Assembly: GCA_902555055.1 (NCBI GenBank)
Contig: CACDQN010000002.1
Span: 1-64,000 of the forward strand
Source: an uncultured Candidatus Actinomarina sp.
GTDB taxonomy: Bacteria > Actinomycetota > Acidimicrobiia > Actinomarinales > Actinomarinaceae
DNA: 64,000 nt
Direction of reading: 5' to 3'
Shown: positions 1 to 64,000 of the stretch, one piece after another
Position numbering within the stretch: the stretch's first letter is position 1
How the letters are laid out: each line of letters starts with the position of its first letter
Position numbers and translations under genes: made by a program
The notes under the pieces: model-generated
What the model saw: the letters and a program-made list of their open reading frames with translations, nothing else
Database searches by the model: none
What the model was told of the DNA's origin: nothing

Positions 1-27
1 AAAGTGAATAAAATTATTTTTTTCATA

Positions 28-3000
28 TCAACCAACCTTTACAAACTCCCATTTATTATAATCAAATTCGTATCTACCTTCTCCCTCAGGTTCATATACT
101 GGAGGTCTTCCACATACATAATCTGCCATGTATACTTTTCCATCTTCACCACCTACAAGCCCTCCTGATCTGGTTGTACCTTTAAATCTCTCACATAGCT
201 GTTGTATTAACGGATACTCAAGTCCAAAGTAATATGTAGCCATTGCCTTAAATATAGATTGTTCAATTTCTGTTGCTGCGGGATGAGAAACTAAATCATC
301 GTATGTGTAAGCCATATCACGATAAAGAAACCTTAAAAGAAATGTTTCCTCTTTAGGATCTTTTGAAATACCTTCAATGTAAGTGTCTACTGCCTTTAGA
401 TATAAATCTAGTGAAGCCCTTTCATTATTTTCACTTTCAAGTAAATTACGAGCTATATCTTTGTACCCACCTGCCAAAGCCATATAATTTCCTAAAAGGT
501 CGTCTAGGTTTGCGTCGTACCAAACAGGATTTTCAAAGTCTAATTCACGCAGTACTACAGGGTTTTGTTTAATATTTGCTAAGTCACAGTCACTAAGTTC
601 AATATCATACTGTTCTTGATCAGCTCTACATATTTGACTCGAAGCTCTTGCAATTTCTTGTTTAGCCTGCGAAATACCAAGCCAACTGGCATTAATAGAA
701 TATGCTGAAAATAATTCTTTATCTTTTTTAAGCTGATCCTCATTAATATTATTTTTTTTGTTAAGGTTAATTTTTTGTTCTAAAAGATTAAATATAAGAG
801 AGAATTCTGTAATAGATGATACCTCTCTAATTTCGTTCATTGCGAGGTTATATGCCAGTTCATAATAGTTATATTTATCGACATCGTTATCCATTACTGT
901 AGCCATAGCCATAAATGCATAAGGTAGGCTAGGAATTAATTGGATAGCTTCTTCCATAAGGAACCTAGAATTTTGCTCAAGCCCTGTATAAATAAGCTCT
1001 TTATAGGTATCAATATCTGAAATTTTTATATCACCATATTGAACATCAGTAACTGTAACCTTTTCAAGAGTCTTGTAACTTTCTGAGTTTATTAGAAATT
1101 CAAAAATATCAAAATTGATTCCACCAAGGCCATCCCAAACAAAGTTTAGATTATATTCATCACCTTGAGGATTTCTCCAATTATCATCGCCATTCACAAC
1201 TTCATTAGCAAAATAGTGGCTAAACACTATCTCTGCTTCTGTAAACTTTCTCTCACTTAACACACTAAATGTTAGATTAAGTTTTTCTGGCTCTTCTCCA
1301 TAAGCGTAAGAGCGAGGTCCGTAATGATTTATATAATCATTTATATCCCAAGAAATTACTTCTTTAGCCTTTACTTCATTATTTTCATCACATGCAAAAT
1401 ACTCATTAGTTTCAATACAACCTATCACAGTTGGATTTACTAATTGATAATAAGTTTCTGTGACTTCCTCAGGCTTTAAAAGACCTGCTGCGTACAAGAA
1501 AATTTGACTATCTTGAATGGAGTCTCTTTTAATGGCTTTAAATTTATCACCATCTTTAACTACTCTTGTTGAGAACCTCTCTGTGGGAGTAACAATAAAT
1601 ACAGGTTTATATGTACGTCCATCCGACTGCAATACCTTAAAACCACCTTGAAGAGTATTAGTAGCAGTTGATAATGGTGATAGGTGCATGCCATCATCAC
1701 TCAGTGATTCTCTATATCCTGGACGAGGAAATCCGTATTTCCCTCCGCCAGTTTGCCCATAAATTGAATGTTGGAATTCATGTACAAATGATCCAAATTC
1801 TGGATTTCCAAGCATCAATACCATTTGCAATTCAAGATGAGTTTTACCATCAGACCATGGACCTACTTTTATTTTATTATCTTGTGCTGGTGCAGGATTT
1901 CCATTTGCTTCATAGTAATCTTGAAAGAAACCTGTTCCACGTATATGATCTGTAAGTCTCATCATATGACCACCGTGATAATATTCTCTTGCCCCTAAAA
2001 CAATTCCATTGATGTTATCATCAAAAAGTTCAAAAATTCTTCTATATGCTTGAACATCAAGATTTGGACTAAACACAACAGGGTAGTTGTTATTTTCGTA
2101 TTGTGAATAATCATATCCAATATTCATGAATAATGAATTTCTTGTAGCCCATGTATTTTCACTTATATGCTTAATTTCTACTGTTCCTTTAAGCGCAGGA
2201 TCAACAACTCTCACCTCTGCTTTATCAACGTAGGATTCGTTACTAAAGTCAATATCATAAGAAAGTTTCATACAATTATTTGTATATAGTCCATCACCTG
2301 CAACAGCATCTCCATGAGTTCCGTCATCATACAGATAAGGGGGTTCTGTACTTCCACCGTCAGAAGATCTCCATTCATCACTGAATTCTATTTTTGACTT
2401 ACCTGCATTGAAATTTAAATTATCCTTAACGATAATTTGTACTGCTTCACCAGGAAAAATAACTTGTGGATTATAGTATGCCTTAAAAAAATCAGGTTCA
2501 TCACTCCCCGTACCAGCTATGAATCTTGTTCCATGAAGACTTCTTAACCATTTAGGATTGTAAACGCTTGATGCAAAAAATTGATCAATCATATCAAAGT
2601 TTGTATAAGAGCCTTCAGTTACCGAAGCATCACAGGAATCTGCTTGTTGTGGGATGTAAAGATTATTATCTGGGCAATCTAAACTATCACCGTTAACTTC
2701 ACAAAATCTGTTAATTGGTATATCTCTTGTATCTTCAGCAGTAAAGGTGCTTTTTTGATCGGAATTCTTTACATCATTTTTAATATTGTATAAATCACAT
2801 AGCGGAAGAATCTCAATTCTTGCTGCAGAAGTTTTATCTCGAACTTGTTCTAAGTAGGACTTAATTTTATTTAGGTTGTCTTCAGATGGATTAACTCTGT
2901 CATAACGTATATTTTGTTCAATTTTGTCTCTAAGCCCAGATATCGAATCACTTTCCCAATCTATTGTTTCTACAAATTCTGAATTTAAGTTATATTCAGA

Positions 3001-3963
3001 ATATCCAGGTTTATCTTCATCATTGATTGGTTCATTTCTTTTTCGTAAAGAGTCTTCAATATGTAATGCCCAACCAGTTAACTCTGCAAGTTCAGTTGTC
3101 ATGATAATAAAGCTAGATAAATCTAAACACCCTTCTAGATTTATCGTACTGATAGCAGTACCGGAATTATCATCCAGATATACGCTATCTGGATTACACA
3201 ATTTTGAAGAAAGCAATATATTGTTCTTATCATCGAGTTGCTGTTTAAGGTTTTCAATCTCATCTCTCAATGCTTGATTGCCCGTTCCTTCGGCTAAAGA
3301 AATTTCATTTTTTAACCGCTTTATTTCTTTTAATCTGATTTCTACTTCAGGATTTCCTTCAGTACTTCTAAATAAATTTAATTCTATATCTAAAAGCTCA
3401 AGTTTAAGCCTTGCCTCATCTAACACATCTTTTTCTTCTTGAGATAGGTTTTCTTTTTTTTCTAAAGGTGCAATAGTACCGTCATAAACCTCTGCAAGAA
3501 TTGCATCTTGACCAAAGTTTGCAAAATCAACATCTGCATAGCTAATTCCCAGTTGTGATTCTAATGATTGCTTCCTGTCTCTTAATTGTTGGATATATTC
3601 ATTATTATCTGAATCGCTTGATTCTGATTCATAATCAGCTTGAAGCCCTTCAAGGACTGCAAGCTCTTCTTTCATATTTTGCAATTCTTCCTCAGAATAA
3701 GTAGTGTTGGCTGAAATTGCTAAAGTCTCTTCTTGATTTCTTAACTTACTAGTGATTTCAGCAATTTCTGATGTGAGGGTCTCAACACTATCATCAGATA
3801 AGCATTCCTCATTTGGGCTAGAATCTGAACCTAAATCTACTTCTACCTTCTCATCATTATCAGAACTAGTATCAGAACTAGTATCAGAACTAGTATCAGT
3901 ATTACCACCACATGAGGAAAGTAATAAAAATAAGATTAAAACTATTGAAAAATATTTTTTCAC
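28..3963 (-). CDS. Very large (1311 aa) lipoprotein with N-terminal coiled-coil-like region, DDGTHGDAVAGDGLYT beta-sandwich motif, HEFQH putative zinc-metallopeptidase motif and helical C-terminal region
   Basis: ORF; N-terminus MKKYFSIVLILFLLLSSCGG is a lipoprotein signal with lipobox Cys; HEFQH fits HExxH. Confidence 0.75.
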   Translation of the reverse strand: MKKYFSIVLILFLLLSSCGGNTDTSSDTSSDTSSDNDEKVEVDLGSDSSPNEECLSDDSVETLTSEIAEITSKLRNQEETLAISANTTYSEEELQNMKEELAVLEGLQADYESESSDSDNNEYIQQLRDRKQSLESQLGISYADVDFANFGQDAILAEVYDGTIAPLEKKENLSQEEKDVLDEARLKLELLDIELNLFRSTEGNPEVEIRLKEIKRLKNEISLAEGTGNQALRDEIENLKQQLDDKNNILLSSKLCNPDSVYLDDNSGTAISTINLEGCLDLSSFIIMTTELAELTGWALHIEDSLRKRNEPINDEDKPGYSEYNLNSEFVETIDWESDSISGLRDKIEQNIRYDRVNPSEDNLNKIKSYLEQVRDKTSAARIEILPLCDLYNIKNDVKNSDQKSTFTAEDTRDIPINRFCEVNGDSLDCPDNNLYIPQQADSCDASVTEGSYTNFDMIDQFFASSVYNPKWLRSLHGTRFIAGTGSDEPDFFKAYYNPQVIFPGEAVQIIVKDNLNFNAGKSKIEFSDEWRSSDGGSTEPPYLYDDGTHGDAVAGDGLYTNNCMKLSYDIDFSNESYVDKAEVRVVDPALKGTVEIKHISENTWATRNSLFMNIGYDYSQYENNNYPVVFSPNLDVQAYRRIFELFDDNINGIVLGAREYYHGGHMMRLTDHIRGTGFFQDYYEANGNPAPAQDNKIKVGPWSDGKTHLELQMVLMLGNPEFGSFVHEFQHSIYGQTGGGKYGFPRPGYRESLSDDGMHLSPLSTATNTLQGGFKVLQSDGRTYKPVFIVTPTERFSTRVVKDGDKFKAIKRDSIQDSQIFLYAAGLLKPEEVTETYYQLVNPTVIGCIETNEYFACDENNEVKAKEVISWDINDYINHYGPRSYAYGEEPEKLNLTFSVLSERKFTEAEIVFSHYFANEVVNGDDNWRNPQGDEYNLNFVWDGLGGINFDIFEFLINSESYKTLEKVTVTDVQYGDIKISDIDTYKELIYTGLEQNSRFLMEEAIQLIPSLPYAFMAMATVMDNDVDKYNYYELAYNLAMNEIREVSSITEFSLIFNLLEQKINLNKKNNINEDQLKKDKELFSAYSINASWLGISQAKQEIARASSQICRADQEQYDIELSDCDLANIKQNPVVLRELDFENPVWYDANLDDLLGNYMALAGGYKDIARNLLESENNERASLDLYLKAVDTYIEGISKDPKEETFLLRFLYRDMAYTYDDLVSHPAATEIEQSIFKAMATYYFGLEYPLIQQLCERFKGTTRSGGLVGGEDGKVYMADYVCGRPPVYEPEGEGRYEFDYNKWEFVKVG
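3859..3900. repeat. Tandem 12-bp repeat (ATCAGAACTAGT x3 plus a partial copy) encoding the (TSSD)n linker
   Basis: Read directly from the sequence. Confidence 0.9.
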
Positions 3964-4019
3964 TAAATTAATTCTACTGTAAATAAGCGGAAAAGTTTCC
4001 TAGTGAAGTATTTGAAATC

Positions 4020-5258
4020 CTAATTTTTTTTAAAGACAAGAGCTCCATTGTGCCCACCAAAACCAAAAGAATTAGACATTGCTGTAGAGAGGTCTTTTTC
4101 TAGGGCTATATTTGGGGTGTAATTTAAATCACATTCTTTATCTGGATTATTCAAATTTATTGTTGGTGGAATAATATTATTTTTTAAACTTAATAAGGAA
4201 ACTAATGACTCAAAAGCACCTCCACCTCCAAGTAAGTGTCCTGTCATAGACTTTGTAGAAGAAATATTAACATCGTATGCTTTTTCACCGAAGACTGTTT
4301 TGATTGCAGCAGTTTCATTTTTATCATTTGCTGGGGTAGAAGTTCCATGAGCATTAATATAATCAATATCATCAGGTGTTAATTGAGCATCAAATAGTGC
4401 TTTCTTCATAGCATCAACAGCACCTTTACCACCTTCTGCTGGGGCAGTAATATGATGAGCATCTGTTGATGCACCATAACCAGCAACATAGCCATATATA
4501 TTGGCACCTCTATTAATTGCCGATTCTTCACTTTCCATAATCAAAACTGTTGAACCCTCTCCCATTACAAATCCATCTCGATCTTTATCAAATGGCTTAC
4601 AGGCTTCTTTAGGATTTTTATTATTTGTTGAAAGAGCTCTTATTTGAGCAAATGCACCAATCGTCATAGCAGTTGTTCCAGATTCTGTTCCACCTGCAAT
4701 CACCATATCTACAATTCCATTTTGAATCATATTTTTAGCTTCTCCAACAGCGTTAGCAGAAGCAGCACAGGCTGTAGTGATTGTCAAAGAAGGTCCTTCG
4801 ATACCAAATTTAATTGCAACTTGTCCTGTACTTGAATTAGGCATCAATTGTGTTATGGCTAATGGATTTATCCTGGATGCACCTCGTTCATCGTATGTCC
4901 TCACTGCTTGTTCAGTTGCACCTATACCACCAATACCAGTTCCAAAAACAATTCCTACTCCATTCCCCAACCTTTGTTCTGTATCAAGATTCGCATCTTT
5001 AAGAGCTTCTTCTGTTGCATAAATAGAGAGATGTCCTGATCGATCAAGTTTGCGTGCATGTTGCTTTCCCATATACTCATTAGCATCAAAATTTTTAACT
5101 TCACCTGCAAAAGTTACTGGAAGTTCATCTGTTTTAAATGAAGTAATATGGTCTATTCCAGAAACACCTTTAATTAGGTTATTCCAAGTATCTGAAACAT
5201 TATTCCCTAATGGATTTATTGTTCCAAGACCGGTTACAACGACACGTCTTTTAGACAC
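4020..5258 (-). CDS. fabF: Beta-ketoacyl-ACP synthase II
   Basis: ORF; MSKRRVVVTGLGTINPLGN start, TACAAS active site, NAHGTSTPANDKNE motif. Confidence 0.95.
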   Translation of the reverse strand: MSKRRVVVTGLGTINPLGNNVSDTWNNLIKGVSGIDHITSFKTDELPVTFAGEVKNFDANEYMGKQHARKLDRSGHLSIYATEEALKDANLDTEQRLGNGVGIVFGTGIGGIGATEQAVRTYDERGASRINPLAITQLMPNSSTGQVAIKFGIEGPSLTITTACAASANAVGEAKNMIQNGIVDMVIAGGTESGTTAMTIGAFAQIRALSTNNKNPKEACKPFDKDRDGFVMGEGSTVLIMESEESAINRGANIYGYVAGYGASTDAHHITAPAEGGKGAVDAMKKALFDAQLTPDDIDYINAHGTSTPANDKNETAAIKTVFGEKAYDVNISSTKSMTGHLLGGGGAFESLVSLLSLKNNIIPPTINLNNPDKECDLNYTPNIALEKDLSTAMSNSFGFGGHNGALVFKKN

Positions 5259-5266
5259 GATTCAAT

Positions 5267-5518
5267 TTATATTTTTGAGTGCAGTAACTGAACAGCTTGT
5301 CCAACAGTTGAAACATCCGCTAGCTCATCATCATCTATTTCTATTTCAAACTCATCTTCAAAGGCCATTACCACCTCAACAATACCTAGTGAGTCAATTT
5401 CTAAATCTTCTTCGAGTTTGGCTTCCATAGTAACTTTTGACTCATCTATACCGAGGTCCTCTACGAAAAGACCTTTAACTTTTTCAAAAACTTCATTTAA
5501 TTCCATAATTTCCCCCAA
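5267..5518 (-). CDS. acpP: Acyl carrier protein
   Basis: 83-aa acidic ORF with the EIDSLGIVEV phosphopantetheine site. Confidence 0.95.
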   Translation of the reverse strand: MGEIMELNEVFEKVKGLFVEDLGIDESKVTMEAKLEEDLEIDSLGIVEVVMAFEDEFEIEIDDDELADVSTVGQAVQLLHSKI

Positions 5519-6247
5519 TTATGTGGTTAAACCACCATCTACAGGTATAACTTGTCCTGTTATATATTCTGACTCATCATTACATAAAAAAGCTACCACA
5601 TTTGATATATCTTCTGGCTTTCCAATGCGTTTAATTGAAAGTTGTTCTATAATATTTTCTTTATTTCCATCATCAAGAAAAGATGTCATATCTGTTTCGA
5701 TATAACCAGGCGCTATAACATTTGATGTTATATTTCGTGAACCTAGTTCTTTACTTATCGATTTAGCAAGTCCTATAAGCCCAGCTTTTGATGCTGCATA
5801 ATTTGATTGGCCTTGATTTCCAGATATTCCAACTACTGATGAAATAAAAATAATTCTACCCCATTTATTTTTCATCATTTGTTTAATTGCTCGTTGAGAG
5901 GTATAGAAACTTCCAGTTAGATTCGTTTGGATTACATCTAGCCATTCGTCATCCTTCATACGAGGTAATATATTATCTTTTGTAATTCCTGCATTATTTA
6001 TCAAAATATCCACTGACCCATATGAATCTTCTATAGTTGCAAAAGCTCTGTCAACTGATTCTTTACTTGAAATATTAATTTCAACACTATTTGCACTTCC
6101 TCCGCTTTCAGCAATTTCATTAACTACTTCTTCAGCTTTGTCTTGAGAATTAACATAACCCACTACAACATGATGACTTTTAGCAAGAGTAGTTGATATT
6201 GATTTACCAATACCTCTAGAGCCACCAGTAACTAATACAGTTTTCAT
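5519..6247 (-). CDS. fabG: 3-oxoacyl-ACP reductase
   Basis: SDR motifs TGGSRGIGK, NNAG, YAASKAG. Confidence 0.93.
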   Translation of the reverse strand: MKTVLVTGGSRGIGKSISTTLAKSHHVVVGYVNSQDKAEEVVNEIAESGGSANSVEINISSKESVDRAFATIEDSYGSVDILINNAGITKDNILPRMKDDEWLDVIQTNLTGSFYTSQRAIKQMMKNKWGRIIFISSVVGISGNQGQSNYAASKAGLIGLAKSISKELGSRNITSNVIAPGYIETDMTSFLDDGNKENIIEQLSIKRIGKPEDISNVVAFLCNDESEYITGQVIPVDGGLTT

Positions 6248-7338
6248 ATAAGATCTAATTTTTCAGGAATTTGATATTCAATAGCTTTTCTTATTGTGTC
6301 TACTGCCTTTCCATCAAAATCGGGTAATTTAGCATCGGAGGTATTTATTGGAGTTGTTCTTTCACCAAGACGAAGAGCACAAGCGCCCCAAGAAAGACCT
6401 GCGCCAACTGCTGTGAAGACGGCTGTTTCTCCACCCTTTATCTCTCCAGCTTCTAAGGCATCTACTAATGCTGTTGGAATAGAAGCAGCTGATGTATTTC
6501 CATATTTATGTACTTTTTTAATTGTTGTAGCGTTAGGGAGTTTTAATGATTTTTCTAGTCCCTCAACTATTCTTAAATTTGCTTGATGCGGAATAAGAAT
6601 ATCAATGTCTTCTTTACTTAAGCCAGATTTCTCAATAACTTCAGTTGAAGAGTTTGCCATAGCCCTAATCCCACCTTTAAAGATTTCTGGTCCATCAAAA
6701 GTCCACTGAACCCTAGCTGCCTCATCTTTTTTAAACCTATCCATTGCTGAACCAAAATTAGGAACTTCTAGGATGTCTAGCTTGTCAGAACTTAAGCCAT
6801 TAACAAATGAGTATATTTCACCTTCAGAAGGATCTTTGCTTTCCTCTATAACCACTGCACCAGCTCCATCTCCAAAAAGAACGGCAGTATTTCTATCTGA
6901 CCAATCCAGTAACCAAGTAATGTGCTCTGATCCAATCACAAGAGCTCTTTTGTACAACCCGCTTTCAATAAAGGCTTTTCCTTGTTCCATTGCATAAACA
7001 AATCCTGCACAAGCAGCATTGATATCGTATACAGATGCATTAACCGCACCAATCTTTCTTTGTACATGAGCAGCTGCTGATGGAACAATACTATCAGGGG
7101 TACATGTTGCTAAAATTACAACATCTATATCTTCAGGTGTTAAACCAGCACATGCAATAGCATGTTGCCCTGCAACAGATGCCATATCAGAGTTGTTTAC
7201 ATGACAAAATCTTCTTTCTTGAATTCCTGTTCTTTGTTGAATCCACTCATCTGAGGTGTCAACAAACACAGCTAAATCATCATTTGTCATGATATTGTCA
7301 GGCGAACACTTACCCCAACCAGTTATTGTTGATTTCAA
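6244..7338 (-). CDS. fabH: Beta-ketoacyl-ACP synthase III
   Basis: DINAACAGF active-site Cys, PHQANLRI and GNTSAASIP motifs. Confidence 0.94.
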   Translation of the reverse strand: MKSTITGWGKCSPDNIMTNDDLAVFVDTSDEWIQQRTGIQERRFCHVNNSDMASVAGQHAIACAGLTPEDIDVVILATCTPDSIVPSAAAHVQRKIGAVNASVYDINAACAGFVYAMEQGKAFIESGLYKRALVIGSEHITWLLDWSDRNTAVLFGDGAGAVVIEESKDPSEGEIYSFVNGLSSDKLDILEVPNFGSAMDRFKKDEAARVQWTFDGPEIFKGGIRAMANSSTEVIEKSGLSKEDIDILIPHQANLRIVEGLEKSLKLPNATTIKKVHKYGNTSAASIPTALVDALEAGEIKGGETAVFTAVGAGLSWGACALRLGERTTPINTSDAKLPDFDGKAVDTIRKAIEYQIPEKLDLI

Positions 7339-7352
7339 AAAAAACTCCCAGT

Positions 7353-8264
7353 CTAAATTGTATTTAAAGAGTCTAACGAATTAATAATTCCTATTCTCTT
7401 ACTAGATATAGACTTTTTAACCATCCCAGCAGTTACATTTCCAGGTCCGATATGATACCAATATTCTGGACTTTCTTCTTTCTCAATAGTTGTTATTTGC
7501 TTATGGAACAACACACTATTGTCTACTTGGTTTGCTAAACGTTCTTTTACATTAGATAGGTCGACTAATTGCGCATCAACATTCATGTATATCTTGAATT
7601 TACCAGGCTTAAACTCTATATTTTCTAATACTTCCTCAACATCTTTTTTTGCTGGGGTTACAACAGGAGAGTGAAATGCACCTGCTACATCAAGAGGAAT
7701 TACTCGTTTTGCATTTAATGCTTTGGGATTAGATTTTAAATAGTCAATATCTTCATATTTTCCACTAATAACAATTTGTGTTGCATCATTGTAGTTTGAG
7801 ATATTTATTTCGACACCCTGCACGTTTAACTCTGAAACTGAATTCACAGTTTTATCTAATTCAGATGATAATACTGCTGCCATAGTCGTACCAGAGTTTT
7901 CAACTGCCTTTTGCATAGCATCCCCTCTTACAGAAATTATTTTTAGTGCATCACTAAATGATATATATTCTCCTAACGCTAGGGCAGTGTACTCTCCAAG
8001 AGAGTGACCAATTGCTACTCTAGGATTACCAAATTTCTTAATTGCTTCAAGTCCATAACAGTAGGAAATAGCAAAAATATAAGGTTGAGCAATATTAGTT
8101 TTTGTTATCTCTTCTTTGTCATTTGTTAAAACTACATCTTTTAGAGACCAATTAAGTGCCTGTTCAAATTCCTTAATTAATAAATTTGGATATATATCAA
8201 GTAACTCTTCTCCCATTCCAACTTGTTGGGATCCTTGTCCCGGAAACATTGCTACCCAGTTCAA
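7353..8264 (-). CDS. fabD: Malonyl-CoA:ACP transacylase
   Basis: FPGQGSQ and GHSLGEY motifs. Confidence 0.94.
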   Translation of the reverse strand: MNWVAMFPGQGSQQVGMGEELLDIYPNLLIKEFEQALNWSLKDVVLTNDKEEITKTNIAQPYIFAISYCYGLEAIKKFGNPRVAIGHSLGEYTALALGEYISFSDALKIISVRGDAMQKAVENSGTTMAAVLSSELDKTVNSVSELNVQGVEINISNYNDATQIVISGKYEDIDYLKSNPKALNAKRVIPLDVAGAFHSPVVTPAKKDVEEVLENIEFKPGKFKIYMNVDAQLVDLSNVKERLANQVDNSVLFHKQITTIEKEESPEYWYHIGPGNVTAGMVKKSISSKRIGIINSLDSLNTI

Positions 8265-8635
8265 TTTGAGACTTCCGATATTGCAAAGGCAATGGCATTA
8301 TTTTTTTCATGGGATAGGGATACATGCACATTATCAATTCTTGATTTTGTAGCAAGTTCTCTTGCTTTTCCATGTAAGATTACTTCTGGTTTCCCACCAC
8401 CAGTAATTTCTATATCCCTCCAATTGAGCTGTCTCCACCCTTTACCTAAAGATTTCATTACAGCCTCTTTACCAGCAAATCTGGCTCCTAATCTTTTTGA
8501 TGGATCAGCAAATCTATTTGCATAAATTACTTCATTTTCTGTAAAGCATCTTTGTTCAAATTTTGATTGAGATTTAGCTAGAAGTTTTCTCACTCTATTT
8601 AAATCAACTTGGTCAACTCCTATACCAAATATCAT
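8261..8635 (-). CDS. acpS: Holo-ACP synthase
   Basis: GIGVDQVDLNRV and RFAGKEAVMKSLG motifs. Confidence 0.93.
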   Translation of the reverse strand: MIFGIGVDQVDLNRVRKLLAKSQSKFEQRCFTENEVIYANRFADPSKRLGARFAGKEAVMKSLGKGWRQLNWRDIEITGGGKPEVILHGKARELATKSRIDNVHVSLSHEKNNAIAFAISEVSN

Positions 8636-10332
8636 TAGAACTTTACTTCTATTTCAACAAGTAGGTCATCTTTTTTAACAGCTTGACCTTTTGTGATATT
8701 AAATGTTTTTACAATGCCATCAATTGGTGAAGTAATTACATTTTCCATTTTCATTGCCTCTAGAACAAACAAGGAGTCCCCTTTTTTAACTTTTCGTCCT
8801 TGCTTTGTCATGGTCTCCATAATCGTTCCCTGCATTTCAGCAAAAATAAGACCGGGATTTTTAATATTTCCTGTTAAATCCATTCCAATCTTTTTTGGCC
8901 TTTGTGGTGCAAGTGTAGGATTAGCAGAATCCTCAAGAGAAATATTAACTTTACTTGGCCTATCAGAGATCACTTCATCCTCTTCAAGTTCCCTGATTTC
9001 AAAATTCTCCTCAAGAAACTTTACATGAATCTGGCTATTGACAAACTCTTTGGTTTTTAAAATATCAGCCAATACGTTAATAGTTGTTGGTATTCCACCT
9101 ATTACATACTCTTCTAGGCATCTAATTCCTTTAGACCGAGCCTCTTCTCTTGACACACCCCAGACAATTAATTTTGAAATCAAATTGTCATAGAAGTGAG
9201 TAATCTGAGTTCCTGTTCTTGCCCATCCGTCAACTCTTACACCATTTCCTGTTGGCTCTCTATATTCAGTGATGGTTCCTGGAGTTGGTAGGAAGTTATT
9301 TGATGGGTCCTCAGCATTAATTCTAAATTCAATACTATGACCTCGTGCCTCTAGTTCATAATCCTCAATTGAATGCCCAAGAGCTATCTTTATTTGTTCC
9401 TTTACTAAATCAAGACCATACCTCATCTCTGTAACAGTATGTTCTACTTGAAGCCTGGTATTCATTTCTAAGAAATAAAAATTCTCATCACTATCAGCCA
9501 AAAACTCAACGGTGCCTGCATTTACATATTCAGAATTAGAGGCTATCTTCAGTGTATATTCTTTCAATTTTTCTCTGCCATAATCAGAAAGCCATGCAGG
9601 TGGGCTTTCTTCAATAAGTTTTTGATTCCTTCTTTGCAGAGAACAATCTCTCTCTCCTAGATAAAGGACATTTCCATGTTTGTCAGCAAGGATTTGGGTT
9701 TCTACATGTCTTGCTGGTTTTATAAATTTCTCAACATAGATTTGATCAGAACCAAAATAAGCTTCACTTTCCCTTTTAACAATTTCAAAATTTTCCAGAA
9801 GCTCAGTTTCATTATGTACAATTCTAAGTCCTTTTCCACCACCACCATGAGCTGCTTTTAATGCAACTGGGTAGCCAAAACTTGCAGCATCTTTAATGGC
9901 ATCTCTTTTTAGACGAGAAGGTTTCAATTGACCAGGTACAGGGTTCAACCCAAGTTTTGTCACTAACTTTCTTGACTCAATCTTGTCTCCCATAGACTTA
10001 ATAGTCTCTGGTTTAGGACCTATCCAAGATATGCCCTTTTTTTCTATAGCTTTTGCAAAATCTGCATTTTCAGCAAGAAAACCATATCCAGGATGCACCA
10101 AGTCTGCTTTTGTATCTACTGCAGCTTTTACAAGTTTTTTTAAATTTCTATAACTATCAGCTGGAAGAGATCCACCAAGATAATATGACTCATCGGCTCT
10201 CTTTACATGAAGTGAATCCTCATCTGCATCGGAATATACCGCAATGGTATAGAGATCCATTTCTTTGGCGGATCTTATTATTCGTAATGCAATTTCACCA
10301 CGATTAGCAATAAGGATTCTTTTTTGACTCAT
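8635..10332 (-). CDS. Acyl-CoA carboxylase alpha chain: biotin carboxylase with C-terminal biotin carboxyl carrier domain
   Basis: KRILIANRGEIALRIIR N-terminus, GGGGKG motif, C-terminal EAMKMENVI biotinylation site. Confidence 0.94.
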   Translation of the reverse strand: MSQKRILIANRGEIALRIIRSAKEMDLYTIAVYSDADEDSLHVKRADESYYLGGSLPADSYRNLKKLVKAAVDTKADLVHPGYGFLAENADFAKAIEKKGISWIGPKPETIKSMGDKIESRKLVTKLGLNPVPGQLKPSRLKRDAIKDAASFGYPVALKAAHGGGGKGLRIVHNETELLENFEIVKRESEAYFGSDQIYVEKFIKPARHVETQILADKHGNVLYLGERDCSLQRRNQKLIEESPPAWLSDYGREKLKEYTLKIASNSEYVNAGTVEFLADSDENFYFLEMNTRLQVEHTVTEMRYGLDLVKEQIKIALGHSIEDYELEARGHSIEFRINAEDPSNNFLPTPGTITEYREPTGNGVRVDGWARTGTQITHFYDNLISKLIVWGVSREEARSKGIRCLEEYVIGGIPTTINVLADILKTKEFVNSQIHVKFLEENFEIRELEEDEVISDRPSKVNISLEDSANPTLAPQRPKKIGMDLTGNIKNPGLIFAEMQGTIMETMTKQGRKVKKGDSLFVLEAMKMENVITSPIDGIVKTFNITKGQAVKKDDLLVEIEVKF

Positions 10333-10334
10333 AG

Positions 10335-10874
10335 TTATTTCAGTTTGTAAGCTACCCCTATTGCCATTATCGATTTAATTACATCACCGATTATGAAAGG
10401 TAGTACACCTATAGTGATTGCATTTGATACTGTTACATTAAGAATAAGTATAAGGCCAACTACTCCACAAATATAAATCAGAACTGAACCAAGTGCTATT
10501 CCAAGTATCGGTTTATTTGCAAACCTGCCTATTACATTAGCTGCTAAAAAGAAACCAATAATATATCCAATTGTTGGACTTTTTAAGATTGCTAGTCCAG
10601 CTACTCCTGCAGAAAAAAAAGGTAGACCAGACATCCCAATAAATAAGTACATCAGCATACTCACAGCACCAAATGTACTTCCTAACACTAAACCAGCGAG
10701 GAGTACTACAAAGGTTTGTCCAGTTATAGGCACTGGAGAAATAGGTATTACAACTCTAATCTGGGCACTTAATGCTGTAATTATTGCAAATCCTAAAGAA
10801 AGAAATAAATTTCTAGTAAGACTTCCTTTTTCAACCCAACTTATTGCAATGTTCTTAGAGGGGAATGTTTCCAT
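10335..10874 (-). CDS. bioY: BioY-type biotin transporter substrate-specific component
   Basis: 179-aa hydrophobic ORF with PISPVPITGQTFVVLLAGLVLG, a BioY hallmark. Confidence 0.88.
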   Translation of the reverse strand: METFPSKNIAISWVEKGSLTRNLFLSLGFAIITALSAQIRVVIPISPVPITGQTFVVLLAGLVLGSTFGAVSMLMYLFIGMSGLPFFSAGVAGLAILKSPTIGYIIGFFLAANVIGRFANKPILGIALGSVLIYICGVVGLILILNVTVSNAITIGVLPFIIGDVIKSIMAIGVAYKLK

Positions 10875-12348
10875 GTTTATCTCCTAACTCACCTTTGTTT
10901 ATTAAATCTTTAAAAGAATCTATAACAATTTTTCTTGTTTCACTTGGTTTTATAATATTATCAATCAGTCCTAATTGAGCTGCAATATCAGGATTACTGA
11001 ACTTCTCATTGTATTCTTCAACCAATCTTGCTTTGTGTGATTCTTTATCTTCTGCAGCAGCAAGTTCTCTTCTATGGATTATATCAACTGCACCTTCTGC
11101 TCCCATAACTGCAATCTCACCACTAGGCCATGCAAATAATTTATCAGCACCAAGGCCTATTGAATCCATAACTATGTAGGCACCCCCATAGGCTTTTCTC
11201 ACAACAACACATACTCTTGGAACAGTTGCTTCTGAATATGCATACAACAATTTTGCACCGCTTCTTATTATTCCGCCGTGTTCTTGTTCTACCCCAGGAA
11301 GAAATCCAGGAACATCTACTAATGTTAAAAGTGGTACATTAAATGCATCACAGAACCTAACAAATCTGGCTGCTTTTTCTGATGCTTTAATATCCAATAC
11401 ACCAGCAAGCTCCATTGGTTGATTTGCAATAATACCTAGGGTGTTTCCATTCATTCTTGCAAAACTAGTAATAATATTTGGAGCATAGTTGCTCTGTATT
11501 GGATAATGTTCACCGTCATCAACAATATCTGAAATAATTTTCTCCATATCGTACGGTTGATTTCTATTTTCTGGAACAAAAGAATCTAACGACTCAATCA
11601 TTCTTGTTGATTCATCTTCAGTTATAAACATCGGTGGTTTTTGAGAAGATGACTGAGGTAAAAAACTCATTAAGTATCTAACTTCTTCAAAAGCTTGATT
11701 TTCAGATTCACAAATTTGATGAGAGACTCCAGACTTAGTTCCATGAGCTTCAACCCCACCAAGTTCTTCAAAAGTAACATCCTCTCCGGTTACAGTCTTT
11801 ACAACAGCAGGTCCAGTCACGTATAATTGTCCAATTTCTTGGACTTGAAAAATAAAGTCGGTAAGTGCCGGGCTATAGACAGCTCCTCCAGCAGATGGTC
11901 CTACAACAATTGATATCTGTGGAATTTTTCCTGATGCTTCAACATTCTTTTTAAATATCTGCGCATATCCAAAAAGTGAAGAAATTCCTTCCTGTATTCT
12001 TGCTCCACCTGAGTCTTTGATTCCAATTATCGGTGCCCTCGCCTCTAATGCATGGTCCATAATTTTTAGAATTTTTTTAGCAACAACTTCGCCAAGACTT
12101 CCGCCCATAACTGAGAAGTCTTCACTAAATACAAAAACAGGTCTTCCGTGTATCGTTCCCGTACCTGTAATAACTGCTTCACCTTCAGGATTCTCCTCGG
12201 ATGCAACATGTTGATCTATCTCTGAAAATGAACCCTCATCTAATAGAAGTTCTACCCTTTCATACGCAGTTAATTTACCCTTTGGGTGCTGTACTTTTTT
12301 GGCTTTTTCATTACGAATTTCAGCTAAATTTTCGTCTGACATGCCCAT
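10855..12348 (-). CDS. Acyl-CoA (acetyl/propionyl-CoA) carboxylase beta chain, carboxyltransferase
   Basis: GGARIQEG, GPSAGGAVYSPA and DVPGFLPGVEQEHGGIIRSGAKLLYAYSEATVP motifs. Confidence 0.93.
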   Translation of the reverse strand: MGMSDENLAEIRNEKAKKVQHPKGKLTAYERVELLLDEGSFSEIDQHVASEENPEGEAVITGTGTIHGRPVFVFSEDFSVMGGSLGEVVAKKILKIMDHALEARAPIIGIKDSGGARIQEGISSLFGYAQIFKKNVEASGKIPQISIVVGPSAGGAVYSPALTDFIFQVQEIGQLYVTGPAVVKTVTGEDVTFEELGGVEAHGTKSGVSHQICESENQAFEEVRYLMSFLPQSSSQKPPMFITEDESTRMIESLDSFVPENRNQPYDMEKIISDIVDDGEHYPIQSNYAPNIITSFARMNGNTLGIIANQPMELAGVLDIKASEKAARFVRFCDAFNVPLLTLVDVPGFLPGVEQEHGGIIRSGAKLLYAYSEATVPRVCVVVRKAYGGAYIVMDSIGLGADKLFAWPSGEIAVMGAEGAVDIIHRRELAAAEDKESHKARLVEEYNEKFSNPDIAAQLGLIDNIIKPSETRKIVIDSFKDLINKGELGDKHGNIPL

Positions 12349-12407
12349 CTTTCCTGTTTATTGTTAATGTATGTATTTGACCTATATATATGTAAAGAAG
12401 TAACAAC

Positions 12408-13064
12408 ATGAAAACCTTTTTTTTCGATTCCATTTACAATACTCAGGAATTTGCACTAAAAGAATTAAGTTCCGAACCAATTTTTGTTACTAGTTTTTCT
12501 CAAAAAAAAGGAAAAGGAACATCCAATAGAGAATGGCTGAATGCTGACCAGGCAATAGCATGTTCACTTGCCTTATTTGAAGAGCATATAAAAATATCCC
12601 ACACGCTTATTCCATTAGTAGCTGGTTTTGCATTTGTAAAAGTTTTTCAAGACATTGACCTAACACTGAAATGGCCGAACGATATCATTTTAAATGAAAA
12701 AAAAGTTGGTGGTATTTTAGTTGAAAAAGTACAAGATAAAATTTGTATTGGAATGGGCGTCAACTACTTTTGGGAAACCCCTCCAGTTCCAAATGCAGGC
12801 TCTATATTTAATGCCTTTCAAGATGAGACCAAATTAAAAGATGATGCTAAAAATTGGGCCACGCAACTTGAAGAGATAATTAAGAAAAATAAATTTGATC
12901 TTAATGAGTACAAGTCACGATTACAGACGATAGGAAAATTAGTTGAGTACCCAGAGGGTAGAGGTTGGGCAGAAGACGTTAATGAAGATGGGTCCTTGAG
13001 AATTAAAACAGTTGATGAAAAGACTATAAATTTAACGTCTCCCTTAATTACAGAGGTAAATTAG
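12408..13064 (+). CDS. birA: Biotin--protein ligase without an N-terminal HTH domain
   Basis: KGKGTSNREW, LKWPNDI and KVGGILVE motifs. Confidence 0.88.
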   Translation: MKTFFFDSIYNTQEFALKELSSEPIFVTSFSQKKGKGTSNREWLNADQAIACSLALFEEHIKISHTLIPLVAGFAFVKVFQDIDLTLKWPNDIILNEKKVGGILVEKVQDKICIGMGVNYFWETPPVPNAGSIFNAFQDETKLKDDAKNWATQLEEIIKKNKFDLNEYKSRLQTIGKLVEYPEGRGWAEDVNEDGSLRIKTVDEKTINLTSPLITEVN

Positions 13065-13088
13065 TTATCATTAACATGCAGGAAATAA

Positions 13089-15179
13089 ATGAAACAATTA
13101 GTAGTTGAAAAAAACAACCCCGATCCTATTCTTCTAGATACACCTATTCCAAAACCTGGTCCCGGAGAAGTATTAATTAAAAATCATTACTCAGTTGTAT
13201 CTTCTGGAACAGAGTTAGCTGCAATTGAGGTTGCGAATACTTCTGTTGGAGAAAAACTTCAAAATAGTTCAAATATTGAAAAAGGTCTTAATTTATTAAA
13301 AAATGATGGTGTAAAAGCGGTGTGGAATGCAGTATTTCCAAAAAACTTAATTCCACTTCAACTTGGCTACAGTTCAGCAGGAGAAGTTGTACAAACTGGT
13401 AAAGGTGTAAGTGGTTTTCATGTAGGAGATATGGTTGTATCAAATGGTAATCATGCAGAATACGTATCCGTTAATCAGAATCTTTGTGTACGCATTCCAG
13501 ATAATACTGATATAAAAGAATCTGCATTTACAGTACTTGGAAGTATAGCTTTACATGGCCTTAGGCTTTCTGAGACTAGCTTAGGTTCAAAAGTTGTTGT
13601 AATAGGTTTAGGAATTGTAGGACAGTTGGTTTGCAGGCTAGCTGAAGCCCAGGGCTCTGAAGTAATTGGTATTGATCCAGATGAAAAAAGAATAGAAGGA
13701 AATAAAAATTACTTTACTTCTATTGACAAAGCAAGCATTCAAGATGTTGATTCTGTAATAATTACAGCAGCTACATCAAGTAACGAACCTATTGAAGTGG
13801 CTACTAAAATTGCTAGAAACAAAGCAAAAATTGTTGTAGTGGGTGATATACCTTTAAATATTTCTAGAAATGAATTTTATTATAAAGAGTTAGAACTTGT
13901 TGTATCGAAATCATACGGACCTGGACGCTATGACAAACAGTATGAAGTTTTAGGGAAAGACTATCCAATTGAGTATGTAAGATGGACGGAAAATAGAAAT
14001 TTTGAAGCCTTTATAAAACTTTTATCTCAAGGTCAGATACATCTTCTTGATCTTGTATCTGAGGAAGTAAGTTTCGATGAGGCTCCTTCTGTTTACAAGA
14101 AATTTACCGAGGAGACTAAGCCTCTATCAGTAGTTTTAAGATACGATATTAAATCTGAGCCAAAAATTGAATTCACACCAGATATAGATCTGGAACCTAG
14201 AACTAGCAAGGTAAATTTGGGTATATTAGGTGCAGGTAATTTTGCTTCAACTACAATAATGCCCATTCTTAAAGAATTAAAAAAAGACTGCCAAGTATTG
14301 GGTGTAGCTTCTTCTACTGGATTATCTGCTCAATCTTTAGCAACTAATTTTAAAATCAAAAATAAATACACAACAGAGGAGGAAATTCTTAGCTCACCTG
14401 AGATAGATGCTGTGCTGATACTAACGCCACACTTCAATCATGCAGAACTTGTCATAAAAGCATTAAGTAAAGGTAAAGCTATCTATGTTGAAAAACCCCT
14501 AGCATTAACAAGTGACTCTTTAGTGGAAATAGAAGAGGCTATATATAATGCCGATAATCCAAAGTTATTTATTGGTTTTAATAGAAGATTCTCCGAAGCA
14601 ACTCAGTTTATAAAACAAAAATTAATTCAAAATCCAGCAAACTCTATATCTTTTAGATTTAGTGTTCCCCCATTAGATAAAGATCACTGGACAAACATAA
14701 AAGAAATTGGCGGTGGAAGAGTTGTTGGTGAAGCTATCCATGCAATTGACCTTGCTTGTTATTTGTTTGATTCATTGCCTCAAAGTATTTCCTCATCTGC
14801 ACCAATTGATAAGGAAAATAATGAAGTGAATGAAAACCAAGTGTTTATTAATGTAAATTTTACTAATGGTTCCCATGCATCTATTCAGTATTTTTCAGAA
14901 ACAAACCAAAGTCTTGGTAAAGAGAGAATAGAAGTTCATGGAAGTGGAAATTCTTATATTGTTGAAGATTTTCAGCTACTTAGATATTTAGAAGGAAATC
15001 AAGATAAGAGTAAAGTATTCTCATCTGGCAAAGGGCATAAAGAGTCATTACAAATATTTTTAGATTATGTTAAAAATAATTCTGAAAATCCATTTACTTG
15101 GCTTGAGTTAAAGTCAATATCTAGAGCAGGTATTTATGCTCAAGATTATATGAACTCTGGCCAACAACATTCTGTATAA
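13089..15179 (+). CDS. Bi-domain oxidoreductase: zinc-type alcohol dehydrogenase fused to Gfo/Idh/MocA dehydrogenase
   Basis: 696 aa; N-terminal MDR fold with GLGIVGQLVCRLAEAQG; C-terminal GILGAGNFASTTIMPIL and YVEKPLALT. Confidence 0.88.
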   Translation: MKQLVVEKNNPDPILLDTPIPKPGPGEVLIKNHYSVVSSGTELAAIEVANTSVGEKLQNSSNIEKGLNLLKNDGVKAVWNAVFPKNLIPLQLGYSSAGEVVQTGKGVSGFHVGDMVVSNGNHAEYVSVNQNLCVRIPDNTDIKESAFTVLGSIALHGLRLSETSLGSKVVVIGLGIVGQLVCRLAEAQGSEVIGIDPDEKRIEGNKNYFTSIDKASIQDVDSVIITAATSSNEPIEVATKIARNKAKIVVVGDIPLNISRNEFYYKELELVVSKSYGPGRYDKQYEVLGKDYPIEYVRWTENRNFEAFIKLLSQGQIHLLDLVSEEVSFDEAPSVYKKFTEETKPLSVVLRYDIKSEPKIEFTPDIDLEPRTSKVNLGILGAGNFASTTIMPILKELKKDCQVLGVASSTGLSAQSLATNFKIKNKYTTEEEILSSPEIDAVLILTPHFNHAELVIKALSKGKAIYVEKPLALTSDSLVEIEEAIYNADNPKLFIGFNRRFSEATQFIKQKLIQNPANSISFRFSVPPLDKDHWTNIKEIGGGRVVGEAIHAIDLACYLFDSLPQSISSSAPIDKENNEVNENQVFINVNFTNGSHASIQYFSETNQSLGKERIEVHGSGNSYIVEDFQLLRYLEGNQDKSKVFSSGKGHKESLQIFLDYVKNNSENPFTWLELKSISRAGIYAQDYMNSGQQHSV

Positions 15180-15182
15180 CTC

Positions 15183-15992
15183 ATGACCCAGGACTTTGAC
15201 ATACACATATTAAAAAGTGCAATATATGATGCTGCATCAGCAATTAAAGAATTAAAAGAAGGTGTTGAGGTATTTTCGAAACTGCACGAGGTTGATTTAG
15301 TCACAGAGGCAGATTTAAAATCGGAAGAGATTTTAATAAACGCTATTACAAAGCACTTCCCAAATGATGGAATTATTTCTGAAGAATCGGAAACAATTAA
15401 TTCTGACGCACCAAGAATTTGGGTAATTGATCCTCTCGATGGCACTGTAAATTATACAAATAATATTCCACAGGTTGCTATTACCTTGATGCTTTTAGAA
15501 GAAAACCAACCTACCCAGGTATATGTTTTAGATATTTATAACAATATTTTATACGAAGGGTATAAAGATAATGGTGCATATAAAAATGGAAAAAAATTAG
15601 AGATTGTAAAAAAAACTACAATGCAGAAAGCAATAGTGGCTACAGGTTTTCCATATGACAGAGTTAATAATTCCGAACAATACATAACTACTTTTGAAGC
15701 AGTATTGAGATCCTGTGGTGGAGTAAGAAGATTTGGAAGTGCCGCATTAGATGTGTGTTGGATAGCTGATAATAAGTTTGATGCTTATTTTGAATTTTTT
15801 ATGAAACCATGGGACACACTTGGAGCTAGTTTAATTTTGAAAGAAGCTGGTGGAAAAGTAGTTGATGAAAAAGATAAATTTCCAACTACAGCATCAAATT
15901 TACTAGTAGCTTCAAATATTGGTATTCATGATGAGTTTAAAAATATAGTTTTTTCGAATATAAATAAAGATTTAAAAATACGTTTTAATTGA
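15183..15992 (+). CDS. Inositol monophosphatase family protein
   Basis: ISEES and WVIDPLDGTVNY motifs; MKPWDTLGASLILKEAGG. Confidence 0.9.
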   Translation: MTQDFDIHILKSAIYDAASAIKELKEGVEVFSKLHEVDLVTEADLKSEEILINAITKHFPNDGIISEESETINSDAPRIWVIDPLDGTVNYTNNIPQVAITLMLLEENQPTQVYVLDIYNNILYEGYKDNGAYKNGKKLEIVKKTTMQKAIVATGFPYDRVNNSEQYITTFEAVLRSCGGVRRFGSAALDVCWIADNKFDAYFEFFMKPWDTLGASLILKEAGGKVVDEKDKFPTTASNLLVASNIGIHDEFKNIVFSNINKDLKIRFN

Positions 15993-15995
15993 TAG

Positions 15996-16068
15996 CGGCC
16001 TCGGCAGGATTCGAACCTGCGACACCAGGTTTAGGAAACCTGTGCTCTATCCCCTGAGCTACGAGGCC
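15996..16068 (-). tRNA. tRNA-Arg (CCU anticodon)
   Basis: Reverse complement GGCCTCGTAGCTCAGGGGATAGAGCACAGGTTTCCTAAACCTGGTGTCGCAGGTTCGAATCCTGCCGAGGCCG folds as a cloverleaf. Confidence 0.96.
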
Positions 16069-16076
16069 AATTAAAT

Positions 16077-16097
16077 TTTGATACTATTAGTATCAAA
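16077..16097. promoter_or_regulatory. Inverted repeat TTTGATACT-ATT-AGTATCAAA between tRNA-Arg and the ABC exporter
   Basis: 9-bp arms read directly. Confidence 0.6.
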
Positions 16098-16122
16098 TTA
16101 GATTTCGGCTTATAGGTACATT

Positions 16123-17094
16123 ATGTTAGCAGTAGACGTTAAAAATATTAAGAAAACTTTTATCAGTAAAAAAGACACTGTAGAAGCTGTTAAAGATGTT
16201 AGTTTTCAAGTCAAACAAGGTGAAATTTTTGGATTGCTAGGTCCAAATGGAGCTGGTAAATCTACAACAATTTTAATGCTTACAACACTCTTAAGTATCA
16301 CTGAAGGAAATGCATCCATATTAGGAATAGATGTTGCAACTAAAGATAAAGAAGTAAGAGAGAAAATAGGGGTAGCACTTCAAGACACAGGTATAGATAA
16401 TCTTCTTACGGGTCGGGAACTCTTTTTCACAACTTGTAGACTATGGGGATATTCAAAAAAAGATTCTGAAGTGAGAACTAATGAACTACTGAATCTTGTA
16501 GGCTTGATAGAAGCTGCAGATAGAAGAGTAAAAACTTATTCAGGTGGCATGAAGCGAAGGCTAGACCTTGGTTTGAGCTTAGTTCACTCTCCTGAGGTTC
16601 TTTTTTTAGATGAGCCAACAACAGGTCTAGATCCAGGATCAAGAAGAGTTTTGTGGGATGAAATTAAAAGACTTCGTGATAATGGAGTAACAGTTATTCT
16701 CACAACACAGTACCTCGAGGAAGCTGATGAATTAGCTGATAGAATTGCAATCATCAATGAAGGTTTGGTTGTTGCTGAAGGTACCTCAGATGAATTAAAA
16801 GCAAGTATAGGTGGAGATGTAATAACTTTTGCATTTGATAGTGATGATGATTTAGAAAATGCAAAGAATATATTAAGCAATACAGTTCAGGAAAAAAATG
16901 AATTAAGACTTACAGTCGAAGATGGCGCATCAAAAATTCCTGGGTATTTAAAAGATCTTACTGGCCAAGGTGTAGAAGTAAGTTCTGTCTCAGCAAATAA
17001 ACCAACTCTTGATGATGTTTTTCTTGAAGTAACTGGATACAGATTAGAAGGCTCAGAAGAAAGTCCAACTCCAGATGAAGAGAGTGATAGATAA
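16123..17094 (+). CDS. ABC transporter ATP-binding protein (DrrA-like)
   Basis: Walker A GPNGAGKST, signature YSGGMKRRLDLG, Walker B LFLDEPTTGLD. Confidence 0.93.
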   Translation: MLAVDVKNIKKTFISKKDTVEAVKDVSFQVKQGEIFGLLGPNGAGKSTTILMLTTLLSITEGNASILGIDVATKDKEVREKIGVALQDTGIDNLLTGRELFFTTCRLWGYSKKDSEVRTNELLNLVGLIEAADRRVKTYSGGMKRRLDLGLSLVHSPEVLFLDEPTTGLDPGSRRVLWDEIKRLRDNGVTVILTTQYLEEADELADRIAIINEGLVVAEGTSDELKASIGGDVITFAFDSDDDLENAKNILSNTVQEKNELRLTVEDGASKIPGYLKDLTGQGVEVSSVSANKPTLDDVFLEVTGYRLEGSEESPTPDEESDR

Positions 17095-17891
17095 TGGAAT
17101 CAAACAGGTCTTTTCTAGTACAGTTGCAAATCTTGACAAAAAGAATGGTTTTTAGAGTAATAAGGCGACCATTAGCTGAATTACCCAATTTAATTATTTC
17201 AGCATTTTTCTTATTTGTTTATGATGGTGCTCTTGGAGGAGTCTTTGGTGGAGCTGCTAGTGGAACACCTTTTGATTTTGCTAAAGGGAATTTTGTTAAT
17301 TTTATACTTCCAGTCTCTATTGTTTCAGCTTCTTTAAGTGGTGCTGCCTCAGGAATTTATTTAGTGGAGGATATTGAATCTGGTGTTTTTAAAAGATATC
17401 AAAGTATGCCGATTTCACGATGGGCTATTATTTTAGCCCCAATGAATGTAGGTGCTTTTAGAGTCTTGGTCCAATCTAGTCTTATTTTGGGAATTGGAAA
17501 ATTTATAGGTGCAGATCCTGCTGTTGGAAATATAGGATTTTTAATTGTATTGTCACTAGCATTTATTTGGGGAATGGGATTTGCTGGATATTCTGTAGCT
17601 GCAGGAGTCAAATCAGGTTCTTCTCAGGGAGCTCAAGCTGCTACATTTTTATTTTTCCCCGCTATCTTTCTTGCTCCAACTTTTGTTCCTCGAGAAGCTT
17701 TAAAAGGATGGTTAGAAACTGCTGCTGCATACAACCCAACAACATATGTAATTGAATCTATGAGGTCAGTAATGGTAGATGGATGGGAATTAGAAGTCTT
17801 ATTTAGAGGATATTTATCTGCAGGTATATTCGCAGCAATTACCCTAACTTTTGCTGTTATTTCAGCTAGAAAAGCTACAGAAAAAGCATAA
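17094..17891 (+). CDS. ABC-2 type transporter permease (DrrB-like)
   Basis: Hydrophobic ORF overlapping the ATPase stop; NPTTYVIESMR motif. Confidence 0.88.
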   Translation: MESNRSFLVQLQILTKRMVFRVIRRPLAELPNLIISAFFLFVYDGALGGVFGGAASGTPFDFAKGNFVNFILPVSIVSASLSGAASGIYLVEDIESGVFKRYQSMPISRWAIILAPMNVGAFRVLVQSSLILGIGKFIGADPAVGNIGFLIVLSLAFIWGMGFAGYSVAAGVKSGSSQGAQAATFLFFPAIFLAPTFVPREALKGWLETAAAYNPTTYVIESMRSVMVDGWELEVLFRGYLSAGIFAAITLTFAVISARKATEKA

Positions 17892-17948
17892 ATACTGCTT
17901 TGAGTAGTAATTAAAATTTATTACTCTATATAATTCGTAAGGATAAAT

Positions 17949-18632
17949 ATGGAAGCAAATTTAAAAGCAACAGTAAGAGAAAGCATAGGCTCTGGAGAAT
18001 CGAGGCGTCTCAGGAATGATGGCTTACTTCCAGCAGTAGTTTATGGTCTTGGCATGGAGCCAGTTTCTATAGCTGTGAGTGCACGTGAATTTACCAATGC
18101 TCTTAAAACTGAAGCTGGATCTAACGTAATTTTAAATTTAGAAATTGGAAAAAAGAAATACACAACACTTGCAAGAGAGATTCAAAGACATCCATATAAA
18201 AATGAATTTTTACACATTGATTTAATTCAAATTGACTTAACACAAAAAGTAGAGGCTAATGTCCAAATTAACTTCCTTGGGACTCCTGTAGGAGTAAAAG
18301 ATGAAGGCGGACTAGTTCAGACTATTAATTCTACAATTACTGTTTCGACACTACCTTCTTCGATTCCTTCATCTCTTGATTTAGATATCTCTGAACTTAA
18401 TGTTGGTGAAAATGCCACTGTTTTAGATGTTAAACTTCCAGAAGGGGTTGAATTAGCATCTGAAGATGATGATTCAATCTTGGTAACGATTACACTACCT
18501 AGAGCTGCGGTAGAAGAAGAAGAAGAGATAGAAGGTCTCGAAGGTGAAGAGCTTGAAGGAGAAGAAGGAGCCGAAGGTGAGTCTTCTGAAGAAAATGCTG
18601 GGGAAGAGTCCTCAGATGAATCTGGAGAATAG
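17949..18632 (+). CDS. rplY: 50S ribosomal protein L25/Ctc with acidic C-terminal tail
   Basis: L25/TL5 family similarity: RESIGSGESRRLRNDGLLPAVVYG, HIDLIQIDL. Confidence 0.92.
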   Translation: MEANLKATVRESIGSGESRRLRNDGLLPAVVYGLGMEPVSIAVSAREFTNALKTEAGSNVILNLEIGKKKYTTLAREIQRHPYKNEFLHIDLIQIDLTQKVEANVQINFLGTPVGVKDEGGLVQTINSTITVSTLPSSIPSSLDLDISELNVGENATVLDVKLPEGVELASEDDDSILVTITLPRAAVEEEEEIEGLEGEELEGEEGAEGESSEENAGEESSDESGE

Positions 18633-19215
18633 TAAAACTCTTTTAGTTGGTCTTTGGAACCCCCACTCAAAATATTCAAAGACTAGGCATAATATTGGTG
18701 CAGACATCCTTGAACGACTTATTGTTCAAAATTCATTAGAAATTAAGCTAGATAAGTCTGGAATGTATAAATCTGGAACTTTAATAATTGAAGAAAATAG
18801 AGTTGATCTACTTATGCCTATGGTTTCAATGAATAAATCTGGTGAAGCAGTAAAAGCGTATTTAAAATATAAAGAGGTTTCGCCTGAAAACATTCTGGTA
18901 ATTCATGATGACATTGATTTAGCATTTGGCAGACTGAGGCTTAAGAAGGGAAGTTCCCATGGGGGTCATAATGGTATTAAGTCAATCAACTCTCATCTTG
19001 GTACTATTGAATATTTTAGATTAAAAGTTGGTGTTGGAAGACCGCCAAAAGATATAGACCCCGCAGCTTTTGTACTTTCAAAGTTTTATAATAATGAGAC
19101 AGAAGAAGTAGATTTCTTAATTGAAGATTCTGCTGATATTCTGAAAACTTTTGTAATTGATAAAGAAGCAGCTATAAAAGAAGCTTCCGAGAGACGAATA
19201 ATTGATGTGGTTTAA
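18616..19215 (+). CDS. pth: Peptidyl-tRNA hydrolase (start trimmed from the 18544 ORF)
   Basis: LLVGLWNPHSKYSKTRHNIGAD, HDDIDLAFGRLRLKKGSSHGGHNGIKSI. Confidence 0.92.
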   Translation: MNLENSKTLLVGLWNPHSKYSKTRHNIGADILERLIVQNSLEIKLDKSGMYKSGTLIIEENRVDLLMPMVSMNKSGEAVKAYLKYKEVSPENILVIHDDIDLAFGRLRLKKGSSHGGHNGIKSINSHLGTIEYFRLKVGVGRPPKDIDPAAFVLSKFYNNETEEVDFLIEDSADILKTFVIDKEAAIKEASERRIIDVV

Positions 19216-19757
19216 TGAAGCAATATATACCTGATTTACTTGCGATATTTAGAATTATTTCTGCGCCTGTAATTTTGTACCTAATTTTACTAGACGGTTC
19301 AAATGAAGGCTTGATGTTAATTCCAGCAATAATTGCATTTATTGCTGCATGGACAGATTTTTTTGATGGAAGATTAGCAAGAAAATGGAATGTCACTTCT
19401 AAAACAGGTGCTTTTCTTGATACAATTGCAGACAAAATATTTATAACCTTTATTTTTATTGGCTTTACTTATATAGATAGAGTAAGTATTTGGATAACAA
19501 CTTTGTTAATTGTTAGGGAGTTTATTATCACAGGTCTAAGAGGTCTAGCTGGAAATGAAGGTATTATGATTCCGCCAAGTAAATTTGGTAAAGCTAAAGC
19601 AAGCCTTCAGTTTTGGGCTGTAGGGTTTGTAATGATGGATTTTTCATTTAGTATCCTAAGTTTTGATATTGCTGACTTAATTGTCCTACACGCATTAATT
19701 TTTTCTTATATTTCTGGTTATCAATATATTTCAGGTTATATCCAAAAAACTAAATGA
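19215..19757 (+). CDS. pgsA: CDP-diacylglycerol--glycerol-3-phosphate 3-phosphatidyltransferase
   Basis: CDP-alcohol phosphatidyltransferase motif DFFDGRLARKWNVTSKTGAFLDTIADK. Confidence 0.9.
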   Translation: MKQYIPDLLAIFRIISAPVILYLILLDGSNEGLMLIPAIIAFIAAWTDFFDGRLARKWNVTSKTGAFLDTIADKIFITFIFIGFTYIDRVSIWITTLLIVREFIITGLRGLAGNEGIMIPPSKFGKAKASLQFWAVGFVMMDFSFSILSFDIADLIVLHALIFSYISGYQYISGYIQKTK

Positions 19758-20749
19758 ATTATCAAAATATATTCATAACAGGCTCAACAGGAGTTGTAGG
19801 TAAGCCACTATTAAAAAAAATAGTTGAAAATGGCCACAATGTTTATGCTTTAAGTAGATCGGATCTTCATAATGAGTTCTTTAAAAATTTAAATATAAAA
19901 AAAATCGAAGGAAATATTCTCTCTGATAGCCTTCAGGAAAAATTATCTGATAAAAATATAAATGCGATATTTCATGTTGCAGGAGTAAATCAAATGTGCT
20001 CAAAAAATCCGGAGCATATGTTTAATGCAAATATTAAAGGCACAAAAAATATGTTAAATCTAGGCAACCAGTTAGGTATTCAAAAATTTATCTATACATC
20101 TTCTGCAGTTACCTTAGGCGAGAAACTTGGAACAGAGGGAAATGAAGATTCAAAACACCGGGGTTATTTTTTAAGTAAGTATGAAGAATCTAAATTTTTA
20201 GCTGAAGAAGAAGCATTTCAGTTAAAAAAAGAATTTGATTTTGTATCTGTTAATCCCTCTTCAGTACAGGGACCAGGAAGAGTATCAGGAACAGCTAAAT
20301 TACTTATTTCAACTCTTAGTAAAAAATATCCTCCATTAATTAAAAACCACCTCTCAGTTGTTGATATTGATGACTGCACTAATGGCCATTACAATGCTTT
20401 AGCTTATGGTAAAAATAACGAAAGATATGTCTTAAACAGTTTCCGAAGCACAAGTGAAGAATTGATAAAAGTATTAAAAAATTTATCTAATTGGAATGGC
20501 AATCCTATTTACGTTCCTAAATTAGGACTAAAGGCAATAGCTCCAATAGGAGATTTGTATAAAGTCTTTTCAAACTCAGCACCATTTTTATGTTCCGAAT
20601 CAGCAAGAGTTTTAACTCATGGCCACCAATATAATGGCTCAAAAGCCCAAGACGAGTTAAATATTTCCTACACAAATCTTGAAGAATTTATTAAAAAAAC
20701 AGTCAACTGGTTAATTGATAATCAACATATTCATTTATCTAAAATCTAG
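19754..20749 (+). CDS. NAD-dependent epimerase/dehydratase family protein
   Basis: ITGSTGVVGKPLLKK Rossmann motif; extended-SDR features. Confidence 0.8.
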   Translation: MNYQNIFITGSTGVVGKPLLKKIVENGHNVYALSRSDLHNEFFKNLNIKKIEGNILSDSLQEKLSDKNINAIFHVAGVNQMCSKNPEHMFNANIKGTKNMLNLGNQLGIQKFIYTSSAVTLGEKLGTEGNEDSKHRGYFLSKYEESKFLAEEEAFQLKKEFDFVSVNPSSVQGPGRVSGTAKLLISTLSKKYPPLIKNHLSVVDIDDCTNGHYNALAYGKNNERYVLNSFRSTSEELIKVLKNLSNWNGNPIYVPKLGLKAIAPIGDLYKVFSNSAPFLCSESARVLTHGHQYNGSKAQDELNISYTNLEEFIKKTVNWLIDNQHIHLSKI

Positions 20750-20752
20750 AAT

Positions 20753-23700
20753 ATGAATCTCGATTCAATTACTACATCAAAGGAGTCTCTTCCTATTCTT
20801 TTGGGATTGAATCAAGCATCAAAAAAAAACATTTATATTTTTCCTACAGATAAAGAGGCAAATGAATTTAAAAACAACTTTTCTAATTTAAATGAGAATA
20901 TAGAAATGTTTCCAAGTTGGGATACATTGACATATGACTCTTTTATACCTTCTTATGAAATCCAAGGAAAAAGACTTGCTGTTATTCATTCACTATTAAC
21001 TACTAAAGAGGTAAACGTTGCTACAACTATAAAGGCAGTATCTCAACGATTATTTTTTGAAAATCTTGAAGTGGTTGAGATTTCAACACATCAGGAAATT
21101 GATTTCGAAATCTTAATTGAAAATCTTATACATCTCCAATACTTAAGAAAAGATAGAGTTGAAGCAAAAGGAACTTTTGCAGTTCGAGGCGGTCAATTAG
21201 ACGTTTATCCAATCAATAGAACTCAGCCAATCAGACTAATTTTTGATGGTGATACTGTTGTAGAATTAAGAAATTTTGATCCAATCTCGCAAAGATCATC
21301 AACAGTTGAAAAATCAGCTATGGTGGTTCCTGCTACTGAGCTTTTTCAAATAAATCAATTAGATATTTTGGAAGCAGTGTCTTCAAATAAAAACAAGGAA
21401 CTAGATGAATATGAATTATTTCAGTATTGTCAAAATCTTTCGAGTAACAATTCTTTGTTTAACTTTGTTGATGAATCTTCACTTCATATTGTTGATATAG
21501 AAAGATGTAAAAGTGAGTTTGATGATGTTGTGAATGTCGAGCAAGAGACATTTAAGAATCTTCAAAAATATTTTTCCTTAAAAATATCAAATTTTAAATC
21601 TCGACACATAAATATTTTTGAAAATCTAGGCACATTTGATACAACGTTATATTCCACTAGCGATTTAGAAAATTTGCAGAACAGACCAGTTTTTCTTGAT
21701 GGAACCCACCAAGAAGATGTAATGAAAAAATTAAATAACGTAAGTAACATATATCTTGCATCAGATAATGAACAAATAATTGAAAATTTTTCTGTATTTG
21801 CAAATTTAAATATTGTTCACAATCCTTTTTCATTTTCTGCAATATTTAAAGAATTAGGTATTGCTGTAATTGATGAGTCACTCTTTTTTGCTAGAAAAAT
21901 AAAGAAATCTAAAAAGCAAGCAAAAACGCTAAGTGAAGAATCGATACTTATACCAAATACTTATATTGTGCATAGCTTTCATGGAATCGGTCTGTATGAA
22001 GGAACTGTTGTTAAAAGAATCAAAGGTGTAGAAAAAGATTATCTTTCCATAAAATTTGGCGGTTCAGACAAATTATTTGTCCCTTCAGAACAAATTAATG
22101 AGTTAGAAGTATATATCGGTGGAGAAAATCCAAAACTCTCAAGTTTAGGTGGAGCTGAATGGGAGCGAGCTAAAGAGAAAGCAAAAGAAAATGCAAAGGT
22201 AGTTGCTGATAGAGTGCTTAATTTATACAAGTTAAGAAATATTAAAAACGATTCATTAATTATTTCTGAAGACACACCATGGCAGAATGAAATTGAGAGT
22301 AATTTTGAATATATAGAAACTCCCGATCAACTTGCTGCTATAAATGACGTTAAAGCTGATTTAGAAAAAAATATTCCTATGGATAGGTTAATTTTTGGAG
22401 ACGTTGGCTATGGAAAAACAGAAGTAGCTTTAAGAGCAGCTATCAAAGTAGCTTTCTCCGGAGGGCAGGTAGCCTTACTTGCACCAACAACTATTTTGGT
22501 ACAACAGCATATTGAAACTTTTCTTGAAAGGTTAAACAATTACCCTCTCAACATTAAGCATCTCAGCAGATTTGTTAGAAAAAAAGAAATTAGTGAAATC
22601 GTACAAGGTGTCGCAGATGGATCAGTAGACATTTTAATTGGGACCCACAGAATCTTAAGTAAAGATATTGAGTTTAAAAATTTAAAATTAATAATTATTG
22701 ATGAAGAGCATAGGTTTGGTGTTGAAGATAAAGATAGGTTGCAATCACTAACATCGCAAACACACAAACTTACCCTAACAGCAACACCAATTCCCAGAAC
22801 TTTGGAACAGTCATTAATGGGTATAAGAGATACATCAAAAATTGAAACACCTCCGGAAAATAGATTAGAAACATTAACTCACGTTGGCGGTATAGATGAA
22901 TCTACTATTGCAATAGCTATTCAGAGAGAAATGTCTAGAGGTGGCCAAGTATTTTTTGTTTTAAATCGTATTGAAGAACTACAAACATGGATGAAGAAAA
23001 TACAAACAGAATTTCCAAAACTTAACCACAGAATTCTTCATGGGCAGCTTTCATCTGTGCAGATTGAAAAAACGATGCAGGATGTATGGGATAAAAAAGT
23101 AGATGTTCTTTTTGCTACAACTATTGTTGAAGCTGGTATTGATTTACCTAAAGTAAATACATTAATTACTTTAAGATCTGAATTACTTGGTATGTCACAG
23201 CTTTACCAACTTAAAGGCAGGGTTGGTAGAAGAGGTGAACAGAGTTTTGCTTATTTTTTTCATAATGAAAATTTAAGTGTTGATGCAGAATTAAGATTAG
23301 ATGCCATTAAATCGATTGGACAAACTGCTACTGGGTATTCATTGTCTATGAAAGATCTTCAACTTAGAGGATCGGGTAGTATTTTAGGAGACATACAGTC
23401 TGGTTTCATAGCAAATGTCGGCTTAAATATTTTTAATAAATATGTGATGGATTCGATAGAAGGAAAACAGCTAGAAGAGAGTGTCACTCCAGCGACACAA
23501 ATTAAACTTGAATGTTTTTGGGGGTCATCAATTCCTAAATCATATATTGAGGCAGATTCAGAACGAATAGATATTTATAAAAGACTAGAACACACAGATC
23601 ATCAAAAAGTTGATGAAATGAGAGCAGAAATTCTCGATAGATTTGGTGCCACACCTGAGGTAACAGAAAATCTTTTCTTCACAGCAAAAATAAGATCATT

Positions 23701-23908
23701 ACTCCAGAAAGAAAAAATTATTAGATGTAAAGTAAACGAATATCAAATTGAATTATTTCCAATTGACTTAACCGAAAGTATCAATTCTCAAGTTAAGGAT
23801 TTTGATAGAAAATTTTTGTTTAGAAACAAAAGATTAGTTGTAAAGTTTAAAAACTCTTTAAGTCCGGAAAAAACATACCAATTCTTAAATACTATTCTTT
23901 CAGTATGA
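20753..23908 (+). CDS. mfd: Transcription-repair coupling factor
   Basis: 1051 aa; GDVGYGKTEVALRAA, DEEHRFGV, KGRVGRRGEQSFAYF motifs. Confidence 0.96.
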   Translation: MNLDSITTSKESLPILLGLNQASKKNIYIFPTDKEANEFKNNFSNLNENIEMFPSWDTLTYDSFIPSYEIQGKRLAVIHSLLTTKEVNVATTIKAVSQRLFFENLEVVEISTHQEIDFEILIENLIHLQYLRKDRVEAKGTFAVRGGQLDVYPINRTQPIRLIFDGDTVVELRNFDPISQRSSTVEKSAMVVPATELFQINQLDILEAVSSNKNKELDEYELFQYCQNLSSNNSLFNFVDESSLHIVDIERCKSEFDDVVNVEQETFKNLQKYFSLKISNFKSRHINIFENLGTFDTTLYSTSDLENLQNRPVFLDGTHQEDVMKKLNNVSNIYLASDNEQIIENFSVFANLNIVHNPFSFSAIFKELGIAVIDESLFFARKIKKSKKQAKTLSEESILIPNTYIVHSFHGIGLYEGTVVKRIKGVEKDYLSIKFGGSDKLFVPSEQINELEVYIGGENPKLSSLGGAEWERAKEKAKENAKVVADRVLNLYKLRNIKNDSLIISEDTPWQNEIESNFEYIETPDQLAAINDVKADLEKNIPMDRLIFGDVGYGKTEVALRAAIKVAFSGGQVALLAPTTILVQQHIETFLERLNNYPLNIKHLSRFVRKKEISEIVQGVADGSVDILIGTHRILSKDIEFKNLKLIIIDEEHRFGVEDKDRLQSLTSQTHKLTLTATPIPRTLEQSLMGIRDTSKIETPPENRLETLTHVGGIDESTIAIAIQREMSRGGQVFFVLNRIEELQTWMKKIQTEFPKLNHRILHGQLSSVQIEKTMQDVWDKKVDVLFATTIVEAGIDLPKVNTLITLRSELLGMSQLYQLKGRVGRRGEQSFAYFFHNENLSVDAELRLDAIKSIGQTATGYSLSMKDLQLRGSGSILGDIQSGFIANVGLNIFNKYVMDSIEGKQLEESVTPATQIKLECFWGSSIPKSYIEADSERIDIYKRLEHTDHQKVDEMRAEILDRFGATPEVTENLFFTAKIRSLLQKEKIIRCKVNEYQIELFPIDLTESINSQVKDFDRKFLFRNKRLVVKFKNSLSPEKTYQFLNTILSV

Positions 23909-24645
23909 AAGAATTTAATGAGTTAGTTGAAATAGTCAGTAGATTAAGAACTGAATGTCCTTGGGATAGAGAGCAGACCCATGAAACATTGGCTAAACAT
24001 TTAATTGAAGAAGCTTATGAGTTATTAGACGCTTTAGCTGAATTTCAAATCGACTCTAAAAACGATTCCATGCTCAAAGATGAGTTAGGAGATTTATTAT
24101 TACAAATATTATTGCATTCAAAAATAGCTGAAGACAATAATCATTTCTCAATAGTGGATGTAGTTAATAATTTACAAAATAAACTTATTGAAAGACACCC
24201 GCATGTATTTGGTGATGTAGTTCTTGAAAATGCTGAAGATGTTGAAAAACAGTGGGAGGAGATTAAGAAGACTGATGATACAAAATCTATTTTTGATGAT
24301 ATTGATCAAAAACTTCCTTCTATTACCAAGGCTTTTAAAACACAAAGAAAAGCAAAAAAAATCAACTTAGCTTATGCAAACTATGAAGAGGCATTACAAG
24401 ATTTACTTTCAGAGGTGGAAGAATTACAAAATGCTAAAGATAATGATGATAGGAAAAGTGAAATAGGTGATATTCTGTTTTCTATTGTAAATGTATGCCG
24501 ACATTTAGATGCAGATCCTGAAATTCAATTAAACCAATCGACTTCAAGATTCATACAAAGAGCTAAGTATGTTGAGAACAATTTTGATGAGGATGCTGAT
24601 ATTGAGCAACTATGGCAAGATGCGAAGAAAAGCCAATTCAAGTAA
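23905..24645 (+). CDS. mazG: Nucleoside triphosphate pyrophosphohydrolase
   Basis: LRTECPWDREQTHETLAKHLIEEAYELLDAL; ERHPHVFGD. Confidence 0.93.
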   Translation: MKEFNELVEIVSRLRTECPWDREQTHETLAKHLIEEAYELLDALAEFQIDSKNDSMLKDELGDLLLQILLHSKIAEDNNHFSIVDVVNNLQNKLIERHPHVFGDVVLENAEDVEKQWEEIKKTDDTKSIFDDIDQKLPSITKAFKTQRKAKKINLAYANYEEALQDLLSEVEELQNAKDNDDRKSEIGDILFSIVNVCRHLDADPEIQLNQSTSRFIQRAKYVENNFDEDADIEQLWQDAKKSQFK

Positions 24646-24685
24646 CAATGTAAGTATTTTCTGCTAGATTTTAAGTAACAGGGTT

Positions 24686-25954
24686 ATGAATAATAAAATT
24701 AAAAACGTATTTGCTAGGTATATTCTAGACTCAAGAGCTAACCCCACAGTTGAAGTAGAAATTACTTTAGAGGATGGTTCTTTGGGTAGAGCTGCAGTTC
24801 CATCAGGTGCCTCCACAGGAAAGCTCGAAGCGCATGAATTGCGAGATGAATCTAAAGAATTTAACGGTAAAGGGGTTTCTAAAGCTGTTCAAAATGTTAA
24901 CCGTGTAGTTTCTGATGCAATAATCGGTAAAGACGCAAAAGATCAAGCAGAGATTGATAAGATACTAATTGACCTAGATGGATCTGAAAATAAAAGCACC
25001 TTAGGCGCAAATGCAATTTTAGCTGTTTCTATGGCCAACTTAGTTGCACTAAGTAAATCATCAAAAAAGCATATATATGAGTTGATTCCAAATATATATG
25101 GAGAACCCTCGTTACCTGTACCGTTTATGAATATTTTAAATGGTGGTGCTCACGCTGATAACTCAGTGGATATTCAAGAATTTATGATTGTTCCACATGG
25201 CTTCTCTGATTTTAATGACGCTTTGAGATCAGGAGTTGAAGTTTATCATACATTAAAAACACGTCTGAAAGATAAAGGTTTAGCAACTAATGTTGGCGAC
25301 GAAGGAGGATTCGCACCCAATTATTCATCTTCAAAAGAAGTGTTAGATGAAATCATGCTCGCTATTGCTGAAGCAGGATATAAACCTGGTGATGAAATTT
25401 CTTTAGCGCTTGATGCAGCTGCATCCGAGTTTTATAAAAACAATATGTATCATATCGAAGGGAATCCTTTATCGAATACCGAAATGGCAGATTACTTAGT
25501 AGAGTTATCAAATTCTTATCCAATTGTTTCTATTGAAGATGGATTAGCAGAAGATGACTGGGAAGGATGGAAGTATTTAACTTCAAAAATTGGTGACACG
25601 GTTCAATTGGTAGGTGACGATCTTTTTGTAACTCAAGAAAAGATATTACAAAAAGGCATTGATGATAACTGTGCTAACTCAATTCTCATTAAAGTTAATC
25701 AAGTAGGTAGTATTTCTGAAACTATTGAAACTATGAAGCTTGCTAAAGATAATAATTATACAAGCATGGTTTCACATAGATCTGGTGAAACTGAAGATGC
25801 TTTTATCAGTCATTTAGTTGTTGGAACCTCAAGTGGCCAAATAAAAACGGGTGCTCCCGCCAGAGGTGAGAGAACTGCAAAATATAATGAACTACTTAGA
25901 ATTTCAGAACAAGTAGGTTCTACTAACTTTAATAATAAAAAATGGCAAAAATAA
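24686..25954 (+). CDS. eno: Enolase
   Basis: LDSRANPTVEVE, GASTGKLEAHELRD, VSHRSGETED. Confidence 0.97.
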   Translation: MNNKIKNVFARYILDSRANPTVEVEITLEDGSLGRAAVPSGASTGKLEAHELRDESKEFNGKGVSKAVQNVNRVVSDAIIGKDAKDQAEIDKILIDLDGSENKSTLGANAILAVSMANLVALSKSSKKHIYELIPNIYGEPSLPVPFMNILNGGAHADNSVDIQEFMIVPHGFSDFNDALRSGVEVYHTLKTRLKDKGLATNVGDEGGFAPNYSSSKEVLDEIMLAIAEAGYKPGDEISLALDAAASEFYKNNMYHIEGNPLSNTEMADYLVELSNSYPIVSIEDGLAEDDWEGWKYLTSKIGDTVQLVGDDLFVTQEKILQKGIDDNCANSILIKVNQVGSISETIETMKLAKDNNYTSMVSHRSGETEDAFISHLVVGTSSGQIKTGAPARGERTAKYNELLRISEQVGSTNFNNKKWQK

Positions 25955-26334
25955 AAAATACTAGTAGCAATATCCTTACGCGCGTATTGCTTATTGTTTT
26001 AACAGGATCTTTTTTATTCTTCTTTTTTGAAACAATACAATCTACATATTCTTCTTATACAAATTTGCAAAAAGAAATTGAACTTAATATAGCTGAAAAA
26101 AGTGAAATTCAAAATCAAATAGCTGATTGGAATCAACAAATCTCTGATTTAGATGATCCAAAAAAACTAGAGGTTGTGCTTAGAAAAAGAGGATATGGAA
26201 AAGAGGGTGAAATATTATATATTTACGATGTTCCGGAACCTGTGACACCAATTGACGAAGTTTTAAATACTGAAAGATCAAAAACTGTATTTGAATATGT
26301 TGTTGAGTTTATTGTCGGACAAGATGGACAATAA
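25942..26334 (+). CDS. Septum formation initiator (FtsB/DivIC) family
   Basis: One TM helix, short coiled coil, then KRGYGKEGEILYIYD; position downstream of eno. Confidence 0.85.
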   Translation: MAKIKNTSSNILTRVLLIVLTGSFLFFFFETIQSTYSSYTNLQKEIELNIAEKSEIQNQIADWNQQISDLDDPKKLEVVLRKRGYGKEGEILYIYDVPEPVTPIDEVLNTERSKTVFEYVVEFIVGQDGQ

Positions 26335-26845
26335 AGATAGCAAAATTGTCGAAATACAAATAGGCAGAAATCTTAGAAGTGATGTGAGTGTATCTTGTAA
26401 GTGTCACTTCAATTTACCAGTTTCAATTAAAGTACCTCCAAATTTAGATGACGGAACTCCGTTTCCGACCACCTATTGGCTTACCTGTCCAATGTACAAT
26501 AAAAAAATTGGAACTCTTGAGTCACATGGGATGATAAATGAATTAGATAATGAATTAATGAAAAACTTTGACCTAAAAAAAGAATGGCAATCTAGACAAG
26601 ATAGTTATAAAGATGAAAGAGATACTATTCAAGAGCCCGAAGCTAAATACAAATCTTCTGGAGGTGTAGGTGGAGCAACTGAATCCATTAAATGTTTACA
26701 TTCTCACACGGCAGATGAGCTTTCTACAGGATTAAACCCCATTGGTAAAATAGTTTTAGAATCAGTGGGATATTTTAATTGTGAACAGCCGTGTGTTGAT
26801 ATTGCTGAAATGAAAAATAATCCGGAATGGAAAATGATATGGTAA
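26324..26845 (+). CDS. DUF501 family protein (start trimmed from the 26291 ORF)
   Basis: Conserved actinobacterial position between divIC and ppx; FPTTYWLTCP and KCLHSHTADEL motifs. Confidence 0.82.
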   Translation: MDNKDSKIVEIQIGRNLRSDVSVSCKCHFNLPVSIKVPPNLDDGTPFPTTYWLTCPMYNKKIGTLESHGMINELDNELMKNFDLKKEWQSRQDSYKDERDTIQEPEAKYKSSGGVGGATESIKCLHSHTADELSTGLNPIGKIVLESVGYFNCEQPCVDIAEMKNNPEWKMIW

Positions 26846-27738
26846 AGATTGCAGCTTTGGACTTAGGTTCAAACTCGACACGATTATTGATTGCTGATAT
26901 TTCAGGAGAAAAATTTAATACTCTTGAAAGATTACATGTCGTAACCAAAATGGCAGAAGGTTTAGAGGAAAATGGTTTTATCTCTGACGAAGCAAGACAA
27001 AGAGTCATAAAGACCTTAAAAACCTTTCTTAAGAAGATTAAAAAACATGACGTAGTAGAGGTCTTTGCCGTAGGGACTGCTGCTATGCGCGATAGTAGTA
27101 ACACGGAAGAATTTATTGATGAAATTAGAAGAAAGTTAGATATTCAGGTTGAAATTATTACCGGACAGCAAGAGGGAATAATCACAAGTCTTGGTGTACA
27201 TCATTTTATTGATAATCTTCAGAATTACTTAATAGTTGATATAGGTGGGAGGAGTACAGAATTTATTTACGAAGATAATAATAAAGTGATATCACATTCG
27301 CTTGATCTTGGTGTTGTAACCTTGACAGAAAAATATTTTACTGAATTACCAACTAATAGAGACAATATTATCAAAGCTGAACAAGAAGTAATGGATAAAA
27401 TAAGCAATTTGAAAATTTCCAATGGGAAGTTATTAATTGGTGTTTCTGGCACAGCTACTTCTTTAGGTGCTATACATCTAAAGCAAGACAGGTTTGATGA
27501 AGATGCAATTCATAATATTGCAATAAGTCAACTTGATCTGATAAATATTAAAAATATAGTTCAAAAATTGAGTGAACCGGAGATAATTACAAAATTTAAT
27601 GGGGTTGATCCCAAAAGAGCAAAAACAATAACATCTGGGATTTTCATATTAGAAAATATAATGAAACGATATGAAAATTCTTCAATTATAATTTCAAAAA
27701 ACGATATTTTAGAGGGCCTAATACTAAAAAAATACTAA
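26827..27738 (+). CDS. ppx: Exopolyphosphatase/guanosine pentaphosphate phosphohydrolase
   Basis: AALDLGSNSTRLLIADI; LIVDIGGRSTEF. Confidence 0.92.
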   Translation: MENDMVKIAALDLGSNSTRLLIADISGEKFNTLERLHVVTKMAEGLEENGFISDEARQRVIKTLKTFLKKIKKHDVVEVFAVGTAAMRDSSNTEEFIDEIRRKLDIQVEIITGQQEGIITSLGVHHFIDNLQNYLIVDIGGRSTEFIYEDNNKVISHSLDLGVVTLTEKYFTELPTNRDNIIKAEQEVMDKISNLKISNGKLLIGVSGTATSLGAIHLKQDRFDEDAIHNIAISQLDLINIKNIVQKLSEPEIITKFNGVDPKRAKTITSGIFILENIMKRYENSSIIISKNDILEGLILKKY

Positions 27739-27749
27739 ATTAGAGATTA

Positions 27750-27834
27750 GCCCGGGTGGCGGAATTGGTAGACGCGACGGACTTAAAATCCGTTATTCGA
27801 AAGGATGTGGGGGTTCGAGTCCCCCCCCCGGGCA
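27750..27834 (+). tRNA. tRNA-Leu (UAA anticodon)
   Basis: GCCCGGGTGGCGGAATTGGTAGACGC..CTTAAAA..GGGGGTTCGAGTCCCCC..; long variable arm; one extra C between T-stem and acceptor. Confidence 0.95.
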
Positions 27835-27930
27835 CGAAATTTAACTAAATTTTATAAATTTTTCAAGCCAATTTACAAAAAATTCAAATTCTATTAGAAA
27901 TTTATCAATTTTTTAATACACTAGAAGAAG

Positions 27931-27950
27931 CTAAAAATCCTTGTTTTTAG
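27931..27950. promoter_or_regulatory. Hairpin CTAAAAA-TCCTTG-TTTTTAG upstream of the sugar-binding protein gene
   Basis: 7-bp inverted repeat. Confidence 0.5.
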
Positions 27951-27951
27951 C

Positions 27952-27963
27952 ATACGTACGTAT
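27952..27963. promoter_or_regulatory. Perfect 12-bp palindrome ATACGTACGTAT, candidate operator
   Basis: Read directly; lies 22 nt before the start codon. Confidence 0.5.
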
Positions 27964-27984
27964 ACACAAAGGGGAAAGTAAATA

Positions 27985-29283
27985 ATGAAAAAACCATTAT
28001 TAATGTGTTTCTTGTTTCTTACTTTGATTCTTGGTGCTTGTGGTGGTGGAAGCCTTGAAGGTGAAACTGTTTCAATCACAGGTGCGCTTATTGGTGAAGA
28101 CCAAAATGGTTTTAGAGAAAATATTAAAGCTATTGAAGAAGCAACAGGAATTATTGTAACTTATCAAGGTTCTGATAACTTTGAGCAAGAAATTCAAATC
28201 CAAATGGAATCTGGTGATACACCAGACTTCGCACTATTTCCACAACCAGGTGGAGTAGTAGATGCTGCAAATAGAGGATACTTAACTCCTCTAGCTGATC
28301 TAGACATAGATCTAGAAGAGTATCAAAATAATTTCTCTTCATACCTAGTTGGTTTAGGTACTGTTGATGGAGTTATTTATGGTGGCGCTAATGCAGCTAA
28401 CCTTAAGAGTATTGTTTGGTACCAACCAGCAGAATTTGAAGCAAGAGGTTATTCCGTTCCAGCAACTTGGGACGAAATGATTGCTTTAGCTGATCAAATC
28501 GTTGCTGATGGTATGAATCCATTCTGTTTCGGAATGTACTCAAACGGTGCTTCAGGTTGGTTAGCTACTGACTGGATGGAAGATATCATGCTTCGTACCG
28601 GTGATGGCGTTGATTCTTATGACAAGTGGGTTACTAACGAACTTAAATTCTCAGATCCAATTGTAAAGAATGCAGCTACTTTATTAAGCACAATCATGCA
28701 TACTGAAGGTTATGTAGTTGGTGGAACAGATGCTATTGTTTCAACTTACTTTGGTAATGCACAAGATCCAATGTTCTCAAAAGATGCAAATGGCAACCCA
28801 GGTTGTTTCATGCATAGACAAGCATCTTTCATAACATCATTCTGGCCTGAGTCTGCTCAGGGACAAGCTGGTGTTGAGACAACAGTATTCCCATTCCCAT
28901 CAGTTGATGCGAGCCTTCCGGCTGCTGCATTAGGCGGTGGAGATATGTGGGCTGCTTTTAATGATAGAGAAGCAACTAAAGTTGTGGCAGAGTACCTGTT
29001 GAGTGCAGATTTTCATGCTCCAGCAGCTCAAATGCCTAACAACGCAAGAATGAGTGCTCATACAGGATTTGATCAAACCTTATACTCTAATGATTTATAT
29101 AGAGTTATGGGTGAGACAATTTCTGCAGCACTTTCTGCTAACTCATTTAGATTCGATGCATCTGACTTGATGCCTCCTGAAGTTGGTGGCGGTTCTTTCT
29201 GGAAAGAAATGATGAACCTAGCTGTCAATGGTCCAGGATATATTGATGAAGCATTAGCAAATATAGATACTTCTTGGCCATAA
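27985..29283 (+). CDS. Carbohydrate (alpha-glucoside type) ABC transporter substrate-binding lipoprotein
   Basis: LTLILGACGGG lipobox; family 1 SBP features; permease genes follow. Confidence 0.9.
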   Translation: MKKPLLMCFLFLTLILGACGGGSLEGETVSITGALIGEDQNGFRENIKAIEEATGIIVTYQGSDNFEQEIQIQMESGDTPDFALFPQPGGVVDAANRGYLTPLADLDIDLEEYQNNFSSYLVGLGTVDGVIYGGANAANLKSIVWYQPAEFEARGYSVPATWDEMIALADQIVADGMNPFCFGMYSNGASGWLATDWMEDIMLRTGDGVDSYDKWVTNELKFSDPIVKNAATLLSTIMHTEGYVVGGTDAIVSTYFGNAQDPMFSKDANGNPGCFMHRQASFITSFWPESAQGQAGVETTVFPFPSVDASLPAAALGGGDMWAAFNDREATKVVAEYLLSADFHAPAAQMPNNARMSAHTGFDQTLYSNDLYRVMGETISAALSANSFRFDASDLMPPEVGGGSFWKEMMNLAVNGPGYIDEALANIDTSWP

Positions 29284-29305
29284 GCTAAGACTGTATATTT
29301 ATTTA

Positions 29306-29332
29306 GATAGCCACCCTATACGGGTGGCTATC
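29306..29332 (+). terminator. Intra-operonic hairpin GATAGCCACCC-TATAC-GGGTGGCTATC (partial terminator or mRNA stabiliser)
   Basis: 11-bp perfect stem with 5-nt loop, between the SBP and permease genes. Confidence 0.8.
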
Positions 29333-29363
29333 GTTTAACTAATAGGTTAAAATTACTAACTAA

Positions 29364-30590
29364 ATGAAAAATAATACACAACAAGAGAAGTTACTTCGAT
29401 TTGGGATATCCTCTCTTGCTTTGGGTATTTTTCCTCTGATATGGTTTCTATCACAAGCAATATTATTTCGTGAACTTACTGAGCAGTTGACAAGAAATAT
29501 AGTTGTTTTAATAGCTATTCCTTTTGGCTCTATATTTATATTTTTGCTTTTTTATGGAATGAATAAATTAATTGATTTTGCACCAAAAGATGCTCGAGAA
29601 TCACTTGAAGCACGAATGTTTGTTGGACCAGGAATTTTTATGATTCTTTTGTTTTTATTTTATCCGGCGGTTAGAACATTTTATTTAAGTTTTAAAGACA
29701 GGTTTAGCCAAGAGTTTGTTGGTTTGGAAAACTACAGATGGGCATTTACAGACACCGAAATGGTAGTGACTATTAGAAATCAAGTACTTTGGCTTATTTT
29801 TGTAGTATTTTTTACGGTTTTTATTGGACTTGTTTTTGCTTGGCTTACAGACAGGCTAAATAAAGGAGAGTCTTTTTTTAAATCTATAATATTTATGCCA
29901 ATGGCTATTTCTGCAGTAGGTGCTACAGCAATCTTTAAATTCATTTACGAATACAGGCCAACACCTTTAACTCAAATCGGCATAATTAATGGTATTAGAG
30001 TATCCAAAGGTGAAGCTTGTTATAACAATAGGATTATTGAAGGTGAGTTAAAAGGGTATGATGATCCAAGTTGTCTTGAAGCAGTTGGTTGGCTTCAGCA
30101 AAGAGATTTATCAGCACTACCTATTGCAAATCAACTGCAGGGTACAGGTTTGTTTGGAGATATTTTAGTTAACTTACCTGTGAGCACTTTCTTGCTTATG
30201 GCTATTATGATATGGATGTACACTGGATTTGCAGCTGTTGTGTTGTCTGCAGCAATTAAAGCTATACCAACTGAAATAATGGAAGCTGGCCAAATAGATG
30301 GAGCTTCAGAATTAAAGGTATTTAGGTCTATTATTATTCCTTATATTAAGAGTACGATTGTGGTTGTAAGTACTTATATGGTTGTTACGGTCTTAAAAGC
30401 TTTTGATATTATATATGTTTCTACTAGAGGAGATTTAGAGACCAATTTACTTGCTGTAAAGATGTTAGATGAATTTTCAAAGTATAGAAATTTTGGAAGA
30501 TCTTCAGTAGTTGCAGTGTTAATTTTTGTTTGTGTATTGCCTGTAATTATAGGTTCTGCACTTAGGGAAAGGGATAATGCGAACGAATGA
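29364..30590 (+). CDS. Sugar ABC transporter permease (MalF/AglF-like)
   Basis: Multi-TM; EAGQIDGASELKVFRSIIIPYIKS is the EAA motif. Confidence 0.9.
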   Translation: MKNNTQQEKLLRFGISSLALGIFPLIWFLSQAILFRELTEQLTRNIVVLIAIPFGSIFIFLLFYGMNKLIDFAPKDARESLEARMFVGPGIFMILLFLFYPAVRTFYLSFKDRFSQEFVGLENYRWAFTDTEMVVTIRNQVLWLIFVVFFTVFIGLVFAWLTDRLNKGESFFKSIIFMPMAISAVGATAIFKFIYEYRPTPLTQIGIINGIRVSKGEACYNNRIIEGELKGYDDPSCLEAVGWLQQRDLSALPIANQLQGTGLFGDILVNLPVSTFLLMAIMIWMYTGFAAVVLSAAIKAIPTEIMEAGQIDGASELKVFRSIIIPYIKSTIVVVSTYMVVTVLKAFDIIYVSTRGDLETNLLAVKMLDEFSKYRNFGRSSVVAVLIFVCVLPVIIGSALRERDNANE

Positions 30591-31489
30591 CAAGAAATAA
30601 CCAAAAGTGGTATGACAAACCAATAAGCAAGCTAATAATTGTGTCAATTGCTCTTACATGGATGTTTCCAATCTTTGGTTTTTTATTGAGCTCTTTCAGA
30701 CCAGGCGAGAGTATAAAAAGAACATCTTGGTGGGATGCTATTTATACAGGCACAATATGGTCTGAGCTCAGTTTTAACAACTACCAAGAGGTTTTTAGAG
30801 CTGAAAATTTGGATAGGTCTTTTTATAATTCTTTAGCTGTTACTATACCATCAACTATTATTCCAATCACAATTGCAGCATTTGCAGCTTATGCATTTTC
30901 TTTTATGGAATTCAAAGGCAAAAATGTTTTATTTTTGTTTGTAGTTGGATCAATGATAATTCCATTACAAATGTCTTTAATTCCATTAGTACAACTTTTT
31001 AAAGATGGAATTGAGATTGGTGGAATTCCAATAATTCCTGCACTTGACCTAAACGGAACATTTGTTGCAACTTGGTTTGCTCATACAGGCTTTGGGTTAC
31101 CATTAGCAACTTTTTTACTGAGAGATTTTATGATGGGTTTGCCAAAAAGCGTGATGGAATCAGCAAAAATTGATGGAGCTTCTCATTTTACAACATTTTT
31201 TAAACTTGTTCTTCCATTGTCTATTGCAGGTATTGCTGCTTTTGCAACTTTTCAGTTTTTATGGGTTTACAATGATTTTCTTGTTGCCAATGTTTTTCTT
31301 GGAATATACAAGCCAGAAAACTTAGTTGTGACTTCACATATGTCACAAATTGTTGTCGGAAGATTTGGAGAAGCTTGGCATCTGAGAACTTCTGGAGCGA
31401 TAATATCTATCTTGGTTCCTTTAGGTGTTTTTTTTGGATTACAGCGCTTTTTTATTAGAGGCCTTATTGGTGGGGCTGTAAAGGGTTGA
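30587..31489 (+). CDS. Sugar ABC transporter permease (MalG/AglG-like)
   Basis: Multi-TM; ESAKIDGASHFTTFFKLVLPLS EAA motif; 4-bp overlap with the previous gene. Confidence 0.9.
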   Translation: MTRNNQKWYDKPISKLIIVSIALTWMFPIFGFLLSSFRPGESIKRTSWWDAIYTGTIWSELSFNNYQEVFRAENLDRSFYNSLAVTIPSTIIPITIAAFAAYAFSFMEFKGKNVLFLFVVGSMIIPLQMSLIPLVQLFKDGIEIGGIPIIPALDLNGTFVATWFAHTGFGLPLATFLLRDFMMGLPKSVMESAKIDGASHFTTFFKLVLPLSIAGIAAFATFQFLWVYNDFLVANVFLGIYKPENLVVTSHMSQIVVGRFGEAWHLRTSGAIISILVPLGVFFGLQRFFIRGLIGGAVKG

Positions 31490-32067
31490 GCCTTTCAAGA
31501 TATTTACTAATATCTTTTCTTTTTTGCTCATGTACCAGTCCATTGACGTACAACTATTCAATTGATATTAGTAATTCAGATGAAAATTTAGATTCAAGAC
31601 TTGCAATTAATATATATCAAGATAATTCAAACAATGTTGAGATTGAGCTTCAAGCATTTCCTAAAGAAGTAAATTTAGTTGATGTGTATCAAATAGTTTT
31701 TGATATGAAATTTAGAGATGATTATGAAAGTGAATTTAATGGAGTTTGTATAGGTCCTAAATGGGATTTTTATGGACCTGGAGAGTTCACAATCCTTCTT
31801 GATAATCATAATAATTTTAAAAATTCTATAAAAGGAACACTTACACAAGAGTCTGACGATAGATGCAACAACTACTTTTACTATGCCAGATTTTTAGATA
31901 TAAATATGAAAAATGGTGACAAGTATCTTATTGGTGTGGCTACAGATTATGGAGGTTCATATCCTGACGCTCCTTATTACTGGAAGGTAAATAAAAATAA
32001 TCAAATAGATGAACAGGGCACTACTAATATAGAAAAATATAGCATAAGTTTTGAATTAAAAAAATAA
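31486..32067 (+). CDS. Small lipoprotein of unknown function in the sugar-transport operon (TTG start)
   Basis: ORF overlapping the permease stop; signal with FLFCSC lipobox. Confidence 0.65.
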   Translation: MSLSRYLLISFLFCSCTSPLTYNYSIDISNSDENLDSRLAINIYQDNSNNVEIELQAFPKEVNLVDVYQIVFDMKFRDDYESEFNGVCIGPKWDFYGPGEFTILLDNHNNFKNSIKGTLTQESDDRCNNYFYYARFLDINMKNGDKYLIGVATDYGGSYPDAPYYWKVNKNNQIDEQGTTNIEKYSISFELKK

Positions 32068-32068
32068 T

Positions 32069-32968
32069 ATGAAAATTGGAATTGACTGGGGTGGTACAAA
32101 AATAGAAGGTATCGTTCTTGACCCATCTTCTGGAAAAGAAGTAGCCAGAAAACGAGTAGAAGCCCCAAAAGAGAATTATGACTCCATCATCAAAACTGTT
32201 CAGAATTTAATCTTTGAAATTTCAAAAGATTTTGACGAATTCAGTGTCGGAATTGGAATGCCAGGTTCGTTGCACCCTAAGACAGGATTAGTGCAGGTAT
32301 CTAATACTGAAGCATTAGAAGGTAAAAATGTAAAAGATGATTTGGAGGCATTGTTAGGCTATAAAATAAAAATTGCAAATGACGCTGACTGTCTTGCAGT
32401 ATCTGAATCAATCGATGGATCAGGAACAAATTATGAATCAGTATTTGCAATTATCATGGGTACCGGTGTCGGAGCTGGATTTACTTATAAAAATCAATTA
32501 GTTGTCGGTCCTAATAAATTAACAGGTGAATGGGGACAAAATCCTATTCCGGGACCTATGGATGATTATGAAAAATCAGTACAGAGGCACTGTGGAAGAG
32601 TGGGGGCCATCGAAGTTTTTTTGTCAGGTCCTGGATTAGAAAATTATTATAAATTTATTACTAATGAATACAAGTCGTCAAAAGAAATTGTTGAGCTTTA
32701 CAGAAGAAATGAAGAACGAGCAATTGAAATAATGAGTACATATTTTGAAAGAACTGCAAGAGCCTTCAGCACTATTGTCAATATTCTTGACCCAGACGTG
32801 ATTGTTTGCGGGGGGGGAATGTCTGAAATTGATGAAATGTATGATGAAATCCCAAAAAGAATTATTCCATACTTAGCTTCTGATTTCTTTCACACACCAA
32901 TTGTGAAAGCTCTACATGGATCTTCCAGTGGCGTAAGGGGAGCTGCATTACTTTGGGATAAGTCTTGA
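32069..32968 (+). CDS. ROK family sugar kinase with depleted zinc-binding motif
   Basis: IGIDWGGTKIEGI; MGTGVGAGF; CGRVGAIEVFLSGPGLE. Confidence 0.9.
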   Translation: MKIGIDWGGTKIEGIVLDPSSGKEVARKRVEAPKENYDSIIKTVQNLIFEISKDFDEFSVGIGMPGSLHPKTGLVQVSNTEALEGKNVKDDLEALLGYKIKIANDADCLAVSESIDGSGTNYESVFAIIMGTGVGAGFTYKNQLVVGPNKLTGEWGQNPIPGPMDDYEKSVQRHCGRVGAIEVFLSGPGLENYYKFITNEYKSSKEIVELYRRNEERAIEIMSTYFERTARAFSTIVNILDPDVIVCGGGMSEIDEMYDEIPKRIIPYLASDFFHTPIVKALHGSSSGVRGAALLWDKS

Positions 32969-34227
32969 ACTTATATAAAAAATATTTCTTTCCCTTAATA
33001 TTTTTTTCAGTGACAATATTATTTTCAATAATAGGATTCAATCCTCCTGAGGTAGTAATCATTGGTCCAGAATTTCACGAGCAGGAATATTTTCTTGAAG
33101 AGCTAGATATTATATCTGAAAATTTGGATATAAAAATTCAATACAAAGCTGTTAATGATCCCGAAAATTACATTATAGAAAATAAAGATCTAAATGCTAG
33201 TATCGCGTTAATACCTAATCCACAGGGGGTAACAAATCTAGCTGAAAGAGGACATCTTTATAAATTAAATTCATTGATAGTTGAAGATTCCTTAATTAGT
33301 AAGATTTACCCAAACCATCTTACTGACATAGTCTCAATAAATAGTGATATTTATGCTGGTTGGACAAGACTTTTCCCCAATTCATTAATTTGGTATGATA
33401 TTTCAAAATTTGAAGAATATGATGATTTGAATTTTCAAGATTTTGATAGTCTGATTTCCTCAACAAAAAAAATAGCGGATAAAGGAGTAACTCCTTGGTG
33501 CGCAAATTCTGAAAGTTCTGCTTCTACTGGATGGATACAGACTAATTGGTTAGAAGATATAATTTTATCAAAAAATGGACCAGAAGTTTACGACAGATGG
33601 TCTCAACTAAGTATTCAAGCATCTAATATTAAAATTTTTTCTTCTGTCAAAATTATTGATGATTTTATATTTTATCCAAATCATATACATAATGGGCCAG
33701 ACTCAATTATAAGTAAAGAGTTCAGAAACCTACCAAAAGTCCTACTTGATGATAAAAACTCATGTTTTCTCTCATGGAGTGGACATTATTTTCGTTATTA
33801 TATTCCAGATGAATATGTCTATGGAGAAGATTATGGTGTCTTTAAACTTCCAAAGATTACTTTAGACAATACAGTTGTTGGAATAGGAGATGCTGTAGTT
33901 CTTATTGAAGATGATCAAGAAGCAAGAAAAGTTATATCAGAGATTCTATCTTCTAAGTTTGGAGAAAAATGGTCAAGTTATTCTGATGCAGAGTTTATTT
34001 CAGCAAATAAACATTTTAATCGTGAAATTATTAACAATGAGTTAACTCAATATGAATTTGATATAGTTCATTCCTCACTTAAACAAGATTTATTTAGATA
34101 TGATGCATCTGAGGTTATGGCTAGACGAATTGGTTCAAATCAATTATGGAAGTTTTTTGTAAATTTTATTAGAGAAGGTTCAGAATCTTTAGTTAGGTTA
34201 TTAAACGAACTAGATAAAGAAATTTAA
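32965..34227 (+). CDS. Divergent paralog of the upstream sugar-binding protein, with an N-terminal hydrophobic anchor instead of a lipobox
   Basis: Shared blocks with the 27985 ORF, e.g. ALIPNPQGVTNLAERGHL / ALFPQPGGVVDAANRGYL and TGWIQTNWLEDIIL / SGWLATDWMEDIML. Confidence 0.85.
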   Translation: MNLYKKYFFPLIFFSVTILFSIIGFNPPEVVIIGPEFHEQEYFLEELDIISENLDIKIQYKAVNDPENYIIENKDLNASIALIPNPQGVTNLAERGHLYKLNSLIVEDSLISKIYPNHLTDIVSINSDIYAGWTRLFPNSLIWYDISKFEEYDDLNFQDFDSLISSTKKIADKGVTPWCANSESSASTGWIQTNWLEDIILSKNGPEVYDRWSQLSIQASNIKIFSSVKIIDDFIFYPNHIHNGPDSIISKEFRNLPKVLLDDKNSCFLSWSGHYFRYYIPDEYVYGEDYGVFKLPKITLDNTVVGIGDAVVLIEDDQEARKVISEILSSKFGEKWSSYSDAEFISANKHFNREIINNELTQYEFDIVHSSLKQDLFRYDASEVMARRIGSNQLWKFFVNFIREGSESLVRLLNELDKEI

Positions 34228-35399
34228 GTTATAGCTAAACCGGTCTCTGGATCAAAGTAATGAAGTTTGGAAGGATCTATAGCAAGATTAATATTTTGTC
34301 CTTCTTCAATTGTTGCATTTGGATTAATTCTTGCTATAAATTTTGTTTCAGTACCTAATGCGGATATATCTTCACCTTCATCAGCTAGTATTTCTTCAAT
34401 CGCTTTAGTTTGTACAGGTGGAATATCTTTGTAGAAGTGTATATAGGTATCAGAACCAAGTTGCTCCAGTAAAGAAACATTTATATTAATTTGTTCAGTA
34501 AATTCTTTATCATTTGCATAGACTGAATCTTCAAATGCTTCTGGTCTAATTCCAAGTACAATTTCCTTGCCATTAAAGTCAGATAAAGATTTTGGGGCAT
34601 CAGAGCTAACTATGCTTGAGTCACCAAATGTTAATTCGGTTTCTTTTTCTGAAAAATCAATAGTCGCATAAACAAAATTCATAGCAGGACTACCAATAAA
34701 TCCCGCAACAAAAATATTTTTTGGATATAAATATATCTCCCTTGGTGTATCAATTTGTTGGAGAACACCTTTTCTAATTACTGCAACTCTATCTCCCATT
34801 GTCATAGCTTCTACTTGATCGTGTGTAACATATAAAGTAGTAGTTTCTAATTGTGCGTGTAGCTCACCTAATTCAGCTCTCATCTGAACCCTTAGCTTTG
34901 CATCTAAATTTGAAAGAGGCTCATCCATTAAAAATGCCTGAGGACTTCTAACGATTGCCCTACCCATTGCAACTCTCTGTCTTTGACCACCTGACAAAGC
35001 TTTTGGTTTTCTATCAAGAAGCTCATCGATCTCTAATGTTTTTGCAGCTTCCCTTACTTTTGAATCTATCTCATCTTTTGGAAGCTTACGTAATTTTAAA
35101 GAAAATGCCATGTTGTCATAAACAGACATATGAGGATATAGTGCATAGTTTTGAAACACCATAGCTATATCCCTATCTTTGGGAGCTACTTCATTAACAA
35201 CTTTGTCAGCGATTGAGATTTCACCTTCTGTAATATCTTCTAATCCTGCAACCATTCTTAATAAAGTAGTTTTTCCGCAGCCAGAAGGACCCACAAGTAC
35301 AACAAACTCACCATCATGTATTTCTATATTTACATTTTCAAGAGCTCTTGTGCCATTGGGATATACTTTCCCAACATCTGTAATATTTATTGCACCCAT
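34224..35399 (-). CDS. Sugar ABC transporter ATP-binding protein (MsmK/UgpC-like)
   Basis: GPSGCGKTT, LSGGQRQRVAMGRAIVR, MDEPLSNLDAKLR; C-terminal regulatory domain. Confidence 0.95.
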   Translation of the reverse strand: MGAINITDVGKVYPNGTRALENVNIEIHDGEFVVLVGPSGCGKTTLLRMVAGLEDITEGEISIADKVVNEVAPKDRDIAMVFQNYALYPHMSVYDNMAFSLKLRKLPKDEIDSKVREAAKTLEIDELLDRKPKALSGGQRQRVAMGRAIVRSPQAFLMDEPLSNLDAKLRVQMRAELGELHAQLETTTLYVTHDQVEAMTMGDRVAVIRKGVLQQIDTPREIYLYPKNIFVAGFIGSPAMNFVYATIDFSEKETELTFGDSSIVSSDAPKSLSDFNGKEIVLGIRPEAFEDSVYANDKEFTEQININVSLLEQLGSDTYIHFYKDIPPVQTKAIEEILADEGEDISALGTETKFIARINPNATIEEGQNINLAIDPSKLHYFDPETGLAIT

Positions 35400-35498
35400 A
35401 ATTTAATCTTTTCAATTGTAGCTAAATATAATTTATTTTAAAACCAAAATGGAAGGTAATTCTTTTGATACTTTCCTAATGAATTTATAATATAGAAT

Positions 35499-36992
35499 AT
35501 GACTCAAGTACCAGTTTCTAGAGTAACTACTCTAAAAGACATCACACCAGAGATTAGTTCATCTTCATATGTTGTGTACTGGGTTATTGCTTTTAAGAGA
35601 ACAAAATATAATTTTGCTCTCCAACGAGCTGTTGAATGGGCAAACAAGCTTTCTCAACCTCTAGTTATTTTAGAGCCGTTGATTTTAGGTTATCCAATGT
35701 CAAGTTTAAGGTTTCATAAGTTCATGTTTGATGGTATGAAAGAAATGAATGATGAAATATCTAAAACAAATGCTTATTATTTTCCATATGTAGAGACTGC
35801 TCCGAATGAGTCAGAGGGGCTTCTTCAGGATATTGCTAAAAAAGCATCTGTTGTTGTTACTGATGACTACCCTACATATTTTGTTCCACAAATGACTGCT
35901 AAAGCTTCTGGAGAAATATCTACAAGATATGAATTAGTTGATTCAAATGGGCTAGTTCCTATTCGCCTTTCATCCAAAGAATATGTTCGTGCTCATGATT
36001 TTAGAAGGTACTTACATAAAAATTTAGAAGATTTTATTACCGAGGTACCTGACAAGTTTCCTCTTGCAACATTGAATAAAAAATTTGATGAAAAATTAAT
36101 TTCCTCAACTGTAAAAAAATGGCAGCCATTTGATTTTAAGAATACAAATATAGATAAATTTTTAGATTCCTTAGATATTGATAAAACTGTTGGTGTTAGT
36201 TCAATTGAGGGTGGCTACATGAAAGCATCAAATCGATTTGATAATTTTCTAAGTGAGGGCTTTAGTGATTATGCACAATTTAGTAGTGACCCATCAAAAA
36301 ATGCAAGTAGTCAGATGTCTCCATACTTTCATTTTGGCCATATTTCAACTCATGAAGTCTTTGAGAAGTTAGTTAAACATGAATCATGGTCTCCAGAACA
36401 GATTAAACCAAATTTAGTTGGAAGAAGAGAAGGCTGGTGGGGTGGAAGTCTTAATTTTGATAGTTTTCTTGATGAGCTAATTACATGGAGGGAATTGGGC
36501 TACCATACCTGTGTAAGAAGAGCTAACTACAATCAGTACTCCTCATTACCTGAATGGGCAGTTAAAACACTTCAAGAACATGCTACGGATGAAAGAGAAC
36601 ATGTTTATTCATTAGATCAATTGACTTATGCCGAAACTCATGATGAGATATGGAATGCAGCTCAAAATCAATTAAGAGAACAGGGAATCATACAAAATTA
36701 TTTGAGAATGCTTTGGGGTAAAAAAATACTTGAATGGTCTCCAAATCCTCAAATAGCATTGTCATATATGATTACGCTAAACGATAGATACGCACTTGAC
36801 GGCAGAGATCCAAACTCCTATTCCGGAGTTTTTTGGGTGCTTGGAAGATATGATCGAGCTTGGGGTCCAGAACGACAAATTTATGGAAAAATAAGATATA
36901 TGACTTCTGATTCAGCTGCTAGAAAGTTTAATCTGAAGCCTTATTTGGAAAAATGGGGTAATCCTTCAAGAGAAGCTGTTACTACTAAATAA
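35499..36992 (+). CDS. Class II deoxyribodipyrimidine photolyase
   Basis: YAETHDEIWNAAQNQL, RMLWGKKILEW, LNDRYALDGRDPNSYSGVFW, GKIRYM. Confidence 0.9.
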   Translation: MTQVPVSRVTTLKDITPEISSSSYVVYWVIAFKRTKYNFALQRAVEWANKLSQPLVILEPLILGYPMSSLRFHKFMFDGMKEMNDEISKTNAYYFPYVETAPNESEGLLQDIAKKASVVVTDDYPTYFVPQMTAKASGEISTRYELVDSNGLVPIRLSSKEYVRAHDFRRYLHKNLEDFITEVPDKFPLATLNKKFDEKLISSTVKKWQPFDFKNTNIDKFLDSLDIDKTVGVSSIEGGYMKASNRFDNFLSEGFSDYAQFSSDPSKNASSQMSPYFHFGHISTHEVFEKLVKHESWSPEQIKPNLVGRREGWWGGSLNFDSFLDELITWRELGYHTCVRRANYNQYSSLPEWAVKTLQEHATDEREHVYSLDQLTYAETHDEIWNAAQNQLREQGIIQNYLRMLWGKKILEWSPNPQIALSYMITLNDRYALDGRDPNSYSGVFWVLGRYDRAWGPERQIYGKIRYMTSDSAARKFNLKPYLEKWGNPSREAVTTK

Positions 36993-37112
36993 AAATAAAG
37001 TTACATAAATATACAAATATTTTTTAAATTTCCTATCTCAAATGCAAAAACTTAATAATATATGATTGTGATTAAATTCACAAAGTAATTACAAACAAAG
37101 GAGTAGGCTAAA

Positions 37113-37772
37113 ATGGCTGAACTTACTTACAGACTCTTTATGATTGCAACAGTGGGCATGCTTGCTGGTACAGTATTTTTACTTGCATCATCTAGAGAAG
37201 TAGATCCAAAACACAGAAGAGGAGTATATATCTCCGCTCTTGTGACAGGAATAGCTTGGTATCATTACAACAAAATGACTGGCTCATGGGCTGGTGGAGA
37301 GTTTGATACAGGCTTAAGATATGTCGATTGGATCCTAACAGTACCATTAATGTTCGTAGAGGTACTTGCCGTAACATCTTCAGGTAAAGAGTATAACGAG
37401 AAAGTTAGAAACTGGGGATTGGCTGCTGTCGTGATGATTGGTGGCGGTTACTATGGTGAAGTGTCTGCTGCAGGTAGCGATGCATACTGGGTTGGATTCG
37501 TTGTAGCTATGGCTGCATACATCTACTTGATGAGAAATCTTCAAGCAGAAGGTATCGGTCTTAAAGGCGCTGAGGCAGATCAGTTTGAAAAAATCAAAAA
37601 CCTCATACTTGTTGGTTGGATAATCTATCCATTAGGATATCTAGCTCCTGTAGCGGGTGATTTTGATGCTATTAGAGAAGTTCTTTACACAATCGCTGAC
37701 ATTATTAACAAAGTTGGTTTAGGTGTGTTAGTTCTTGGAATGGCAAGAATCAAATCTGGAGAAAAAGTCTAA
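37113..37772 (+). CDS. Type-1 microbial rhodopsin, predicted light-driven proton pump, marine actinobacterial type
   Basis: RYVDWILTVPLMFVE (D-T-E triad at PR 97/101/108), GIAWYHY (His75 equivalent), Schiff-base Lys in IADIINKVGLGVLV. Confidence 0.95.
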   Translation: MAELTYRLFMIATVGMLAGTVFLLASSREVDPKHRRGVYISALVTGIAWYHYNKMTGSWAGGEFDTGLRYVDWILTVPLMFVEVLAVTSSGKEYNEKVRNWGLAAVVMIGGGYYGEVSAAGSDAYWVGFVVAMAAYIYLMRNLQAEGIGLKGAEADQFEKIKNLILVGWIIYPLGYLAPVAGDFDAIREVLYTIADIINKVGLGVLVLGMARIKSGEKV

Positions 37773-37795
37773 GACTTTTCTATAACAAAATTTGA

Positions 37796-37829
37796 TGATA
37801 GGCGGCATTGTCCGCCTATCATTGTTTTT
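37796..37829 (+). terminator. Rho-independent terminator after the rhodopsin gene
   Basis: TGATAGGCGG-CATTGT-CCGCCTATCA followed by TTGTTTTT. Confidence 0.9.
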
Positions 37830-37844
37830 AAGGTAAAATTTTAT

Positions 37845-38363
37845 ATGGATTTAATAATATTTTTTAACACCCTCTTTGGATTTTTTACTTTTGTCGCATG
37901 GGCAATAAGTGGCCTAATTTTATATTTTATAATTTCAAAAAAAAGATTTAAAAAAGTTATCAATGATCAGTTTTATAATTTTGCGACTAGTGTTGCTGTT
38001 TTCTGTTCTGTTGGGAGTATTGTTTATTCTGAGGTAGTTGGTTTTATACCATGTAAGTTTTGCTGGTATCAACGATATCTTATGTATCCCATAGCTTTAT
38101 TTTTGATTTTTGGATTATTTAATAAATCATTAATCAAAGTTGGATATCTAAGTGTTGTTGGTATTGGTATTGGTATCTATCATATATATTTGCAAAATGG
38201 CGGTGGTGGCGGCGGTTCATGTGCTATTGATGTACCTTGTAATTTAAAATACGTTGATATATTTGGTTTCATAAGCATACCTGTTATGGCAACGACAGGA
38301 TTTTTAACTATATTCTTATCATTGCTGTACTATGATATTTCGAGAAAGGAAACAGTTGAATAA
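37845..38363 (+). CDS. DsbB/BdbC-like disulfide bond formation membrane protein
   Basis: Multi-TM; CKFCWYQRY and second Cys pair CAIDVPC. Confidence 0.85.
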   Translation: MDLIIFFNTLFGFFTFVAWAISGLILYFIISKKRFKKVINDQFYNFATSVAVFCSVGSIVYSEVVGFIPCKFCWYQRYLMYPIALFLIFGLFNKSLIKVGYLSVVGIGIGIYHIYLQNGGGGGGSCAIDVPCNLKYVDIFGFISIPVMATTGFLTIFLSLLYYDISRKETVE

Positions 38364-38958
38364 AAACTTTATTATCGCAGGAGCAGTAGTTCTAGTAATA
38401 GGTTTGGCCGTTGCAATTGGTGTATCTTTAGTTGATGAACCGCTAGATGGAAATTTACCTGAAGGTGAGACTACGATTACAGGTCAGGGTTTGCCGGAAT
38501 ATTCTGGAGAAAATGATGATAATGTTGCAAGAGGTCTTGATGCGCCAATATTTTCGGGACCAAATGAAAACTCTGAGATAGTCACACTAGAAAAAGATGG
38601 TAATGCAAAAGTTCTCCTGTTTTTAGCTCACTGGTGTGGATTCTGTCAGAAAGAAGTTCCAGTCATGCAAGAGTATATTGATGTTATTGGTGTTCCACAG
38701 GGTGTAGAAATTATTGCTGTAGCTACATCAATTGATAGATCAAGAGACAATTACCCACCGCATGATTGGTTAGAAAGAGAGGGCTGGACCGAAACACAGA
38801 TTTATGACATTGACAGAGATATAGGTACTGCTTACGGAGTTAACTCATTTCCATACTGGGTGTTTTTAGATAAAGATTTAAAAGTTGTTGCGAGAAGAAC
38901 AGGGAACTTACCACAAGATCAAGTTGGACAATTGCTTATAGCTCTAGCAAATCAGTAA
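38332..38958 (+). CDS. Membrane-anchored thioredoxin/TlpA-like protein
   Basis: N-terminal TM; LFLAHWCGFCQKEVPVMQEY; SFPYWVFLDKD. Confidence 0.88.
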   Translation: MIFRERKQLNKNFIIAGAVVLVIGLAVAIGVSLVDEPLDGNLPEGETTITGQGLPEYSGENDDNVARGLDAPIFSGPNENSEIVTLEKDGNAKVLLFLAHWCGFCQKEVPVMQEYIDVIGVPQGVEIIAVATSIDRSRDNYPPHDWLEREGWTETQIYDIDRDIGTAYGVNSFPYWVFLDKDLKVVARRTGNLPQDQVGQLLIALANQ

Positions 38959-38980
38959 ATTTAAATCTTAAAAAAACTAT

Positions 38981-39604
38981 CTACTTTGTAAAAACTGCCA
39001 AGTAAACAAAATCAAATAACCCCAATCTCTCAATTTTTAAATCCATAAAATCATCCTTCTTAAGGTGATTTTCAGGTTGGGGGTAAAAGTCTAACGATTT
39101 ATAAAGAAATCTATACTCTTTTAAATTAAATGTTAAAAAACCTATAAGATGAAGTACTTTAAATGAACCAATCTTATGTAGTATTCTTAATATTGAATTT
39201 TTAGGTCTTGTCATATCAAGCAGAACAAACTTTCCACCAGGTTTCACTACTCTATATATCTCACTGAGTGCTTTATTTGTATCGGATATATTTCTCCACA
39301 CAAAACTGCAAAACACATTGTCAAAGCTATTGTCATCAAAAGGTAAGTTTTCAGCAGTACCTAGAATTTTATTTTCAAATATATTTAATTCCAACATCTT
39401 TTTATCTGGATCTAAGGCCGTAGTTTCATAATTGATCAACTGTGCGAACGCAGCACCAGTCCCACTTCCTAAATCAAGTACTGAGGTTCCAGTAAGATTA
39501 TCTGCTGCTTTACTTCTCCAAGATTTATCAAAACCGAGTGTAAGAACAGTGTTGATTAAATCGTAAAATTTGTATATATTAGAAAAATTTGCTGATTCAG
39601 GCAA
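38981..39604 (-). CDS. UbiE/MenG-like quinone methyltransferase
   Basis: VLDLGSGTGA SAM motif; FCSFVWRNISDTNKALSEIYRVVKPGGKFVLLDMTRP. Confidence 0.85.
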   Translation of the reverse strand: MPESANFSNIYKFYDLINTVLTLGFDKSWRSKAADNLTGTSVLDLGSGTGAAFAQLINYETTALDPDKKMLELNIFENKILGTAENLPFDDNSFDNVFCSFVWRNISDTNKALSEIYRVVKPGGKFVLLDMTRPKNSILRILHKIGSFKVLHLIGFLTFNLKEYRFLYKSLDFYPQPENHLKKDDFMDLKIERLGLFDFVYLAVFTK

Positions 39605-41128
39605 TTATAAAATATATGCTGCAGCTAAAAGCAACCCTGTAAGGAAATGAATTCCAATTGTTGAAACATTAACAAGTAAGAGCTCATACGGCACTTTTTG
39701 TCTATCTGCTTCCGGGTTGTTCCATTTAATCATCCATTCATCAGCCATTTTGAAAGCTTTCCAAACGAGAGCCAATGGAGCAAGAGCTATAAATGCATAG
39801 ACTGTTCCAATATCTGTAAACAAACTTAAAACTCCTATGAAAGCTACTGCAATAAACGCTTCTATCATGAATTGCTTATACAACCTCATTGGTTTCTCGA
39901 GTTTCATCCATTCACCTTGTTCAGCTGTTCGGACTACCCAAGTATTTTTCCCTACTGCTGCATCTGATGGAGCATCCTGAAATTGATTTATCCAGACTAT
40001 AAGCATTACCAATATTGCTATAGGGATTGAAGCTACAAGAGCTTCAGCCCAGTTCCAGCTTGAAAGAATGTTTTCATGAATTGGTGCTGTAAGTACGTAG
40101 TGTGCCCCCATTACCATAACAGGTCCAAAACCTAGAGCGATTGCTATTTCACCAAACCCTTTGTAGCCAAGTCTTACAGGGTCACCCGTATAACCAAGAG
40201 CAAGGAAAGTTCCAAGTATTCCAGCCCATAAGATTGGAGTGTTAGCAAAGTATCCACCACCTATTTGTTGATTTAGATAAAGACCAATTGCTACAGTTCC
40301 AGCAATACTGACAAGTGCAGTAATCAATACTTGTCCGGGTGTCATAAGGCCTACCTGAATAACTCTACTTCCACCATTAAACGGACTTGCCACTTTATTT
40401 ATTTCATCTGCATTTGACGTATGATCAAAGTAATCATTAGATGCATTCGTGGCTACTTGAGCTAATGATGCTCCAGCTAAAACAAGCCAAAACATTCTCC
40501 ATGACCATGATGAATCAAAACCTGCATCTTTGAGATCTCTCCAAGCTACAGCAGCACCAATAAAAATAGGGGCAAAAGTAGCTGTAAGAAAAGGAGCACG
40601 AATAGTCCTCAACCAGAGTCCAATTCTTTTTATTCCCAATTTGAGAGCCATTTTTATTGCTGATGTTTTATTGGATGGTATAGTTTTCCATTCAAATTTT
40701 TCTTCTTGATAGAAATTAACATATTTAATTGTTGTAGGTTTTACTCTGTAGTATCCAACAACATCATTTTCAATAAGAAAGTCATCCTCCATAAATTCTT
40801 TGAATGCATCTGTAGTTTCTAAAACAAGATTATAAGCTTTCTTTTTTTCGCTTTCATCTTTTATTTTGTAACATTCTCCATCAATTTGAAGACCTTCAAT
40901 TCCTTCTTGGCCTTTTGGCCAGATTACAACATGAACACGTGGGTTTAACCTGATTTGTTCAGCTTTTCTTGTTGGATGGAACGTGAAAAATACTAAATCT
41001 TCACCATCTCTACTAAAAAATACGGATGCACCTGAGGAGTTGCCACCAACGCTAGTAGCAATAAACATTCGGTCAGCTGAATCTAATACATTTTCTATTT
41101 TTTTATCTAAAACATCATTCATAGCCAT
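39605..41128 (-). CDS. Fusion of N-terminal PNPOx-like (flavin/F420-type) domain and C-terminal UbiA/MenA prenyltransferase
   Basis: N-terminal FIATSVGGNSSGASVFFSRDGEDLVFFT and VHVVIWP; C-terminal NASNDYFDHTSNADE and WINQFQDAPSDAAVGKNT prenyltransferase motifs. Confidence 0.85.
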   Translation of the reverse strand: MAMNDVLDKKIENVLDSADRMFIATSVGGNSSGASVFFSRDGEDLVFFTFHPTRKAEQIRLNPRVHVVIWPKGQEGIEGLQIDGECYKIKDESEKKKAYNLVLETTDAFKEFMEDDFLIENDVVGYYRVKPTTIKYVNFYQEEKFEWKTIPSNKTSAIKMALKLGIKRIGLWLRTIRAPFLTATFAPIFIGAAVAWRDLKDAGFDSSWSWRMFWLVLAGASLAQVATNASNDYFDHTSNADEINKVASPFNGGSRVIQVGLMTPGQVLITALVSIAGTVAIGLYLNQQIGGGYFANTPILWAGILGTFLALGYTGDPVRLGYKGFGEIAIALGFGPVMVMGAHYVLTAPIHENILSSWNWAEALVASIPIAILVMLIVWINQFQDAPSDAAVGKNTWVVRTAEQGEWMKLEKPMRLYKQFMIEAFIAVAFIGVLSLFTDIGTVYAFIALAPLALVWKAFKMADEWMIKWNNPEADRQKVPYELLLVNVSTIGIHFLTGLLLAAAYIL

Positions 41129-41208
41129 AACACTAATATGCTTGTGAAATAATGCACAAAGTCCTTTGGATTATTTTTAAATATTTAAATCATTTATGAT
41201 TGAAATAC

Positions 41209-42975
41209 ATGTTTAAAGTATTTAAAACACCAGAATTCAAAAAAGCTGTAAATTTTTATAAAGATGGTATAAAAGAAAATAGAAGAAGCTTCATTATTTC
41301 GATGGGCTCAGCTGTGGTTTGGTGTTTTCTGATTGTTATTCAGCCTTACATAATTAAAAGAATTATTGATGATGCGATTATTTTAGAAAACAGGCAAATG
41401 TTAATTATATTAATTTCTTTCATGTTGCTTGCAGGCTATTTACGTGCTTCAACAATTGGTATAAGAAGATATTTCTCAATGCATGTTTCTTACAATGTTG
41501 AGGCAGGAATAAGAAATAGAATCTTTACCCATATGCAGAAGTTGGCATATAATTACCATGATAAAGTTCCAACGGGTGAACTCATGGCACGAGCTTCAAG
41601 TGATGCTTCCCAAGTAAGACTCGCGTTTGCAATTGCCCCATTAGCTACCGCTAATATTTTACTTCTCATTATCCTAAGCATTACCTTATTAAGCTTAAGT
41701 CTGCCACTGGGAGCTTTGGTTCTTCTCTCTATTCCTGCTGTGTTGTGGCTTGCTTCTAATTTTTCATCAAAGGCATTAGGAATTTCATTAAGAGTAAAAG
41801 AAGCTGAAGCACAAATGACTACAGAAGTTGAAGAGCAACTTGGAGGTATTAGAGTTGTTAAAGCTTTTGGAAATGAAGACCTTGCGGCATCGAAAGTAGA
41901 AACAGCAATCACTAGTATTTACGATACATCGCTTGAGTATCTCAATTTAAGAACAAAATTTGTTCCTATGTTTGAATTGATCCCAATGGTGATAACTTTA
42001 CTTGTTTTACTTCTTGGAGGGTATTTATCAATTAATGAATTCATAACATTAGGAGATTTCATAGCTTTTACCCAATATGTCTTTTTGTTGTTATGGCCAT
42101 TACGGATCACAGCGTGGTTCTTATCGGAGATACCATCAAGTGTTACTGCTGGTAATAGAATTTTAGACTTACTCAATGAGTCACCGAGTATTGTTGACGG
42201 AAGTTCAGATGAAACTTTTCCAAAGACAGGGAATGGAAGTTTAAAATTTTCAAATGTAAATTTTCGCTATGGCGAAGACAAGATTTTTGATAATTTATCT
42301 TTTGAGATAGAAGGAAAAAAAACAGTTGCAATTGTTGGTTCTACTGGTTCTGGTAAGTCAACTTTGGCTTATTTACTTCCAAGACTTTATGATATTGAAT
42401 CAGGAAAAATTGAAATTGATGGGATTGATATTCACAATGTAAAACTTGCTGAATTGAGATCACAGGTAAGTCTTGCTTTTGAAGAGAGTTTTCTGTTTTC
42501 AAATTCAGCTAGAGAAAATATTTCACTTGGATCAGATGAAGCTTCACAAGAACAGGTTGAAAATGCTGCACTTATTGCTAGAGCACATGAATTTATAGCT
42601 CAATTACCTGAGTCATATGAAACAAAAGTTGGTGAAAGGGGTTATGGACTTTCTGGAGGACAGAGGCAGCGAATCGCCTTAGCACGTGCAATTTTACGCC
42701 AACCGAGAATTTTGATACTCGATGATGCATTATCTGCTGTTGATGCATCTACCGAAGAAGAAATCAGAAATGAACTTAAACAAGTTATGTCAAACATGAC
42801 TACATTAATAATTACAAATAGGGTTCCAACTATTGAGCTTTGCGATGAAGTTATTTTTCTTGAAAAAGGAAAAGTTAGAGGACAGGGTAGTCATAATAAA
42901 TTGATTGAAGAAATCCAAAGTTATAAATCATTATTTTTAGAAAATCAGACAAGTGGATCTAAAAATGAAAGATAA
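41209..42975 (+). CDS. Heterodimeric ABC exporter subunit with degenerate NBD
   Basis: TM domain; GSTGSGKST, LSGGQRQRIALARAILR; Walker B ILILDD and H-loop LIITNR lack the catalytic Glu and His. Confidence 0.9.
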   Translation: MFKVFKTPEFKKAVNFYKDGIKENRRSFIISMGSAVVWCFLIVIQPYIIKRIIDDAIILENRQMLIILISFMLLAGYLRASTIGIRRYFSMHVSYNVEAGIRNRIFTHMQKLAYNYHDKVPTGELMARASSDASQVRLAFAIAPLATANILLLIILSITLLSLSLPLGALVLLSIPAVLWLASNFSSKALGISLRVKEAEAQMTTEVEEQLGGIRVVKAFGNEDLAASKVETAITSIYDTSLEYLNLRTKFVPMFELIPMVITLLVLLLGGYLSINEFITLGDFIAFTQYVFLLLWPLRITAWFLSEIPSSVTAGNRILDLLNESPSIVDGSSDETFPKTGNGSLKFSNVNFRYGEDKIFDNLSFEIEGKKTVAIVGSTGSGKSTLAYLLPRLYDIESGKIEIDGIDIHNVKLAELRSQVSLAFEESFLFSNSARENISLGSDEASQEQVENAALIARAHEFIAQLPESYETKVGERGYGLSGGQRQRIALARAILRQPRILILDDALSAVDASTEEEIRNELKQVMSNMTTLIITNRVPTIELCDEVIFLEKGKVRGQGSHNKLIEEIQSYKSLFLENQTSGSKNER

Positions 42976-44686
42976 TGTTTTTTTACGTTCAATTAGGTTA
43001 GTTCCCGAGATAAGAAGACCTTTTCTTTGGAGTTCTTTGATTGCAATGATGGGGTCAGCTTTAAGGATGGTTGGTCCACAACTAATTTCAAGGGGTATAG
43101 ATGAAGGGGTCTTAAAATCAAATTATTCATATCTTTTAGAACAGAGCTTTTATTATTTCATCACGTTAGTTCTACTTTACTTTGTTGCAAGTAAGGCACT
43201 TCTAGCAATTGGCTTAGTAGGTGAATCTTATGTTAAAAGTGTAAGAGAAAAACTTTTTAGACACTTATCTTCGTTAGATATTAACTATTTTGAAAAAAAC
43301 AAAACAGGTGTCTTAGTTGCTCGCATGACATCAGATATGCAAAGTTTAAATGAATTTGCTCGTGAGGGTGCAAGTAGTGTTATTACGGCTTTACTGACTA
43401 TTCTTGGTGCTACAATTGCGGTATTCTTAGTTGACGCTCAATTAGCTCTACTCTCATTTTTGATTTTGCCTTTATTAGGCATAGCAACAAAGATATTTCG
43501 AAACCACGCTGATAAAGCTTATTGGTCAATAAGAGAATGGATTGGTCAAGTCCTATCATCTCTTCAGGAGGGAATTTCTGGAGTAAGAATCATACAGGCA
43601 TATTCGGATGAAAAATCACAGTTTGATAGATTTAAAAATGTAAATGATCAGCATTTCGAAGCTAATATGCAATCTGCAAAAAACATTGCTATCTATTTCC
43701 CCTTTTTAGAAATTACTAGAGTGACCTCTATTGCTGTAGTTATTTGGTTTGCTTCGATAAGAATTAATGAAGGGTCTCTCTCTGTTGGTGAATTAGTAGC
43801 ATTACTGTTTTATTTAAATTATTTTTTCGATCCTCTTATACAACTTTCATTTAACTATGACTTACTTCGCTCTGCAGGTTCGTCTATGAAGAAAGTATTT
43901 TCAATACTGGATGAAGAACAAGTACTGAGTAAAACAGGTGACATTGAACCTCAAATGGAATCGAATAAAGTTATTGAATTTACAAATGTTGATTTTTCTT
44001 ATGGTAGAGATACAGTTTTACACGATGTGAACATTTCAATTAATAAAGGTGAAAAAATTGCAATTGTTGGTGAAACTGGAGCAGGGAAAAGCACGATTGC
44101 AAAACTAATACTTAGATTTTATTTACCAACCAAGGGTGATGTAAAATTCTACGGTGAATCATCTAAAGATGTTACACAAAGATGGGCAAGGAAAAATATC
44201 GCATATGTTCCTCAAGAAAGTTTTCTATTCAGGGGGTCAATTAGAGATAATCTAATTTATTCAGATCCTGAAAATATAGAGCTAGAAAAAGAACTTGCTG
44301 AAATAGGTGTTTTACATTGGTTTGACAGATATGAAAATGGCTTAAACCAAAATGTAGGAGAGAGAGGTTCAAATGTTTCTGCAGGTGAAAGACAATTCAT
44401 AGCATTACTGAGAGCAGTCCTTGCTAGGAGGCAGATTATTGTCTTTGATGAAGCTACTGCAAATTTAGATATTGAATCTGAAAATTCAATTCTTGAAGCA
44501 ACGGATAAGCTTTTAGATTACCAAACTTCAATTGTTATAGCTCACAGACTAGAAACCATATTAAATTCAGAAAAAATTATTGTTATGGATGAGGGCAAAC
44601 TAGTTGGGTTCGATAACCATAAAAATTTATTAAGTACAAATGATATATACAAAGAGCTTTTTTCAGCGTGGGATTTAGTTAACTAG
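42953..44686 (+). CDS. Heterodimeric ABC exporter subunit with canonical Walker B and H-loop
   Basis: GETGAGKST, VSAGERQ signature, IIVFDEATANLD, VIAHR. Confidence 0.9.
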   Translation: MDLKMKDNVFLRSIRLVPEIRRPFLWSSLIAMMGSALRMVGPQLISRGIDEGVLKSNYSYLLEQSFYYFITLVLLYFVASKALLAIGLVGESYVKSVREKLFRHLSSLDINYFEKNKTGVLVARMTSDMQSLNEFAREGASSVITALLTILGATIAVFLVDAQLALLSFLILPLLGIATKIFRNHADKAYWSIREWIGQVLSSLQEGISGVRIIQAYSDEKSQFDRFKNVNDQHFEANMQSAKNIAIYFPFLEITRVTSIAVVIWFASIRINEGSLSVGELVALLFYLNYFFDPLIQLSFNYDLLRSAGSSMKKVFSILDEEQVLSKTGDIEPQMESNKVIEFTNVDFSYGRDTVLHDVNISINKGEKIAIVGETGAGKSTIAKLILRFYLPTKGDVKFYGESSKDVTQRWARKNIAYVPQESFLFRGSIRDNLIYSDPENIELEKELAEIGVLHWFDRYENGLNQNVGERGSNVSAGERQFIALLRAVLARRQIIVFDEATANLDIESENSILEATDKLLDYQTSIVIAHRLETILNSEKIIVMDEGKLVGFDNHKNLLSTNDIYKELFSAWDLVN

Positions 44687-45515
44687 TTTCGTTCTTTAGT
44701 CTATTTTTAGCTATCTCTACATATTCTTGATTTATTTCATATCCAATGTAATCCCTATCAAGCAATTTTGCAGCAATTGCAGTTGACCCACTACCAATAA
44801 AGGGATCTAATATCAGATCATTTTTAAAACTGTATAAATTTATAAATCTTTTTGCTAGCTCAACAGGGAATGGAGCTGGATGACCTATTTTTTTGGCTCT
44901 AGCTGGATTTATATTCCAAATTGATAAAGTTGACTCCATAAACTCCTCTTTTTCAATTGTTGATTCACCTTTACTTGAATTTTTCATTGAATCTTTGGAA
45001 AAAATTAAGCAATACTCATGTATGTCACGAATTACTGGATTAGAAGCAGAAAGCCAGCTTCCCCATGCAAAATTTGCATTAGCTCCCTTAGATTTTTGCC
45101 ATATAATCTCACCTCTCATTAGGAATCCAATTTCTGAGATTATTTCAATATAGTATTTTGAAAATGGAATATATGGTTTTCTCCCAAGATTTGCAACATT
45201 TACGACTAACCTTCCACCAGACTCGGTCACTCTATACACTTCTCTAAACACCTTGTAAATCATTTCCCAGTACTCGTCATCAGATAAATCTTCGTCGCTA
45301 TCTTTTCCAATATTGTAGGGAGGAGATGTTACTGTTAAAGCTACACAATTATCAATCAATTCATTCATATCCTCTGCACTTTTAATAAAAATTTTATTTC
45401 TTAATTTAGATATATTGTTTTCTTGGACAGTTTCTTTTAACTCCTTACCTTGAAATGTAGAAACAAATCCTTTTCTTGATCCAGAGCCGATTTTAAAATA
45501 TGAAATTTTTTTCAT
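44679..45515 (-). CDS. Solitary DNA methyltransferase, TSPPY-containing (possible N4-cytosine or N6-adenine)
   Basis: VTSPPYNIG catalytic motif and C-terminal DPFIGSGSTAIAA SAM motif. Confidence 0.9.
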   Translation of the reverse strand: MKKISYFKIGSGSRKGFVSTFQGKELKETVQENNISKLRNKIFIKSAEDMNELIDNCVALTVTSPPYNIGKDSDEDLSDDEYWEMIYKVFREVYRVTESGGRLVVNVANLGRKPYIPFSKYYIEIISEIGFLMRGEIIWQKSKGANANFAWGSWLSASNPVIRDIHEYCLIFSKDSMKNSSKGESTIEKEEFMESTLSIWNINPARAKKIGHPAPFPVELAKRFINLYSFKNDLILDPFIGSGSTAIAAKLLDRDYIGYEINQEYVEIAKNRLKNETS

Positions 45516-45546
45516 AACTAAATTTTACATCTTTTAAAATAACTAC

Positions 45547-46146
45547 ATGTTAAAGAGAACAAGTTTCATTTTTATTCTTGTATTTATATTTACTAGCTTT
45601 ATTCAGCAATCTCAATTAAATGCTAAACATAATCACTTTTTAGAATCTATGGTATTTCCTGTAAGGAATGTAATGTCTCATTTTTATGATGATTGGGGAG
45701 AGATTAGAGGAAATGGAAACAGAGTTCATGAAGGTATTGACATAAGAGCCCAAAAGGGTTCACCAATTGTAGCAATTGCGGATGGAGTGGTTAACACCTT
45801 AGCTTTTACAGAATCTTCTGGTTACTATATTGCAATCGATCATCAGAATGGATGGCTTTCTTTATACGTCCACTTAGATGATGATATAAACGGCAATGAC
45901 AATCTTGGAGGCAGGAACACCGCATTTGCTGATGGCATTTATCTTGGCGGCGAAGTTATTGCTGGACAAACAATTGGGTATGTTGGTGATTCTGGAAATG
46001 CAGATGGAACAGTTCCACATGTACATTTTGAGGTCAGGTATATGGGTAAATCTTATGATATATATGATTACATTAAGTCTTCTTGGGAAAGGTTTGAAAA
46101 GTATATAAAATTCCCAAAAAATTCGGTATCAATTTATTTTAAGTAA
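45547..46146 (+). CDS. M23 family metallopeptidase (LytM-like), secreted
   Basis: Signal peptide; HEGIDIRAQKGSPIVAIADG; PHVHFEVRY. Confidence 0.9.
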   Translation: MLKRTSFIFILVFIFTSFIQQSQLNAKHNHFLESMVFPVRNVMSHFYDDWGEIRGNGNRVHEGIDIRAQKGSPIVAIADGVVNTLAFTESSGYYIAIDHQNGWLSLYVHLDDDINGNDNLGGRNTAFADGIYLGGEVIAGQTIGYVGDSGNADGTVPHVHFEVRYMGKSYDIYDYIKSSWERFEKYIKFPKNSVSIYFK

Positions 46147-46568
46147 ATTATTGAATCTTTAATTTCTTTAATTTCTTCAAGCTCTAAAACTTTCTCTATA
46201 TAATTTCCTTCTTCAACATAATTAATATATGTAAGGTTTTCTATTGATAAAATTTCCTCAGAAGGCTCTTTCATTGATATCCAAATAATTCTCTGTAATG
46301 AAGAATTGTGTATTGAATCTAGAAATACTTTTCGTAGTTCACTTTCTGTATCTTCATAATAAATTCCACAATAAGCCCCCTCTGATGCAGTAAAAATATG
46401 GCTATCATCTTCAATGTTTCCTATTGCTTTCTTTCCAGGGAGCTTTTCAATAAAATCCATTGGTAATTTATCAGATACAAAAATTCTCAAATCTTGATTT
46501 TGAACATCTAACTTTTGTAATAACTTTTCATGTTCTTTATTTATAGGATTTATAAAAATAGCTGGCAT
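46134..46568 (-). CDS. Hypothetical protein, 144 aa
   Basis: Intact ORF filling the gap, convergent with the M23 gene and divergent from sufB. Confidence 0.6.
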   Translation of the reverse strand: MPAIFINPINKEHEKLLQKLDVQNQDLRIFVSDKLPMDFIEKLPGKKAIGNIEDDSHIFTASEGAYCGIYYEDTESELRKVFLDSIHNSSLQRIIWISMKEPSEEILSIENLTYINYVEEGNYIEKVLELEEIKEIKDSIIYLK

Positions 46569-46592
46569 GATTTTAAGATTAACTTAAAATCA
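46568..46592. promoter_or_regulatory. Inverted repeat TGATTTTAAG-ATTAA-CTTAAAATCA in the divergent sufB/hypothetical intergenic region
   Basis: 10-bp perfect arms. Confidence 0.55.
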
Positions 46593-46603
46593 GAAATAAA
46601 TTA

Positions 46604-46626
46604 AATCAATACTTTTCCGATTGATT
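46604..46626. promoter_or_regulatory. Inverted repeat AATCAAT-N9-ATTGATT upstream of sufB
   Basis: 7-bp arms with 9-nt spacer. Confidence 0.4.
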
Positions 46627-46649
46627 CAGCACCTTATTAAAATAAAAGT

Positions 46650-48059
46650 ATGGCAAATGTTGAAATTGATTTAGGTAAATATTCACTAGGTTGGTCTGAT
46701 CCTGAAAAGAATGTATTTAAGCCTGAAAAAGGGTTAAATGAGGGCATAATACGTAAAATGTCTGAGATAAAAGAAGAACCTGAATGGATGCTTGATTTTA
46801 GACTAAAAGCATATAAAAGATTTTTGGATAAACCCATGCCTGAGTGGGTTGCAAAAGAGAAATTAGATTCTCTAGATTTTGATGATATTTACTATTATAT
46901 AAAGCCTACTGAAGATCAAGCTGACTCATGGGATATGGTTCCAGATGAAATTAAGGAAACATATGAAAAACTTGGAATTCCGGAAGCTGAAAGAAGTTAC
47001 TTGGCTGGTGTTACAGCTCAATACGAGAGTGAAGTTGTTTACCACAGAAATAGAGAAGATCTCGAACAACTCGGAGTTATTTTCTGCGATATGGATACAG
47101 CAGTCAGAGAATATCCTGAATTAGTCAAAGAATATTTTGGGACTGTAATACCTCCTGGTGATAATAAATTTGCTGCACTAAATTCAGCAGTATGGTCGGG
47201 CGGATCGTTTATTTATGTTCCTAAAGGCGTTCATATTGAAGACCCTCTACAAGCTTATTTCAGAATTAATGCTGAAAACATGGGTCAGTTTGAAAGAACA
47301 TTAATTATTGTAGATGAAGGAGCTTCTGTTCACTATATAGAAGGATGTTCCGCACCTGTTTACACAACAGATGCTCTTCATTCTGCTGTTGTTGAAATAA
47401 TAGTTAAACCTTCAGGTACATGCAGGTATACAACAATACAAAATTGGTCTAACGACGTTTTCAATCTTGTTACAAAAAGAGCTCAAGCTTTTGCTAATGC
47501 AACAATGGAGTGGATTGATGCAAATATTGGTTCTTCCCTAACTGTTAAATATCCATCCGTATATTTAATGGAACCTGGCGCTCATGGTGAAGTGTTATCT
47601 GTTGCTTTTGCAAATGCAGGCCAACACCAAGATACTGGAGCAAAAATGGTACACCTTGCACCAGATACAACCTCTTTAATTACATCTAAATCAATATCTA
47701 AAGGTGGGGGTAGAGGAGCATATAGAGGTTTAGTCAAAGTAGAGGATGGAGCCGAAACAGCAAAGAGTTTTGTTAGATGTGACGCTTTAATTCTTGATGA
47801 CGATTCAAGATCTGATACTTACCCATATATGGAAATAGAAGAGGCATCAGCTGAGATCGGCCATGAAGCTACAGTATCAAAAGTAGGTGAAGATCAATTA
47901 TTTTACCTAATGAGTAGAGGGCTTTCTGAATCTGAAGCAACATCTATGATTGTTGCTGGTTTTGTTGAAGAATTTACAAAAACTCTACCTATGGAATATG
48001 CTATGGAGTTTAACCAACTAATTGAATTAAATATGATTGAAGCCGGCGCAGTCGGTTAG
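46650..48059 (+). CDS. sufB: Fe-S cluster assembly protein SufB
   Basis: [54 protein letters not shown]. Confidence 0.96.
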
Positions 48060-48074
48060 TAATTAGGAAAATTC

Positions 48075-49232
48075 TTGAACACCAATTTATTTGAAAAAAA
48101 ATTAGAATCAATGTCGTCTAGTGATTTTAGTCAAATATCTGCAAAGGATGAAGATTGGAAATATTTAGGTAAGAAAATATTTGAACTTCATGACATTAAG
48201 ATTGGTAGTGATAAAGAAATACAAAAGTCTGATAACTCAGATATAGACTTTAACAGTTTCTCCTACATTATTAATTCTGACCAGAAAGATGTAAAAATAA
48301 CCAACATCAATGATATTAGTGAGCCGTTAATAGACAACTCCATAAAAAGACCATTTGATAGTTTCAATATTGAACAATTTGAAAAAGTCACTGGTGGATT
48401 CAGAATTGATTTTCAAGATGATATAGATGAATATTATAGAATCAATTTTCAGTCAGATCAGAATGCCATACCTTACGTTGGAGTAAATGTAGAAAAAAAT
48501 AAAACCGCAAAATTATATTTGAACCTTAACAATTCAGTAAAAGCAAATGTGTATCCAATAATTGAGTTATCTTTAAAAGAAAATTCTAATTTAGAAATTA
48601 TACTTTCTGTGACAAGTCTAGAAGATGTAAACATTGCAAACTCAATATATGCAAAAGTACTTAAAGATGCAAATTTAAAGATACACACTATAAGTATGGG
48701 GGGTGAGCTTTCGCGTTCTAGAATGGATATCGATTTGGTTGGAGATGGCTCAGGATTCTATTTAGATGGAGTATATTTTGGCGAAGACTCACAAATACAT
48801 GACAGTAGGGTATTTGTTAACCACCTAGGAAAAAATACAAATTCAAATATGATTACAAAGGGTGTATTAGGAGATAGAAGTAGCTCAATTTTTACAGGAA
48901 CAATTCATATTGCTGAAGGTGCAATAAAAACTGAATCACATCAAGAGAATCGAAATATTTTGCTTAGTGAAGAAGCAACTGCACAGTCAGTACCCAATTT
49001 AGAAATACTTTGTGATGATGTTATTTGTAGTCATGGCTCTTCTGTTGGGCCGATTGAACAAGAAATATATCACTATGTAATGTCAAGAGGTATAAGTAAG
49101 GTTGATGCTGATAAAATGCTTATCAAGGGCTTCTTTAATGAAATCATTAATGATTCCAGCTGGAAAATAGTTCATGACAGTGTTGCAGATATAATTGATT
49201 CAAAATACATGAACATTTCAAGAGGTAAGTAA
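48075..49232 (+). CDS. sufD: Fe-S cluster assembly protein SufD
   Basis: KTESHQENRNILLSEEATAQSVPNLEILCDDVICSHGSSVGPIEQE. Confidence 0.93.
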   Translation: MNTNLFEKKLESMSSSDFSQISAKDEDWKYLGKKIFELHDIKIGSDKEIQKSDNSDIDFNSFSYIINSDQKDVKITNINDISEPLIDNSIKRPFDSFNIEQFEKVTGGFRIDFQDDIDEYYRINFQSDQNAIPYVGVNVEKNKTAKLYLNLNNSVKANVYPIIELSLKENSNLEIILSVTSLEDVNIANSIYAKVLKDANLKIHTISMGGELSRSRMDIDLVGDGSGFYLDGVYFGEDSQIHDSRVFVNHLGKNTNSNMITKGVLGDRSSSIFTGTIHIAEGAIKTESHQENRNILLSEEATAQSVPNLEILCDDVICSHGSSVGPIEQEIYHYVMSRGISKVDADKMLIKGFFNEIINDSSWKIVHDSVADIIDSKYMNISRGK

Positions 49233-49550
49233 GTGGATAAAATTAAAACTTTGAAAACTTCAGAATTACCATTAAATAGTTCAAAAGTTGTAAATCTTGG
49301 TGATAAGCCAATTGCTCTATTTAACTATGAAGGTGAATATTACGCACTAGATGATATATGTTCTCATGCTGAGGCAAGCCTTTCAGAAGGAGACGTCTAT
49401 GATTGTAAAGTTGAATGCCCGCTTCATGGTGCTGAATTTGATTTGAAGACTGGTGATGCAGTTACACTACCTGCAACAAAACCAGTAATGAAATATAAAG
49501 TGAATGTTGAAGATGACTATATTTTCTTAGAAATGACTCAAGATGCTTAA
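49233..49550 (+). CDS. Rieske-type ferredoxin
   Basis: CSHAEASL...CPLHGAEFD Rieske [2Fe-2S] motif; GTG start. Confidence 0.93.
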   Translation: MDKIKTLKTSELPLNSSKVVNLGDKPIALFNYEGEYYALDDICSHAEASLSEGDVYDCKVECPLHGAEFDLKTGDAVTLPATKPVMKYKVNVEDDYIFLEMTQDA

Positions 49551-50241
49551 ATTAGAAAACTTAACTGCCTCTATTGGAGATGTTCAAATCTTAAAAGGAA
49601 TAGATTTGGAAATAAAACCTGGGGAGCTACACGCAATTATGGGTCCAAATGGTTCAGGAAAATCTACACTGTGCCATGTTGTTATGGGCAATGAAACCTA
49701 TCAAGAACATGGAAAAATTCTTGTTGAAAACAGTGACTTATCAGGACAAAAACAACTTGAGAGGTCTAACGCTGGTGTTTTCCAATCATTTCAATATCCA
49801 GTTGGCCTGCCTGGTGTAACCTTAAGGGAATTTTCTCAAAATATAAATAAAGAATTAAATAATGAAGAAATAGAGAAGCTAGCTGAAAAATTTAGTGTAA
49901 AAGAATTTTTAGACAGAGAAGTTAATGTTGATTTATCTGGTGGAGAAAAAAAACGATGCGAGCTATTTCAAATTTCTTTAACCAGTCCCAAAGTTGCTTT
50001 ACTAGATGAAATAGATTCTGGTTTAGATATTGATGCAATTAAATCTGTTGCTGAATTAATTAATGCTAATAGAGATGAAAACACCTCCTATTTAATTGTT
50101 ACTCACTACAGCAGAATCCTAAAATATCTTGATGTTAATATGGTTCACATCGTTGTTGATGGAGAAATTGTAAAATCAGGTTCTAAAGAACTTATTGATG
50201 AAGTTGATTCTGATGGATACACTCAATATCAGGGAAAGTAA
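49543..50241 (+). CDS. sufC: Fe-S cluster assembly ATPase SufC
   Basis: GPNGSGKSTLCHVVMG; LSGGEKKRCELFQ; LDEIDSGLDIDA. Confidence 0.95.
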   Translation: MLKLENLTASIGDVQILKGIDLEIKPGELHAIMGPNGSGKSTLCHVVMGNETYQEHGKILVENSDLSGQKQLERSNAGVFQSFQYPVGLPGVTLREFSQNINKELNNEEIEKLAEKFSVKEFLDREVNVDLSGGEKKRCELFQISLTSPKVALLDEIDSGLDIDAIKSVAELINANRDENTSYLIVTHYSRILKYLDVNMVHIVVDGEIVKSGSKELIDEVDSDGYTQYQGK

Positions 50242-51614
50242 TGACAGAAAAATTCAGAACTGAATCAGATTCCATGGGGGAGTTTCAAGTTCCCATAGAT
50301 GCAAAATTTGGAGCTTCGACTGCAAGAGCTACTGATAATTTCCCAATTTCAAATTTACGTTTTTCTAGGGTATTTATTAGGTCTCTTGGAGAGATTAAAA
50401 AAGCTTGTGCAGTTGTAAATGAAAAAAATAACTTAATAGATAGTAAATTGTCAAAAGCAATAGTTGACAGCGCACAAGAAGTAATAGATGGAAAGCACGA
50501 TAAAGATTTTGTTGTTGATATTTTTCAAACAGGATCTGGAACATCAACAAATATGAATATTAATGAAGTAATTGCAAACTTAGCCACAGAAAAAATTGAT
50601 ACAGAAGTTCATCCAAATGATCACGTAAATATGAGCCAATCATCAAATGATGTTATACCTACAGCTACAAACCTTGCATCGTTGCTCTCTATTAAAGAAG
50701 ATGGTGGTTTGTTAACTTATTTAAACAATATGAATGAAACTTTAAACAGCAAAGCCAAAGATTGGGCTGATGTTTATAAAAATGGCAGAACACATTTAAT
50801 GGATGCCACTCCAGTTACTCTTGGACAAGAATTTGAGGGCTATGCAAATTTAATTGAGAGCAGGATAAGAGATATTGAGAATTCTCTTCAGGGTGTTAGC
50901 GAACTTCCCATTGGCGGGACTGCTGTTGGAAGTGGTATAAACGCACCTAATGGTTTTGGTTCTGATGTTGCTGGTGAATTACAGAAGGCATTAAATATTA
51001 ATTTTCAAGAAGCTGACAATCATTTCTCAAGACAGGGTTCACGTGATGAAATAGTTCAACTTTCAGGAACTTTAAAGACATTGGCTTCATCATTATTTAA
51101 AATTTCGAATGATATTAGATGGATGGGAAGTGGGCCTATATCTGGATTAAATGAATTAAAAATTCCGGCACTACAACCAGGATCTTCAATAATGCCTGGC
51201 AAAGTTAATCCTGTAATTCCTGAAATGATGATGCAAGTTTGTGCTCAAGTCATTGGAAATGATGTAGCTGTTACATTTTCAGGGACTAATGGAAATTTTG
51301 AGTTAAATACTATGTTGCCTGTAATGGCACATAATGTGTTAGAAAGTATTGAATTGTTAACTAATGCCATAAAGGCATTTAACGAAAAATTATTAATAGG
51401 ATTAGAACCTAATACAGAAAAAATGGAATCAAATACTCAGAAAAATCCAATTTTAGTGACTGCTTTAGTTCCAAAACTGGGATATGATACAGCAGCTGAA
51501 ATCGCTAAAGAATCTATGTCCACTAATAAAACCATCAAAGAGGTTTTGTTAGAAAGAGAGCTACTATCTGAATCTGAAATAGATGATTTACTAAATTTAA
51601 AAAAATTAATTTGA
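50241..51614 (+). CDS. fumC: Class II fumarate hydratase
   Basis: GSGTSTNMNINEV; GSSIMPGKVNPVIPEM. Confidence 0.94.
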   Translation: MTEKFRTESDSMGEFQVPIDAKFGASTARATDNFPISNLRFSRVFIRSLGEIKKACAVVNEKNNLIDSKLSKAIVDSAQEVIDGKHDKDFVVDIFQTGSGTSTNMNINEVIANLATEKIDTEVHPNDHVNMSQSSNDVIPTATNLASLLSIKEDGGLLTYLNNMNETLNSKAKDWADVYKNGRTHLMDATPVTLGQEFEGYANLIESRIRDIENSLQGVSELPIGGTAVGSGINAPNGFGSDVAGELQKALNINFQEADNHFSRQGSRDEIVQLSGTLKTLASSLFKISNDIRWMGSGPISGLNELKIPALQPGSSIMPGKVNPVIPEMMMQVCAQVIGNDVAVTFSGTNGNFELNTMLPVMAHNVLESIELLTNAIKAFNEKLLIGLEPNTEKMESNTQKNPILVTALVPKLGYDTAAEIAKESMSTNKTIKEVLLERELLSESEIDDLLNLKKLI

Positions 51615-52045
51615 TGAAAAAAAATCTTGCAATCGCTTCTGATCATGCAGGTTATAAACTAAAGCAGTTTTTAGTTGAAAATCTTAATGAGTTAAATATA
51701 AAAGATTTTGGCACAAATGATGAAGAAAGTTGTGATTTTCCAGACTTTGCTTCAAAAGTTTGTGACTTTGTCTTACACGATACATCTTTTAGGGGCTTAC
51801 TTATTTGTGGTAGTGGTGTTGGTATGTCAATTGCTGCAAATAAAATCAAAGGGATTAGAGCTTCAAATGTAACTAATGAAGATATGGCAATACAGAGTGT
51901 GGAACACAATAATGTAAATGTTTTATGTTTAGGGTCAAACAATGTAACTAAAGCCGACTCCTTAAAAATAGTATTAAGTTTTTTGAATTCAGAAATGTCA
52001 AACGAAGAGAAATATCAAAGAAGAATAAATAAATTAGAAGACTAA
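51614..52045 (+). CDS. rpiB: Ribose-5-phosphate isomerase B
   Basis: IASDHAGYKLK; CGSGVGMSIAANKIKGIRA; TGATG overlap with fumC. Confidence 0.93.
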   Translation: MKKNLAIASDHAGYKLKQFLVENLNELNIKDFGTNDEESCDFPDFASKVCDFVLHDTSFRGLLICGSGVGMSIAANKIKGIRASNVTNEDMAIQSVEHNNVNVLCLGSNNVTKADSLKIVLSFLNSEMSNEEKYQRRINKLED

Positions 52046-52398
52046 ATTGATATCTGCCAAATAGCCTGTATCCAGTCGTCTTTAATCTTATTTCTGGCAA
52101 ATACAACTATGCCAATAGCTCCCTCTTCATAAACTTCTCTCATAGAAGTTCCAGTAGTATAAACATCATCAGCTATTAATAAAGGATCTTGTTCATTATT
52201 AGTACAGTAAGGCTTTAATGCTTTTTCAAATGGTATTCCACCTCTTGGAATTCCTTTAACATCTCTGAAGGTTAATCTCTCACTCACAATTTTTGCCAGA
52301 GCATCATAATCATCATCTGTTAGAGCATCGCACTCTACTTTCCAAGTTAAAGGAAGCCCAGCGTGAGAAATAAAATCTTCTTTTATAAATAAATTCAT
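52042..52398 (-). CDS. Short phosphoribosyltransferase, probably in the PyrE position
   Basis: GIPRGGIPFEKAL and PRPP-binding LLIADDVYTTGTSM; only 118 aa. Confidence 0.75.
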   Translation of the reverse strand: MNLFIKEDFISHAGLPLTWKVECDALTDDDYDALAKIVSERLTFRDVKGIPRGGIPFEKALKPYCTNNEQDPLLIADDVYTTGTSMREVYEEGAIGIVVFARNKIKDDWIQAIWQISI

Positions 52399-53072
52399 AT
52401 CAACTTCCTTAATTTTAATGGATTAAAACAAACAGTTCCAAAACTAACATGATCTGCTCCAATATTTTTATAATACTCTATATCTTCAATAGAATCTATG
52501 CCCCCACCTGCAATAATCTCTATTTTGGGAAAATTAGATTTTAAGTATTTTATAAATTTTGTTGTATAGGGTATTAATTCTTTTCCGCTTAGGCCACCCC
52601 TGTCAACAGGAAGGGTATTACATGCATGAATTTGTTTAAACTTAAACGTTTCAATGAAATTGTCTAATTCTTTAAAAGTTGTAATAGGTGAAATTTTACC
52701 TATAAACCATTCTCTTGTATCTGGAGCAAATTCTTCAATACCCTCTGTATAGTGTTCGTCTATATTAGGGCATGACATATTGATTTCAATATTAAAATTT
52801 TCTGGTATTTTTTCAGCAAATATTTTCCAATCCTCTTTTTCAATTCCTGCGATGGAAAATACTTCATCCTCTCTATATTTAGTAATCCCAAATTCAACTC
52901 CAGGATTTCTAAGTCCAATTTTGTTTACCCATCCCTTTTTTGTATAACGTAAAGTTTTAGCAATTTGAATGATTCGCCCAGTTCTTTTATCCACAGTCCA
53001 GCTACCAGAAACAGAAATCGTATTCTTAGTTTTTATATAATTACCAAAAGGTGCAGCAATAAATTTTTTCAT
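52395..53072 (-). CDS. Short dihydroorotate dehydrogenase-like protein
   Basis: EINMSCPNID, IIAGGGIDSIEDIEYYKNIGADHVSFGT; only 225 aa. Confidence 0.78.
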   Translation of the reverse strand: MKKFIAAPFGNYIKTKNTISVSGSWTVDKRTGRIIQIAKTLRYTKKGWVNKIGLRNPGVEFGITKYREDEVFSIAGIEKEDWKIFAEKIPENFNIEINMSCPNIDEHYTEGIEEFAPDTREWFIGKISPITTFKELDNFIETFKFKQIHACNTLPVDRGGLSGKELIPYTTKFIKYLKSNFPKIEIIAGGGIDSIEDIEYYKNIGADHVSFGTVCFNPLKLRKLI

Positions 53073-53707
53073 ATGTTTAATTCATTTATTACATAGTCAA
53101 GATTATTTCTAATAGATCTACCCATAACAATATAAGAAGCTCCATCAGCTATTGCTTTTTCTGGTGTAGTTATATTTTTTTGGTCATTTGATAAATCATC
53201 TTTTAATCTAATACCTGGACTTACAATTAAATCAAAAATATTAATTGATTTAATTATTTCTGATGGTGGGCAAATTACTCCATCTACGTTCGATTCTTTT
53301 GCTAATTCAAATTCTAAATGCACCCTCTCACTTGTTTCTTTATCGATGGCTTTGCTAGTAAGAGCTGAGCTGACTCCTAGTAATTTTAAGCTTTCCTTTT
53401 TATTTACTGATGCTTCATACAGAGCCTCTTTAGAGGATGAAATGTGAATAGTTAAATAATCAGCTCCTAGATTTCCCGCACTTTTTGTTGCTTCCTTTAC
53501 GGTATTAGGAATATCGTGAAGTTTTAAATCTAGGAATACATTCCAACCCTCATTTTTAAGATGAGTTACAACTTTAGGACCTTCTGATATAAACATTTCA
53601 AGGCCTACTTTTACTCCATAAATTTTATTTTTTAATTTTTTTAATTCAAATTCAAATTCATTCAACGATTTGCCATCTAATGCAAAAAATATTGGTTTAA
53701 CTGACAT
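53069..53707 (-). CDS. pyrF: Orotidine 5'-phosphate decarboxylase (start trimmed from the ORF)
   Basis: [14 protein letters not shown] motif; [18 protein letters not shown]. Confidence 0.92.
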
Positions 53708-56700
53708 TTTGTATTGCCTCCATATCATCTAACGTATTTTCTTGTTCCGAAAATGCTTTCATAAAAGCTTGAGCTTCTCTAACTGACGAGACTACAGCAA
53801 CTCCTGTCTCGTGAGATAGTCTTCTAATTTTCCAACCATCTGTATATTCATTTGCAAATGTTGGGGTATTGATTACTAATGAAACTAAATTTTCTTGAAT
53901 AATTGTAAGAGAGGTTGGTGAATTATCATCTGCTCTACCGACAATTGTTGAAGATATATTGTGTTCTCCTAGATAAGCTCCTGTACCTTCAGTTGCATAA
54001 ATTTTGAAACCCAATTCAGAATAATTTTTAGCAATCTCAACAAAGTTTGGTTTTTCTTTGTCACTTAGTGATATAAATACACCTTTTTGTTTTTTATTAA
54101 TTAAAACTCCAGCTGCAGCATAAGCTTTGTTAAGCGCAGTGCCAAAATTTGATCCAATTCCTAAAACCTCACCAGTCGCTTTCATTTCAGGACCTAGCAT
54201 TGTATCTTCTGCAGGAAATCTTGACCATGGAAAAATTGCTTTTTTAATAGCTATTTTTTTTGTTGAACCATTTAAATAATCAGTTTCTTTTTTTACAAAA
54301 TCCAAAGAATGACCAAGCATTAATAAGGTACCTGCTTTAATTATTTGATTTCCAGTTACCTTTGCAACAAAAGGCATTGTTCTTGATGCTCTAGGGTTTG
54401 CTTCTAAGATATATAGAGTGCCTTCTTTCACTGCAAATTGAATATTCAAAAGCCCTTTAACATTTAAAGCTTTTGCAAGCTGTATACTTTTTTGTTCAAT
54501 CTCATTAATAATTTTTTTGTTAATACTAAAAGGTGGAAGGACTGCTGTTGAATCTCCACTATGAACACCCGCTGGCTCTAGGTGTTCAAGGACTCCAGCT
54601 ATGAATACCTCTTTACCATCAGATATTAAATCAACGTCCACCTCCACAGTATCTGTTAAGAATTGATCAACAAGTAACGGACCAGAATTAAAAGGATTAC
54701 CATCGTCATCTGCACTTGCTAGTATCGAAAGATAATTTTTTAGTTCAGTATCATTTTGTACTACCCTCATTGCTCTTCCACCTAATACATAGCTGGGTCT
54801 TAATAGGACTGGATATCCAATTCCATTTACAGAATCTATAAGTTCATTTTCATTTGAAGCAATTTGTGAAATTGGTTGGTTAATATCTTGTGATTCACAA
54901 AGTTTTTGAAATAAGTTACGATCTTCTGTTGCATCAATAACTTCTAACGATGAACCTGCAATATTATATCCAGCTTCGTGTATTTTTTTTGCAAGTTTTA
55001 GTGGGGTCTGTCCACCAAGTTGAATGATTACTGAATCAGGTTGTTCTCTTTTTAGTACTGAACTAACTTCATCCCATGAAAGGGGTTCAAAATAAAGCTT
55101 GTCGGCTGTGTCATAATCAGTGGATACAGTCTCAGGATTAGAGTTTATCATTATTGATTCATATTTGTTTTCTTTAAGTGATTCAACTCCGTGAACACAG
55201 CAGTAATCGAACTCAATTCCTTGACCAATTCTGTTTGGGCCTGAGCCAATAACAACAACCTTTTTGTTATTTGAAGTATCATCGTCATCTTCTGAACCAT
55301 TAGTTGAGTAGAGGTATGGAGTTTTCGATTCAAACTCAGCAGAGCAAGTATCAACTAATTTATAAACCCTATTATCTTTAAGGCTATTTTTTTTATCTTT
55401 TGAATCTAGATCCTCATCTGTCCAACCTAGCATTTTCAGTATTGATGTAGGGGTAGATTCGGGAGTAACATTAAAACTTTTTTCTATTTCATTTAAAAAC
55501 CATATATCAATACTTGAAAGATTTGCTATTTTTTCAATATTCCAATTTCTGCGTATTCCTTCAAGAATTGCAAAGATTCTTCTCGGTCTAGGAGTCATGA
55601 TTTCCTCTTCTAAGTGGGCTTTTGATAAATTAATAAAACGATTATCTATATTTCTTATTCCAGTTTTTCCAATTTCAAGAGATCTAATCGCTTTTGTTAA
55701 AGTTTCTGTGAATGTTGATGCTATTGACATTACTTCACCCACACTTTGCATCGATGTGCCTAGCACATCATCTGTAGATGGAAATTTTGGAAAGTCAAAC
55801 CTGGGAATTTTCACAACAACATAATCCTGAACAGGCTCAAAGCTAGCTGGAGTAGAGCCAGTTATATCATTTTTAAGTTCTGTAAGGTTATATCCTACTG
55901 CAAGTAGTGCTGCAAATTTAGCAATTGGAAACCCTGTCGCTTTAGATGCTAGAGCTGATGACCTGGAAACTCTTGGATTCATTTCAATTATTCTTCTTTC
56001 ACCATTTAGTGGATTAACAGCAAATTGTACATTACTGCCACCTGTTGCGATGCCTATGGTATCGAGACAGAGTAACGCCTCATCTCTCATCTCTTGATAC
56101 TCTTTATCAGATAAGGTTTGTATCGGCGCAATAGTTATCGAGTCACCTGTATGAACTCCCATAGGGTCAAAATTTTCGATTCCACAAACAATTACGCCAT
56201 TACCATCTTGATCTCTCATGACTTCAAGCTCAAATTCTTTCCATCCATAAACAGATTCCTCAATCAAGACCTCTTGTGTAGGGGACGCATTGAACGCTTC
56301 TTTTAGTTTGCTATTTAAATCTTTTTCACTTTGTACTAACCCAGTTCCACCACCTCCAAGAATATATGAAGGCCTGAGCATAAGAGGATATCCTATTTTC
56401 TTACTAACATCAATTCCCTCTTGAATAGATCTGACATACTCTGCTTTGAGGGTTTTAATACCAACATTTTCCATTGCATTTTTAAATTTCCATCGATTTT
56501 CTGCAACTTCAATAGATTTTGCTGAGGCCCCTAATAGTTTTATATTATTTTGTGCGAAAATATTACTCTCATCTAGTTCCATTGCGAGATTCAGTGCTGT
56601 TTGCCCCCCTAAAGTTGGCAAAACAGCATCAGGTTTTTCAATTTCTATTATTTTTTTAAGAAATTCAAATGTTAATGGCTCTATGTATGTTGCATCTGCC

Positions 56701-56879
56701 ATTTTGGGGTCTGTCATTATTGTTGCTGGATTCGAGTTTACTAATATAATTCTGTACCCTTCATTTTTTAAAGCTTTGGCAGCTTGTGATCCTGAGTAGT
56801 CAAATTCACATGCTTGACCAATTACTATGGGTCCTGAACCAATAATCAGAATACTTTTAATTTCTTTATTTTTTGGCAT
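53697..56879 (-). CDS. carB: Carbamoyl-phosphate synthase large subunit
   Basis: 1060 aa; duplicated ATP-grasp; [20 protein letters not shown]. Confidence 0.97.
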
Positions 56880-57966
56880 ACTGTTCTTCCATCATTTCAA
56901 CAAAAGGGTTAAATATTTGTAATCCATCAGATGTTCCTGGACCAGATTCAGGATGAAACTGAACAGAGTATGCCATTGAATCCCATAGGCTAATACCTTC
57001 ATTACTTCCATCATTTAAATTACTTGCATAATTTTCTATATTTCCAAAATCTTTGTGTACTAAATTTTCACCAAATTCTTCTACTGCAAATCCATGATTT
57101 TGGGCAGTTATTAATGCTTTTTTAATCCCTTTGATTTTTACAGGATGATTAGAACCATGATGTCCAAACTCCAATTTATTTACCTTTAGTCCGCAGGCAA
57201 GGCTTAATATTTGATGACCTAAACAAATTCCAAATATCGGTATTTTGCCTATTAAGTTATTTATCGTTTTTATTACATTTATAAGAGATCTTGGATCACC
57301 TGGACCATTTGAAATTAAAAGCCCTTTTAGATTCATTGAGAGAATATCTTCTGCAGACGAATCTGGTTTTATAGCCACAACCTGATAATTTAAACTTTCT
57401 AAGACATTTACAATACTTTTTTTGGCACCCAAATCTAATATGCCAACCTTCCCCTCTGGTGCATTCCTACTGATGTCTAAATTTCCAGCTGTTAAGGCAG
57501 AGTCGTCTCCTAAAATGTTTGTCGCAGAATTAAGTAACTCAAGTAAATCATTTTTATCAATGTCTACACCCAAAGCATACATGCTAGTTCCACGATCACG
57601 TAGGTATTTAGTAATTGCTCTTACGTCAAACCCTCCACTGAATGGAATCTCATATTCAGCTAACCATGAAGTAAGAGCTTTTTGCGATCTCCATGAAGAG
57701 GGAGAATGACTAAATGTATTTCCTACTGCAGCTTCAATCCTTGGTTTATTCGATTCAAAATCAATTTCTGATAGACCATAATTTCCTACATGAGAAGATG
57801 TAAAGGTCACAATTTGATTTATATATGACGGATCACTTAAGATTTCAACGAACCCTGTCATTGCTGTATTAAAAATTAACTCACCTGTTGCTGGCTTAAA
57901 AGAATATTCCGACCAACCAGTAAATTCATCACCATGTTTATTTACAAGTAAGGTTTTTTTAAACAT
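56866..57966 (-). CDS. carA: Carbamoyl-phosphate synthase small subunit
   Basis: [38 protein letters not shown]. Confidence 0.96.
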
Positions 57967-59017
57967 GTAAATCCACTTTCTTGATATTTACCTCAAAATT
58001 TTCAAATGCTGAATTTTTATATTCAGATTTAGTATTAAATAATTCAACTCCCTCAATCCATTGATTATGAAATGGTTCATTTATTTCATAACCCAGATTA
58101 TTCAAAATTTCCCGGGGGTTATCTACTAGAAAAATTAATAACTCATCTAATGTAAAAATGTTCGACGAATATAGAACTGGAAAAGCAGATTCAAGCCCTA
58201 CAACACCTCGAGCTGCTTCTTTAAACTTTATATTCTTAGTCACTTCAGGATGAGGTGCGTGATCAGTTGCGATAGTATCTATTATTCCAGTCTTAAGACC
58301 GCTGATGAGAGATTGCCTATCTTCTTCAGAACGAATTGGAGGATACATTTTGTATTTTCCATTTGTTATATCTAAATTTTCATTATTGATGAGTAAATGA
58401 TGGGGAGTTACTTCAGCCGTCACAGGCAGTTGCTTATTTTTTGCCTGTTCAATTAATTCAACACTCTTCTTGGAAGAAAGGTGTTGAGCATGGTATCTAG
58501 TATTATATTTCTCAACTAATTCAAGATCTCTTTTAAGTATTTCAAACTCTTCTGAGTCGGGAATTAATATTAGTTCACTTGAATTACTGGGTGGAGCTAT
58601 ATCACCAGGATTTGAGAAGCAGCTTTTTTCACAGTGTTGAAAAATTGCGCCACCTAATTCAGCAACTATCTTGAATGCTTCATCTGCTAATGTATCTTCT
58701 ATTAAAGATTTGCCATCATCTGAAAAAATTGTAATTCCATTTTGAATAAATGACTTAAAATCTACTAGCTCTTTTCCACTTAGATGTTTTGAAAGAGCAC
58801 CAACCCTGTGAACATTTAAGTTAAGTGAGCTATCAATTTCTCTTGCATAATTTAGTGCTTCAATGTCATCAATAATAATTTCAGAATTAGGCATCGCTAA
58901 TATATCCGAGTATCCACCATTAAGTGCTGATTTTTCAATATCTTTTGCTGGAAAAAATGATTTATCAGGATACCTTGTGTGTGTATGTAAGTCTAAGAAC
59001 GCGGGAACTTCTATCAT
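57959..59017 (-). CDS. pyrC: Dihydroorotase, starting almost directly at the metal-binding HxH
   Basis: MIEVPAFLDLHTHTRYPD; TPHHLL; DTIATDHAPH. Confidence 0.88.
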   Translation of the reverse strand: MIEVPAFLDLHTHTRYPDKSFFPAKDIEKSALNGGYSDILAMPNSEIIIDDIEALNYAREIDSSLNLNVHRVGALSKHLSGKELVDFKSFIQNGITIFSDDGKSLIEDTLADEAFKIVAELGGAIFQHCEKSCFSNPGDIAPPSNSSELILIPDSEEFEILKRDLELVEKYNTRYHAQHLSSKKSVELIEQAKNKQLPVTAEVTPHHLLINNENLDITNGKYKMYPPIRSEEDRQSLISGLKTGIIDTIATDHAPHPEVTKNIKFKEAARGVVGLESAFPVLYSSNIFTLDELLIFLVDNPREILNNLGYEINEPFHNQWIEGVELFNTKSEYKNSAFENFEVNIKKVDLHV

Positions 59018-59892
59018 ATGAGCTCTAGTGCGAACTTGTAAGAGGCAATTCTTGATGCAATTCCCAAACGAAGTTGTTCTTGGTACTTGAATTTATTATG
59101 AAGAGATGCTTCTTCAGATATTTCAATTCCTATATTTATTGGCATGGGGTGAAGTACTATCAAATCATCAGGTGAGTTATCTAGAATTTGTTTACTTATT
59201 TGAAATTGTTTTATATATTGTTCAAAATTAAATTCTTGAATATCTTCAATTCTTTCCTTTTGTACCCTAAGTAACTCAACAGCACCTGTCTCACTTACTA
59301 CTTCCTCCCAAGAGTTATAAATTTGTAAATTACTAAGATCATCAGGCAATAACTCATCGCTCGCGTAAACACCAACTTTAAATCCCAATTTTCCTAAAAG
59401 TTCTCTTCCTGATGCAAAAACTCGAGAATGTTTTAAATCCCCTACATATGTAACTGGTATATCTCTATTGAACTTTTTAAATTTTTCTAAAGTCGCAACG
59501 TCTATAATCGCCTGAGTCGGATGTGAGCTGTTTCCAAAACCCGCACTAATTACTGATAAATCATTTATATTTTCATAGTCTTGAAAATTATTCTCCTTTG
59601 TCCTAATAACTAAAATCTCAATACCTAATGCTTTATAAGTTTCTATTTCATGTTGCAAATCCTCACCTTTAGATTTGGCAGAAATAAGATCAGTTATTTC
59701 TACTATTTCAATACCTAATTTTTTAGCTGCTAATGAAAAAGAAAGCCTTGTTCTAGTTGAACCTTCATCAAATTTCATAAGAGCATATGAATTGATTTTC
59801 TCACTATTATTAGTTTCTATTTTTAGTGTTGTATCAATTAGTTTTTCTAATTCCTGTTTTTCAGTATTTTTAAAATTTAATAAATGTTTCAT
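59014..59892 (-). CDS. pyrB: Aspartate carbamoyltransferase catalytic subunit
   Basis: DEGSTRTRLSFSLAAKKLG; SSHPTQAIIDV; HPMPINIGIEI. Confidence 0.93.
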   Translation of the reverse strand: MKHLLNFKNTEKQELEKLIDTTLKIETNNSEKINSYALMKFDEGSTRTRLSFSLAAKKLGIEIVEITDLISAKSKGEDLQHEIETYKALGIEILVIRTKENNFQDYENINDLSVISAGFGNSSHPTQAIIDVATLEKFKKFNRDIPVTYVGDLKHSRVFASGRELLGKLGFKVGVYASDELLPDDLSNLQIYNSWEEVVSETGAVELLRVQKERIEDIQEFNFEQYIKQFQISKQILDNSPDDLIVLHPMPINIGIEISEEASLHNKFKYQEQLRLGIASRIASYKFALELI

Positions 59893-60399
59893 TTAAGTAA
59901 CTTCAATTTTGTCAATATTATCGATTTCTTCTAAAAATACTGATACATAGTCACTTTCATTTGTAGGAATATTCTTTCCAATAAATTTTGGAGATATCGG
60001 TAACTCTCTATGTCCTCGGTCTACTAGGCATAGAAGTGAAATTAGTTTAGGTCTTCCAGAGTGCATCACAGCTTCGATAGATGCTCTGAGTGTTCTTCCT
60101 GTATAGATTACATCATCAATTAAAATCACATCCCTATCTCTAGGATTAATTTTTAATAAAGTTTTTTCTATATCTTCATTGATGTCGTCTCGAAATGGAA
60201 TATAGTCTACAGTATCTAAGTCATGAGAAAAATTAAAATTTTTTAGATTGTCGGATATTCTTTTAGCAATTAAATCACCTCTTCTTGGGATACCAATTAA
60301 AAGGGGATTATTGTGTTGGGACTCAGTAATTTCTTTACTAAGACGAAAAAGAATTTTTTCTATTTCCACTCTGTTCCTTTCGATACTCACAGGTATCAA
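59893..60399 (-). CDS. pyrR: PyrR bifunctional regulator/uracil phosphoribosyltransferase
   Basis: LIGIPRRGDLIAKRI; VILIDDVIYTGRTLRAS; LVDRGHRELPI. Confidence 0.92.
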   Translation of the reverse strand: MIPVSIERNRVEIEKILFRLSKEITESQHNNPLLIGIPRRGDLIAKRISDNLKNFNFSHDLDTVDYIPFRDDINEDIEKTLLKINPRDRDVILIDDVIYTGRTLRASIEAVMHSGRPKLISLLCLVDRGHRELPISPKFIGKNIPTNESDYVSVFLEEIDNIDKIEVT

Positions 60400-60446
60400 T
60401 TAAAGCTTTACTTATATTACCAAAATTCCTAATTAAATATTGATGA

Positions 60447-61370
60447 TTATCTATTTTCTCTAAAGAATGGAATTCCAATATTTTTAGGTGCGCCAGTATT
60501 ACCATTTTTTAAAATAGTTAAAACAATTAAAACAAGAATAGTTATTACATATGGAGTGATCTTGACAATATATGGACTCATTTCAAATCCATATGTTTGA
60601 AGCCTTGGTCCAAGTGCTTCAAGAAAACCAAAAAGAAGTGCACCAAAGGCTGTTCTATAGGGTTTCCAGCCACCAAATATTACAAGTGCAAGGGCTATCC
60701 ACCCCCTTCCTGAGGTCATTCCATCAGTCCAATAAGGTACGTAGCTTAAAGTTAAATATACTCCAGATAGTCCTGCAAAAGCTCCACCAACACAAGTAGC
60801 GATGAATTGGGTCTTTCCTATTTTTAACCCCATCGAGTCTGCAGATTTTAAATCTTCACCAATTGCTTCAATTCTTCTTCCAAACATTGTTCGTTTTAGA
60901 ACAAAAGCGGTAACAATCATCAAAATAATCGCAATATAAAAAATAATATTTTGAGCAAGAATAATTTCTAAAATATTTGAAGGATTTTCTATATCAAAAA
61001 CGCCTTCGAGCTTTGTATTAAGTTTTTTACCAACATATTTTTTACCAATCAATGATGACAGGGACAAACCAAGAATTGTGAGGATTAATCCAGAAACCGT
61101 TTGGTCCTGCTTCAAGATTACAGTCACGAAGGCGTGGATAGATGAAAATAATGATGCACTAACTATACCTACTATGATTGAAAGAAATAAATTCTCTGTA
61201 TTGATTGCTGTAATAAATCCTGACACAGCACCAATTGAAATCATACCTTCAACTCCTAAATTTAAAACACCTGATTTTTCTGCAATTAATTCACCTAATG
61301 CTGCAATAAAAAGAAGTGTTGCAGCTTGCAGAGTTGCATTTACGAGTCCCAAAAATTGAATATCAATCAT
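60447..61370 (-). CDS. Nucleoside-type ABC transporter permease 2 (start probably at MIDIQFLGL)
   Basis: GELIAEKSGVLNLGVEGMI hallmark; multi-TM. Confidence 0.88.
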   Translation of the reverse strand: MIDIQFLGLVNATLQAATLLFIAALGELIAEKSGVLNLGVEGMISIGAVSGFITAINTENLFLSIIVGIVSASLFSSIHAFVTVILKQDQTVSGLILTILGLSLSSLIGKKYVGKKLNTKLEGVFDIENPSNILEIILAQNIIFYIAIILMIVTAFVLKRTMFGRRIEAIGEDLKSADSMGLKIGKTQFIATCVGGAFAGLSGVYLTLSYVPYWTDGMTSGRGWIALALVIFGGWKPYRTAFGALLFGFLEALGPRLQTYGFEMSPYIVKITPYVITILVLIVLTILKNGNTGAPKNIGIPFFRENR

Positions 61371-62421
61371 CTTTAACTCTTTTAATTTCATATGAAAAGA
61401 AAAATTGTGCAATTAACGCACCAAAAAGTGTTGTTGCTTGTATGATATCTGAAATGTAAGAACTCACCCCTATAGTTTGTATAACTGATCCTCCAATTGC
61501 TAATGCTCCAAAAAGTGACCCTACTAAAAATATACCAAGAGGCCTCATTCCTGTTATTGCTGCAACAATTATTGCTGTATATCCAAAGCCTTGTGAAATT
61601 CCTGTTGAAACTCTATGAGTCTGACTTAATAGCTCAATAGCACCTGCTAAACCTGCAAAACCTCCACCAATTAGCATTGCGATAAAAGCTTTTTGTTTGG
61701 CACTAATGCCCGCATAAATAGCTGTAAGTGCAGAACCTCCAGCAATCCTCATTTCATATCCAAAAACAGATTTGTCTTTTATATAATATGCAATCAAAGT
61801 GAAAAGTATACAAATTAAGAAACCTGAGCTTAGTTTCCCAAATACTGTGGGTAAATAAACAGATTCACTCACATAAGCTGCAGCTGGAAAATTTAGAGAA
61901 TTTGGATCTTTCCAGACTCCATTTATTAAGTATATTGTTAGCCCAAAAACTATATAGTTTGTTAAGAGAGTTGTTATTATTTCATTTACACCAAATAATA
62001 CTTTTGATAATGCTGGCAACAGTATGCAGACAGATCCCCCAATGAAACCAGATGCTAATAAAAGGAAAATGTATAAATATGAGTTTTCAATTGAAGTGTT
62101 AATATAAACAAAATTTAATGCGATAGCACCAAAAAATATCTGCCCTTCTGCTCCTATATTCCATAGTTTTACGGAGTTTATTATTGCTATACCCAATCCA
62201 GCCAATATCAATGGGATAGCTTTATTTAATGAGTTACTTAAACTGTTGAGACTACCAATAGATAATTTGAGCATCAATGAGAATACATCAAATGGATTTT
62301 TGGATTGAATTAATAAAATAATTGAACCAACAATTATCGCTATCAAGAACCCAATCAGAAATGAATAGAATGTAGCAAGCTCATTTCTATAAAGTTTTTT
62401 TGAGAGCAAAAATTTATTCAT
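61363..62421 (-). CDS. Nucleoside-type ABC transporter permease 1
   Basis: LWNIGAEGQIFFGA hallmark; multi-TM. Confidence 0.88.
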   Translation of the reverse strand: MNKFLLSKKLYRNELATFYSFLIGFLIAIIVGSIILLIQSKNPFDVFSLMLKLSIGSLNSLSNSLNKAIPLILAGLGIAIINSVKLWNIGAEGQIFFGAIALNFVYINTSIENSYLYIFLLLASGFIGGSVCILLPALSKVLFGVNEIITTLLTNYIVFGLTIYLINGVWKDPNSLNFPAAAYVSESVYLPTVFGKLSSGFLICILFTLIAYYIKDKSVFGYEMRIAGGSALTAIYAGISAKQKAFIAMLIGGGFAGLAGAIELLSQTHRVSTGISQGFGYTAIIVAAITGMRPLGIFLVGSLFGALAIGGSVIQTIGVSSYISDIIQATTLFGALIAQFFFSYEIKRVKDD

Positions 62422-63907
62422 TTATACCAGCCATTGCAAGTCCTATATTTTCAACAGTTGCTAATTCAGTCTCAATTTCTGTAATTACCTTACCTTCATA
62501 CATAACTATTAATCTGTCAGAAAGTTTAAATAATTCGTCTAAGTCTTCAGAAATTAAAAGTATTGCTGACCCCTTATCTCTTTGATCAATAATTAAGTTG
62601 TGTATTGAGTCGACCGCACTTACATCCAAACCTCTAGTAGGTTGAGCTGCAATAATGACATCTGGATTAGAGATCAGCTCTCGCCCCATCAAAAGTTTCT
62701 GCATGTTTCCGCCTGATAGTGTTGAAATTTCAGCTTTTACATCTGGTGCTTTAATTGAAAATTTATTAATTAGGTCATTTAGTGAATTTAACAAAACATT
62801 TTTTGATAAGTGAGGTCCGAAGCTTGCTTGAAAATATTCCTTAATAGCTGAATTATCTAAAACTGAAACTCCTGGTGCTAAACCTACGCCGAGTCTATTT
62901 TCAGGTATATAGGAAAGGTTTAATTTTTTTCTTGATTTTACCCCTTTTCCTGTAACATCTTTTGTTTTAACAATAACCCGTCCTTCAAAATCTTTGATAA
63001 TTCCACAAATAATATTTGCTAATTCAACTTGACCATTTCCTGATACACCAGCTACTCCTAAAACTTCACCTGATTTTATCTCTAGTGACACATTTTGAAG
63101 AGTTTTTATATTTTGCTCATTTGTAAATGAGATATCTACAGCTTCCAATTTAGTGTCACCTTTAAAATTATTTTTATCAAATTTTGATGTCTTTACTTCA
63201 CCCATCATTAGTTCAATTAGTTGGGTATCTGATACTGTTTTAGTATCTAAATCTTTTGCAACCATTTTGCCGTTCTTCATAACATAGATAGTTTCAGTAA
63301 AGTCTTTGATTTCTTTTAATTTATGAGTAATTAACACAATAGTTTTTTCATCTTCTTGTGAAAGAGTCTCCAAAGATTCTTTTAACTGAACTGTTTCCTG
63401 AGGGGTAAGAACAGCTGTCGGTTCATCAAGTAACATTATTGAACTATTATGAAAAATTAGCTTCATAATTTCTACTTTTTGCTTCTCTCCAACCGATAAC
63501 TCTGAAACTGGTGTCATGGCATTTAGATTAAGTGCAAAAATATCTGAGTATTTCGAAAATGCTTCACTAAAGTCATTTTGATAAATATTTGACTTGGATA
63601 AAGTTAAGTTGTCTTTAATAGAGAAGCTATCAATAAGTCGGAATTCTTGATGTACCATTCCAATGCCATAAGAAGATGCTAAATCAGGATTCAGACGCTT
63701 TATTAATTGTCCATTTATTGTTAGGGTACCTTTTTCAGGTATATAAATACCTGAAAGAATGTTCATCAAAGATGACTTACCAGCACCATTTTCTCCTAAG
63801 AGCCCATGTATTATTCCTTTTTCAAGAAAAAAATCAACATCATCTAGTGCTTTTATATTTCCAAAAGATTTAGAAATACCTTTGGCTTCTAATATAGGGT
63901 TTTTCAT
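62414..63907 (-). CDS. Nucleoside-type ABC transporter ATP-binding protein (two ABC domains)
   Basis: GENGAGKSSLMNILSG; second half AGVSGNGQVELANIICG; AAQPTRGLDV. Confidence 0.93.
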   Translation of the reverse strand: MKNPILEAKGISKSFGNIKALDDVDFFLEKGIIHGLLGENGAGKSSLMNILSGIYIPEKGTLTINGQLIKRLNPDLASSYGIGMVHQEFRLIDSFSIKDNLTLSKSNIYQNDFSEAFSKYSDIFALNLNAMTPVSELSVGEKQKVEIMKLIFHNSSIMLLDEPTAVLTPQETVQLKESLETLSQEDEKTIVLITHKLKEIKDFTETIYVMKNGKMVAKDLDTKTVSDTQLIELMMGEVKTSKFDKNNFKGDTKLEAVDISFTNEQNIKTLQNVSLEIKSGEVLGVAGVSGNGQVELANIICGIIKDFEGRVIVKTKDVTGKGVKSRKKLNLSYIPENRLGVGLAPGVSVLDNSAIKEYFQASFGPHLSKNVLLNSLNDLINKFSIKAPDVKAEISTLSGGNMQKLLMGRELISNPDVIIAAQPTRGLDVSAVDSIHNLIIDQRDKGSAILLISEDLDELFKLSDRLIVMYEGKVITEIETELATVENIGLAMAGINE

Positions 63908-63920
63908 GTTGAGTAAAATT

Positions 63921-63948
63921 AGACACTCCAGTAAATACTGGAGTGTCT
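63921..63948 (-). terminator. Strong hairpin AGACACTCCAGTA-AA-TACTGGAGTGTCT between binding-protein gene and ABC ATPase gene
   Basis: 13-bp perfect inverted repeat. Confidence 0.75.
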
Positions 63949-63961
63949 AAAAATTAAATAG

Positions 63962-64000
63962 TTATGGATTAACTGTTCCTATAACATTGTCGATGAACTC
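63962..64000 (-). CDS. C-terminus of a gene running off the window, probably the BMP-family nucleoside-binding lipoprotein
   Basis: Reverse-strand translation EFIDNVIGTVNP-stop; position upstream of the transporter ATPase. Confidence 0.55.
   Translation of the reverse strand, partial: EFIDNVIGTVNP

Follow-up and report, generated by a model that had tools for sequence, protein, structure and literature searches.

We identified, at the start of an uncultured Candidatus Actinomarina contig, a gene whose product is probably an anchored zinc-metallopeptidase-like enzyme of an uncatalogued family, sitting in an exchangeable surface-protease slot; we give this reading a probability of about 0.6, zinc binding, peptidase activity and substrate being the parts that we infer. 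The genomic setting of the gene, a variable site between fabF and fabI, is new in this analysis. The window, that is, the whole 64,000-nucleotide stretch analysed, is the beginning of contig C2 of an assembly (G000) of 1.01 Mb that is 82% complete, and contains the following features.

28–3963, minus strand: P0001, lipoprotein gene, HExxH metallopeptidase-like; open reading frame with a GTG start, 1311 aa, with full-length homologs in five other Actinomarina species
3910–3963, minus strand: signal peptide and lipobox with predicted lipidated Cys18 (LSSC), read from the sequence; the leader module differs between otherwise near-identical homologs
2668–3909, minus strand: (TSSD)n linker and Glu/Lys/Leu-rich coiled-coil-like region, of lowest conservation (sequence and homolog comparison)
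2278–2334, minus strand: choice-of-anchor X motif (DDGTHGDAVAGDGLYT), beta-sandwich-like region (NF041940)
1927–1971, minus strand: conserved GHMMRLxDH(I/V)RGTGF motif upstream of HExxH (homolog alignment)
1768–1782, minus strand: HEFQH (H728, E729, H732), invariant HExxH, putative zinc site (homolog alignment)
1684–1695, minus strand: invariant D757 and H760 (SLSDDGMHL), candidate third metal ligands (alignment); in motif order, H760 corresponds to the HW of a broader family
1255–1560, minus strand: region with profile similarity to the HExxH...HW family (SxxxLYxxGLLxPEEV ... GPR; hhalign E 0.0015)
31–1194, minus strand: C-terminal TPR-like region, mostly helical (AlphaFold helices in parts, weak PDB TPR matches)
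4020–5258, minus strand: fabF, fixed flank of the exchangeable site (genome comparison)

Architecture and distribution of the lipoprotein

The 1311-aa reading frame described in an earlier note on this DNA was confirmed at 28–3963, on the minus strand, which that note did not give, and the elements listed there, namely, the lipobox (LLLSSC, Cys18), the (TSSD)n linker, the acidic coiled-coil-like stretch, DDGTHGDAVAGDGLYT and VHEFQHSIYGQTGGGKYGFPRPGYRESLSDDG, are all present in the sequence. A hydrophobic leader with a terminal Cys is found in all six homologs, the window protein included, and, by its sequence, the product is a bacterial lipoprotein predicted to be lipid-anchored at the surface. 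The choice-of-anchor X model (NF041940) matches residues 544–562 with 28.9 bits (cut-off 25) and is matched by 6/6 homologs. AlphaFold models the C-terminal third as helical, in parts with pLDDT 70–87, and a PDB search gave weak TPR matches for it.

A full-length copy was found in 6 of the 42 species genomes of the order, the window genome included, and the homologs of the five other species share 41–93% identity with the window protein; named homologs at 91–94% identity come from the Candidatus Actinomarina single cells AG-390-E09 and AG-447-I21. Outside the six carriers, no further copy was detected in 397 phylum-sampled genomes with the full-length profile or in 395 class-sampled genomes with the core profile, and comparison of the core with plasmids, phages and viral contigs yielded nothing except one chance-level match to a Halorussus plasmid. 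The existence of full-length homologs in five other species, together with a dN/dS well below 1 (for the catalytic part, dN 0.011 and dS 0.062 between G000 and its relative G023), argues that this is not a chance reading frame. Matches of 30–70 residues in other Actinomarina reading frames were rejected as homologs because they reflect shared lipoprotein leaders only. Separately, other Actinomarina encode lipoproteins of about 1000 aa with a FecR domain (L022 2722–5925, similar in L020–L025), which have only the leader in common with the window protein.

The earlier statement that the protein belongs to no recognised family holds for its catalytic part, which has no relative in Pfam, NCBIfam, PHROGs or the PDB (in the last case by both single-sequence and profile searches), NF041940 being the only model matched above its cut-off. 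The catalytic domain also suggests that Pfam and NCBIfam lack an HExxH family.

The HExxH core and its candidate metal ligands

HEFQH lies where it had been reported, with its codons at 1782–1768, and fits the zinc-metallopeptidase motif; H, E and H are conserved in 6/6 homologs, down to 41% identity. Conservation is highest in residues 604–923 (320 aa), which include the motif and in which the homologs are 57–98% identical to the window protein, compared with 32–92% in the coil. Invariant or nearly so are GHMMRLxDH(I/V)RGTGF, HE(F/Y)xHSIxGQ, SLSxD..HL and FLYxAG.

The third ligand suggested in the earlier note, the Glu of a downstream RESL (E752), did not withstand comparison. This residue is replaced or shifted in three of the six homologs (G011, G016 and G012), with RES, GEGS, WAS and RGS found at this place across the family, and no Glu is invariant for about 100 residues after HExxH in the six-homolog alignment; thus, the canonical gluzincin arrangement is unsupported. 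Because H760 and D757 are invariant in the same alignment and no Glu is, a His (or Asp) is the better guess, and, judging from conservation among the six sequences, the third ligand would most likely be H760, with D757 as the alternative.

A canonical gluzincin, M30- or M60-like, using the RESL Glu would account for HEFQH with a downstream Glu in the window protein and for an M60 lipoprotein in the same site in G013, but, given the inconstant Glu, the lack of any Pfam gluzincin match even at E 10, and an hhalign score against the slot M60 of only 16.7, within the shuffle background, we consider it very unlikely. No M30 or other gluzincin profile, which the earlier note had proposed as a check, was matched, nor was any Pfam or NCBIfam peptidase profile at E up to 10. 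Divergent M60 identity was rejected as well (no Pfam match; the hhalign score corresponds to p 0.25, at background). AlphaFold models of residues 433–1311 and 604–923, for which the input comprised six rows only, reached pLDDT 47 and 43, respectively, with the HExxH region below 40, and a PDB fold search with the low-confidence catalytic model (pLDDT 43) returned nothing significant.

The order of motifs resembles that of an HExxH...HW...SPLDLYLMGL family. This broader family was reached with a consensus probe, which does not itself count as evidence; only the real sequences found were compared. The probe matched WP_013572926.1, annotated as "hypothetical protein" on the Granulicella tundricola plasmid pACIX901 (E 2e-10), and an actinobacterial protein of G331 (L163; E 2.8e-14); for both, Pfam and NCBIfam gave no match to a peptidase family. 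In an hhalign comparison of the Actinomarina family with the HExxH...HW family, residues 802–903 were aligned with E 0.0015 and a probability of 16%; the score, 31.6, exceeded those of all 300 column shuffles (maximum 25.2) and of the reversed control (16.3). This similarity is located downstream of HExxH, the motif itself being outside the aligned region, and single-sequence comparisons with members of the family were not significant. By eye, an RGTGF/QGIGL-like motif, HExxH, a His, xLYxxGLLxPEEV and GPR are collinear, with 25–32 residues from HExxH to H-W/H-L, so that the alignment of HExxH rests on this collinearity; overall identity is about 20%. The residue after the invariant H760 is Leu in the window protein, whereas the broader family has HW, and the G331 member reads QExxH instead of HExxH. 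Taken together, these comparisons weakly suggest that the catalytic domain is linked beyond chance to an uncatalogued HExxH...HW family.

The variable site between fabF and fabI

Each of the five relatives with the gene has it flanked by convergent fabF and fabI. In the window genome, the gene's immediate neighbour is fabF, and fabI is on contig C4, the first 5.2 kb of which carry companions of 868, 484 and 118 aa; contigs C2 and C4 presumably join at this site. The site was readable in 32 genomes. In 20 of these, including G015, the closest relative by FabF, fabF and fabI abut and the site is empty, and in 12 it is occupied: by this gene in six, by Trypsin_2 lipoproteins in three (G034, G025 and G033), by an M60 lipoprotein in one (G013), and by a trio of unknowns alone in two (G010 and G032); the G033 and G013 sites end at contig ends before fabI. 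Thus, in 10 of the 12 occupied sites, the fabF-side lipoprotein is a protease or resembles one.

The trio, whose members (about 850, 485 and 120 aa) cannot be placed in any known family, travels together and adjoins fabI in several Actinomarina genomes (L094 785–5233; L002 9825–14273; L077, L081, L082, L083). In G014, an M60 lipoprotein (L089 613–3831) that is 97% identical to that of G013 is located elsewhere, beyond ppdK, and the fabF-fabI site of this genome is empty. A family of lipoproteins of 366–408 aa with a conserved EVxEHVFHTIHMSG motif, not in Pfam, was also observed (L004 8587–9813; L030 3376–4581; L031 12338–13438); with it, the island may have a second motif that resembles a metal site. 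Near the fabF-fabI region, several Actinomarina genomes encode a lipoprotein of 569 aa that carries a glycosyl hydrolase family 57 domain (L084 538–2247).

The contents of the site bear on whether the protein is an enzyme at all. It could act as a large adhesin or receptor at the surface, without proteolysis, its HExxH being structural or a relic and the slot serving surface variation, for example, against phages or grazers. Large lipoproteins without an enzyme family (866/842, 480 and 408 aa) are indeed among the occupants, binding could be the role of the coiled coil, choice-of-anchor X and TPR-like parts, QExxH stands in place of HExxH in the G331 relative, and an envelope-variation island is known in this order (PMC7771536). 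We nevertheless regard this explanation as unlikely, if a serious contender, since no part of the protein is under tighter constraint than HExxH and its surroundings, and all slot occupants with a recognisable enzymatic domain are peptidases. The latter observation also speaks against a peptidase-like fold put to another hydrolytic use on the cell envelope, with glycans or lipids as targets. HExxH is found in non-peptidases too, and the neighbouring fabF and fabI are lipid-synthesis genes, but the fab genes are there with or without the insert and hence are flanks rather than partners, and we view such an activity as highly improbable.

The gene is accessory and horizontally exchanged between Actinomarina species. 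Between G000 and G023, the dS of this gene, 0.137, is about ten times below the values for most flanking genes (FabH 1.52, FabD 1.64, FabI 1.39), and the 866-aa companion gives 0.163; between G011 and G016, dS is 0.03 for the 842-aa lipoprotein versus 1.27 for FabF. Values so far below those of the flanks indicate that the cargo moved between species recently, and the intermediate dS of the adjacent FabF (0.32, G000 versus G023) is expected if the recombination tract extends into FabF. Furthermore, the bodies of the G000 and G023 proteins are 92–98% identical, whereas their leaders (leader and linker, window 3850–3963; L005, L007) are only 37% identical; conversely, the G023 and G011 leaders are 84% identical, with bodies at only 44–68%. 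From these identities, leader and linker appear to recombine independently of the body. Unrelated lipoproteins of a single genome also have common leaders (L004, 408 and 832 aa).

Proposed function and comparison with known systems

Under the preferred reading, a metallopeptidase-like enzyme, the protein would be exported and held by its lipid on the outer face of the cell membrane. A coiled-coil stalk would be followed by a choice-of-anchor X beta domain, then by the metallopeptidase-like catalytic domain and, at the C-terminus, by a helical region resembling TPRs. This catalytic domain might be a divergent branch of the uncatalogued HExxH family, in which zinc would be bound by H728, H732 and a His further downstream (H760 being the most likely), and water would be activated by E729 for the cleavage of extracellular or surface peptides. 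The cell-surface peptidase proposed in the earlier note is accordingly plausible, in view of the surface lipoprotein, its conserved HExxH and the M60 and trypsin-like occupants of the slot in relatives, with the exception of the gluzincin-type Glu ligand. At the fabF-fabI site, Actinomarina species would acquire, lose and trade large lipoproteins of the surface, frequently proteases, presumably by homologous recombination in the shared flanks. That this is a dedicated "protease slot" of streamlined Actinomarina, where unrelated giant surface proteases (HExxH type, M60, trypsin-like) replace one another and are traded between species, with leaders recombining apart from bodies, is a tentative proposal with somewhat less than an even chance of being right. 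Actinomarina genomes, at about 1 Mb, have been described as island-poor, and this accessory surface protein takes up about 0.4%. If the slot is indeed species-variable in proteases, it would be a concrete candidate for niche differences in this photic-zone bacterium, such as in the use of peptides or in interactions with grazers or phages.

Among known systems, choice-of-anchor X proteins (NF041940) are akin to the window protein by the match above the curated cut-off; the model represents a 37-residue motif only and is silent on the catalytic part. Unlike the HExxH...HW family, the window protein has a lipobox and choice-of-anchor X, coiled-coil and TPR-like additions. The Peptidase M60 (PF13402) lipoproteins of G013 and G014 are likewise giant lipoproteins with HExxH, the G013 copy being on the fabF side of the same site, but on the opposite strand and with no detectable sequence relation to the window protein. 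The Trypsin_2 (PF13365) lipoproteins are large lipoprotein proteases in the same fabF-side slot and orientation, with a trypsin-like serine protease fold and unrelated sequences. A genome study of the order described a single polysaccharide island shared across the order and located at tRNAs, along with a few further islands (PMC7771536); the words "peptidase," "protease" and "lipoprotein" are absent from its main text, and a non-exhaustive literature search found no report of the fabF-fabI site. The flexible islands of Ca. Actinomarinales resemble this site in placing variable cell-surface genes at a fixed location, but the order-wide island carries envelope polysaccharide genes at tRNAs, whereas the site described here lies between fabF and fabI and carries protease lipoproteins.
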